From Chloroflexota bacterium (GTDB lineage Bacteria > Chloroflexota > Dehalococcoidia > Lucifugimonadales > UBA2985), in NCBI GenBank assembly GCA_028877205.1, contig JAPPHY010000001.1, positions 1-40,734 of the forward strand: a stretch of 40,734 nucleotides of DNA, in the 5' to 3' direction. Below are positions 1 through 40,734 of the stretch, in pieces. Under the pieces are notes generated by a model. The model was not told the origin of the DNA, ran no database searches, and saw only the letters and a list, made by a program, of their open reading frames with translations. Positions within the stretch are counted from its first letter, which is position 1. The number at the start of each line of letters is the position of its first letter. The position numbers were made by a program, and so were the translations under genes.

Positions 1-282
1 GAGGCCAGGGCGATGCTCTCGCAGCGCAGGGAGGTGCTGGACGACGTGGAGACCATCACGGCCTATGCCCAGGACATGAGCATGTTCCTCAACAAGAGCG
101 AACTGACCGAGCGCAGGGCCTTCATCGAGTCCTTCGTGAAGGAGATCGTGGTGATGCCCGGCAACGCTTTGCTGCGCTACACCATACCTATGCCGGAGGA
201 TGCTCCCATAGGGGGAAGGGACGCCGAGGAGGTGGCTCTCCACGCCCCGGTTCTGTCTACCGTCAAGTCTGGTGGGCGATAG
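1..282 (+). CDS. Serine recombinase, C-terminal end (5' truncated by window)
   Basis: The frame is open from base 1 to the TAG at 280-282, so only the last ~93 residues are visible. The stretch ERRAFIESFVKEIVV followed by LLRYTIPMP matches the C-terminal end of the large serine recombinases (resolvase/invertase family with zinc-ribbon and coiled-coil extension), which catalyse integration, excision or transposition in the cytoplasm. The catalytic N-terminal domain lies outside the window. The stop codon falls inside the tRNA-Val gene on the opposite strand, so the last residues are encoded by tRNA sequence. This arrangement suggests an element that ends at the tRNA, with the recombinase at its right edge. 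The family call rests on the C-terminal motif only. Confidence 0.75.
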   Translation, partial: EARAMLSQRREVLDDVETITAYAQDMSMFLNKSELTERRAFIESFVKEIVVMPGNALLRYTIPMPEDAPIGGRDAEEVALHAPVLSTVKSGGR

Positions 283-346
283 AGGACTCGAACCTCTGAC
301 TTCTTGCGTGTAAAGCAAGCGCTCTAACCAGCTGAGCTAATCGCCC
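270..346 (-). tRNA. tRNA-Val (anticodon TAC)
   Basis: On the minus strand a cloverleaf begins GGGCGATTAGCTCAG and has anticodon loop CTTTACA with anticodon TAC. The T arm is GAGGTTCGAGTCCTC. The acceptor stem GGGCGAT pairs with ATCGCCC and is followed by discriminator A and an encoded CCA (270-272 on the plus strand). The 3' end of the tRNA overlaps the stop codon of the convergent recombinase reading frame, which makes it a candidate attachment site. Confidence 0.95.
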
Positions 347-423
347 GTCGGTAGGCGACCGGTCGCGCCGGCCGACCCGCGTGTTCCCGTTTCCAAGTCC
401 CAGCTCTCAGCCGCGGGAGTGTC

Positions 424-453
424 AGTATAGCGTTACGGAGTCCGCGCGGGCAA
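424..453 (-). promoter_or_regulatory. Promoter for tRNA-Val
   Basis: Minus-strand -35 TTGCCC (448-453) and -10 TATACT (424-429) are separated by 18 bases, about 78 bases upstream of the tRNA. It lies just beyond the stop of the phosphotransferase gene, so the tRNA probably has its own start site. Confidence 0.5.
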
Positions 454-459
454 GCCATC

Positions 460-1560
460 CTACACGACGTCCAGCAGTTCCACGCTGGCAAGGTCGGATA
501 TGGCGGCGTCGAACTTCGCCAGCGATCCGCGCAGATACTCCGTCGCGCGTTCCCCGCCGAAGTCGCAGAAGCCGCCTGTCACGATCCAGAAGACCAGCAC
601 CTCCAGCATCGAGAGGCGGTAGTCGCGCAGGCACTCCTCGAAAGAGTAGCCGGTTGCGCCGCCGCCCAGCAGGGCATCGTGGTACGCTTGCAGCAGGTCC
701 ATCTCCTCCGCGCGCCGTTGCTCAGGCGTAAGCGCCTCGCTCAGGAAGGTGGCCACGTCGTAGGCGCCGCGGCCGCGAGCGCAGAACTCCCAGTCGAAGA
801 CGATGGGCTCGATGGAGCCGTCCTCCTCGCGGAAGAAGCAGTTGTCCAGCCGAAAGTCGCCATGAATGACGGTGCGGGGCGGGCGTGACAGCATTGCCTT
901 TATGCGAGGCAGGTCCTCCGCCAGCCGGTCGCCAATCCGCCTGATGCCGTCGGGCATGAAGTCCCCGGCCAACGCTAGGAACAAGCTCCATGCCTCCGCA
1001 TACAGCTCCCGGTAGGTGTCGGCTTCGTCGTCCTTGCGAGGCATCCAGCCCAGCGAGTCCAGTAGCGGGCTGTTCCACCAGTGGGCGTGGAAGCGCGCCA
1101 TCCGGACGATGGAGCGATACGCTTCCTCCCTCGTGCAGCCCGCCACGCTATCGCCCTGGCGCGCGTCGATCAGCCATTCGAGCAGCAGAACGGTGCATCC
1201 GGTGGAATCGTCGACGTCGCAGTGGTAGCTGAGAGGCGCGTTCAAGAGGCCGCTGCCTGCGACCTCCTTGTAGAAGTGCACCTCACGGCGTCCGTGACCG
1301 AGCCGGTCCGCGAGCATCTGCAGGTCGGGAGCGGTCGACGGCAGCTTGAGGAGAACGCTGCGGGGAGAGTCGATCGAATCGTCGTCGTAGTCCAGGCGCA
1401 GGCGGGCCACCTGGCTGATGAACCCCTTGCCCTCGTTGATGGGCTCGCAGATGAAGGCGGTCACGGAGGCGTCGCCGAGTGCGCCGCCGGCCCGCAACGC
1501 GTCCGTGAGCCACGCCGGCGAAACGTCGTGCAGGTCGCGTGGAACGCTCAGCCCGGTCAT
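460..1560 (-). CDS. Aminoglycoside/choline-kinase-like phosphotransferase
   Basis: A 366-residue protein of the APH/EcKinase-like superfamily, predicted to phosphorylate a small hydroxylated substrate with ATP in the cytoplasm. The catalytic loop HGDFRLDN lies at residues 233-240 (catalytic Asp235, metal-binding Asn240) and the DFG-equivalent FDWE has Asp256. An N-lobe lysine in VLLKLPS could bind ATP. The ATG overlaps the TGA of the upstream methyltransferase (1557-1560, ATGA), so the two are translationally coupled in an operon with the SDR gene. The substrate cannot be read from sequence. Antibiotic resistance is not implied, since most members of this broad family act on unknown metabolites. 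Confidence 0.85.
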   Translation of the reverse strand: MTGLSVPRDLHDVSPAWLTDALRAGGALGDASVTAFICEPINEGKGFISQVARLRLDYDDDSIDSPRSVLLKLPSTAPDLQMLADRLGHGRREVHFYKEVAGSGLLNAPLSYHCDVDDSTGCTVLLLEWLIDARQGDSVAGCTREEAYRSIVRMARFHAHWWNSPLLDSLGWMPRKDDEADTYRELYAEAWSLFLALAGDFMPDGIRRIGDRLAEDLPRIKAMLSRPPRTVIHGDFRLDNCFFREEDGSIEPIVFDWEFCARGRGAYDVATFLSEALTPEQRRAEEMDLLQAYHDALLGGGATGYSFEECLRDYRLSMLEVLVFWIVTGGFCDFGGERATEYLRGSLAKFDAAISDLASVELLDVV

Positions 1561-2252
1561 GCCTCGGCCTTGCGCGCGAACAGCACGCAGTGCTCCATGG
1601 GCTTGTAGTCGGTGAAGAGCATGGCGCCGCCCAGCTTGTCGCCTTCAGCCGGCACCATGTGGAGGCCGAGACCAATCAGCAGTTCGACTATCTCGTCCAC
1701 GGGATACAGCTGGAAGGACCTGGGAGCGTCGTATTCGCTGTCGTGGACCGTGGCCACGCCCTCGCCGGACTTGAACATGAGCTGCAGCACGCCGCCGGGC
1801 CTGAGTACCCTCGCAAGCTCCGGCAGTGTCACGCCAAGGGCGTCCTCGGGAGCGATGTGCTGGATGACGGCGTTGCAAAGCGCGAAGTCCAGGGACGCGT
1901 CCGGCCAGTCGAGCGGGACGCTGAGGTCGGCGACGGACACCCGCGAGGCGATGTCCGGATGGAACCTGCGTGCCTCGAGGATGTTCTCCTCCACAGCATC
2001 GACTCCGTAGACGTCGTAGCCGTGCTGCCAGTACGAGAACACGTCGTGCGCGCCGGCGCCGCACCCGGCATCCAGACCCTGTCCGCCAGCCGGTACCAGC
2101 TCGCGCATTCTTTCAGCAAGAACGCCGTTGTGGAGCAGGCGCGGGTGGGACGGGTTGAAGAAGGTGGTCAGGGTAGAGGTCTGTGCCTTCTCGGCGTAGC
2201 TCCTGGCGTGACGCCTGTAGAAGGCTGGCGAGATGTCCGGCTGCTGGGTCAT
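1557..2252 (-). CDS. Class I SAM-dependent methyltransferase
   Basis: A 231-residue cytoplasmic methyltransferase. SAM-binding motif I is GLDAGCGAG at residues 59-67, followed by an acidic residue in YGVDAVEENI and by the post-motif LDFALCNAVIQHI and LARVLRPGG. This is the standard seven-strand fold with little extra sequence. I start at ATG 2250-2252 (MTQQPDIS); an upstream in-frame extension would run through the SDR gene. It sits 32 bases after the SDR stop and overlaps the phosphotransferase start by 4 bases, forming a three-gene unit. The methyl acceptor is unknown. Confidence 0.85.
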   Translation of the reverse strand: MTQQPDISPAFYRRHARSYAEKAQTSTLTTFFNPSHPRLLHNGVLAERMRELVPAGGQGLDAGCGAGAHDVFSYWQHGYDVYGVDAVEENILEARRFHPDIASRVSVADLSVPLDWPDASLDFALCNAVIQHIAPEDALGVTLPELARVLRPGGVLQLMFKSGEGVATVHDSEYDAPRSFQLYPVDEIVELLIGLGLHMVPAEGDKLGGAMLFTDYKPMEHCVLFARKAEA

Positions 2253-2284
2253 GGAACCCGCCCCTTTCCGACTGCGGCGGCGCG

Positions 2285-2992
2285 TTAACCGCCGAACAGG
2301 TCTATGAACTGCCCCGTCATGAGATAGGGTGCGCGAGCCGCCAGATAGAGGGCGGCGTCGGCGATCTGCTCCGGCGTGATCCAGCTTGGATCGCCGTTCG
2401 GGTCGGATGCCCGCGCCATGTCTGTGTCGACCCAGTCCGGGTTGATGCCGTTGACGCGAATCCCGTGCTCGCGCAGGGAGTGTGCGAGCGATGCGGTGTA
2501 CCCGACGACGCCGAACTTGGAGGTGACGTATGCGCCGAAATCGCCCTCCGGCAGGCGGCCGGATGAGGAGCCGATGTTGATGATGACGCCCTGCTGCCTC
2601 TGCATCATGTGCGGGAGAACGGCGCGTGTGGTGAGGAACATGCCCCGCAAGTTGGTGTTCATTACGTAGTCCCACTGCTCGACATCGGTGGCCCAGACGG
2701 GTACCTCGTACTCGATGACGCCGGCGTTGTTGACGAGCAGGTCGATGCGGCCCCATTCGGCCAGGACCTGCTCGACGACACGCGGCGCGTCCTCGTCGCG
2801 GGTCACGTCGAGTGCGTAGGCCTGCGCCTGCCCGCCGCCGGCGCGTATCTCCTCGGCGACGCTCGCGAGGCGCTCCGCGTTGCGGCCGGTTACGGCGATG
2901 TGCGCGCCCTCCGCCGCGAAGGCCAGTGCGATGGCCCGTCCGATTCCGCGTCCTCCGCCGGTGATCAGCGCGACCTTGTCCTCAAGCAGCAT
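2285..2992 (-). CDS. Short-chain dehydrogenase/reductase (SDR)
   Basis: A 235-residue classical SDR, an NAD(P)-dependent oxidoreductase. The nucleotide-binding motif TGGGRGIG is at residues 11-18 and NNAG at 88-91. The catalytic residues are Ser142 in GSSSG and Tyr155/Lys159 in YVTSK. Length and motif spacing are normal for the family, and the C-terminal segment LMTGQFIDLFGG is typical. It is the first gene of the SDR-methyltransferase-phosphotransferase unit on the minus strand. Substrate is unknown; the neighbours suggest a small modification pathway rather than fatty-acid synthesis. Confidence 0.9.
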   Translation of the reverse strand: MLLEDKVALITGGGRGIGRAIALAFAAEGAHIAVTGRNAERLASVAEEIRAGGGQAQAYALDVTRDEDAPRVVEQVLAEWGRIDLLVNNAGVIEYEVPVWATDVEQWDYVMNTNLRGMFLTTRAVLPHMMQRQQGVIINIGSSSGRLPEGDFGAYVTSKFGVVGYTASLAHSLREHGIRVNGINPDWVDTDMARASDPNGDPSWITPEQIADAALYLAARAPYLMTGQFIDLFGG

Positions 2993-3008
2993 GGGTTACT
3001 CCCGCGCT

Positions 3009-3371
3009 CTACGTCTGTGGCAGCAGCGCTTCCACCTTCTCCACCAGCCGCTCTACGTGCTGTAACGCGGCACGCACCGTGACCTCATCCATTCCGCCTT
3101 CATAGAAGTTGGTGTGCAGGGCATTGGCAGCCCAGAACAGGCTGCTAATCTCGTCGTCGCTGACATCCCGACTCAGCCTGGAGACTACTTCGAAGAGCAG
3201 CCTGTGATGGTCGTGCTCCCAGCCACGCGCCTCCGCCGCAGCCTTGACGATCTGCGCCGCCGCTCCCCAGCCCTTCTCGGATGCCTGTCGCAGATCGCCG
3301 GCCTGGAGCTCGCGGTTCGTCTGCTCCAGAAACGTCCTGCTCTGTTGTCGATAAGTCAGTTGCGTGACCAT
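3009..3371 (-). CDS. PaREP1/HEPN-like small protein
   Basis: A ~120-residue, all-helical protein. The pattern SEKGWGAAAQIVKAAAE followed by a late ALHTNFYEG resembles the PaREP1 family, which is related to HEPN four-helix proteins. Such proteins are often partners of nucleotidyltransferases or act as RNases, but no Rx4-6H-type catalytic motif is obvious here. ATG 3369-3371 (MVTQLTYRQ) is preferred over an upstream TTG at 3383. It sits between the SDR gene (16 bases downstream) and tRNA-Met (20 bases upstream). No nucleotidyltransferase partner is visible. Function is unknown. Confidence 0.65.
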   Translation of the reverse strand: MVTQLTYRQQSRTFLEQTNRELQAGDLRQASEKGWGAAAQIVKAAAEARGWEHDHHRLLFEVVSRLSRDVSDDEISSLFWAANALHTNFYEGGMDEVTVRAALQHVERLVEKVEALLPQT

Positions 3372-3391
3372 GTCAATTCTCAATAGGGGTT

Positions 3392-3466
3392 TGGTGGCAA
3401 CGGCGGGATTCGAACCTGCGACCTAGCGCTTATGAAGCGCCCGCTCTGCCGCTGAGCTACGTTGCC
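3392..3466 (-). tRNA. tRNA-Met (anticodon CAT), probably elongator
   Basis: The minus strand reads GGCAACGTAGCTCAG at the 5' end, has anticodon loop TTCATAA, and closes with CGTTGCC, discriminator A and an encoded CCA. The 5' sequence and the A-C mismatch in the middle of the T stem (GCAGG/CCCGC) resemble elongator tRNA-Met more than tRNA-Ile2 or initiator tRNA. There is no unpaired C1-A72 as in the initiator. Ile2 (lysidine-modified CAT) remains an alternative. Confidence 0.92.
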
Positions 3467-3482
3467 ACGTGTGAAGCGACAC

Positions 3483-3500
3483 CGGCCGGCTAACCGGCCG
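3483..3500. repeat. Perfect 7-bp stem-loop between pheT and tRNA-Met
   Basis: CGGCCGG and CCGGCCG flank a 4-base loop. No T tract follows, so it is not a textbook intrinsic terminator. It lies between the promoter below and the tRNA 5' end, so it would be part of the tRNA leader. Confidence 0.5.
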
Positions 3501-3510
3501 CGGCAAGTAT

Positions 3511-3539
3511 AGTGTACCAGCTTGGCAGGCGGAATTGAA
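3511..3539 (-). promoter_or_regulatory. Candidate promoter for tRNA-Met
   Basis: Minus strand TTCAAT (3534-3539), a 17-base spacer, then TACACT (3511-3516). An overlapping TATACT at 3506-3511 is an alternative -10. It lies just beyond the pheT stop, which suggests separate transcription of the tRNA. Confidence 0.4.
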
Positions 3540-3553
3540 GTGGCGCCGACCGG

Positions 3554-5953
3554 TCAGCCGCGCAGTGAGGCGCCAACCTCGCGCTCCAGCGCGGCCACGA
3601 TGCCCTCCATCGCTCGACTGACCTCGTCGCCGACGAGCGTGCGGTCGGCCGCCTGGAACAGCACACGATAAGCCAGTGATCGCTTGCCCGTTGCCACGCC
3701 CGCGCCCTCATACACGTCGAACAGGGTTGCGTGCGACACCAGTGTCTCCCGCTCGATGATGGCCTGCACCTGGGCTGCGGGCACGCCCGCGTCCAGCACA
3801 ACGGCCAGGTCGCGCAGGGCACCGGGATAGCGTGCGATGGGCCGGTAGCGGACCGGCTCCGTGGACACCGCGGAGGTGATGGCGTCCACGTCAAGCTCGA
3901 ACAGCGCAACGGCTTCATCTGCCGCATCGAACTGCTCCAGCGTACGCGGATGCACCTCGCCTATGACGCCCACCACGGCGTCACCGGTAAGCACCGCCGA
4001 GCACCGGCCGGGCATGAACAGCGCGTCCTCGGCCGGCTGGAAGGCGCACGGCAGCCGGAGGCGGCTCATCAGCATCTCCACCACTCCCTTGGCGTCGAAG
4101 AAGTCCATGCGCTCGTTGACGCTCTGCCAGCTCTCCGGGCTGCGAGGCCCGGCCAGCACACCCACCAGCGTTTCGCGCTCCAGTGGCAGGTCCGCCTCGC
4201 GCGGCAGGTACACCCGGCCCATCTCGAACAGCCGGACGCCGTCCCGCGCCTGCTGCCGGTTGGCAGCAAGCGTCGACAGGACGCCGCTGCGAAGGGTGGT
4301 GCGCAGGTACTCGAGCTCACTGCTCATCGGGTTGGCGACGCGCAGCGGACTCGGAGCGTCCGCGGGCTTCGACGTCTCCAGCGATGCCGCGCTTGTGAGG
4401 GAGTAGGAGATGGTCTCCTGCATTCCGCACTCCACCATGAGGTCCCGGACGCGCTCCCGCGCCTCGCGTTCCGGCTGCGGGCTGCGATGTGGCACAGGCG
4501 TCGAGATCATTGTGGTGGGCAGCTCGTCGTAGCCGGTAATTCGTGCCACCTCTTCCACCAGGTCGTCCTCCTGCGCGATGTCGCTGCGCCAGTAGGGGAC
4601 TTCCACGTGCATCGCGCCGTCGCTGCCGACCGTCACACCAAATCCCAGTGACGTGAGGATGCCGTACACGTGCGGGGCGTCGATGTCCACGCCGAGTACC
4701 TTGCGGACGCGTGCGAGGGTGAAGCGCAGTGTTGGCCTGGGCGCGGGCTGTGGGTAGGCGTCGGCGATGCCTTGGCACCCGGTACCGCCTGCGACTTCCA
4801 GAATGAGACGTGTGGCTCGACGCAGTGCGGCCTCTGCGAGCTCCGGCTGCAAGCCCTTCTCGAAGCGTGAGGAGGACTCGCTGCGCAGCCTGAGCGCCTG
4901 CGAGGTGCGCCGGGTGTTGACAGGGTTGAAGTTTGCGGACTCCAGAAGCACGCTGGTCGTGGCGTCTGTCATCTCGGTGTTGAGGCCGCCCATGACGCCT
5001 GCAAGCGCCACGGAGCGAGCGCCATCGGCTATGACCAGCATGGGCGGGCGCAGGACGTGCTGAGCCTCGTCAAGCGTGACGAACGGCTCCTGCTCGCCGG
5101 CGGGCCGCACGACGATCCTGGACTCCGCGACGGTATCGAAGTCGAACGCGTGGAGCGGCTGGCCCATTTCGAGCATCACGTAGTTGGTCACGTCGACTAC
5201 GTTGTTGATGGGGCGTTGGCCAGCTCTGAGCAGCCTGTCCTGCATCCAGCGAGGGGACGGCCCGACCTGAACGCCTCGTATCACGCTTGCGGTGTAGCGG
5301 GGGCACAACGACGCGTCGACAATCTCCACACTGACTGCGCCCTCGACTGGCTCGCCCTCCTCCGCGTACGAGAGGTCCGGCTCTCTGAGTGTTGCGCCGG
5401 TGAGGGCAGCGACCTCGCGGGCGATCCCCAGGATGGACATGCAGTCGGGCCGGTTGGGTGTAACCTCCAGGTCGAAGACCACGTCGCCGAGGTACTCACT
5501 CAGCGTAGCGCCGATAGGTGCGTCTTCCGGCAGCACGAGTATGCCTGCGTGGTCGTCGCCGAGGGCAAGCTCGCGCTCGGAGCAGACCATGCCTGCCGAC
5601 TCAACGCCGCGGATGGTGGCGGCGCGTAGCGTCTCGATGTCGCCGGTGCGAGGATCGACGAGGCAAGCGCCCACGCGTGCGAATGCCACCAGTTGCCCGG
5701 CCGCAATGTTGGGCGCGCCGCACACAACTGTGACCTGCTCGCCGTGGAGGGTGACGGTGGCCAGCTTGAGGCGGTCGGCGTTGGGGTGCGGGTCGATGGA
5801 GTCGACCTGCGCCACGAACACGTTGTCCCACGTGCCCCCGATCACGTCTATGCTGCCGACTTCCGTGCCGGACATGGTGAGCCGGTGCGCCAGCTCCTCC
5901 GGCGGCAGGTCAACATCAACGAACTCTCTGAGCCAGGTCAGGGGTACTTTCAT
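3554..5953 (-). CDS. pheT: Phenylalanine--tRNA ligase beta subunit
   Basis: A 799-residue beta chain of the heterotetrameric PheRS that charges tRNA-Phe in the cytoplasm. The N-terminus MKVPLTWLREFVD is diagnostic. It is followed by the EMAP/OB-fold tRNA-binding domain (about 40-150, PHPNADRLKLATV), the B3/B4 editing domain (about 210-390, with NNVVDVTNYVMLE), the B5 domain, the catalytic-like core and the C-terminal FDX-ACB anticodon-binding domain (about 705-799, RYPGALRDLAVVLD). Full length for the family. It lies 131 bases downstream of pheS on the same strand and is probably cotranscribed with it. Confidence 0.97.
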   Translation of the reverse strand: MKVPLTWLREFVDVDLPPEELAHRLTMSGTEVGSIDVIGGTWDNVFVAQVDSIDPHPNADRLKLATVTLHGEQVTVVCGAPNIAAGQLVAFARVGACLVDPRTGDIETLRAATIRGVESAGMVCSERELALGDDHAGILVLPEDAPIGATLSEYLGDVVFDLEVTPNRPDCMSILGIAREVAALTGATLREPDLSYAEEGEPVEGAVSVEIVDASLCPRYTASVIRGVQVGPSPRWMQDRLLRAGQRPINNVVDVTNYVMLEMGQPLHAFDFDTVAESRIVVRPAGEQEPFVTLDEAQHVLRPPMLVIADGARSVALAGVMGGLNTEMTDATTSVLLESANFNPVNTRRTSQALRLRSESSSRFEKGLQPELAEAALRRATRLILEVAGGTGCQGIADAYPQPAPRPTLRFTLARVRKVLGVDIDAPHVYGILTSLGFGVTVGSDGAMHVEVPYWRSDIAQEDDLVEEVARITGYDELPTTMISTPVPHRSPQPEREARERVRDLMVECGMQETISYSLTSAASLETSKPADAPSPLRVANPMSSELEYLRTTLRSGVLSTLAANRQQARDGVRLFEMGRVYLPREADLPLERETLVGVLAGPRSPESWQSVNERMDFFDAKGVVEMLMSRLRLPCAFQPAEDALFMPGRCSAVLTGDAVVGVIGEVHPRTLEQFDAADEAVALFELDVDAITSAVSTEPVRYRPIARYPGALRDLAVVLDAGVPAAQVQAIIERETLVSHATLFDVYEGAGVATGKRSLAYRVLFQAADRTLVGDEVSRAMEGIVAALEREVGASLRG

Positions 5954-6084
5954 TGTGCGTTACTCGATGCCCAAGTTGAAGTGTTGTATCCAGTATTGTC
6001 GCATGTTGATGTCATGGCGCGGGCGCAGGCTCGGAAGCAGAAGCTGCACCACTGCGTCAACGTATGTTATGCCCATCGTCGTTC

Positions 6085-7140
6085 CTAGAACTGCTGCAGG
6101 AAGCGCAGGTCGTTGCCGTAGAAGAGGCGTATGTCGTCGATGCCGTACTTGAGCATGGCGATGCGCTCCACGCCCATTCCGAACGCGAAGCCGGTATAGC
6201 GCGAGGAGTCGTAGCCGACGCCCTCCAACACGGTGGGGTTGACCATGCCAGCGCCTAGAATCTCGATCCAGCCAGTGCCCTTGCACACGTTACAGCCGCC
6301 GCCCTTGCACACGAAGCAGTCGATGGCCATCTCCGCTCCCGGCTCCACGAACGGAAAGAAGTCCACGCGGAAGCGTACCTTGCGCTCGCTGCCGAATATA
6401 AGGCGGGCGAACTCGTAGAGTGTGCCCTTCATGTCGGCGAAGGTGATTCCCTCGTCAACGGCCAGTCCCTCCACCTGGTAGAAGTGCCACTCGTGGGTGG
6501 CGTCGGTGGCCTCGTAGCGGTAGCACTTGCCGGGCACAACCACTCGCACGGGCGGCTCGGCGTTTTGCATGGTGCGTACCTGCATCGGCGAGGTGTGCGT
6601 GCGGAGGAGCATCGGTCGCTCGCCCTGGGCGTCCACGTGGTCTATCCAGAGGGTGTCCCACATATCCCGCGCGGGGTGGTCCTTGGGGATGTTGAGCATC
6701 TCGAAGTTGTAGTAGTCCCACTCGACCTCTGGCCCTTCGACGACCTGGAAGCCCATCGAGGCGAATGCGTCGCAGATCTCGCGCACCATCTGGGTGGTGG
6801 GATGGAGGCGGCCGACTGGCACGTGCCTGCCGGGGAGCGTGACGTCGATGCGGCCTTCCTCTGCGATGGCCTGCAGCCGCCCGAGCCTGACGTTCTCTTC
6901 GGCACCGGCCAGTCGCTCTTCCAGCACGGCCTTCACGCGGTTGGCGGCGGCGCCGGCAGTGCGGCGCTCGTCCGGGGCCAGTGATGAGAGGCCGCGCAGC
7001 ACCTGTGTGAGCCTGCCGCGGCGGCCGAGGTACGCGACGCGCCACTGCTCGATCGCCTCGGACGAGGCGGCCTGCTCCAGCTCGCGCAGTGCGGAGGCCT
7101 GAAGCTCTTCGAGATCGGTTGGCGTTGGGTTGCTGGTCAT
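6085..7140 (-). CDS. pheS: Phenylalanine--tRNA ligase alpha subunit
   Basis: A 351-residue catalytic alpha chain of PheRS. It has the N-terminal coiled coil (about 1-90), then the class II core with LHPTTQMVREI and HTSPMQVRTM (motif 2 region), the Cys pairs CFVCKGGGCNVC in the insertion, and motif 3 GMGVERIAMLKY near the C-terminus. ATG 7138-7140 (MTSNPTPTDLEEL) is chosen because a further upstream start would run into the promoter. A decayed copy of this 5' end and leader is found at 16147-16227. It forms the pheST unit with pheT. Confidence 0.97.
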   Translation of the reverse strand: MTSNPTPTDLEELQASALRELEQAASSEAIEQWRVAYLGRRGRLTQVLRGLSSLAPDERRTAGAAANRVKAVLEERLAGAEENVRLGRLQAIAEEGRIDVTLPGRHVPVGRLHPTTQMVREICDAFASMGFQVVEGPEVEWDYYNFEMLNIPKDHPARDMWDTLWIDHVDAQGERPMLLRTHTSPMQVRTMQNAEPPVRVVVPGKCYRYEATDATHEWHFYQVEGLAVDEGITFADMKGTLYEFARLIFGSERKVRFRVDFFPFVEPGAEMAIDCFVCKGGGCNVCKGTGWIEILGAGMVNPTVLEGVGYDSSRYTGFAFGMGVERIAMLKYGIDDIRLFYGNDLRFLQQF

Positions 7141-7173
7141 GGCGCGGCTGATGGGCGTGTTCGGGCGGTTGAC

Positions 7174-7203
7174 ATTATAGGTACGGGAGCGGCGGCCGGT
7201 CAA
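7174..7203 (-). promoter_or_regulatory. pheST promoter
   Basis: Minus strand TTGACC (7198-7203), an 18-base spacer, then a perfect TATAAT (7174-7179). The -10 ends 33 bases before the pheS ATG. There is no sign of a T-box or attenuator in the short leader. Confidence 0.75.
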
Positions 7204-7307
7204 GGCGAGCGGGGAGCACAGGCCAGCGGAAGACTGGCTGCGGTGTGCGGATATGGCTGCGTGGTGAAGCGACTCACCAAAGAGGCAAGACTCACGGGCA
7301 TCTCGGA

Positions 7308-7337
7308 TTGACCGACTACAGGGCGCTTGCCTATAAT
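7308..7337 (+). promoter_or_regulatory. Promoter for the Cache lipoprotein
   Basis: TTGACC (7308-7313), an 18-base spacer and TATAAT (7332-7337), the same hexamers and spacing as the pheS promoter. The expected transcript start is ~70 bases before the GTG start codon. Confidence 0.7.
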
Positions 7338-7415
7338 CCTGTAAACTTTCTCGGTTCGCTCCGTACTTCAGGACTCTCAGGAGTCGTGAGCCCCGGCCAA
7401 CTCTTAGGTATCACA

Positions 7416-7937
7416 GTGCGCGCTCCGATTCTCATACTCATACTGACGCTTGCAATCGTGACCACGCTGGCTTGCGACGACAGCACATCCACCCCGGAGG
7501 CTGAGGATACTGACGTTCTGCGGGATGAGGTGGTTGCCTCCCTCGATGCCCTGGCAGCGGAGCTGGCGGCGGAGCGTCCGGCCGACGGGGCCGCGTATAT
7601 GGATCGCCTTCAGGCCTACCTGGATGACCATCCGGCGTTCTACGGCAGCGCCGCCGCGCTGCTGGATCGCGATGGCACAATCACCGCCAGCCCCTACGTC
7701 CACCGTACTGATTCCGGCTATGCCACCCTTGACCTCGCCGTGCCGTCCTACAACATCGAGGCGCAGGCGTGGGTGACGGCCCCGCTGGCCGCGGACGCGG
7801 GCGTATGGACTGAGCCCTACTTCGACGAGGGCGGCGGCGAGATCTGGATGATCACGCGCTCCGTCCCGGTTCGAGATGTCGAGGGTGTATTCGCTATCGT
7901 GACCACCGACCTGCCCGTGGACGCCCCTGCTCAGTGA
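7416..7937 (+). CDS. Lipoprotein with a stand-alone Cache/PDC-like sensor domain
   Basis: A 173-residue protein. GTG 7416-7418 begins an ideal lipoprotein signal peptide, hydrophobic ILILILTLAIV then lipobox TTLAC with Cys20, so the protein should be anchored outside the membrane. The in-frame extension upstream is rejected because it would bury the signal and cover the promoter. The mature part has a long helix (about 30-60), then VWTEPYFDEGGGEIWMI and VFAIVTTDL, the pattern of the Cache/PDC extracellular ligand-binding fold of chemoreceptors and histidine kinases. No transmembrane helix or signalling domain follows, which is unusual. The ligand is unknown. The domain call is from pattern only. 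Confidence 0.65.
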   Translation: MRAPILILILTLAIVTTLACDDSTSTPEAEDTDVLRDEVVASLDALAAELAAERPADGAAYMDRLQAYLDDHPAFYGSAAALLDRDGTITASPYVHRTDSGYATLDLAVPSYNIEAQAWVTAPLAADAGVWTEPYFDEGGGEIWMITRSVPVRDVEGVFAIVTTDLPVDAPAQ

Positions 7938-7957
7938 TGCTGGCCCCGCGCGCCCTC

Positions 7958-7985
7958 TTGCATCATGCGCGCGCTGTGATATAAT
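7958..7985 (+). promoter_or_regulatory. Promoter of the cobalamin-riboswitch operon
   Basis: TTGCAT (7958-7963), a 16-base spacer and a perfect TATAAT (7980-7985). Transcription would start ~45 bases before the riboswitch core. Confidence 0.65.
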
Positions 7986-8039
7986 CGCAGCGCTGAGCCG
8001 AGGCGACTTCGTTTCGCACAGCATTAACAACTCAAGAGT

Positions 8040-8180
8040 TTGGCGTGGGCGCCCGCAAGGGCCTAACAGAGGAAGCCGGTGAGAGGCCGGCGCTGTCCCG
8101 CAACTGTATGCCGGAGAACACGGGAGTCCGGCGAGCCAGGTCCACTACCCCCGCCAGTGTCGCTCGGCCTTCGAGGAAAG
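8040..8180 (+). ncRNA. Adenosylcobalamin (B12) riboswitch
   Basis: The diagnostic core runs AGAGGAAGCCGGTGAGA, then CCGGCGCTGTCCCGCAACTG, then GGGAGTCCGGCGAGCCAGG, the order and spacing of the cobalamin aptamer including the B12 box region. It lies between its own promoter and an intrinsic terminator, upstream of the S-component and DUF4430 genes. B12 binding would therefore be expected to cause premature termination (an OFF switch). Confidence 0.9.
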
Positions 8181-8208
8181 GCGCAGGCATAGGATGATGC
8201 TTTGACAT

Positions 8209-8234
8209 ACCTGCCCGCCTTGGGCAGGTTTTTT
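8209..8234 (+). terminator. Riboswitch-controlled intrinsic terminator
   Basis: ACCTGCCC (8209-8216) pairs with GGGCAGGT (8222-8229) around a 5-base loop, followed directly by a run of T. It ends ~74 bases before the next start codon, the usual layout for an expression platform. Confidence 0.85.
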
Positions 8235-8307
8235 GTTGCCATCAAACCTGCTCCTCCTCGCCAGACCGCGCGCGACTTTTGAAGTCAAACTGAAGAGGAG
8301 GCAGCAC

Positions 8308-8949
8308 ATGAGTTACGCGGCAGGGGTATCTTATCGGGAAAGAGGGCAGTGGGCAGGCGTGCCCGTCGGGGCGCTGGGGCGGGAGCTTGTCCTGCCCGCA
8401 GGCTTCATTCTGGCCATTCTGGCGTCCAACTACGCCCTGGCTTCCCAGCCCAACGTCAAGCTGTTCGACCTGCTGGTGTTCGCGGCGGGGTTTACACTGG
8501 GCCTCCGGCGTGGCACGCTGGTAGCCGCGGGCGCGTGGCTGGTCTATGGTACGTTCAACCCTTGGGGCGCAGCTGGCCCGCTGCTGCTGGCCACCTTGAT
8601 GGCGTCCGAATGCGTGTACGCGCTCGCGGGCGCTGGGCTACGTTTGATCGTCTCACCTGGGCGGCTGTCCGTTCTGCCGGGGCGATGGAGCCTGCTGCTG
8701 GCCGCCGCGGCACTGGTCACCACACTTGCCTACGACGCCGTGACCAACGTCTACACGGGCATCGTCTGGGCGCAGATGACCGGCGGGTTGGAGTACAAGC
8801 GATGGATCCTGACCGCGCTCTTCAACCCGGGTGCATTGCTCTTCGGGGCCTACCACGTGGGCAGCAACGTCGTTTTCTTCGGCCTGTTCGGGACCGCCGT
8901 GATAAAGGGCGCCGAGAGGATCAAGATGGCTCTGGGTGAGGAGGCATAG
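8308..8949 (+). CDS. ECF-type transporter substrate-binding (S) component, predicted corrinoid uptake
   Basis: A 213-residue membrane protein with about six hydrophobic segments (residues ~28-45, 52-70, 75-95, 97-115, 130-150, 172-205) and no ATPase or coupling domain. This matches S components of ECF vitamin transporters. ATG 8308 has a good AGAGGAGG ribosome site. The gene is the first one behind the B12 riboswitch, and the next gene encodes a transcobalamin-like lipoprotein, so the cargo is most likely cobalamin or a precursor. No EcfA/EcfT genes are present in the window, so shared energising modules elsewhere would be required (group II ECF). Substrate is inference from regulation and neighbourhood. 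Confidence 0.75.
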   Translation: MSYAAGVSYRERGQWAGVPVGALGRELVLPAGFILAILASNYALASQPNVKLFDLLVFAAGFTLGLRRGTLVAAGAWLVYGTFNPWGAAGPLLLATLMASECVYALAGAGLRLIVSPGRLSVLPGRWSLLLAAAALVTTLAYDAVTNVYTGIVWAQMTGGLEYKRWILTALFNPGALLFGAYHVGSNVVFFGLFGTAVIKGAERIKMALGEEA

Positions 8950-8953
8950 CTCG

Positions 8954-9433
8954 ATGAAACTGCGATGGCTTTCAACCTGCCTTCTGTCCGCGATAGTCCT
9001 GGTGTCCGCTGTCATAGCTGGGTGCGGATCGGTCGACGTAGAGGTCGGTCAGGCAACGCCGACGGCGACGCCACTGCCGACCATCCAGGTCAGCCTGCTG
9101 ATTCACGTCAGCGAGGACGACGCGCGCTGGTTCCGCGACTTCGAGGTTCTGAAGGGCACCAACGCATACGAGCTCACGGAGCAGGCGACCGAGGGCAATC
9201 TGGAGTCGACCTACTACGCGTCCTTCTTCGCCCACTTCGTGGAGTCCATTGTTGGCGTGCCCAACGAGGGCGACAACTACTGGCTCATATTCCAGTGGAA
9301 CGGCTCCGCGGAGCAGTGGGAGCCGCTGCCGGTGGGCGCAGACCTGTTCTCGCTGAAGGACAGCCATGTGCTGGCGTGGTCATATACGGACACGAGTCTG
9401 GACCCGCAGCCGTTGCCGTCTGTGAAACCTTAA
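8954..9433 (+). CDS. DUF4430 (transcobalamin-like C-terminal domain) lipoprotein
   Basis: A 159-residue secreted lipoprotein. The signal peptide ends in lipobox VIAGC (Cys24), followed by a short Thr/Pro linker (ATPTATPLPT). A single domain follows, with YELTEQAT, NYWLIFQWNG and VGADLFSLKDSHVLAWSY, matching DUF4430, which is related to the C-terminal domain of eukaryotic transcobalamin and intrinsic factor. It starts 4 bases after the S-component stop with AGGAGG upstream, so it is in the same B12-controlled operon. The proposed role is capturing corrinoids outside the cell and passing them to the S component. Confidence 0.8.
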   Translation: MKLRWLSTCLLSAIVLVSAVIAGCGSVDVEVGQATPTATPLPTIQVSLLIHVSEDDARWFRDFEVLKGTNAYELTEQATEGNLESTYYASFFAHFVESIVGVPNEGDNYWLIFQWNGSAEQWEPLPVGADLFSLKDSHVLAWSYTDTSLDPQPLPSVKP

Positions 9434-9486
9434 ATGGAAACGATAGTCTGAAGGCGGTGGGAGAAGTGAGACAGGAGGAACCCTTG

Positions 9487-10002
9487 ATGGACATCCTGGT
9501 CGCTGAGGCGTCAATCGAACAGAAACCGGTTCTCTATCGTCTCATGCAGCTGTATCTTCACGACACATCTGAGTTCACAGGTGACGACGCCAATGTAGAC
9601 GGGGTATTCGCGTACCGGTACTTCGATGAGTATTGGCGCGAGCCAGACAGGTTTCCGTTCCTGATTCACAGCGGCGGTAGTCTGGCCGGATTCGTACTTG
9701 TTAACTCCCACACAGTGCTCCTGGATCAACGGGCTGGAAGGTCAATAGCGGAGTTCTTCGTCATGCGCAAGTACCGGAGGCAGGGAGTCGGCAGGCGCGC
9801 CGCCTTCTACACCTTTGAGGGGTTCCCGGGGCAATGGGAGGTACGGGAGCACGACAAGAATCTGGCAGGTCAGAGTTTCTGGAGAAGTGTCATCGGGGAA
9901 TACACGGGCGGGGAGTATTCAGAGGCAATCCTGAATGATCACAGCTGGGTAGGGCCAATCCAGACGTTTGACAACTCGCGCGGGAACCAAGTTCAAGCAT
10001 AA
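9487..10002 (+). CDS. GNAT family N-acetyltransferase
   Basis: A 171-residue cytoplasmic acetyltransferase. The acetyl-CoA pyrophosphate-binding motif is RRQGVGRRA within FFVMRKYRRQGVGRR, followed by the alpha3/beta5 part EVREHDKNLAGQSFWR. ATG 9487 follows a strong ACAGGAGGAA ribosome site; the longer upstream frame is a shadow of the DUF4430 gene. Its TAA overlaps the next ATG by one base (TAATG), so the two acetyltransferases are coupled. It may be cotranscribed with the B12 operon 53 bases upstream. The substrate is unknown. Confidence 0.85.
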   Translation: MDILVAEASIEQKPVLYRLMQLYLHDTSEFTGDDANVDGVFAYRYFDEYWREPDRFPFLIHSGGSLAGFVLVNSHTVLLDQRAGRSIAEFFVMRKYRRQGVGRRAAFYTFEGFPGQWEVREHDKNLAGQSFWRSVIGEYTGGEYSEAILNDHSWVGPIQTFDNSRGNQVQA

Positions 10003-10676
10003 TGGTCACGCCAAAACTCCTGCTGGAAACCTCATACGTCCTTAGCGACTCGGGTCGAATCCTGAGCACCAGAGAACCGATACCACGCACCGGGCCGCGG
10101 TTTGTGCTACAACGAAGTAGTTCGGATTGCGTCTGGGCGTTTCGCAGCGACGTCCCTGACGAGCTTGCAGCAGCAATTGGTCGCCTCGCGCAAGATGAGC
10201 CGCCGGCCAAAGACCTCAGGGATGCACCAATCCACGCAGTGAAGTATCTGTCGCTTCTGGGAGGTCGGGTTGACTGGGGACCGACCTTCTTGTTCCCCCC
10301 TGAGACTGAGAGCCAACATGAGGATGTCGTTCCTATTGATGAATTGAGCCTTCTGCAGCGCAACTTCTCTGGTTGGACCGCGGCAGAAATTCCACATCGA
10401 CTTCCAATCATGGCAATTATTCAGGATGGACATGCGGTGAGCGTCTGCTTTAGCGCCAGGCGAACTCCGGTAGCTGCGGAGGCTGGCCTGGAGACTGCCG
10501 CTGCGTTTCGCGGGCGCGGCTTTGGCCCACGAGTCACCGCTGCATGGGCGGACGTCATACGCTCGTTAGGACTGATACCGCTATACAGCACCTCTTGGGA
10601 CAACTCGGCCTCGCTGTCGGTTGCCCGCAAGTTGAGACTTTTGGAAGCGACTAGCGATTGGAGCCTAGTAGATTAA
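10002..10676 (+). CDS. Second GNAT-like acetyltransferase
   Basis: A 224-residue protein. The C-terminal half carries a GNAT core: VCFSARRTPVAAEAGLETAAAFRGRGFG with motif RGRGFG for acetyl-CoA, then LYSTSWDNSASLSVARKL, typical of FR47/GNAT enzymes. The N-terminal ~110 residues are not recognisable and may be a degenerate GNAT or substrate domain. It is translationally coupled to the preceding acetyltransferase. Its composition is less GC-rich than the flanking core genes. Substrate unknown. Confidence 0.75.
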   Translation: MVTPKLLLETSYVLSDSGRILSTREPIPRTGPRFVLQRSSSDCVWAFRSDVPDELAAAIGRLAQDEPPAKDLRDAPIHAVKYLSLLGGRVDWGPTFLFPPETESQHEDVVPIDELSLLQRNFSGWTAAEIPHRLPIMAIIQDGHAVSVCFSARRTPVAAEAGLETAAAFRGRGFGPRVTAAWADVIRSLGLIPLYSTSWDNSASLSVARKLRLLEATSDWSLVD

Positions 10677-10696
10677 GCGGCACTGTCCATCGGTTA

Positions 10697-10726
10697 TTGG
10701 TTATGCTCGCAGATGCGTGGTATTCT
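10697..10726 (+). promoter_or_regulatory. Promoter for the S51 peptidase
   Basis: TTGGTT (10697-10702), an 18-base spacer and TATTCT (10721-10726), about 50 bases upstream of the ATG. Confidence 0.45.
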
Positions 10727-10775
10727 CAGTTGGCGTCCCACAAACCGGTAGGCCGGCCTGCGAAAGGGAGAGATC

Positions 10776-11477
10776 ATGCAAGGGAAGCACATTGTCGCCT
10801 TCGGAGGAGCCAGGCCTGTCAGTACAGGAATGCACCCGCTCTACAGCTACGTTCTGTCTCTGGCCGGAAAGGACCGCCCCAAGGTATGCTGCATTCCAAC
10901 CGCCACGGGAGACGCTCCGGCCGGTCTTGTGCGTTTCTACACCAACTTCCCATCCTCCGCGTGCGAGCCCTCTCATCTGGCGCTGTTCGGTCGAACGGTG
11001 CGTGACATTCGAGAATACCTGCTCAGCCAGGACGTCGTCTTCGTACCCGGCGGCAATACGGCAAACCTGCTGGCGGTCTGGCGCGTCCACGGAGTCGACG
11101 TGGCGTTGCGTGACGCTTGGGAAGCTGGCGTAGTGCTGTGCGGAGGGAGCGCGGGTTCCCTCTGCTGGTTCGAGTGCGGGACCACCGACTCATTCGACCT
11201 GAACGAGCTCAAGCCTCTGCACGATGGGTTGGGGTTTCTCTCGGGCTCCCACTGTCCCCACTACGACGGCGAGGCGCAGCGCCGGCCACTCTACCACGGC
11301 CTGATTTCAGAGGGGTTCCCTGCGGGATATGCGATCGACGATGACGCTGCGATCCACTTCGAGGGCACCGAGCTGTCCGAGGTGGTCAGCGCGAGAGCAG
11401 CAGCAACGGCGTACCGAGTCGAGCTATCGGGCGGACAGGTGGTGGAGACGCCCCTCGACGCGCGGTCGCTATACTAG
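10776..11477 (+). CDS. Peptidase S51 family (peptidase E-like) protein
   Basis: A 233-residue cytoplasmic protein of the dipeptidase E/cyanophycinase family. The nucleophile elbow GGSAGS has Ser125, preceded by FVPGGNTANLL. GSHCPHYDGE supplies His159 or His162 as the likely catalytic histidine. The size fits aspartyl dipeptidase E-like enzymes rather than secreted cyanophycinase, and there is no signal peptide. AAGGGAG lies upstream of ATG 10776. The last 11 codons (VETPLDARSLY) and the bases after the stop are repeated in diverged form at 12310-12351, behind the HAD gene. Confidence 0.88.
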   Translation: MQGKHIVAFGGARPVSTGMHPLYSYVLSLAGKDRPKVCCIPTATGDAPAGLVRFYTNFPSSACEPSHLALFGRTVRDIREYLLSQDVVFVPGGNTANLLAVWRVHGVDVALRDAWEAGVVLCGGSAGSLCWFECGTTDSFDLNELKPLHDGLGFLSGSHCPHYDGEAQRRPLYHGLISEGFPAGYAIDDDAAIHFEGTELSEVVSARAAATAYRVELSGGQVVETPLDARSLY

Positions 11478-11483
11478 CCGGCC
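11442..11483 (+). repeat. S51 tail, upstream copy of a direct repeat
   Basis: The last codons of the S51 gene plus six bases after the stop. It matches 12310-12351 at 34 of 42 positions without gaps, by my count. Confidence 0.75.
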
Positions 11484-11567
11484 TGATGCCCTGGAAGGTC
11501 GCCGCAGGTTCGCAGCAACTACAGAATGTCGTGTGAATCGGATTCCGGGAACTTGGCGTGATAGGAC

Positions 11568-12314
11568 ATGATCGACAGCCTGAGTGAGAGGCCCCTTGCG
11601 TTGTTCATTGATGACGGCGGGGTAATGAACGACAACAATCTCCGAGCGCCGGAGTGGCGTCGATTGATCGGGGAGTTCATGCCTTCCCGGATGGGTGGTA
11701 CGGCCGAGCAGTGGGCAAGCGCCAACCAGGCAGTCTTTCCGGTAATCTGGCAGCACATGCTACAGAGATTTCACACGTTCGCCAGCCACCAGGCATTCTA
11801 CAGAACCTACGCCATCGGTTGGATAAGTGAAATGTGCTCGTACCTTGGCGTGGCGGTACCGCCGGAAGAAGATGCCATAACCCTGTACAGCGAACTCGCT
11901 GTCTATGTGGGCAAACGAGAAGACTGCTCGATTGAGGGCGCGGCAAGTGCGGTGGATTCCCTGCACGACAGCGGATACAGGCTCTTCACTGCTTCAGGAA
12001 CGGCATCCTGGGAACTGCGAGCCATCACTGCAAGAATGGGTCTGGCTGAGACATTCCTGGAGTTGTATGGTCCAGACCTGATTGACCATGTCAAGTTTGG
12101 TACCGAGTACTATGAAGGGATCTTTGCCCATTCCGGGGTTCAGCCGAAAGACGCCCTTGTGATCGAGAGCGATAAGGAGTGCTGCCGCTGGGCGATCGAA
12201 TCGGGAGCCAACGCAGTCTGGATAGACCCCCGGGGAAGAGGAGACGCAACCAGCTTGGCAGCAATTGCTCATGCCTTACTCTGGTCCAAGCAACAGGGGA
12301 GCAGCAGGAGTTGA
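11568..12314 (+). CDS. HAD-superfamily hydrolase
   Basis: A 248-residue HAD phosphatase/dehalogenase-like protein. Motif I is FIDDGGV (nucleophile Asp15); the second Asp of the usual DxD is replaced by Gly17, as in the DxGGV/DxGNV subgroup. Motif II is FTASGTAS, motif III the lysine in DHVKFGT, and motif IV VIESDKE. An alpha-helical cap is likely between residues ~25 and 105. No strong ribosome site precedes ATG 11568. The TGA stop (12312-12314) lies inside the remnant S51 tail, so the gene appears to have been placed by recombination between an S51 gene and its duplicate. Less GC-rich than its neighbours. Confidence 0.8.
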   Translation: MIDSLSERPLALFIDDGGVMNDNNLRAPEWRRLIGEFMPSRMGGTAEQWASANQAVFPVIWQHMLQRFHTFASHQAFYRTYAIGWISEMCSYLGVAVPPEEDAITLYSELAVYVGKREDCSIEGAASAVDSLHDSGYRLFTASGTASWELRAITARMGLAETFLELYGPDLIDHVKFGTEYYEGIFAHSGVQPKDALVIESDKECCRWAIESGANAVWIDPRGRGDATSLAAIAHALLWSKQQGSSRS

Positions 12315-12351
12315 GACCCCTCTTGACGCGCGGCCGCTGAAGTAGCCGGCC
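12310..12351 (+). pseudogene. Remnant of a second S51 gene 3' end
   Basis: The frame reads VETPLDARPLK and stops, against VETPLDARSLY in the intact gene. Of eight differences to 11442-11483, five are silent third-base changes, so this was once a coding copy under selection and not a recent target duplication. The stop codon of the HAD gene is provided by bases of this remnant in another frame. Confidence 0.7.
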
Positions 12352-12402
12352 CTTGTTGGCCAAGCGTCGAGACGTCAGGTCGTGGTAGTCGCTCCACCGG
12401 AC

Positions 12403-12432
12403 TTGCCTTGCCCAAGGCCAATCCCCCATAAT
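12403..12432 (+). promoter_or_regulatory. Promoter for the M20 peptidase
   Basis: TTGCCT (12403-12408), an 18-base spacer and CATAAT (12427-12432), ~50 bases upstream of the start codon. Confidence 0.45.
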
Positions 12433-12482
12433 CGACAGCGCACGCGAAATCCGAGCCACATCCGCACTTGGAGGCCCTGCCG

Positions 12483-13841
12483 ATGCCGACTCTCGATGAA
12501 CTGCTAGCCCAGGTCGATGCCGCGCGCGACGACATCGTCAAGCTCAACCAGGACCTCGTCCGCATCCCGTCCGTCAACACCGGCTTCATGCCCACGGGCA
12601 ACGAGACCGCCGTCTGCGAATACATCCGCGACTGGCTGGCCGCGGAAGGCGTGGACAGCGAGACCCTGGAGTCCGCGCCTGGCAGGGGGAACATCATCGC
12701 TAGCCTGAAGGGACGCTCCGGCGCGCCGGGCCTCATGTTCATGGCCCATCTCGACGTTGTCCCGGTCGAGGATGAGTCCAAGTGGACCTATCCGCCCTTC
12801 AGCGCCACCATCGCCAATGGCAGGATCTACGGCCGCGGAGCCTCCGACTGCAAGGCGCTTCTCACCGCCCAGCTCATGGCGAGCCGCATCCTACTACGCA
12901 ACTCAGTGGAGCTGAAGGACAATCTGCTGCTCTCGTTCTCCGCGGACGAGGAGAGCGGCGGCTGGTACGGCGTCGGCTGGCTCGCTGAGCACCATCCGGA
13001 GAAGATCGCGGCCCCCTACGCCGTCAACGAAGGCGGCGGTCAGCCCGCCGACGCCGCGGGCAACCTGGCGTACATCATCAACCTGGGTGAGAAGGGCCGC
13101 GTTCAGATCGAGATCGAGGTCAAGGGCGAAAGCGCCCACGCCTCCGTTCCCTGGAGGGGCACCAACGCGCTGTACAGGGCGGCGCAGGTGCTTGAACGGA
13201 TCGAGAGCTACGAGCCGGAGCGCGACACGTCCGCCGAAATCTTCCGCCACCTCTCGAAGTTCGCAATCGAGGAGGTGCCCTCGCCCGAGAACATCGACTC
13301 GATCGTCGATGATCTGGAGACCCGAGACCCCGCGATGGCTACGACCCTTCGGGCCCTGTCACGCATGACGCTCGCTGCCACCGTGATCCAGGGCGGCATC
13401 AAATCCAACAGTGTGCCAGAGACGGTCAACATCACCTGCGACTCCCGCATCCTCCCGCACCAGGACGATGAGTACGTTCGCGGCGAGCTGACCCGTCTCC
13501 TCGACGGCATTCCGGGCGTCAGCTTCGACCTGGACTACACGGCCATTTCCAACGCCTCTTCAGCCGACACGGAGTTCATGACGCATATCCAGAACGTCAC
13601 CGAGTACGTCCTCGACGGCCGGTCGATTGAGTGGGTGCCCGGCCTGTGCGTGGGCGTCACTGACTCCCGCTTCACGAGGCCCCTAGGCGTGGTCACATAC
13701 GGCTTCGATGGCTCCGACCCCGAGGACAACCCGCTGGAGAGCAACATCCATGCCACCAACGAGTCCGTCAGCATCCGCACCCTGGTCACGAGCACCAAGA
13801 TCATGCTCGCCTTGGCATACGAGATGCTGGCGGTGAAGTGA
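12483..13841 (+). CDS. M20 family metallopeptidase (ArgE/DapE/carboxypeptidase type)
   Basis: A 452-residue di-zinc amidohydrolase/peptidase. Metal ligands and catalytic residues are all present: His89 in MAHLD, Asp122 in GASDCK, the catalytic Glu156 and ligand Glu157 in DEESGG, Glu183 in NEGGG, and His423 in NIHATNES. A dimerisation domain occupies roughly residues 195-320 (GESAHASVPWRGTNA). ATG 12483 is chosen over an upstream TTG because GGAGG lies at proper spacing. No signal peptide, so it is cytoplasmic. The exact substrate (N-acyl amino acid, succinyl-diaminopimelate or dipeptide) cannot be fixed from sequence. Confidence 0.9.
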   Translation: MPTLDELLAQVDAARDDIVKLNQDLVRIPSVNTGFMPTGNETAVCEYIRDWLAAEGVDSETLESAPGRGNIIASLKGRSGAPGLMFMAHLDVVPVEDESKWTYPPFSATIANGRIYGRGASDCKALLTAQLMASRILLRNSVELKDNLLLSFSADEESGGWYGVGWLAEHHPEKIAAPYAVNEGGGQPADAAGNLAYIINLGEKGRVQIEIEVKGESAHASVPWRGTNALYRAAQVLERIESYEPERDTSAEIFRHLSKFAIEEVPSPENIDSIVDDLETRDPAMATTLRALSRMTLAATVIQGGIKSNSVPETVNITCDSRILPHQDDEYVRGELTRLLDGIPGVSFDLDYTAISNASSADTEFMTHIQNVTEYVLDGRSIEWVPGLCVGVTDSRFTRPLGVVTYGFDGSDPEDNPLESNIHATNESVSIRTLVTSTKIMLALAYEMLAVK

Positions 13842-14076
13842 TTGGTGCATTGGGCGCACTGCCTCTTTCTCACCAGTGAACGCCGGAATCCAGAGAAGGG
13901 TTCGTGTTGGAGGGCATAGCCGCGCAAGCAATCGGTCTACGAAAGCGGTAGAGAGTGGTGAGATCGCATCAATGACTCTGAGCAATGCACCGAAGGATAT
14001 TGCTCTAAGCGTGGGAAAGTGCTTGAATTAGCAAAGTGATCTGCTTGACCCAGGTACATGAGGGAGCAGTGCGTTT
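13842..14076. other. Intergenic region, nothing convincing
   Basis: No gene, RNA or clear promoter is seen. A segment near 13873-13897 containing CGCCGGAATCCAGAGAAG resembles interspersed repeats known from related metagenomic genomes, but no second copy occurs in the window. Confidence 0.4.
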
Positions 14077-16137
14077 ATGAGTCCACGATCATTAGTGTCA
14101 CTGCTCGCGTTGGCCCTCATTACTGTGGTGGCATGTGAGCTGTCATCCCCGCCCACGCCGAAGGCCACGGTGACGCCTACCCCGGTTCCAACTCCCACCC
14201 TCACGCCCACACCCACGAGCCCGCCGCCTACACCCACGCCCACGGCCATGCCAACGGCCGTACCCGTACCGACTCCGCATCCCACGAACACCCCTGAGCC
14301 ATTGCCAACTGCGACTCGCACTCCAAGGCCCTCGTTACCTCCCACTCCGACCTCCACCATTGCGCCTACCGATTCTCCCGCACCAACGCCAACAATTGTG
14401 CCTACCAGCACTCCAACACCTACGCCGGCTCCTACGCCCACGCCTACACCTACGCCCATTCCTGTGGAGCTTCACGTCTCTCCCGTGTCGCCCACGGCGA
14501 TGGACATCAGTTGGTCTCTGGGCATTCAGGATGCCGCGGAGCTCTCACTGTACCGGGACGGAGAGCTGCTGTCCACGCTATCGGCGGCAGACGGGTCGAT
14601 GCAGGACACGGAGCTTAGCCCCAACACCCGATATGCATACAGGCTCGTCGCCAGCCGCCCGAGTGACGCAACTGTCGCGGGCGAGAAGTCAGTAGCTACC
14701 TTGGCGTACCCCCCCAGGATTGTCATGCAGATGGCTACCCATTGGACGGGATTTCAGCAGCCCATAATCGACGAGCTCAACCCGGACTACACGGAGTACC
14801 GCGTGATTCTAACCCAATACGGTCAGTCCGTTCCTGTGGCAGACGTGGCGGACTCCGGCTGGAGCACCAGCAGGTGCCGGAAGCTGGACGGCCTTGAACC
14901 CAGGCAGTCCTTTATCGTCTCAGTAACTGCGCGTAATCTGGACGGAATTGAGACGGAGCCGGCAAGGCTGATCGAGGGCTCCCCCTTTGACCATCACCCC
15001 GTTGCTCGTACCAGAATTGACCCAGCCAACGAGAGCCAGTGGGCCAGAGATAGGGTTCGTGACGTGGTACGCCTATACGGCCTAACGGAAGCCGCCGAGG
15101 AGTGGATGAACAATGACATTCGCATTGAGCGGATCCCGAGCGAGCCCGGATATGCAGGAGCTCGCTGGGGTAGTCCCACTATCGGACACAGTTACCCCGG
15201 TACTATCATGCACGAGACAATGCATGTATTCTGGCACTTCTGGGACGGGTTTCCCGAGCCGTGCGACAAAATGAACCTATACACCTTCAGGCGAGACGTG
15301 GCACAATTCCCCATCGACGTCCGGAAGTGGTATCACTCCGACTTCAGCGAGCCCTTTCCCTTTGTGTCCGAGTCTTGGCGCCTGTACTACAATATGATGG
15401 TAGGCATGCTCGAACGGGCAGCCCCGGAAGGCGAAGATATTTGGGACATCCTGGAGCGTGAAGAGTACGGAAGACTATGGTGGGGATTCTATCACACCAT
15501 GGAGACCAATATCCCTCTACAGGCTCCGCAGAAACTGTCCCTCTTCCCCCCGACGATACAGAAGTACTTCCAGGGGTTCATGGAGCCCGGGGAAGACACC
15601 TCTTGGGACCAGCAGATTTTCTGGTACTCGCGGCTCGCCGAGGAAGACCAGATCCTGGCCCACCCCTACGTCTCCCACGAAATCACCCACTTCACGCGGG
15701 AATCGATTGCGGATCCCGGGCACCCGAGGACCAGACTGCCTGAGCCGCTAAGGACGTACTTGAGGGAAGCCGACAGGCAGTTGGTCGTAGATTTCATAAA
15801 CACGCTGGAAGTCATTGAGCCTTGGGACTGGACTAAATGGTTTCTGTACCGCCATTCAAGATGGCACATCTACCGCGCGCACGTTTACGGGGCAGAGCTT
15901 GGCCCGGAAGTGGGTATAGAGCTGAGCGAAGAGAATCTCCAGGCAGTCCTGACGGCACTGGATGCCCTGTACGATCATCACTGCCGCCCCAAGGAAATTC
16001 GAAATTGCGGGTTCGACCGCCACTCGATTAGCTGGACAAGCCAGGATGATGTGCGGGAGATCATCGGAGGGCTGGAGGCTCTTACCGAGAAACAGCGCAG
16101 GGTACTCCTCGAGTTGGTCATGCTGGAGCGTGGTTAG
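14077..16137 (+). CDS. Secreted lipoprotein with Pro/Thr stalk, Fn3-like domains and an HExxH domain
   Basis: A 686-residue protein. The signal peptide ends in ITVVAC with lipid-anchor Cys20. Residues ~25-128 are a Pro/Thr-rich stalk (repeated TPTP units, a low-complexity tract in the DNA at 14155-14460). Two fibronectin-III-like domains follow (~128-212 and ~215-310), then a C-terminal domain with MHETMHVFWHFW, an HExxH zinc motif (His379, Glu380, His383). Glu432 in VSESW or His387 could be the third ligand. This suggests a cell-surface metallopeptidase on a flexible stalk. The family within the zincins is not recognised, and activity is inference from the motif. A GGGAG ribosome site lies 10 bases before the ATG. 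Confidence 0.8.
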   Translation: MSPRSLVSLLALALITVVACELSSPPTPKATVTPTPVPTPTLTPTPTSPPPTPTPTAMPTAVPVPTPHPTNTPEPLPTATRTPRPSLPPTPTSTIAPTDSPAPTPTIVPTSTPTPTPAPTPTPTPTPIPVELHVSPVSPTAMDISWSLGIQDAAELSLYRDGELLSTLSAADGSMQDTELSPNTRYAYRLVASRPSDATVAGEKSVATLAYPPRIVMQMATHWTGFQQPIIDELNPDYTEYRVILTQYGQSVPVADVADSGWSTSRCRKLDGLEPRQSFIVSVTARNLDGIETEPARLIEGSPFDHHPVARTRIDPANESQWARDRVRDVVRLYGLTEAAEEWMNNDIRIERIPSEPGYAGARWGSPTIGHSYPGTIMHETMHVFWHFWDGFPEPCDKMNLYTFRRDVAQFPIDVRKWYHSDFSEPFPFVSESWRLYYNMMVGMLERAAPEGEDIWDILEREEYGRLWWGFYHTMETNIPLQAPQKLSLFPPTIQKYFQGFMEPGEDTSWDQQIFWYSRLAEEDQILAHPYVSHEITHFTRESIADPGHPRTRLPEPLRTYLREADRQLVVDFINTLEVIEPWDWTKWFLYRHSRWHIYRAHVYGAELGPEVGIELSEENLQAVLTALDALYDHHCRPKEIRNCGFDRHSISWTSQDDVREIIGGLEALTEKQRRVLLELVMLERG

Positions 16138-16146
16138 CTGCGGCAA

Positions 16147-16227
16147 AGCTCGCGCAGGGCGAAAGCCTACAGCTCTTCGAGGGCGGTTGGCGTTGGGTTG
16201 CTGGTCATGGCGCGGCTGCTGGGCGTG
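16147..16227 (-). pseudogene. Decayed copy of the pheS 5' end and leader
   Basis: By my count 73 of 81 bases match 7079-7159, including an unbroken run of 35. On the minus strand it starts MTSNPTPT like pheS, but codon 14 is TAG (16167-16169) where pheS has CAG, and homology stops soon after. The match also includes the bases just upstream of the pheS ATG. It lies between the HExxH lipoprotein and the ATPase-TOPRIM pair. Confidence 0.85.
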
Positions 16228-16233
16228 GCGGCG

Positions 16234-16263
16234 TTGTACTGTAGCGGCTGCCGCTTGTATACT
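16234..16263 (+). promoter_or_regulatory. Promoter for the ATPase-TOPRIM pair
   Basis: TTGTAC (16234-16239), an 18-base spacer and TATACT (16258-16263). It abuts the end of the pheS fragment, on the opposite strand to the ancestral pheS promoter. Confidence 0.5.
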
Positions 16264-16332
16264 ATTGTTGAGTACCCTCCGAAGCGGCTAACCGCTGGAG
16301 AGATTCGCCACCAAGCCCAAGTGGAGATGGCT

Positions 16333-17514
16333 ATGGACGTCGAGACAAGGACACAAACGCCGGAGACGGAGAGCGAAGGCGACCGCGGTCTGCACTACCC
16401 CGATCTGAAGATCGCGAGCTTCCGCGGAATCAAGGAGTTGCACATACCACGCCTTGGCCGCGTGAACCTGATCACGGGCAAGAACAATACAGGGAAGTCA
16501 TCAGTGCTTGAGGCTCTCCGTCTACACGCTCAGAACGGCTCGCCACAAACGATAGGCGACATACTCGCGTTTCGTGAAGAATTACCTAGCAATACAGAGC
16601 GAAGGGAGCCGACTGCGGATCTCAACGGCACAAGTCCAGTTTCTGCACTCTTTCATGGATTCCCCCTACTTTGGGAGGAACCCGTACCGATTGCAATATC
16701 GACCAACATCTACGCGCGGTCCTCGGAGCTAGGGATTCGAATGGGGCGGTTCGTTGAAGAAGTAGAAGAAGATGGCGCTCGCAGGTTGATCGAACTGAAG
16801 GAGGATTACGACCCCGAATCCGAACACTTGGTGGCCTTAATTGTAGAGACCGAGGAGGGAGCAAAGCCGCCAATTAGGCTCGAGAGGCTCCGTCCCTCTC
16901 GAGCAAGCGGTAGTCTGTCTCCGGCAAGGCTGTTGACCGCACCTAGAACTGCGTGTGTGTTTGTAAGTCCATACAGCGCAGAGCGAACTGATGCACTCGC
17001 GCGGCTGTGGGACGCAGTCGCTCTGACGGAAGACGAGAACCAAGTCGTGGAGGCCCTGCGCATTATCGAACCGGGGATATCTGCTGTAACCATGGTAGGC
17101 GACGACGGATATCGCGCGTCGAGGAGGGCCATGACGCGACTCAAGGGGATGCTGCGGCCTGTGCCTCTGCGTTCGCTCGGGGACGGCGTCAATCGGCTGT
17201 TTTCGATTGCGCTTTCGCTGGTCAACGCGAAGGGTGGCATCCTCCTGATCGACGAGTTTGAGAACGGTTTGCACTACACCGCGCAGCCGGATGTCTGGCG
17301 GATGATCTTCGAGCTTGCGGGCAGTTTGGACGTGCAGGTCTTCGCCACCACTCACAGCTCGGACACAGTTAAGGGCTTCCAACAAGCGGCTGCCGAATCC
17401 CCGGAAGAGGGTATGCTTCTGCGCCTAGTTCGCGCTAATGACATTACGCATGCTACCTTGGCAAACGAGGATGACTTGGAGATCGTGACCCGTGGCGGGA
17501 TAGAGGTGCGGTAA
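16333..17514 (+). CDS. AAA/ABC-type ATPase of the OLD/RecF-SMC-like class (putative defense ATPase)
   Basis: A ~393-residue protein. Walker A is GKNNTGKS (residues 49-56). A signature-like RSLGDGVNRLFSIALSL precedes Walker B ILLIDEFENGLH (Asp307, Glu308), and the H-loop THSSD has His341. This is the AAA_15/AAA_21 architecture of OLD-family, PARIS AriA and Gabija-type ATPases. I start at ATG 16333 (MDVETRTQ), which has GGAG six bases upstream; ATG 16327 is possible. The next gene begins one base after its stop and encodes a TOPRIM-type protein, so the two look like a split OLD nuclease. Less GC-rich than core genes. Likely cytoplasmic, sensing phage or foreign DNA, by family analogy. Confidence 0.8.
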   Translation: MDVETRTQTPETESEGDRGLHYPDLKIASFRGIKELHIPRLGRVNLITGKNNTGKSSVLEALRLHAQNGSPQTIGDILAFREELPSNTERREPTADLNGTSPVSALFHGFPLLWEEPVPIAISTNIYARSSELGIRMGRFVEEVEEDGARRLIELKEDYDPESEHLVALIVETEEGAKPPIRLERLRPSRASGSLSPARLLTAPRTACVFVSPYSAERTDALARLWDAVALTEDENQVVEALRIIEPGISAVTMVGDDGYRASRRAMTRLKGMLRPVPLRSLGDGVNRLFSIALSLVNAKGGILLIDEFENGLHYTAQPDVWRMIFELAGSLDVQVFATTHSSDTVKGFQQAAAESPEEGMLLRLVRANDITHATLANEDDLEIVTRGGIEVR

Positions 17515-17515
17515 C

Positions 17516-18142
17516 GTGGTCCGCCGAGGGATACTGCTTGTGGAGGGCCCCGACGACCAGCACGTATTGAGAAACATCTGCGAGAGACGAGGGATTCTAC
17601 AGCCCGACGAAATCCGTGATTGCGGTGGCTACCCACAACTGATCAGAAGTCTTCCAAATCAGCTCCGGTTCGGGGATCCAAGTGATGCTTACGGAGTCAT
17701 TGTGGACGCAGACACAGACTTGGCTTCTCGTTGGCAGTCTGTGCGCGATAGGTTGCGGGTTGCCGGATACGATGAGTTGCCAGCCGTAACTGACCCTGCC
17801 GGTACCGTCATTGAGCCTCCACAGGATTCGATTCTGCCGCGTGCCGGTGTCTGGATTATGCCAAACAATCAGTCTCCGGGGGCGCTGGAGAATTTACTGC
17901 GCGTCATGATTCCCGATGGTGATGAATTGCTTAGCCATGCGCAAGCCTGCCTAGACTCGCTTGCCGCTCCGCCATTCCGAGAAGCTGATAAGCTCAAGGC
18001 CTTGATGCACACCTGGCTCGCGTGGCAGAAACAGCCGGGTAGGCCGTACGGAACCTCAATCGGATACGGGTTCCTCAATGCTAGTGTGCCTCAGGTGGAC
18101 GGGCTGGTCGCTTGGTTGGGGCGACTTATTGCTGATCCGTAG
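17516..18142 (+). CDS. TOPRIM-like nuclease partner (DUF3226-like)
   Basis: A 208-residue protein. LLVEGPDDQHVLRNI places Glu10 like the TOPRIM catalytic Glu. VIVDADTD supplies Asp64, Asp66 and Asp68, the DxD metal site, and IMPNNQSPGALENLL is characteristic of the DUF3226/OLD-TOPRIM group. GTG 17516-17518 lies one base after the ATPase TAA with GAGGTG upstream, so the pair is tightly coupled. In OLD, Gabija and PARIS the TOPRIM part cleaves nucleic acid when released or activated by the ATPase; the same is proposed here. Not identical in design to any named system I can confirm. Confidence 0.75.
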   Translation: MVRRGILLVEGPDDQHVLRNICERRGILQPDEIRDCGGYPQLIRSLPNQLRFGDPSDAYGVIVDADTDLASRWQSVRDRLRVAGYDELPAVTDPAGTVIEPPQDSILPRAGVWIMPNNQSPGALENLLRVMIPDGDELLSHAQACLDSLAAPPFREADKLKALMHTWLAWQKQPGRPYGTSIGYGFLNASVPQVDGLVAWLGRLIADP

Positions 18143-18293
18143 TTTTAATGTCGCCCGGTCGGTCACCAGACTCTTCCTCTAGATGGTTCAACTTTCTGCC
18201 TTTGTATCTCCACGTCTGACAGAAAAGTCACGACCTCTACATTTCTGACGGTCTATACTTGGGACTGGCACCACTGTGGTTCAGGAGGGGACA

Positions 18294-18665
18294 ATGAGGC
18301 TCATTCGACTGGGGATTGTTGGGCTGGCGTTGTTGGCCGCGTCTGCTTGCTCGCAGCAGGCCACGGACGAGGAATTAAGGGATATGGTTAGAGAAGAAGT
18401 AATGGCCGCGATTGCTGAAGTAAAGCAAGGTCCTCCCGGGGAGCAAGGCCCTCCACCGTCCGAAGAAGCGCTAAGTCAGCTGATCCAAGAGGTAGTGATA
18501 GACCTTAGGGAAGAGCTACGTGGACCCCAAGGGCCGCAGGGTACACAAGGGCCTCAGGGGATTCAGGGAAGGCAGGGTGAACCGGGAACAGCCGAGTTAT
18601 CCGGCAGAGACAGGGCGGCTCTCAGTAGGGTAGATTCCCTTTCGCGTGACCTAGACACATTGTGA
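18294..18665 (+). CDS. Collagen-like repeat lipoprotein, N-terminal part before an in-frame TGA
   Basis: 123 residues from ATG 18294 (AGGAGGGG upstream) to TGA 18663-18665. The signal peptide ends in AASAC (Cys19). A helical segment follows, then short Gly-X-Y runs (GPPGEQGPP and GPQGPQGTQGPQG), and finally a heptad-like segment SRVDSLSRDLDTL. After the TGA the same frame continues for 80 codons with another coiled-coil pattern, so the product is probably truncated relative to its ancestor. Likely an extracellular, trimer-forming surface protein. Function unknown. Confidence 0.75.
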   Translation: MRLIRLGIVGLALLAASACSQQATDEELRDMVREEVMAAIAEVKQGPPGEQGPPPSEEALSQLIQEVVIDLREELRGPQGPQGTQGPQGIQGRQGEPGTAELSGRDRAALSRVDSLSRDLDTL

Positions 18666-18908
18666 AGGGAAGTGGAGTGCGAATCTGGAGGAACCGCCCT
18701 TTGCTCAAGTTCTCTTCATGGACTATTCACTGAGGGCACTCTCAGCAGTCGCATCACCACCGTGAAGAACGATCTAGCCACATTGCAGCAGGAAGTGGAG
18801 CTCCACGGATTCTTCGGTTTCCGCCTTCTGAGCTTAGAGAATGACCTGGAGGACATCCGGACGGCGTTGAGGCAGCTTCAAGGATATGCCCACACCCATT
18901 CGTACTGA
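18666..18908 (+). pseudogene. C-terminal part of the collagen-like lipoprotein, after an in-frame TGA
   Basis: In the same frame as the preceding gene, the sequence after TGA continues REVECESGG, passes a possible Cys-Cys loop (CESGGTALC) and ends in a second coiled coil (RITTVKNDLATLQQEVEL, LENDLEDIRTALRQLQ) before a genuine stop. The heptad pattern is preserved across the TGA, so this is most simply a recent nonsense mutation. Readthrough cannot be excluded. No good start codon or ribosome site exists for independent translation. Confidence 0.65.
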
Positions 18909-19015
18909 TGGAAGGCGCTGGGTCTATCCCCGTGACGGCTACCGCCTGCCCGCTGAGACGTAGCTCTGGTCAGCAAGTCGGTTGCTCGCGGATGAAACAG
19001 TGTACCCCCCAGCCA

Positions 19016-19044
19016 TTGACCTTGCGGCCCGTGCGTCTTAAGAT
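19016..19044 (+). promoter_or_regulatory. Promoter of the glycine cleavage operon
   Basis: TTGACC (19016-19021), a 17-base spacer and TAAGAT (19039-19044), ~42 bases before the gcvT ATG. No glycine riboswitch aptamer is seen in this short leader. Confidence 0.6.
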
Positions 19045-19085
19045 GGAAGTGACGGGTTAACGAATTCCATCGCTCACGCTTGCAC

Positions 19086-20201
19086 ATGACACAGCAAAGC
19101 GCATCGCTCACGCCTCCGCTCAGGCGCACGCCCCTGTTCGAGCGACACGTCGCCGCCGGCGCGCGGATGGTCGAGTTCGCCGGGTGGGAGATGCCCATCC
19201 AGTACGAGGGCATACTCGCCGAGGCGCGCGCCGTCCGATCCAGCGCCGGAATCTTCGACGTTTCGCACATGGGTCGATTCGAGATTACGGGTGCGGACGC
19301 TGCCGCCTTCCTCAGTCGAGTCTTGACCAGGGAGGTGGCCGGCATGCGGAACCAGCGCGCCCGATATACCCTCATCTGCAACCAGGCCGGCGGCATCATC
19401 GACGATACGATCGTCTACAGGCGGGGAGTTGAGCAGTTCCTGCTTGTCCCCAACGCGGCCAACGCCTCCGAGGTCCTGGGCTGGCTGGTACGCTGGCGGG
19501 AGGAGTGGGGCCAGGACGTTGAGTTTAACGTCGTCACAAGGGAGACCGCGCTGATCGCCCTGCAGGGGCCGAACGCCGAGGCCATCCTGCAGCCGAACTG
19601 CGCTGTGGACCTGTCGAACTTTCCAGCCTTCCGCTCAGTTGAGGCGCCGGTGTTCGGCGTACAGGCCGTGGTCGGCCGGACCGGGTACACCGGCGAGGAC
19701 GGCTTCGAGATGGTGCTGCCGGCCGAAGCCGCCCCCGACGTGTGGAACCGACTCGCGGACGCGGGAGCGACGCCGTGCGGGCTGGGCGCTCGCGACGTGC
19801 TGAGGCTTGAGGCCGGCTTGCTGCTTCACGGCTCGGACATGGATGCTACGGTGACGCCACTGGAGGCCGGGTTGGACAGGTTCGTGTCCTGGGATACGGG
19901 CGAATTCATCGGCCTTGCGGCGATGCAGCAGATGCAGGGCGCCGGCCTGAGCAGAGTGCTGGTCGGTTTTCACCTGCTGGAGCGAGGCATTCCGCGCCAC
20001 GGCAACGACATTCTGGACGGCGAGACTGTCGTGGGAAGCGTGACCAGCGGCACGCACTCGCCAACCCTTGACATGGGTATTGGATTGGGATACGTTGCCA
20101 TGGGCGCGCCGGAGCCCGGAACCCGGTTGAAGATAGACATCCGCGGCAGGCGCGTGGAGGCGGAGGTGGCTTCAATACCCTTCTACTCCAGGAGGAGATG
20201 A
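19086..20201 (+). CDS. gcvT: Glycine cleavage system T protein (aminomethyltransferase)
   Basis: A 371-residue tetrahydrofolate-dependent aminomethyltransferase that releases ammonia and forms methylene-THF from the aminomethyl-lipoyl arm of GcvH. Family landmarks are TPLFERHVAAGARMVEFAGWEMP, FDVSHMGRFEITG, ALQGPNA, GRTGYTGEDGFE and LGARDVLRLEAGLLLHG. Full length. It is the first gene of gcvT-gcvH-gcvPA-gcvPB. ATG 19086 is preferred to a TTG two codons earlier. Confidence 0.96.
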   Translation: MTQQSASLTPPLRRTPLFERHVAAGARMVEFAGWEMPIQYEGILAEARAVRSSAGIFDVSHMGRFEITGADAAAFLSRVLTREVAGMRNQRARYTLICNQAGGIIDDTIVYRRGVEQFLLVPNAANASEVLGWLVRWREEWGQDVEFNVVTRETALIALQGPNAEAILQPNCAVDLSNFPAFRSVEAPVFGVQAVVGRTGYTGEDGFEMVLPAEAAPDVWNRLADAGATPCGLGARDVLRLEAGLLLHGSDMDATVTPLEAGLDRFVSWDTGEFIGLAAMQQMQGAGLSRVLVGFHLLERGIPRHGNDILDGETVVGSVTSGTHSPTLDMGIGLGYVAMGAPEPGTRLKIDIRGRRVEAEVASIPFYSRRR

Positions 20202-20202
20202 C

Positions 20203-20589
20203 ATGCATCCCGAGGACAGGCGATACTCGCGGGAGCACGAGTGGGCCCGGGACGAGGGTGACGGCACCGTGCTGGTGGGCATAACCGACTACGCACAGGA
20301 GCACCTGGGCGACATTGTGTTCCTGGAGCTGCCGCCCGTTGGGACTCAGCTCGACCGCAACCAGAAGTTCGGAGAGGTCGAGTCCGTGAAGTCGGTATCC
20401 GACATCTTCTCGCCGGTCTCAGGCGAGGTGGTCGCTGTAAACGATGTGGTTGTGGACAGCCCCGAAATGGTGAACGAAGACCCGCACGGGAGCGGCTGGC
20501 TCGTGCGGCTCAGGCCGTCGCAGCCGTCAGAAATGGACGAACTGATGTCGGCTGCAGACTACGAGTCCATGCTGGAGAGCCTGGAATAG
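20203..20589 (+). CDS. gcvH: Glycine cleavage system H protein
   Basis: A 128-residue lipoyl carrier that shuttles the aminomethyl group between the P, T and L proteins. The lipoylation site is Lys63 in GEVESVKSVSDI, at the usual position, and the N-terminal RRYSREHEW and C-terminal LMSAADYESML match the family. It begins one base after gcvT. Its cofactor would be installed by the lipoyl synthase encoded ~9 kb downstream. Confidence 0.97.
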   Translation: MHPEDRRYSREHEWARDEGDGTVLVGITDYAQEHLGDIVFLELPPVGTQLDRNQKFGEVESVKSVSDIFSPVSGEVVAVNDVVVDSPEMVNEDPHGSGWLVRLRPSQPSEMDELMSAADYESMLESLE

Positions 20590-20595
20590 CGCCGT

Positions 20596-21918
20596 ATGAG
20601 TCAGGGCAGCCCTTTCTCTCCATACGTGCCCAACACGGAGGACGACCGCCGCGTCATGCTGCGGGCGGTCGGCGTTGAGTCGGTCGAGGAGCTTTTCGCG
20701 GACATACCCGAGGGTTTTGGGCGGCCGACCCTAGACCTGCCGGCGCCCCTCTCAGAGCTGGAGCTGCGACGCGAGCTTCAGGCCCTGTCCGAGCTTAACC
20801 TGGTTCCCGGCAGGGTTCCCTGCTTCCTCGGCGGTGGCGCTTACGACCATTTCGTCCCCTCGGTGGTGAACCACGTGATCAGCAGGGGAGAGCTTTCGAC
20901 GGCGTACACGCCATATCAGCCGGAGGTCAGCCAGGGCACGCTGCAGGCCATATTCGAGTTTCAGTCGATGGTCTGCCAGCTGCTGGGCATGGAGGTCGCC
21001 AACTCCGGCATGTACGACGGCGCATCCGCGCTTGCGGAGGCGGCGCTGATGGCATGCCGGGTCACCGGCAGGGAGCGAATCGTCTACCTGGACACCGTGT
21101 CGCCCGCGTACCTATCGGTGATGCGTACCTACACCGAGCCGCAGGGGCTGGCGATGGCGCCGCTCGCACAGGGCGCGTCGCTGCCCGAAGACGCGGCGTG
21201 CCTGGTGGTGCATAGCCCCAACTTCTTCGGCTGCATCGAGGACGTGGAGTCGCTGGCCAGGCAGGCGCACGAGAGCGGCGCGTTGCTGGTGGCGTCGGTG
21301 GACCCCGTGTCGCTCGGCATGTTCCGTCCGCCAGGAGAGCTGGGCGCGGACATCGCGGTCGCGGAGGGGCAGGCGCTGGGGGTATCGCTGAGCTTCGGCG
21401 GCCCGTACGTCGGCCTCTTTACGTGCAAGACCGAGTACTTGCGCCAGATGCCAGGCCGCATTGCTGGCCGGACGGTGGACACGCAGGACAGGGTGGGCTA
21501 CGTTCTCACGCTCCAGACGCGCGAGCAGCACATCCGGCGAGAGCGAGCCACGTCCAACATCTGCACCAGCGAGGCGCTGGTGGGCACGGCAGTCGTGACA
21601 TACCTGGCGTGCATGGGCAGGGCCGGCCTGCGACGCATTGCAGAGCTCACCTACCACAAGGCCCACTACGCCGCATCGCTCATCGGGCGCATTGCGGGCT
21701 ACGAGCTTCCACTGGACGGCACGTTCTTTCAGGAGTTCGTCGTGAGCTGCCCGATCGATCCCGCAGAGTTGAATCGCCGGCTTCTGGACAGGGGCATCAT
21801 TGGCGGCCTGGACGTGAGCGACCGCGTTCGCAACGGGATGCTGCTGTGCGTGACGGAGATGAACACACGCGAGGAGATCGAGGCACTGGCCACCGCGCTT
21901 GAGGAGATCGCCCGATGA
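20596..21918 (+). CDS. gcvPA: Glycine dehydrogenase (decarboxylating) subunit 1
   Basis: A 440-residue non-PLP-lysine half of the two-subunit P protein. It has SPYVPNTEDDRRVML at the N-terminus, FLGGGAYDHFVPSVV, TAYTPYQPEVSQGTLQAIFEFQ, and a NICTSEAL motif. Subunit 2 supplies the PLP lysine. It follows gcvH by 6 bases and its TGA overlaps the next ATG (ATGA). The split P protein is the arrangement of many anaerobes, Firmicutes, Thermus and Chloroflexota, not of enterobacteria. Confidence 0.96.
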   Translation: MSQGSPFSPYVPNTEDDRRVMLRAVGVESVEELFADIPEGFGRPTLDLPAPLSELELRRELQALSELNLVPGRVPCFLGGGAYDHFVPSVVNHVISRGELSTAYTPYQPEVSQGTLQAIFEFQSMVCQLLGMEVANSGMYDGASALAEAALMACRVTGRERIVYLDTVSPAYLSVMRTYTEPQGLAMAPLAQGASLPEDAACLVVHSPNFFGCIEDVESLARQAHESGALLVASVDPVSLGMFRPPGELGADIAVAEGQALGVSLSFGGPYVGLFTCKTEYLRQMPGRIAGRTVDTQDRVGYVLTLQTREQHIRRERATSNICTSEALVGTAVVTYLACMGRAGLRRIAELTYHKAHYAASLIGRIAGYELPLDGTFFQEFVVSCPIDPAELNRRLLDRGIIGGLDVSDRVRNGMLLCVTEMNTREEIEALATALEEIAR

Positions 21919-23387
21919 GCTTCCCCGTGCTCGACCGACGCCTTCTCATGGACCGTAGCGTATCCGGCCGCGTGGGCGTGTCGCTGCCTCCGCTGGACGT
22001 GCCGGAGCAACCGTTGCCGGACGCCGCTATGCTCAGGGATGACTTGCCGCTGCCTGAGGTCAGCCAGGGAGAGGTGGTCCGGTACTTCACCACCCTGAGC
22101 CAGATGAACTTCTCGGTGGATACCAACTACTATCCGCTCGGCAGCTGCACCATGAAGTACAACCCCAAGATCAACGACGAGGCGGCGCAGCTTCCGGGAT
22201 TCGCTCGCATCCATCCGTTGCAACCTGAATCGACGGTACAGGGCGCGCTGAAGCTAGCCCACTCGCTCCAGGGATTCCTGGCCGAGATATCCGGAATGGA
22301 CGCCGCGGGCCTGGCGACAATGGCGGGCGCTCAGGGCGAGCTGGCAGGAATGCTCATGATCCGCGCCTACCACCTGTCCCGAAACGACACCGGGCGTCGC
22401 ACTGTGCTCGTACCGGACAGCGCGCACGGCACCAACCCGGCCTCCGCGGCTATGTGCGGATACCGCGTGATGAGCATACCATCGGACTCGCAGGGCAACA
22501 TGGACCTTGAGGCGCTGAGGAACGCGTGCAACTCGGAGACGGCCGGGCTCATGCTCACGCTGCCCAACACGCTCGGCCTTTTCGACGTCAACATCACCGA
22601 GATCTGCCGCGCAGTCCATGAGGCGGGCGGTCTGGTCTACGGTGACGGCGCCAACATGAACGCGCTGCTGGGACACGCCAAGCTGGGGCACCTGGGCTTC
22701 GACGTGCTGCACATCAATCTGCACAAGACGTTCAGCACCCCGCACGGCGGGGGAGGCCCCGGTTCGGGACCCGTCTGCTGCAACGCGAAGCTCGCGCCCT
22801 TCCTGACCGCGCCCATAGTCGAGAGCGTCGCCGAGCCGGACGGGGGCGAGTCGTTCCGGCTGGCCACGCCGGAGATGAGCATCGGCAAGGCTGGTGCATT
22901 CCACGGGAACTTCGGGATGCTGGTGAGGGCGTACACCTACATACGCGGCCTGGGCGCGCCGGGTCTCAGGGAGATCAGCGAAAGCGCCGTAATCGGCGCA
23001 AACTACGTGCTCAGCGCCCTCCGCGACCACTACCACCTGCCGTACGACAGGCCTTGCATGCACGAGGTCGTGTTCTCAGCCAGGACGCAGAAGGCTAGGG
23101 GCGTGAGCGCGCTGGACGTGGCCAAGCGGCTCATCGACTACGGCATCCATCCGCCCACCATGTACTTCCCGCTGATCGTGGAGGAAGCGCTGATGGTGGA
23201 GCCGACGGAAACGGAGAGCAGGGAAACGCTGGACAACTTCATAGAGGTGATGAAGGAGATCGCGCGACAGGCGGAGGAGGAGCCGCAGGTGCTGAAGGAT
23301 GCGCCCCACTACACGCCCAACTCCCGCCTTGACGAGGCGAGGGCCGCCCGCAGGCCAGACCTGCGATGGAGACCGGCGGAGGGGTAA
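21915..23387 (+). CDS. gcvPB: Glycine dehydrogenase (decarboxylating) subunit 2
   Basis: A 490-residue PLP-binding half of the P protein, which decarboxylates glycine and passes the aminomethyl group to lipoyl-GcvH. The PLP lysine is Lys271 in INLHKTFSTPHGGGGPG, with the glycine loop after it. YPLGSCTMKYNPK and GADGANMN-like YGDGANMNALLG are family signatures. Translationally coupled to gcvPA. It is the last gene of the operon; the opposing regulator gene ends 6 bases downstream. No gcvL (dihydrolipoamide dehydrogenase) is in the window. Confidence 0.97.
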   Translation: MSFPVLDRRLLMDRSVSGRVGVSLPPLDVPEQPLPDAAMLRDDLPLPEVSQGEVVRYFTTLSQMNFSVDTNYYPLGSCTMKYNPKINDEAAQLPGFARIHPLQPESTVQGALKLAHSLQGFLAEISGMDAAGLATMAGAQGELAGMLMIRAYHLSRNDTGRRTVLVPDSAHGTNPASAAMCGYRVMSIPSDSQGNMDLEALRNACNSETAGLMLTLPNTLGLFDVNITEICRAVHEAGGLVYGDGANMNALLGHAKLGHLGFDVLHINLHKTFSTPHGGGGPGSGPVCCNAKLAPFLTAPIVESVAEPDGGESFRLATPEMSIGKAGAFHGNFGMLVRAYTYIRGLGAPGLREISESAVIGANYVLSALRDHYHLPYDRPCMHEVVFSARTQKARGVSALDVAKRLIDYGIHPPTMYFPLIVEEALMVEPTETESRETLDNFIEVMKEIARQAEEEPQVLKDAPHYTPNSRLDEARAARRPDLRWRPAEG

Positions 23388-23393
23388 CGTTTC

Positions 23394-23750
23394 CTACCCT
23401 TCGAACTTGTAGCCTGTGCCCCACACGGTCTTGATGAACCGTGGCTTGTCCGGAGACCCCTCCACCTTCTCCCTCAGCCGGCGCACGTGTACGGTGACCG
23501 TGCTGCAATCCATCGGTGTGCTGTAGTCCCAGACCCTGTTCATCAGCTCCTCACGGGTGAAGACCTGGCCGGGGTTTGAAGCAAGGAAGAAGAGCAGGTC
23601 GAACTCGGTGTTGGTGAGGCGCTGCTTTGCGCCGTCCTTGGTCACCATCCTGGTGCGTCCGCAGATGCTGAGGCCGTCGAATTGAAGTGTCTCGGCGTTG
23701 TCCCACCTATCCGCGTCGTGGGTCATGCCAGGGACTGCGCTATCGATCAT
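23394..23750 (-). CDS. Receiver-less PhoB/OmpR-type winged-helix regulator
   Basis: A 118-residue protein consisting of only the Trans_reg_C DNA-binding domain: LTNTEFDLLFFLASNPGQVFTREELMNRVWDY, then the recognition-helix region TVTVHVRRLREKVE and the C-terminal wing RFIKTVWGTGYKF. A receiver domain is absent. ATG 23748-23750 follows a good GGAGGA site, so this is a natural short protein rather than a truncated frame. It converges with gcvPB and diverges from the trehalose synthase, either of which could be a target. Regulation without phosphorylation is inferred. Confidence 0.85.
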   Translation of the reverse strand: MIDSAVPGMTHDADRWDNAETLQFDGLSICGRTRMVTKDGAKQRLTNTEFDLLFFLASNPGQVFTREELMNRVWDYSTPMDCSTVTVHVRRLREKVEGSPDKPRFIKTVWGTGYKFEG

Positions 23751-24078
23751 TTCGTCCTCCGTCCCAAGTGGGTGAGGCCTCCCAAGGCCTCCCGGCATCC
23801 GAACCCTTTGGCCCTTTTGTATACATATACGTAAACCGGGCTGTCTTTGGATTAAGGGCGTGCAGCCGGGACTCCCTTCAAGTTGACAACCCACAGGCAC
23901 TATGCTAAATTGCGACCAGCCTGTTGCAGAGGGAGTGGTCTTCTGTTCCCAGCCGCGAATCGCCTTCTCCATGGCGGACGATCTATAGCCTGTAATGCCC
24001 GGGTATCGTGTCCTGCTTCCGGATTGGGGTTGACGTGGTTCAAGCCGGACCAGAGGTCTTCCCCAAGTCTGTGGAGCC
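23751..24078. other. Intergenic region between divergent regulator and otsA
   Basis: 328 bases without a gene. It contains the otsA promoter described separately and, around 23818-23835, an AT-rich near-palindromic stretch (GTATACATATAC) upstream of the regulator that could be its promoter or an operator. No RNA gene is seen. Confidence 0.4.
23883..23911 (+). promoter_or_regulatory. Promoter upstream of otsA
   Basis: A perfect -35 TTGACA (23883-23888), a 17-base spacer and TAAATT (23906-23911). It lies ~168 bases before the otsA start, leaving a long leader. Confidence 0.55.
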
Positions 24079-25623
24079 ATGAGAGGGCCTAGCTCTGGAG
24101 AGAGAAGAAGCGCCAGGTTCATCGAGCAGTGCGCCGAGATGCTGCGGGACCGGCGGCTCATACTGGTCAGCAACAGAGGACCGGTAGAGTACCACGTCAC
24201 GCCTGAGGGCGGGTTGCAGGCGCGCCGGGGCAGCGGCGGGGTGGTTACGGCTCTCAGCACGCTCACCAACTACGTTGACCTGACCTGGGTCGCGAGTGCC
24301 ATGGGCGAGGGCGACCGCCGCGTGGCGCAGCAGGCCGAAGGCGGCCGGATAAAGTCGCCGATACCCGGCCAGAGCCTCTACCTGCGATACGTGGTCACGC
24401 CGCGCCGCGTCTACCACAAGTTCTACAACATCTTCTGCAACCCGCTTCTCTGGTTCCTGCAGCACTACATGTGGAGTTCTCCCTACACGCCCAACGTGGA
24501 CAACTCCGTCTACGACGCGTGGGAGATGGGCTACATCCCCGTCAACCGCTCCTTTGCAGACGCCGTGGTTGATGAGGCTCAGCACAGCTCGCTGCCGCCG
24601 TACGTCATGCTCCACGACTACCACCTGTACCTCGCGCCCGGCATGGTCAGGGAGGCGCTCCCGGACGCGCTGATACAGCACTTCCTGCACATTCCCTGGC
24701 CTGACCCCAGCTACTGGCAGATGCTGCCCGCCTTCATGCGCAGCGCGATCTGCGAAAGCCTGTGCGCCAGCGACATAGTGGGGTTTCAGACGCCGCGGGA
24801 CGTTCGCAGCTTTCTCCAGAGCTGCGAGATGTTCGTGGACAGGGCCGTGGTAGACCACACGAAGTGCACCATCAGTCTGGACGGCAGGGAGACCGCCGCC
24901 CGCTGCTACCCCATCTCCATAGACGTGGGCGAACTTCGAGACATTGCCAGCTCACCCCGCGCCTTGGAGTACGAGCGCAAGATAAGCCAGATGCTCGGTG
25001 AGAAAACCATCGTAAGGGTTGACCGGGTAGAGCCAAGCAAGAACATCGTCAGGGGATTCAGGGCGTACCGGTTGTTGCTGGAGCGCCATCCGGACCTGCA
25101 TGGCCGGGTGAAGTTCCTCGCGTTTCTCGTGCCCTCGCGGACGCACATTCGCCAGTACCAGCGGTATCTCCAGGAGGTTGACGGCCTGGTCGCCGAGATA
25201 AACGAGACATACGGCAACGAGAACTGGCAGCCCATAACAGTGTTCTACGAGAACAACTACACGCAGGCAATGGCGGCCATGAAGCTGTACGACGTTCTGC
25301 TGGTCAACTCCATAATAGACGGCATGAACCTGGTGGCCAAGGAAGGTCCGGTGGTCAACACCCGTGGCGGCATAGTGGTGCTGTCGGAGACCGCCGGCGC
25401 CTACACCCAGCTCCACGAGGGTGCGCTCGCCGTTGCTCCCGCGGACGTGGAGGGAACGGCGCAAGCGCTCTACCAGGCCATAACTGCATCCGTGGAGGAG
25501 CGTGAAAGGCGTGCCAACCTACTGGTGCAGAAGGTGGAGGAGGAGGACGTCATCAACTGGATGCAGTGCCAGATGGACGACATGAGGGCGCTGGCCGGCC
25601 AGCCAAGCGAGTCCCAGCTCTAG
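24079..25623 (+). CDS. otsA: Trehalose-6-phosphate synthase (GT20)
   Basis: A 514-residue GT-B glycosyltransferase that transfers glucose from UDP/ADP-glucose to glucose-6-phosphate. Landmarks are LILVSNRGPVEYHV at the N-terminus, RRGSGGVVTALS, MLHDYHLYLAP, HIPWPDPSYW, VRVDRVEPSKN (donor-phosphate Arg/Lys) and NSIIDGMNLVAKEG (acidic donor-binding residues). The loop HIPWPDP differs from the HTPFP of enterobacterial OtsA, and is known in actinobacterial and Chloroflexota homologues. A trehalose-phosphatase gene lies convergently 11 bases downstream, supporting trehalose; glucosylglycerol-phosphate synthase is the main alternative. Confidence 0.88.
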   Translation: MRGPSSGERRSARFIEQCAEMLRDRRLILVSNRGPVEYHVTPEGGLQARRGSGGVVTALSTLTNYVDLTWVASAMGEGDRRVAQQAEGGRIKSPIPGQSLYLRYVVTPRRVYHKFYNIFCNPLLWFLQHYMWSSPYTPNVDNSVYDAWEMGYIPVNRSFADAVVDEAQHSSLPPYVMLHDYHLYLAPGMVREALPDALIQHFLHIPWPDPSYWQMLPAFMRSAICESLCASDIVGFQTPRDVRSFLQSCEMFVDRAVVDHTKCTISLDGRETAARCYPISIDVGELRDIASSPRALEYERKISQMLGEKTIVRVDRVEPSKNIVRGFRAYRLLLERHPDLHGRVKFLAFLVPSRTHIRQYQRYLQEVDGLVAEINETYGNENWQPITVFYENNYTQAMAAMKLYDVLLVNSIIDGMNLVAKEGPVVNTRGGIVVLSETAGAYTQLHEGALAVAPADVEGTAQALYQAITASVEERERRANLLVQKVEEEDVINWMQCQMDDMRALAGQPSESQL

Positions 25624-25634
25624 AGCAACCCTGC

Positions 25635-26450
25635 TCAGCCGGCCATTGCCAGCCGCTCCAGAAGAACCTCCACCTCGCCGACGCCTCGCAGCAGCATGTC
25701 CGCCTCGCGCAGCACGGCATCCGGCGTACTGTCGCCCTGGACACCGATGGCGAAGCCGTCACACGTCCCCTCCGCGATGAGCGCGTGGAGCGCAACGAAG
25801 GCGTCCACGTCCGTGGTGTCGTCGCCTAGGCAGACCACTCCACGCAGGCCGTGCTCCTCCACCAGCTCCCTCAGCGACGTGCCCTTGTCCACCCTGACGG
25901 GCGGGCGAAGCTCCACGACCAGCTTTCCTTCCGTGACAACCATGCCGGCGCCCTCGTGCGAGCTAGCCAGCGCCTCCAGAATCGCAGCCCTGGCTCGCTC
26001 AGGGTCCGTACTGAGCCGGTAGTGAAAGCTGGCGGACACGCCCTTGTCTTCAACCAACAGCCCGGGCAGAAGTCCGGGTACTTCCAGCGCAAGGCGCAGC
26101 CTATCGGCGACGGCGTGAATGGCCCCGACGTGCTGCCTTGCCTCCTCTCGCACCTCCAGCCTGCCGTTGCGCCACGTCTCCAGGCCGTGGTTGCCGCGGT
26201 ACACCACGCCGTCGAGGTCGACCATGTCCCGGGCCGTGGAGGCGGCCCGACCCGTGAGAACCGCCACGAGCGCCAGCCTCGGCACGAGCATCGACAGGGA
26301 GGCGCGGCAGTGCGGCGACACTACCGTCTCATCCGGCGTGCCGGTTATGGGAGCGATTGTCCCGTCAACGTCGGTGATTAGGCCTGACGGGGAGCGCGCG
26401 AGCGCCTCGCGAATCCGGTCCAGATGTCCTAGCGCGTTGGGCGTTTCCAT
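25635..26450 (-). CDS. otsB: Trehalose-6-phosphate phosphatase (HAD)
   Basis: A 271-residue HAD phosphatase. Motif I is ITDVDGT (Asp27 nucleophile, Asp29), motif II VLTGRAA, the cap contains VYRGNHGLE and VEDKGVSASFHYR (the KG-type trehalose-phosphatase signature), and motif IV is CLGDDTTDVDAF. It dephosphorylates trehalose-6-phosphate made by the convergent synthase. The genes are on opposite strands with only 11 bases between the stops, so they cannot be a simple operon. Confidence 0.9.
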   Translation of the reverse strand: METPNALGHLDRIREALARSPSGLITDVDGTIAPITGTPDETVVSPHCRASLSMLVPRLALVAVLTGRAASTARDMVDLDGVVYRGNHGLETWRNGRLEVREEARQHVGAIHAVADRLRLALEVPGLLPGLLVEDKGVSASFHYRLSTDPERARAAILEALASSHEGAGMVVTEGKLVVELRPPVRVDKGTSLRELVEEHGLRGVVCLGDDTTDVDAFVALHALIAEGTCDGFAIGVQGDSTPDAVLREADMLLRGVGEVEVLLERLAMAG

Positions 26451-26521
26451 GTCGGTTCTATCAGGAGGCTAAGCGCCCGTGTACCGGCTGGTCAACTCCA
26501 AAGTCGAGCCATGAGCGGGCG

Positions 26522-27889
26522 TCAGCCGGGGCGTACGGGAGGCTCGGGCTTGCGTGCTATGAAGAGGAACATCGTTCCCAGGATCAGGGCCACGATGAAG
26601 CTCATGAAGGCGATCTGATAGCTGTCGGTCGTGTCGTAGATCCAGCCGGCGTAGATCGGCCCGACCACGGTCGCGGGTATGTGGCACAGCTGCATCCAGC
26701 CGCGGATTGCTGCGAAGTTTCTCCGGCCGAAGTACTCGCCGACGATGGCCATGAACACGGGTATTGCACCCCCGTAAGCTATGCCGTAGACCACCACGAA
26801 CAGCCACACCATGAACACGTTGGTGGCGTTGGCGAGAATGTAGATGCCGAGCGCCTGCAGCATGGCGCATCCGATCAGCACGTAGCGCTTCTCCACGTAG
26901 TCGCCCAGCACTCCAAAGCCCAGCCGTCCCACGAGGCTGATGGTGACCATTGCGCCCAGTGCCGCGCTCGCCTGAACGAGCGGAATGGCCCGGACGTTGG
27001 TGAGGTAGTTCACCTGGTGGATTACCACGGACGTCATGGCCACCGCCCTCGCTGTCGTGCCCAGAACCAGCATCCAGAATGCAAGCGAGATGAGTGCCTG
27101 GCGCACGCTGAAGTCGTAGTCCGAGGCCCACGCCCTCGCCGAGGCGAGCGCCCGCCTGCCGGTTGCAGTGGCGTTCGAGGCAGACGGCGGCGCGTCGTCC
27201 GGGCGACCGGGCTCGTCGCCGTCTGGCAGGTAGCCGTACTGCTCCGGCTTGTGCCGCAGGAGCATGGAGAGCGGAATCACAATGACGAAGATGCCGACTC
27301 CCGCCATCATGGAAGCAGTTCGCCAGCCGAAGTCGTTGACAATCCAGCCCAGCGCAAACACCGTCAGGCCGCTGCCTCCTGCGCCCAGCGAGAAAACGGC
27401 GAAGGCCCTCGATCGCTTGCGGTTGAACCACGCGTTGACGGCGGCCTGGCTGGCGTGGCCGAAGCCGGTATTGTATCCGATTGACATCCAGCCGGCGTAG
27501 AGGAGCACGAAAACCACGAATGCGCTGAGATGAATCGGACCGATGCTCACGGGAGCGACCGCGCTCATCAGGAAGAAGCCGGTACCGGCTATGACTGCGC
27601 CGATGATGGCCATCCTGCGCGGCCCAAACTTGTCGATGGCCCAGCCGATGATGGGGCCCTCCAGGCCGCCCTCCAGCCGGGAGAGAGAGATTACGGCTGC
27701 GCCCGCGGCCGCACTCCAGCCGAACTCGTCAAGCAGGACCTTGAAGAAGATGGGGAAGCCGTAGAACCAGACGCCTGCGCCGTAAACGTTGATCGCCGCC
27801 GCGGCCGCAACAATGTACCAGCCGTAGAACAGCCCCCGCCGCCTGGTGCCCGTCAGGGCCGCTGTCTCGACCTTCAGCGTATCAGCCAT
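26522..27889 (-). CDS. MFS transporter, oxalate/formate antiporter-like (OFA) group
   Basis: A 455-residue inner-membrane protein with twelve predicted helices, split by a cytoplasmic loop after the sixth (about 220-255). RRGLFYGWYIVAAAAAINVYGAG at the N-terminus and GWAIDKFGPRR (the MFS motif A between helices 2 and 3) are typical of OFA/monocarboxylate-type carriers. It probably moves an organic anion; the cargo is not predictable. It follows the acidic-tail protein by 55 bases on the same strand and precedes otsB. Confidence 0.88.
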   Translation of the reverse strand: MADTLKVETAALTGTRRRGLFYGWYIVAAAAAINVYGAGVWFYGFPIFFKVLLDEFGWSAAAGAAVISLSRLEGGLEGPIIGWAIDKFGPRRMAIIGAVIAGTGFFLMSAVAPVSIGPIHLSAFVVFVLLYAGWMSIGYNTGFGHASQAAVNAWFNRKRSRAFAVFSLGAGGSGLTVFALGWIVNDFGWRTASMMAGVGIFVIVIPLSMLLRHKPEQYGYLPDGDEPGRPDDAPPSASNATATGRRALASARAWASDYDFSVRQALISLAFWMLVLGTTARAVAMTSVVIHQVNYLTNVRAIPLVQASAALGAMVTISLVGRLGFGVLGDYVEKRYVLIGCAMLQALGIYILANATNVFMVWLFVVVYGIAYGGAIPVFMAIVGEYFGRRNFAAIRGWMQLCHIPATVVGPIYAGWIYDTTDSYQIAFMSFIVALILGTMFLFIARKPEPPVRPG

Positions 27890-27944
27890 TGCTCAGCGCC
27901 CTTCGAGTCACCGTCGCTTGGGGAACAGTCAAGGGGAGGCGGGA

Positions 27945-28718
27945 TCAGTCGAAGTCTTCCTCCTCGTCGTCATCATCGTGCTGATGCGCGGCGGGTGAGC
28001 CCGAGGAGACGCGTGGCAGCAGTGCTCCTGCATGGTCGCGCTTCTGCCGGCGAGGTGGAAGGCCCTTGATGTCCTCGGCCATGCGCGAGGCGTCCTCCTC
28101 AGCGACCTTGGCGCAGTCCACGACCAGTCCCTGGATGCCCACGTCCTGCAGCACTACCAGCTCGCCGCGATTCAGAGGCTTGGCACGCAGGAGCAGCAAC
28201 GGCTTGGCGACGAGGTCCCTGACAGCCCTGACCTGCATGAGCGCCTTGACGGACAGGGGAGACGCATCCTCCAGGCCGGCAACCACCACGGCGTCCACTG
28301 GGAAGTCCTCCAGGGAGTGTCCCAGTTCCTCAGGAAACTCGATTGGTATGACGATGAGCCGCCCGAGTTCTTCGTCGGCGAGAAGCTCTGCGGGCGTGTC
28401 CACGCTGGAGAACACCACGAAATCGCCGCCCTGCTCCTTGATCTGGTCCAGAGATACGCCGTTGGCAGTGCCTGGCCAGAGGCCCCAAAGTTGGTCGCCC
28501 ATCGCCTGCTTCGCGGCCTTCAGCTGCGGCTTTGTGGCCTTGGCTGCCGAGATGATGCAACCGTCCGCCTGCAGGCCGGTCGACGCTGCGTCCTTGGCGC
28601 CAGAGAGGGCCAGCATCAGGAGTGCAGGGGCGCGCTCGGCGGCGCGGCCGGCGGCGAAACCCATGGGAGCTGGCGCGACGGTACCCACCTTCTCCAGGCG
28701 ATCGATAAGCTTGCTCAA
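27945..28718 (-). CDS. Conserved unknown protein with barrel-like pattern and acidic tail
   Basis: A 257-residue protein I do not recognise. Alternating hydrophobic strands (ALLMLAL, GCIISAA, DFVVFSS, LIVIPIEFP, DAVVVAGL, PLLLLRAKP, GLVVDCAK) suggest a TIM-barrel-like fold. The last ~25 residues are disordered, with a His-then-Asp/Glu run (HQHDDDDEEEDFD) that could bind cations or a basic partner. No catalytic motif is evident. It lies between the tiny CxxC proteins and the MFS gene, all on the minus strand. Confidence 0.7.
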   Translation of the reverse strand: MSKLIDRLEKVGTVAPAPMGFAAGRAAERAPALLMLALSGAKDAASTGLQADGCIISAAKATKPQLKAAKQAMGDQLWGLWPGTANGVSLDQIKEQGGDFVVFSSVDTPAELLADEELGRLIVIPIEFPEELGHSLEDFPVDAVVVAGLEDASPLSVKALMQVRAVRDLVAKPLLLLRAKPLNRGELVVLQDVGIQGLVVDCAKVAEEDASRMAEDIKGLPPRRQKRDHAGALLPRVSSGSPAAHQHDDDDEEEDFD

Positions 28719-28742
28719 GGGAGTCTCCTGTGGAGGCCGAAA

Positions 28743-28773
28743 GCCCCGGGGAATGCGAGTCCCACTCCGGGGC
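28743..28773. repeat. GC-rich inverted repeat upstream of the acidic-tail gene
   Basis: GCCCCGG (28743-28749) and CCGGGGC (28767-28773) can pair. No T run follows on either strand, so it is not a standard terminator. It lies between the start of the acidic-tail gene and the stop of the next gene upstream. Confidence 0.3.
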
Positions 28774-28829
28774 CGTGCCCGAGAGCGAGGGAAGAGTCCC
28801 AGTGGAAACGGGGGTGGAGGCGCCCCGTG

Positions 28830-28973
28830 CTAGTCAGACGAGGGGAGCCTGCGTGCATCCTGCAACGCCATTTCCTTGTCGCAGCACATCACCGGCCCAT
28901 CTCCGGCCTTGGTGCACAGCGCCACGGTGCCGCAGGTCTCGCACTGATACCGCTTGCCGAGCTCGTTTGCCAT
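28830..28973 (-). CDS. Desulforedoxin-like mini protein 1
   Basis: 47 residues with four or five cysteines: RYQCETCGTVALC, then PVMCCDKEM. The C-x-x-C then C-C spacing matches desulforedoxin and the N-terminal iron site of desulfoferrodoxin. AGGAGG lies seven bases before the ATG, so a real gene is likely despite its size. It probably binds one iron or zinc. An extra Cys20 is not found in the neighbour copy. It sits 63 bases after the second mini gene. Confidence 0.75.
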   Translation of the reverse strand: MANELGKRYQCETCGTVALCTKAGDGPVMCCDKEMALQDARRLPSSD

Positions 28974-29036
28974 GGTGTAACCTCCTGCGCCGGCCTCACG
29001 GTGGGCCGGTAGTGGGAGCGATTTGAGTTGAGTTGC

Positions 29037-29153
29037 CTACTTCTGCGGGATGGGTTCGCCGCAGCAGGTCATCGTGCCTTCGCCGGCGGTTGTGACTATG
29101 AACTCAGCGCCGCACGACTTGCAGGAATACCTCTTACCGGACTCGTTTGCCAA
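29037..29153 (-). CDS. Desulforedoxin-like mini protein 2
   Basis: 38 residues from TTG 29151-29153, with AGGGGGA upstream: ANESGKRYSCKSCG, then GTMTCCGEPI. The same CxxC-CC metal site and the same N-terminal ANExGKRY as the neighbour mark a tandem duplication with divergence. No other start codon gives a larger product with this motif. It is probably cotranscribed with the first copy. A rubredoxin-like electron carrier or a metal-site scaffold is likely, with the role unproven. Confidence 0.7.
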   Translation of the reverse strand: MANESGKRYSCKSCGAEFIVTTAGEGTMTCCGEPIPQK

Positions 29154-29331
29154 CTCGATCCCCCTGAATGTAGGATTGAGCCATTATAGCTTCACGAGCC
29201 TGCTCGGTCAACCTGAATGCGCCTTGCGGCACGGAGCGCTTAGCACGCGCCGCCTGGTCTAGCGAATGGGATCGGCCCATCCCCCGTAGTCCCTCCGACC
29301 GCATCGCAGGACACGCTGCGTTTCAATCTGC

Positions 29332-29337
29332 TATGAT
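29332..29337 (+). promoter_or_regulatory. -10 element of lipA, predicted leaderless
   Basis: TATGAT ends 8 bases before the lipA ATG, so the transcript would begin at or next to the start codon. There is no Shine-Dalgarno sequence between them and no good -35. Confidence 0.5.
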
Positions 29338-29345
29338 GTATCTGC

Positions 29346-30236
29346 ATGACCATGCCAATCACCCTCGAACCGGCCCCTCGCAGGCGGCTGCCGCCGTGGT
29401 TCAAGGTGCCCATGCCCGGAGGCGACAACTACCGCGAGCTTGAGGGCCTGCTCCGCGACAGCAGCCTTCATACGGTGTGCGAGGAGGCCCGCTGCCCCAA
29501 CATCGGCGAGTGCTGGGAGCGGCGCAGCGCAACCTTCATGATCCTCGGTGACATCTGCACGCGCCGCTGTCACTACTGCGCTGTGACCACCGGCAGGCCG
29601 CTCGGACTCGACCTGCAGGAGCCGGCTAGGCTCGCACGTGTCGTTCAGAGGCTTGCGCTGCGGTACTGCGTGATCACGTCTGTCAACCGTGACGACCTCG
29701 CGGACGGTGGCGCCTTCATCTTCGCCGAGTGCATTCGACAGATTCGGCGCAGGTTGGATGGGTGTGAAGTGGAGGTGCTCATCCCCGACTTCGAGGGCTC
29801 GGAGGAGGCACTGCGAACGGTGATGGATGCGGCCCCGGACGTGTTGAACCACAACATCGAGACGGTCGAGCGCGTGTTCCACTCCGTGCGACCACGAGGA
29901 GACTATCGCCAGTCGCTGGAGTTGCTGGCCAGGGCCAAGGAGATTGCTCCGGGCGCCGTGACCAAGTCCGGCATGATGGTTGGCCTGGGCGAGGAGTGGG
30001 ACGAGATTGTGCAGACCATGAGGGACCTCCGCGAGGTGGAGTGCGACCTGCTGACCATCGGGCAGTATCTGAGGCCCTCACCCAGGCACCACACGCTGGA
30101 GAGATTCTACACGCCGCAGGAGTTCGACGAGCTGCGCGTGGAGGGTGAACGGCTGGGGTTCCGCCACGTGGCATCGGGGCCTCTGGTGCGAAGCTCCTAC
30201 CACGCCGACGAGCAGTCCGCCGCAGCCAGGCGATAG
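29346..30236 (+). CDS. lipA: Lipoyl synthase
   Basis: A 296-residue radical SAM enzyme that inserts two sulfurs into octanoyl-lysine on lipoyl domains. The auxiliary [4Fe-4S] cluster ligands are Cys45, Cys50 and Cys56 (CEEARCPNIGEC). The radical SAM cluster is CTRRCHYC with Cys71, Cys75 and Cys78, and the C-terminal LVRSSYHAD supplies the serine ligand. Full length. Its natural client here is GcvH of the glycine cleavage operon. No lipB or lplA is in the window, so octanoyl transfer must come from elsewhere. Confidence 0.97.
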   Translation: MTMPITLEPAPRRRLPPWFKVPMPGGDNYRELEGLLRDSSLHTVCEEARCPNIGECWERRSATFMILGDICTRRCHYCAVTTGRPLGLDLQEPARLARVVQRLALRYCVITSVNRDDLADGGAFIFAECIRQIRRRLDGCEVEVLIPDFEGSEEALRTVMDAAPDVLNHNIETVERVFHSVRPRGDYRQSLELLARAKEIAPGAVTKSGMMVGLGEEWDEIVQTMRDLREVECDLLTIGQYLRPSPRHHTLERFYTPQEFDELRVEGERLGFRHVASGPLVRSSYHADEQSAAARR

Positions 30237-30251
30237 GTCTGCAGCGCCGGC

Positions 30252-30575
30252 TTGGGAGACCCTCCGGCTGAACTGATGGATCACAGGGGCGTCAGAGCCA
30301 TCGATTGCGGGGGATCTAAAGATTGGCGCCGGGTCGGACGCGCCCAGCTACTGCCATGCGAGGCGATAGATGTGCTCACTGTGTTGCGCATGTACTCGCT
30401 TGACAGTGCATGTGCCGGCATGCAAGAGCACGTGACCGGATGCACTACGAGAGGGAAGCGTGCTGACTTGGCGCTGGTGGACCGGGACCTGAGAGCGATT
30501 GACCCGGAGGAGATACTGGACGCGAGGGTTCTGATGACGATTGCTGGCGGCTGGGTGGTGTGGGAGGCTCATTAG
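30252..30575 (+). pseudogene. C-terminal remnant of an amidohydrolase (family 3, YtcJ-like)
   Basis: The frame is open from 30252, but only 30360-30575 is recognisable: EAIDVLTVLRMYSLDSACAGM, then GKRADLALVDRDLRAIDPEEI and LMTIAGGWVVWE, the end of an amidohydrolase_3 enzyme. The N-terminal three quarters, including all metal ligands, are missing, so it cannot be active. It sits between lipA and the small ORF, probably a scar of gene loss. Confidence 0.75.
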
Positions 30576-30632
30576 CAGGTGCAGAAATCGCCAACGTGAC
30601 AGACGTGCACGTTGAGCAAGAGGTGAAGCGCT

Positions 30633-30890
30633 ATGGACGAACTCGACCTCATTCAAGAAGCGGTGGTGAATTGGGAGAGCTTGGACGAAGTGGCAGAAGT
30701 AGAGACGTGGGAGCTTTGCGCAGGTGCTGAGGAGGAACGAATCTATCTGTCACGAATACTGCCGCAAGGTGGAGAGAGGGCCGTTTACATTGAAATGCGA
30801 GCCGTCAGTGGAGTAAGTGGTTCTCTGGATAGGGTACCGTATGGTGCCAAGCCAGTTTCCTGGAGCAGACCGGGTTTCTCGCTCAACTAG
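30633..30890 (+). CDS. Small acidic hypothetical protein
   Basis: 85 residues from ATG 30633, with GAGGTGAAG upstream. The N-terminal half is acidic (DELDLIQEAVVNWESLDEVAEVE). No family is recognised. It converges with the PLD nuclease gene, whose stop lies 17 bases away, so it might be an inhibitor or immunity partner, but nothing in the sequence proves this. It could also be a spurious ORF. Confidence 0.45.
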   Translation: MDELDLIQEAVVNWESLDEVAEVETWELCAGAEEERIYLSRILPQGGERAVYIEMRAVSGVSGSLDRVPYGAKPVSWSRPGFSLN

Positions 30891-30906
30891 ATCCTAATCT
30901 ACTCGA

Positions 30907-31737
30907 CTAAGGCTTCACCGTTCTCCGGTATTCTCCATTGCCCAAGAACTCTACCAAGCCAAGTTGTCGGAGGCGCTGAAGCTGTTGCCGGATTTTGTCA
31001 GGAACGTGATTGTTCCCTGGATAACGGCGCTGCGCTATTGGTGTGAAGCCCGCATATACCTCGCCCAGAGTGAAGGAATCACTAGACATGCTCAGTACGT
31101 ACTCCAGGGTAAGGCCAGTCCAGCCAGAGAAACTGTCAACAAACTTTCGGTCGCCATTGAGCTGGAAGGGAGTGTCCTGTAGGGCCTCGGGAGTGTCCGG
31201 TACCTTGACAGTAGGGATGGACGGCATGGTGGAGCGCAGGGCATCGACGTGCGGCCGCAGTTGCGTCAAGGTGTGTGCGCTGAATTCCTTTGGCGGGCTG
31301 TCCGCGCCAAATCCAGAGAGAACAAGCCTGGCAACCCGCCTCACGGCGGTCCTTTGACTGACGGCAACTCCACACTCCCAATTGCTATGCATCCCAGACC
31401 AGGTGGCGTTGGCGGATGTGACGAGTGCCCGGTGTCGGTCAAGGACGTAGACTTTAGCGTGAAGTCCTGAAAGACTCAGGATGCGTACGCCATTGTTCGC
31501 AAGGTCACATAGGGTCTCAAGTTTCGATGAGCCGATCGCAAAATCTCGAAGGTCGGTCTTGGTTACCAGTGTGATCTTGACGGAGGAAGAAACTTCGCCT
31601 ATGACTTGGGCAAATGCATTGTTGACGTACGGGCTGGCCACCAATAGTCTAGATTGACAGGCCCTTAGGCTGTCCCGTAGCCAGTGCTCGGTTGGTGTGG
31701 TGACGATTTCAAGTGTTGGTGAGTTGCGGCTGGTCAT
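30907..31737 (-). CDS. PLD-family nuclease with Dam-replacing-type winged helix (putative restriction endonuclease)
   Basis: A 276-residue protein. The N-terminal half is one phospholipase D (HKD) domain: HAKVYVLD with His93, Lys95 and Asp100, followed by TSAN with Asn110. Members such as BfiI and NgoFVII-type nucleases work as dimers sharing one site. The C-terminal part DKIRQQLQRLRQLGLVEFL and EYRRTV matches the winged helix found at the ends of restriction enzymes such as Dam-replacing/DpnI-type proteins. This fits a DNA-cleaving defense nuclease. No DNA methyltransferase is in the window. It lies 38 bases downstream of the polyprenyl synthetase on the same strand. Less GC-rich than its neighbours. 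Confidence 0.75.
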   Translation of the reverse strand: MTSRNSPTLEIVTTPTEHWLRDSLRACQSRLLVASPYVNNAFAQVIGEVSSSVKITLVTKTDLRDFAIGSSKLETLCDLANNGVRILSLSGLHAKVYVLDRHRALVTSANATWSGMHSNWECGVAVSQRTAVRRVARLVLSGFGADSPPKEFSAHTLTQLRPHVDALRSTMPSIPTVKVPDTPEALQDTPFQLNGDRKFVDSFSGWTGLTLEYVLSMSSDSFTLGEVYAGFTPIAQRRYPGNNHVPDKIRQQLQRLRQLGLVEFLGNGEYRRTVKP

Positions 31738-31775
31738 CGGCTCTGTCCATTTCCGCGTTTATGGTCGTCCGCACC

Positions 31776-32753
31776 CTACCGCCGCCGCTCCATGACGAAG
31801 CGCGCAAGCTCCACCAGTGAGCGCTTGTAAGTGTTGTCAGGCAGCGGATCCAGCGCCTCGATCGCGCACCGGGAGAAGTCTGCCGCAATCGACGTGGCCT
31901 CCGGTATGATGCCCGAGTTCTGCACCATATCCACCGCTCGCTGAAGGTTGCCGTCATCCGCTCCGTCTTGGAACAGCTTCACAACCGGATTGTCGTCCGG
32001 GTACCGCTCCAAAAGCAGGAGCGTGGGCAGCGTGACGGTGCCCTGCAAGAGATCGTTGCCGACTGGCTTGCCGATTTCCTCCTGGGTTCCTTCGAAGTCC
32101 AGAATGTCGTCCACAATCTGGAAGGCCATGCCGAGGTTGTGGCCGTAGGACTTCAGGCACTGGACCAGTTCCTCGGGCGCGCCGCTCAGGACGGCGCCGG
32201 ACTCGGCTGCGGTGGAGAAGAGCGAGGCCGTCTTCTCGTATATGCGTTCCCAGTAGAGGTCGCGGCTGAACGCAGGATTGAATGCGAGGAATATCTCGGA
32301 GAGCTCGCCCTTGGAGAGCTCCATGATGGTCTCCGAGAAGCGGCGAATGACGCGGACGTTCTTGGTGTCGCACACAAAGGTGGCTGACGTGGCGAACACG
32401 TAGTCGCCGACCAGCACCGCCACGTTTCTGCCCCACCGGCTGCTGACCGTCGCCTTGCCGCGGCGCACCGGCGAGTTGTCCACCGTGTCGTCGTGCACAA
32501 GCGTGGCGATGTGCAGCAGCTCGACGGCCGTGGCCATGATCTGAGGCAGGTCGTGGTCGTGTGGGTGGAACCTCGAGGCCAGTATCGTGATGGCAGGGCG
32601 GGTCCGCTTCCCTGGCGCATCCAGCACGTGACCGAGGATGCTGTTCAGCAGCTCGGCGCCATCGCTGGATCCCCGCTTCCAGACGCTCTCCAACCGCTTC
32701 TCAACGTCGAGAAGCTCCGATTGGATGGGGCCGTACAGGTCGGTTACGTTCAA
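31776..32753 (-). CDS. Polyprenyl diphosphate synthase
   Basis: A 325-residue trans-isoprenyl diphosphate synthase that extends allylic diphosphates with IPP for quinone side chains or lipid carriers. The first Asp-rich motif is DDTVD (Asp88, Asp89, Asp92) in LVHDDTVDNS and the second DDILD (Asp215, Asp216, Asp219). GKRTRP is the IPP-binding site. The family size of about 320 fits octaprenyl/solanesyl-type or heptaprenyl component II enzymes; chain length cannot be told from sequence. It begins 12 bases after metG, so it is cotranscribed with it. Confidence 0.92.
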   Translation of the reverse strand: MNVTDLYGPIQSELLDVEKRLESVWKRGSSDGAELLNSILGHVLDAPGKRTRPAITILASRFHPHDHDLPQIMATAVELLHIATLVHDDTVDNSPVRRGKATVSSRWGRNVAVLVGDYVFATSATFVCDTKNVRVIRRFSETIMELSKGELSEIFLAFNPAFSRDLYWERIYEKTASLFSTAAESGAVLSGAPEELVQCLKSYGHNLGMAFQIVDDILDFEGTQEEIGKPVGNDLLQGTVTLPTLLLLERYPDDNPVVKLFQDGADDGNLQRAVDMVQNSGIIPEATSIAADFSRCAIEALDPLPDNTYKRSLVELARFVMERRR

Positions 32754-32765
32754 CGGCGTGTCCTT

Positions 32766-34448
32766 TCAGGCCGACTCTTGCCCCAAGCGTGCGAGCTCTG
32801 CAGTGGCAACGTCATCGTCAAGCTTGCTGAATAGCGGCGCGGGCGCGGGCAACTCCTGGCCGGGAGGCATGGACTCCAGCGAATGGTCCCAGCTCCAGCC
32901 CTTACCTGTGGCGTCGCCTGGGAAGCCCAGGAGTGCGTGGAGCTTCTCCGAGCTGAACGGCAGGAAGGGGTTGAGCAGAGTCTTCAGGCAGTTGATCACG
33001 GAGAGCAGGACCCAGAGCGTGTTGGCCGTGGCCGCCGGGTCATTCCGGGCGGTGCGCCAGGGTTCGCGCTGGTCGATGTAGCGGTTGGCCTCCTGCGCAA
33101 GCGACATGGCATGCCCCAACGCGGCCCGGAAGTGGCAGGCGTGCAGGCTGTCATCGACGGCGCTGAAGGCCTGCTGGGCCTTGGAGAGCATCTCCCGCGA
33201 CGCGTCCTCCAGCTCGCCCGGCTGCGGGACGCGTCCCTGGAAGCTGCGGTGTGTGAGCGTGAGGACACGGTGCACCAGGTTGCCGAACGTGGCCACCAGT
33301 TCGTCATTGTTGCGCCGCACAAAGTCGCGCCAGGAGAAGTCGGAGTCACTGGTTTCCGGCATGGTGGCAGAAATGTAGTAGCGCAAGGGGTCGGGTTCGA
33401 ATCTCTCCAGGTAGTCGGGGACCCACACGGCCCAGTTGCGACTGGTAGAGAGCTGGCGGCCCTCCAGATTGAGGAACTCGTTGGCCGGCACGTCGTAGGG
33501 GAGGTCCAGCCCGCCGTAGCCCGCAAGCATGGCGGGCCAGATAATGGTGTGGAACGGAATGTTGTCCTTGCCGATGAAGTAGTACCCACGCGTGTCACCG
33601 CCCCAGAACGGCTCCCACGCGTCCGGCTGCCCGTGGAGAGCGGCCCACTCCTTCGATGCGGACAGGTAGCCTATCACGGCCTCGAACCACACGTAGATTC
33701 GCTTGCCGTCGTATCCCGGCACAGGCAGGGGCACGCCCCACTCCAGGTCACGCGAGATGGCGCGGTCCTTGAGGCCGTCCTCAAGGTAGCGCTGCGTGAA
33801 GTTGAGCACGTTGGGGCGCCAGTGGCGCTGCTCCTTCACCCACGATAGAAGCTGCTCCTGGAATGAGCTCAGCTTCAGGAAGAAGTGCTCGGAGTCGCGG
33901 ATTTCCGGCGCGTCGCCGGATATGCGGCACCGGATGTCGATCAGATCCTCGGGGTTGAGCGGCTTGCCGCACTGGTCGCACTGGTCGCCGCGCCCGTCGG
34001 GGTTCGAGCAGTGGGGGCACGTGCCCTTCACGTAGCGGTCCGGCAGAAAGCGCCGGCAGGTGTGGCAGTAGGGGAGCGGCGTGGTGTCCGTGTAGATGTA
34101 GCCCTTGTCCTGGAGAGAGAGGAAGATATCCTGAACCACCTCTCGATGGTTATCGGTCCCAGTTGTGGTGAACAGGTCGAAGCTGATGCCCAGCCGGTCC
34201 CAACTCTGCAGGAACTCCGAGTGGTACCGGTCGACGACCTCCTGAGGCGATACGCCATCCTGCTCCGCTCGGAGTGTGATTGGCGTGCCGTGTTGGTCGC
34301 TGCCGGATACCATCAGGACGTCGTTGCCCTTGAGCCGGTGGTAGCGAGCGAAGATGTCCGCGGCGAGGTAACAGCCGGCGATGTGGCCCATGTGCAGCGG
34401 GCCGTTTGCGTAGGGCCAGGCGACCCCTATGAATATGCGTTCGGGCAT
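32766..34448 (-). CDS. metG: Methionine--tRNA ligase
   Basis: A 560-residue class I synthetase. The HIGH motif is HMGH at residues 19-22. A zinc-knuckle segment with CHTCRRF, CPHCSN and CDQCGKP precedes the core, and the KMSKS position reads LSTSRNWAVWVPDYL, a variant seen in several lineages. An anticodon-binding helical domain forms the last third. No C-terminal tRNA-binding (EMAP) extension is present. ATG 34446-34448 (MPERIFIGVAWPYANG) is chosen; the longer frame upstream crosses an interspersed repeat. It heads a unit with polyprenyl synthetase and perhaps the PLD nuclease. Confidence 0.95.
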   Translation of the reverse strand: MPERIFIGVAWPYANGPLHMGHIAGCYLAADIFARYHRLKGNDVLMVSGSDQHGTPITLRAEQDGVSPQEVVDRYHSEFLQSWDRLGISFDLFTTTGTDNHREVVQDIFLSLQDKGYIYTDTTPLPYCHTCRRFLPDRYVKGTCPHCSNPDGRGDQCDQCGKPLNPEDLIDIRCRISGDAPEIRDSEHFFLKLSSFQEQLLSWVKEQRHWRPNVLNFTQRYLEDGLKDRAISRDLEWGVPLPVPGYDGKRIYVWFEAVIGYLSASKEWAALHGQPDAWEPFWGGDTRGYYFIGKDNIPFHTIIWPAMLAGYGGLDLPYDVPANEFLNLEGRQLSTSRNWAVWVPDYLERFEPDPLRYYISATMPETSDSDFSWRDFVRRNNDELVATFGNLVHRVLTLTHRSFQGRVPQPGELEDASREMLSKAQQAFSAVDDSLHACHFRAALGHAMSLAQEANRYIDQREPWRTARNDPAATANTLWVLLSVINCLKTLLNPFLPFSSEKLHALLGFPGDATGKGWSWDHSLESMPPGQELPAPAPLFSKLDDDVATAELARLGQESA

Positions 34449-34480
34449 GGGCTGTAGACAGTCCTGCGTGGTGTTTGTGC

Positions 34481-34486
34481 ATTGTA
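34481..34486 (-). promoter_or_regulatory. Candidate -10 of metG
   Basis: Minus-strand TACAAT, 32 bases before the metG ATG. No convincing -35 is seen at normal spacing. Confidence 0.4.
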
Positions 34487-34547
34487 GCACAAAGTGAGAT
34501 TCGCATATAGCAAGCGGGCGCAGGGCCGGGACATTCCGTGCTCGCCT

Positions 34548-34582
34548 CCGCTCATGGTGAGCTTGTCGAACCAAATGAGCGG
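34548..34582. repeat. Hairpin-forming interspersed repeat, copy 1
   Basis: CCGCTCAT and ATGAGCGG form a perfect 8-bp inverted repeat around a core GGTGAGCTTGTCGAACC. A related core occurs at 37767-37792. It lies between metG and rsmI, outside all accepted genes. Confidence 0.6.
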
Positions 34583-34589
34583 AGAAGAC

Positions 34590-35414
34590 TCACGCCTCCC
34601 GCCGCACGCTCAGCCATAGCCTGTATACCTCCCGGCGCGGCAGCCCGCTCTCGGCGGCCGCGCGCTCGCGTGCCTCGCGGGCCGGCACACCGTCGCGAAG
34701 CATGGCACGCAGCATGGCCTCGCCGTCCGCCGTCGGTGGCGGTGTGGCATTAGGCCGACCACCCTCTACGACCAGCGTGAATTCCCCTCGCGGCTCCTGG
34801 AAGTGGGCCAGGCAGTCTGAGATGGCGCCGCGGAAGGTCTCCTCGTGCAGCTTGGTGGCCTCGCGCAGCGCGGTGATGCTGCGGTCACCGAGCGTGTCGA
34901 GCATGTCCGCGAGCGAGTCGCGCAGCCGATGCGGTGTCTCGAATGTCACGAACGTGTAAGGGAGCCGGGACATGCTCACGAGCAGCCTGCGGCGGTCTGC
35001 GCGCCTGCGGGGCAGGAAGCCCAGGAATAGGAAGCGGTCTGCCTGCATGCCGGACACTGCCAACGCCGTCACCACCGCCGAGGGCCCGGGTATCGAGACC
35101 ACCTCCACGCCCTCATCGGCGGCGGCCCTCACGAGGTGGAGCCCAGGGTCGCTGATGCCTGGCGTGCCCGCGTCGGAAACCAGGGCTACGTCGCCGTCGG
35201 CCAGCGCGGCCAGGATGGTGGGCAGCTTGCGGTCGCTGTTGTGCTCGTTGTAGCTCGTGAGCGGCGTGTGGATGTCGTATCGTGAGAGGAGCCGGCGGGT
35301 CGTGCGCGTGTCCTCGGAGGCTATCAGGTCGACCTCTCGCAGGATGCGGAGCGCCCTCAGGGTGATGTCCTCCAGGTTGCCGATGGGCGTGGCAACTACG
35401 TAGAGGGTGGGCAT
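34590..35414 (-). CDS. rsmI: 16S rRNA 2'-O-ribose C1402 methyltransferase
   Basis: A 274-residue tetrapyrrole-methylase-fold enzyme that methylates C1402 in the ribosomal P site. Landmarks are LYVVATPIGNLEDIT at the N-terminus, IASEDTRTTRRLLSRY, VALVSDAGTPGISDPG, the IPGPSAVVTAL loop, and FVTFETPHRL. A C-terminal helical RsmI-type extension ends REVYRLWLSV. AAGGAGG lies upstream of the ATG. It diverges from the DUF503 gene. Confidence 0.95.
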   Translation of the reverse strand: MPTLYVVATPIGNLEDITLRALRILREVDLIASEDTRTTRRLLSRYDIHTPLTSYNEHNSDRKLPTILAALADGDVALVSDAGTPGISDPGLHLVRAAADEGVEVVSIPGPSAVVTALAVSGMQADRFLFLGFLPRRRADRRRLLVSMSRLPYTFVTFETPHRLRDSLADMLDTLGDRSITALREATKLHEETFRGAISDCLAHFQEPRGEFTLVVEGGRPNATPPPTADGEAMLRAMLRDGVPAREARERAAAESGLPRREVYRLWLSVRREA

Positions 35415-35445
35415 GGGGCCTCCTTGCGCCGGGCGGTCTCAGTGC

Positions 35446-35451
35446 ATTCTA
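35446..35451 (-). promoter_or_regulatory. Candidate -10 of rsmI
   Basis: Minus-strand TAGAAT, 31 bases before the ATG; faces away from the DUF503 promoter. Confidence 0.4.
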
Positions 35452-35493
35452 CACGATGCGGCGGAGCGCCCGCGCCGCCCGCGGAGCAGATGG

Positions 35494-35499
35494 TATACT
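35494..35499 (+). promoter_or_regulatory. Candidate -10 of the DUF503 gene
   Basis: TATACT, 35 bases before the ATG. The -35 position is GC-rich and shows no match. Confidence 0.4.
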
Positions 35500-35534
35500 T
35501 CATTCGCGGCGCATCAATTGGGAGCCGTTCGAGC

Positions 35535-35828
35535 ATGAACGTTGGCGTTTGTCGAATAGAGTTGGAGTTGCCCGGAAGCCGGTCGCTCAAGGACAAGCGG
35601 AGGGCGGTACGCTCGATAGTGGAGCGCGTGCAGAACCGGTTCAACGTGGCGATCGCGGAGGTGGACCGGAACGACAGCCGTCAGGCGGCGACGCTTGGCG
35701 TCACGTGCGTGAGCAACGACGCGGCCCACGCCAACGAGATGCTGTCACGGGTGGTCAACTTCATCGAGGGGTGCCGCGAGGACGCGGTGCTTGCGGGCTA
35801 CGACGTGGAGCTGGTGTCGGGGCTGTAG
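35535..35828 (+). CDS. DUF503 family protein (YlxP-like)
   Basis: A 97-residue protein matching the DUF503/YlxP family: GVCRIELELPGSRSLKDKRRAVRSIVERVQNRF, then NVAIAEVDRNDSRQAATLGV and a C-terminal VVNFIEGCREDAVLAGYDVE. The fold is a ferredoxin-like alpha/beta unit. YlxP often lies near ribosome-assembly genes, and here it is flanked by rsmI and lepA, both translation factors, which supports a ribosome-related role. The longer frame upstream is rejected because it overlaps the candidate promoter. Biochemical function is unproven. Confidence 0.9.
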   Translation: MNVGVCRIELELPGSRSLKDKRRAVRSIVERVQNRFNVAIAEVDRNDSRQAATLGVTCVSNDAAHANEMLSRVVNFIEGCREDAVLAGYDVELVSGL

Positions 35829-35837
35829 GGTTCTCTC

Positions 35838-37667
35838 TCAGCGGTCCAGCTTGAGCAGGGCCAGGAACGCCTCCTGCGGGATCTCCACGTTGCCCACCCT
35901 CTTCATCCGCCTCTTGCCCTCCGCCTGCTTCTCCAGCAGCTTCCGTTTGCGCGTCACGTCGCCGCCGTAGCACTTGGCTAGCACGTTCTTGCGCAGCGCT
36001 CGCACCGTCTCTCGTGCGATAACCCGGCTACCGATGGCGGCCTGGATCGGCACCTCGAACAGCTGGCGCGGGATCAACGTCCGCAGCTTCTCGACCAGCG
36101 CCCGACCCTGCTGCTGCGCCTTGTCCCGGTGCACTATCAGCGAGAGCGCGTCGACCGGCTGGTTGTTGACCAGCAGGTCCAGCTTGACCAGAGGCGCGGG
36201 CTGATAGCCCTGGAAGGAGTAGTCCATGGACGCAAAACCCTGCGTGCGCGACTTGAGCTGGTCGTAGAAGTCCATTAGCACCTCGGACAGCGGTGCGCGG
36301 TACTCCAGCAGCACGCGTGCGTCCATCGACTGGTCGCCGTCGCCCGAAGTCGCCCCGGCCTGGAGGTACTCCATGCGTCGGAACTCACCCCGCCTGGTCG
36401 TTACCAGGTCCATGATCGCACCGATGTAACGCGCCGGCGTTACTATGCTCATGTCCAGGATCGGCTCCCGCATTTCGGCGAGCCGTAGCACGGGAGGCAG
36501 CTTGGCGGGGCTGTCGACGGTGACCTCTTCGCCGTCGTCGAGGAGCACCTGGTAGGCCACGCTGGGGGCGGTGACGAGCAGGTTGAGGCCGTACTCCCGC
36601 TCCAGCCGCTCCTGCACGATCTCCATGTGCAGAAGGCCAAGGAAGCCGCAGCGGAAGCCGAACCCGAGCGCGGCGCTGTTCTCGGGCTCGTAGCTCAGGG
36701 CGGCGTCGTTAAGCTGGAGCTTCTCGAGCGAGGTGCGCAGGGCCAGGTACTCGTCGCCGTCGGCCGGATAGAGGCCGGCGAACACCATCGGCTTGAGTGG
36801 CTGATAGCCAGGCAGCGGCTGCGACGCGGGCCGCTGTGCAAGCGTAATGGTGTCCCCGACGCGGCACTCGCGCACGTTCTTGAGGCCGGTTGCCACGTAG
36901 CCGACCTGCCCGGCGCTGAGCTGCTCCGCCTGCGTGAGACGTGGAGTGAAGCTGCCCACCTCCAGGATGTCGCCGCGAGAGCCGGTGGACATCATGAGCA
37001 GCTCGTTGCCCTTGGCGATCGCGCCGTCGAAGAGTCGGACGTAGGCCACCACGCCCTTGTAAGGATCGTAAGCTGAGTCGAACACCAGGGCTCGCAGGGG
37101 AGATGGGAGGCCCGAGGGCGGTGGAACGCGCTCAACGATGGTGTCCAGGAGCCGGTCGACGCCCGCGCCGTCCTTTGCAGATACGTGCAGAATCTCGTCA
37201 TCCGTGAAGCCGAAGGCCTGTTGCATCTCGGTTGCCACGCGGCGGGGCTGCGCCACCGGCAGGTCGATCTTGTTCACGACCGGGATTATCTCGATGTCGT
37301 GCTCCAGGGCGAGGTACACGTTGGCGAGGGTCTGCGCCTGGATGCCCTGAGTGGCGTCGACGACGAGGATGGCGCCCTCGCATGCGGCGAGCGCGCGAGA
37401 GACCTCGTAGCCGAAGTCTACGTGGCCCGGCGTGTCGATGAGGTTGAGCTGATAGTCGCCGTCGCGGCCGCGGTATGTCATTCGCACGGCCTTGCCCTTG
37501 ATGGTGATACCTCGTTCACGCTCCAGGTCCATCTGGTCCATGAACTGCTCGGTCATGTCGCGCGGGCTCACGGTGCCCGTGATCTCAAGCAGGCGATCGG
37601 CGAGCGTGGACTTGCCGTGGTCTATGTGAGCGATGATGCAGAAGTTGCGAATTCGTGAGGTATCCAT
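35838..37667 (-). CDS. lepA: Elongation factor 4 (LepA GTPase)
   Basis: A 609-residue translational GTPase that acts on stalled or mistranslocated ribosomes. G1 is [10 protein letters not shown]2 near [14 protein letters not shown]3 DTPGHVDF and G4 NKIDLP. They are followed by domains II, III, V and the LepA-specific C-terminal domain ([28 protein letters not shown] is its signature). Full length. The gene converges with the DUF503 gene (9 bases between stops). Confidence 0.97.
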
Positions 37668-37676
37668 GTTGAAACT

Positions 37677-37682
37677 ATCGTA
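37677..37682 (-). promoter_or_regulatory. -10 of lepA, possibly leaderless
   Basis: Minus-strand TACGAT ends 9 bases before the lepA ATG with no room for a ribosome site, the same layout as lipA. No clear -35. Confidence 0.35.
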
Positions 37683-37766
37683 GCACAGGCAGTCCAGTTA
37701 GCACAGAGGCGAAGCGCGGGGTGCGGCCGCGGCCTGCTCATAGCTTGCCCCGCACCCCGATGCGGG

Positions 37767-37792
37767 GGTGAGCATGTCGAACCATATGCGCG
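37767..37792. repeat. Hairpin-forming interspersed repeat, copy 2
   Basis: GGTGAGCATGTCGAACCATATG corresponds to GGTGAGCTTGTCGAACCAAATG of copy 1, in the same orientation, with GCGG near the end in both. It lies beside a separate GC-rich inverted repeat. Confidence 0.55.
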
Positions 37793-37896
37793 GGCTCATA
37801 CTCACCTCTTACTGACAATTCATACTCTTCGACTGCGCTTTGGTAGATTTCCCTCGGGGGCTTTTGCCCAAGTAGCCTCAGCACGGGTTCAGTCAC

Positions 37897-37925
37897 TTGG
37901 GAAACTGACATTTGGCTGATACAAT
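37897..37925 (+). promoter_or_regulatory. Promoter for the NHL protein
   Basis: TTGGGA (37897-37902), a 17-base spacer and TACAAT (37920-37925), ~75 bases before the ATG. Confidence 0.45.
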
Positions 37926-38000
37926 AGTTGGCAGACTCAACTTGCTTGCCAGCAAGACAGGACGGCCGGCACAACCCCTAGGCGCGGTTCTGAGTGGCAC

Positions 38001-40734
38001 ATGAAATTCACCCTCACCAAACTCCGAGTTAGGGCGTCCGCGGCCTTGCTTTGCGCGATTCTGGCCGCTTTTGCAGTCTGGGCACTCTACTGGAATGGCG
38101 ACATGCGTCAGGTTGTGGAGGCTCAAGGGCCGCAGCCCCAGACACTCTCACTGACTCCTACTCCTGGTCCGTTTCCTCCCATATCGCCAGTCAGAGGTGT
38201 AGCAGGAGATCTGTGGGCGGACGTGATCATCGGCAAGCCTGATTTTACGCAGACAGCTCCCAAGAGCGTAGTGCCGTTCAAGGTTAATAATCCAACCGGG
38301 GTGTTGGTTGATCGCTCGGTTGATCCAGGCAGGGCTTATGTCTGGGATTCAGGAAACAGCCGCATTCTGGGGATTGACCTTGGGAAGTGCTATGAGGATA
38401 CCGGCCCCTGCTCCGCAGACATCGTGATCGGACAGCCGTCGGGGTACGATCATGCAGCCTGCAATGGAGACAGTGGCCTACAGAGATTTCCGGTAAGGGC
38501 CGGACCGACAGCAGAGACTTTGTGCGGCATCCCTGACCATGCTCTCAGCCCGTGGGAGGGGTATTCGTTAGTGTCGATGGCAGTGGACGGTGACGGCAAC
38601 CTCTACGTCCCCGACTTCTTCAACCACAGAGTACTGAAGTACAACAGTCCATTCGAGGGCGATACGGTCGCAGATCAGGTATGGGGACATTCCGATTTTT
38701 CGGGCAGGGTGTGCAATCAGGGAACAATTCAGAGCCCCACTGCGGAATCCTTCTGTTTCCAGTCGGACTCAGTTCGGTTCGTTTCAAACTTCTACGGGGC
38801 CGGAGTAGAGATCGATTCCGACGGCAATCTGTGGGTCGCGGACGTAGGCAACAACCGTGTATTGCGCTTCCCAGTGCATCCGGATACGGGCGTGATCGAC
38901 AGTACCGCAGACTTGGTGTTGGGGCAATCCAGCTTTCTTACTGCTGGGCCTGGGAGCTCACTGAATGGACTTCACGCTCCCTCAGCGGTCAGGTTCGACT
39001 CAAAGGGTTGGCTCTACGTTGCCGACGCGGCAAATAGTAGAGTTCTGGTCTTCAAACCGCCTTTTGCGTCGAGCATGAGAGCTGACGGCGAATTTGGCTC
39101 TCAGCTTCGTCATCCAACTTCCCTTGAAGTAGATCCCTCCGACCGGGGGATATGGGTCGTGGACGCAGGCAACTTTATGGTGGAGCTGTGGGATCCCACG
39201 GGAACATCCGTATTGAAAGTCTTGGGTAAGAGCGCCCATCAGCCTGACGGCAATTGTGGTCCGCCCATGCGCGGAGTTGTAGGAGGTCAGCGTTTATGTC
39301 CGATTGGTGGAAGCGTCGGGTTGGATGGACATGGAAATGTCCTGGTTCCGGTATTTCATGCCACAGCCGATGTGTTCCGTTATCCTACTTTGAACGCGCA
39401 GGCCGCAAGCCAGTTGCACAGTGAACCGGATAAGCGACTGTTTTTTCCTCCATTCGAGGACAACTTCAGAGACAGTAAAGGGATTCATTCTGCGAGGGGT
39501 ATAGCAACTTGGCAGGACCAGCTGATTGTATCCGACATTAGAAGGTTGATGTTCTGGAACGGGTTGGATTCGCTGTCCAACGGCAAGCCTGCGGACGGTG
39601 TGATTGGAGACAGATCCGCCGTGCTGGAGTGGACCTACTGCTGCGGCCGAATTAAGGTTGATTCCGCCGGCAGGCTTTGGGTGCTGGGATTCGAGGGCGT
39701 ACACTACCTTGAAGTCTATCAACTCCCCCTGACTGAACACTCTGTGCCTCTTCATACCATTTGGAAGGAGTCGGCCTCCTTCCCGGTACTGGGGACCACG
39801 GAGCGGGTCGCTCTCGGGGGACGCGTCTTCGGCATTGCGCCAGTGGAAACGGGTGGTCACCTCTGGATCAGCGACACGGACAATCATCGCGTTCTCCGCA
39901 TTCGCGACCCGCTCAGAGATCCTGTGGTGGACATCATATTGGGGCAGGAGGACGCCGCAGGTACCGATTGCAATCAGAGACGGCCCACAGGCGCTGCCTT
40001 GGACGAACTCTGTTATCCTGGCGCGTTGACCATCGACCGTTTCGGAAATCTCTTTGTGTCCGACCACGCACTTGAAATTGACGGCAACCTTCGCCTCTTG
40101 GTCTTTTCTGCGGAATCAACGCCTGTAACCATTACCAAATCAATCTTTGCGCCGCCTGCGACAAAGGTTTTCGAACGAGCGGCTGTAGGTGCCACCAACC
40201 TGTGGGCTGACCCATGGGAACCTGGGGCAATTATGCGGCAACACGAGAGGGGACTTTGGGCGGGATTTTGGGCGGCGGCCACGTGGGAGCCCGCCTTTGA
40301 CAGCACGAATAGGATGGTGGTCGGATACAATGCTTATTTGAGTCCCAGATTCGTCGGCGTCTACGACGATCCGCTCGGGCCGGATGAGCTTCCCAACACC
40401 TTTCTGTACGACTTCGGCTCGATGCCCTACACGGCAACCTTCGACGACAACGATAACCTTTACGTCGGAGACATCAATCGCGGGAGAGTGCTCGTGTACT
40501 ACAACCCCTTCAACAATCCTCCTCCGCCTCCAACCAAAGTCCCTCCACCACGTCCAGCGCCGCTGCCCGAGTATCCCGTGACAATTGAGGCCGTGAATCC
40601 CGGTCCACCCAATTGCTTGTTGCGCAGCTCGACGAAAGAACACGAGACCACCCTGGACTTCAGAGTAGACAGGCTTCCCGGCCGGAGCGACCTCACACTT
40701 GAGTTTCGCAAGGTGACCTCGCGGCATAGGGGGC
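38001..40734 (+). CDS. NHL-repeat beta-propeller surface protein (3' end beyond window)
   Basis: An open frame of 911 codons from ATG 38001 to the end of the window without a stop. The N-terminus KFTLTKLRVRA plus a hydrophobic segment (about residues 12-31) is a signal anchor. The rest is extracellular: repeats of the type DSDGNLWVADVGNNRVLRF, DSKGWLYVADAANSRVLVF, DGDGNLYVPDFFNHRVLKY and HLWISDTDNHRVLRI, which mark NHL blades. A Pro-rich linker (PPPPPTKVPPPRPAPLPEYP) leads to a further domain cut by the window end. Cys pairs suggest disulfides. Ligand or role unknown; such proteins are common in Chloroflexota and often bind polymers or serve as scaffolds. Confidence 0.85.
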   Translation, partial: MKFTLTKLRVRASAALLCAILAAFAVWALYWNGDMRQVVEAQGPQPQTLSLTPTPGPFPPISPVRGVAGDLWADVIIGKPDFTQTAPKSVVPFKVNNPTGVLVDRSVDPGRAYVWDSGNSRILGIDLGKCYEDTGPCSADIVIGQPSGYDHAACNGDSGLQRFPVRAGPTAETLCGIPDHALSPWEGYSLVSMAVDGDGNLYVPDFFNHRVLKYNSPFEGDTVADQVWGHSDFSGRVCNQGTIQSPTAESFCFQSDSVRFVSNFYGAGVEIDSDGNLWVADVGNNRVLRFPVHPDTGVIDSTADLVLGQSSFLTAGPGSSLNGLHAPSAVRFDSKGWLYVADAANSRVLVFKPPFASSMRADGEFGSQLRHPTSLEVDPSDRGIWVVDAGNFMVELWDPTGTSVLKVLGKSAHQPDGNCGPPMRGVVGGQRLCPIGGSVGLDGHGNVLVPVFHATADVFRYPTLNAQAASQLHSEPDKRLFFPPFEDNFRDSKGIHSARGIATWQDQLIVSDIRRLMFWNGLDSLSNGKPADGVIGDRSAVLEWTYCCGRIKVDSAGRLWVLGFEGVHYLEVYQLPLTEHSVPLHTIWKESASFPVLGTTERVALGGRVFGIAPVETGGHLWISDTDNHRVLRIRDPLRDPVVDIILGQEDAAGTDCNQRRPTGAALDELCYPGALTIDRFGNLFVSDHALEIDGNLRLLVFSAESTPVTITKSIFAPPATKVFERAAVGATNLWADPWEPGAIMRQHERGLWAGFWAAATWEPAFDSTNRMVVGYNAYLSPRFVGVYDDPLGPDELPNTFLYDFGSMPYTATFDDNDNLYVGDINRGRVLVYYNPFNNPPPPPTKVPPPRPAPLPEYPVTIEAVNPGPPNCLLRSSTKEHETTLDFRVDRLPGRSDLTLEFRKVTSRHRG

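Follow-up and report, generated by a model that had tools for sequence, protein, structure and literature searches.

An ABC/OLD-type ATPase and a DUF3226 TOPRIM protein encoded side by side in a Chloroflexota genome belong to the phage-defence candidate PDC-M38

The gene pair and its family

The window analysed is a stretch of 40,734 nucleotides of a Chloroflexota bacterium genome (contig JAPPHY010000001.1 of assembly GCA_028877205.1). Its forward strand carries two intact genes separated by one base, a stop codon and a change of frame. The first (16333-17514, ATG start at 16333 and TAA ending at 17514) encodes an ABC/OLD-type ATPase of 393 residues, and the second (17516-18142, GTG start at 17516 and TAG ending at 18142) encodes a DUF3226 TOPRIM nuclease-like protein of 208 residues. 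A preliminary description of this DNA had read the locus as an OLD/RecF-like ATPase gene followed one base later by a gene for a protein with TOPRIM-type Glu and DxD residues, and had suggested PADLOC and Pfam searches as a check. The gene positions proved exact and the searches returned matches for both proteins. The ATPase matched the Pfam families AAA_21 (E = 4.6e-22) and AAA_15 (E = 7.5e-22), its scores against AAA_15 and AAA_21 (78.9 and 79.9 bits) being over the respective cut-offs of 32.1 and 27. The TOPRIM protein matched DUF3226 over residues 6-205 of 208 (E = 5.6e-60; 203 bits, cut-off 27).

The best PADLOC model was PDC-M38A for the ATPase (E = 1e-89, 300 bits) and PDC-M38B for the TOPRIM protein (E = 1.1e-45), both over full length. 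As these are the top models of the two proteins, the pair belongs to the PADLOC-DB 2.0 phage-defence candidate PDC-M38, which is likewise composed of adjacent A and B genes and from which we found no difference. The ATPase also matched the models for AbiLi (E = 1.4e-57, 194 bits) and AriA (E = 7e-27). The PADLOC PDC candidates were identified in a guilt-by-embedding screen, and experimental tests are still awaited for the majority (PMC12988326). PDC-M38 is therefore already listed as a computational candidate, to which the present pair adds a member. Of the earlier suggestion that this is an uncharacterised defence system, the defence role is supported by the profile matches, folds, obligate pairing and genomic context described here, although the system is not wholly unlisted.

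The pair lies in a lineage-specific insertion

The two genes are carried by an insertion of about 9.6 kb (9434-19079), flanked by a lipoprotein gene (8951-9430) on one side and gcvT (19080) on the other. In two related genera (L173 and L174) a homologue of this lipoprotein gene directly precedes gcvT, so the empty site is seen there and the accessory nature of the patch, proposed earlier, is borne out. The GC3 values of the ATPase and TOPRIM genes are 0.64 and 0.59, compared with 0.82-0.87 for the gcv genes and others nearby. The dead pheS fragment noted previously lies on the reverse strand shortly before the ATPase gene; it is an 81-bp sequence (16147-16227) that is 90% identical to an internal piece (7079-7159) of the intact pheS gene (6085-7203). 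This repeat within the insertion was reported as a direct duplication of 7079-7159.

Downstream of the pair is a collagen-like lipoprotein frame (18276-18665) with an in-frame stop at 18663-18665, the same frame resuming at 18672-18908, and gcvT-gcvH-gcvP follow. The immediate neighbours of the pair encode S51 and M20 peptidases, HAD- and GNAT-like proteins and lipoproteins. These are non-defence genes, which counts against a defence role. No other recognised defence gene was found in the 9.6-kb insertion.

Conserved motifs of the ATPase

Conservation was counted in an alignment of 109 ATPases and 113 TOPRIM proteins from many phyla. All of the motifs given here and in the next section are encoded on the forward strand. 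The Walker A motif of the ATPase, GKNNTGKS (residues 49-56; 16477-16500), contains K55, which is present in 107/107 non-gapped sequences. An ABC signature-like motif, SLGDGVNR (residues 281-288; 17173-17196), has G283 and G285, both found in all 109 proteins. The Walker B motif plus D-loop, ILLIDEFENGLH (residues 303-314; 17239-17274), has the core LLIDE, in which D307 is conserved in 108/109 and E308 in 109/109 sequences, and it ends with H314 (104/109). The H-loop, ATTHS (residues 338-342; 17344-17358), contains the invariant H341 (109/109). The preliminary reading of intact Walker A, Walker B and H-loop motifs was thus accurate, and these motifs are near-invariant across the family.

The ATPase ends with an IEVR tail (residues 390-393; 17500-17511) in which E391 is conserved in 107 and R393 in all of the 109 sequences. 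The near-invariance of this E-x-R end suggests that it makes a functional contact, for which the TOPRIM protein is a possible partner. The structural model of the ATPase (pLDDT 83.5) matched the heads of SMC, Rad50, PtuA, retron PtuA, GajA and AriA with Z scores of 17-19.

The TOPRIM protein has an OLD-type fold and a putative two-metal active site

The TOPRIM protein carries an EGPDD motif (17543-17557) with E10, invariant in 110/110 sequences, and D14 (104/110, plus four with Glu). The DxD motif, D64-A-D66 (17705-17713), has D64 in 113/113 sequences, whereas position 66 is Asp in 101, Asn in 10 and Glu in 2. Lack of DxD conservation had been named beforehand as grounds for discarding the defence proposal and was not found, although the presence of Asn or Glu in place of D66 in about 11% of members does weigh against a defence reading. 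Two further residues are E125 of a GxLE motif (17888-17890; Glu in 112/113) and K161 (17996-17998; Lys in 103 and Arg in 8 of 113), which lies in the C-terminal helical part of the protein (helix 156-169).

In OLD nucleases metal A is bound by E400, D455 and D457 and metal B by E404, T506 and E508, with K562 of the helical domain assisting (PMC7049728; numbering of Bp OLD). By analogy, E10 and D14 are consistent with the metal A residue E400 and the metal B residue E404, since the spacing is the same and the structural alignment opens by pairing residue 3 of the model with residue 393 of 6nk8. D64 and D66 appear analogous to D455 and D457. From position and conservation, E125 is a candidate metal B ligand and counterpart of E508, and K161 is a candidate counterpart of K562.

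The AlphaFold2 model of the TOPRIM protein (pLDDT 94.3) had as its best structural match PH0156 (PDB 2p62), an uncharacterised archaeal protein, with a Z score of 11.1 over 186 residues; PH0156 also matched weakly in a profile comparison (E = 0.015). Class 2 OLD proteins (6nk8/6njx) matched through their C-terminal TOPRIM regions with Z scores of 9-10, followed by Ts OLD (8.5), retron Eco2 (7.3) and GajA (7.0). The match to AriB (Z 6.3) was weak, scoring no higher than unrelated Rossmann folds that the search also listed. On the model, the protein has the OLD-type TOPRIM fold and catalytic set (Glu, DxD, metal B acids and a basic residue) and is a predicted nuclease, with residue equivalence beyond the N-terminus assigned by deduction.

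Linkage, distribution and mobility

Pairing was surveyed in loci L002-L121. The ATPase gene, or its remains, lay directly upstream of the DUF3226 gene in 110 of the 110 loci that had enough upstream sequence, and the intergenic gap was mostly -4 to +3 nucleotides. Pairwise distance matrices of the two proteins were correlated (r = 0.76 over 102 loci; the maximum in 1000 permutations was 0.18), a co-variation that partly reflects shared inheritance. The split-OLD arrangement proposed at the outset therefore has the support of the profile matches, the folds and the obligate pairing.

A scan of GTDB contigs gave at least 538 relatives, of which 80 from many phyla were kept. DUF3226 was present in 28 of 400 genomes of the same phylum (about 7%) and 35 of 250 genomes of the same order (about 14%), and was absent from the 4 further genomes of the same family examined. 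A DUF3226 protein is also present in M. jannaschii, which we counted against the defence reading. No tblastn match was found among phage records (INPHARED) with two different queries, and complete E. coli genomes gave no match to the pair of a Citrobacter plasmid. Plasmid copies include those on a 4.07-kb Klebsiella plasmid, a 6.4-kb Citrobacter plasmid and several Acinetobacter plasmids; some of these plasmids carry little besides replication or mobilisation genes and the pair, with no Hma gene nearby. Copies on viral contigs and one megaplasmid copy adjoin baseplate, tail-fibre, tail or integrase genes.

The presence of copies on tiny plasmids, in some cases next to a BrnTA toxin-antitoxin pair, could reflect a plasmid-stabilising module selected for addiction, in which the TOPRIM protein would be constitutively toxic and the ATPase its antitoxin. 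Neutralisation of TOPRIM_OLD toxins by AAA ATPases is known from experiment, including that of an RloB-type pair (PMC10440598). However, an intact TOPRIM gene was found beside a broken ATPase gene in three independent loci (L002, L008, which is the same as L099, and L032), and only the ATPase was intact in seven loci, with metagenome-assembled genomes and assembly errors a caveat to these observations. The survival of intact TOPRIM genes next to damaged ATPase genes gives no indication that losing the ATPase is lethal. Moreover, deletion of either gene of PARIS is non-toxic (PMC9122126). We regard the toxin-antitoxin explanation as unlikely. Note that a decayed copy was seen in an Acidobacteria metagenome-assembled genome (L085, 4903-6600), where the ATPase sequence is missing from just past Walker A onwards and what is left is joined in frame to the start of the TOPRIM gene, itself truncated.

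Some relatives of the pair are embedded in Hma and other defence loci

The closest relative (L037, about 50% identity), from an uncultured Dehalococcoidia, was the sister of the window's pair in a quick tree. There, HmaA precedes the pair and HmaB and HmaC come after it, Hma being a predicted helicase-methylase-ATPase defence system (PMC8565338). The same Hma locus contains a second OLD/AriA-like ATPase gene (710 aa; 6520-8649 of L037) directly upstream of the pair. In another locus (L061) the pair sits between HmaA and HmaB and the gene ends overlap, and HmaB lies downstream of the pair, with an overlap or a short gap, in L044, L054, L058, L061, L062 and L078. In total, HmaA or HmaB genes lie within 10 kb of the closest relative and of about nine other copies, some of which overlap HmaB by 4 bases.

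We compared the three closest genes on either flank of the pair in 20 loci with 20 distant control regions, largely from the same genomes, at a threshold of 1e-15. The neighbours matched 133 PADLOC families, including HmaA/B, AriA, HEC-01A, MzaC, NsnA/B and methylases, whereas the controls matched 39, mostly kinase and Fic models; the numbers refer to HMM families, not to systems, and redundant models inflate them, which makes the comparison qualitative. Many copies of the pair have no recognised defence neighbour. Confinement of homologues to core metabolic contexts, another finding that would have told against the defence proposal, was not observed, as homologues occur in Hma and other defence neighbourhoods.

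Such embedding raises the question of whether the pair is an accessory module that acts only with Hma, or guards it, rather than a stand-alone system. The nearby Hma genes of L037 and of some nine further copies would fit this explanation, but most copies, including those of the window and the plasmids, have no Hma nearby. HmaA, HmaB and HmaC are all absent from the neighbouring genes in the window, so the locus itself is not an Hma member. In its own genome only a weak HmaB-like (methyltransferase) match was found, an 838-residue open frame on another contig (C18, 6896-8602; L177, L178) far from the pair. Dependence on Hma therefore seems quite unlikely.

A role of the pair in DNA repair or chromosome maintenance, as a RecF/Rad50-like ATPase plus nuclease with no defence function, was also considered. 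In fold, the ATPase comes nearest to Rad50/SMC heads, and the archaeal OLD protein Cran1 acts in cell-cycle progression (PMC12796447). These points notwithstanding, the patchy spread, the carriage on plasmids and prophages, the insertion at a site that is empty in related genera and the location within Hma operons misfit a housekeeping function, making this explanation very unlikely.

Relation to known systems

The pair had been said to resemble PARIS and Gabija in parts, and the ATPase fold is indeed like those of AriA and GajA, although the locus belongs to neither system. PARIS likewise has a separate ABC ATPase and TOPRIM protein in one operon, and the match of the ATPase fold to AriA has a Z score of 16.9. 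However, PARIS is defined by an ATPase (AAA_15/AAA_21) with a DUF4435 partner or fusion (PMC9122126). A Pfam scan at E ≤ 1 found full-length DUF3226 and no DUF4435 in the TOPRIM partner, as the preliminary description had anticipated, and PARIS identity was rejected. The ATPase also differs in length, with 393 residues versus 464 for the solved AriA chains.

AbiL is likewise a two-gene system of an ATPase and a TOPRIM-like effector, in which the AAA protein neutralises the TOPRIM toxin (PMC10440598), and the AbiLi match of the ATPase spans positions 4-340 of the 340-position model. In contrast, the effector of AbiL is RloB whereas that of this pair is DUF3226, and the ATPase scores higher against PDC-M38A than against AbiLi (300 versus 194 bits). 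Since neither the RloB Pfam family nor the AbiLii model matched at E ≤ 1, AbiL identity was also rejected.

Class 1 and class 2 OLD nucleases and Gabija (GajA/GajB) share the combination of an ABC ATPase plus TOPRIM. Among OLD proteins, the class 2 C-terminal regions are the closest to the TOPRIM fold and share the positions of the Glu, the acid four residues later, the DxD, the second Glu and the helical Lys (PMC7049728). The present pair consists of two proteins rather than a single chain, and there is no UvrD/PcrA/Rep-like helicase gene of the GajB type immediately downstream. Hence, the locus is neither Gabija nor a class 2 OLD nuclease.

A proposed mechanism

We favour reading the two genes as an anti-phage system of the PDC-M38 family, an OLD nuclease split into two proteins that would act as an ATPase-gated nuclease, and put its probability at roughly 0.7. 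In the literature library searched, no paper naming DUF3226 or PDC-M38 and no experimental work on the family was found, so the defence assignment is by association. Its observed basis is the gene pair with intact motifs, obligate linkage and co-variation, the OLD-type fold, mobility and the defence-operon context of relatives.

We infer complex formation, ATP gating, an infection trigger and an abortive outcome. Given the conserved ABC dimer motifs, the obligate pairing and the two-metal site, the pair probably works like PARIS, Gabija and AbiL, with an ATPase sensor-gate over a suicidal two-metal nuclease. The ABC-type ATPase would dimerise or oligomerise with ATP, bind the small TOPRIM protein and keep it off its substrate while doubling as the infection sensor. 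In PARIS, an AriA ring holds AriB until an anti-restriction protein triggers its release and cleavage of tRNA-Lys (PMC11455837, PMC12409363). Here, a phage product or infection state may similarly alter the ATPase, so that the TOPRIM protein is set free or activated. It would then cut nucleic acid by means of a two-metal site composed of E10/D64/D66 and D14/E125, with K161 helping, and thereby stop the cell before phage release. The three loci in which the TOPRIM gene is intact but the ATPase is broken, if not assembly errors, point to PARIS-like gating rather than to an orphan TOPRIM protein of strong toxicity. As to the substrate, we lean slightly towards DNA over tRNA (the AriB target) because the closest folds are DNA-cutting OLD domains, although the two-gene analogy points to tRNA.

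A more speculative extension, which we consider doubtful, is that DUF3226 pairs form a distinct and widespread class of split OLD-type abortive-infection systems guarding large restriction-like systems such as Hma. The ATPase would sense phage inhibition of the guarded system and free a TOPRIM nuclease having its own target. The Hma embedding of relatives provides a direct hypothesis for the pair and, together with the conserved catalytic set and the obligate ATPase partner, makes clear and inexpensive tests possible. Testing the pair would show whether the PARIS logic of a second-line guard applies generally.

A neighbouring cobalamin riboswitch

Beside the insertion, a cobalamin riboswitch (Rfam) precedes a predicted membrane protein gene (8233-8949) and the small lipoprotein gene at 8951-9430, the whole region spanning 8029-9430. 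Both genes are kept upstream of gcvT in related genera, and the region is possibly a B12 uptake unit.
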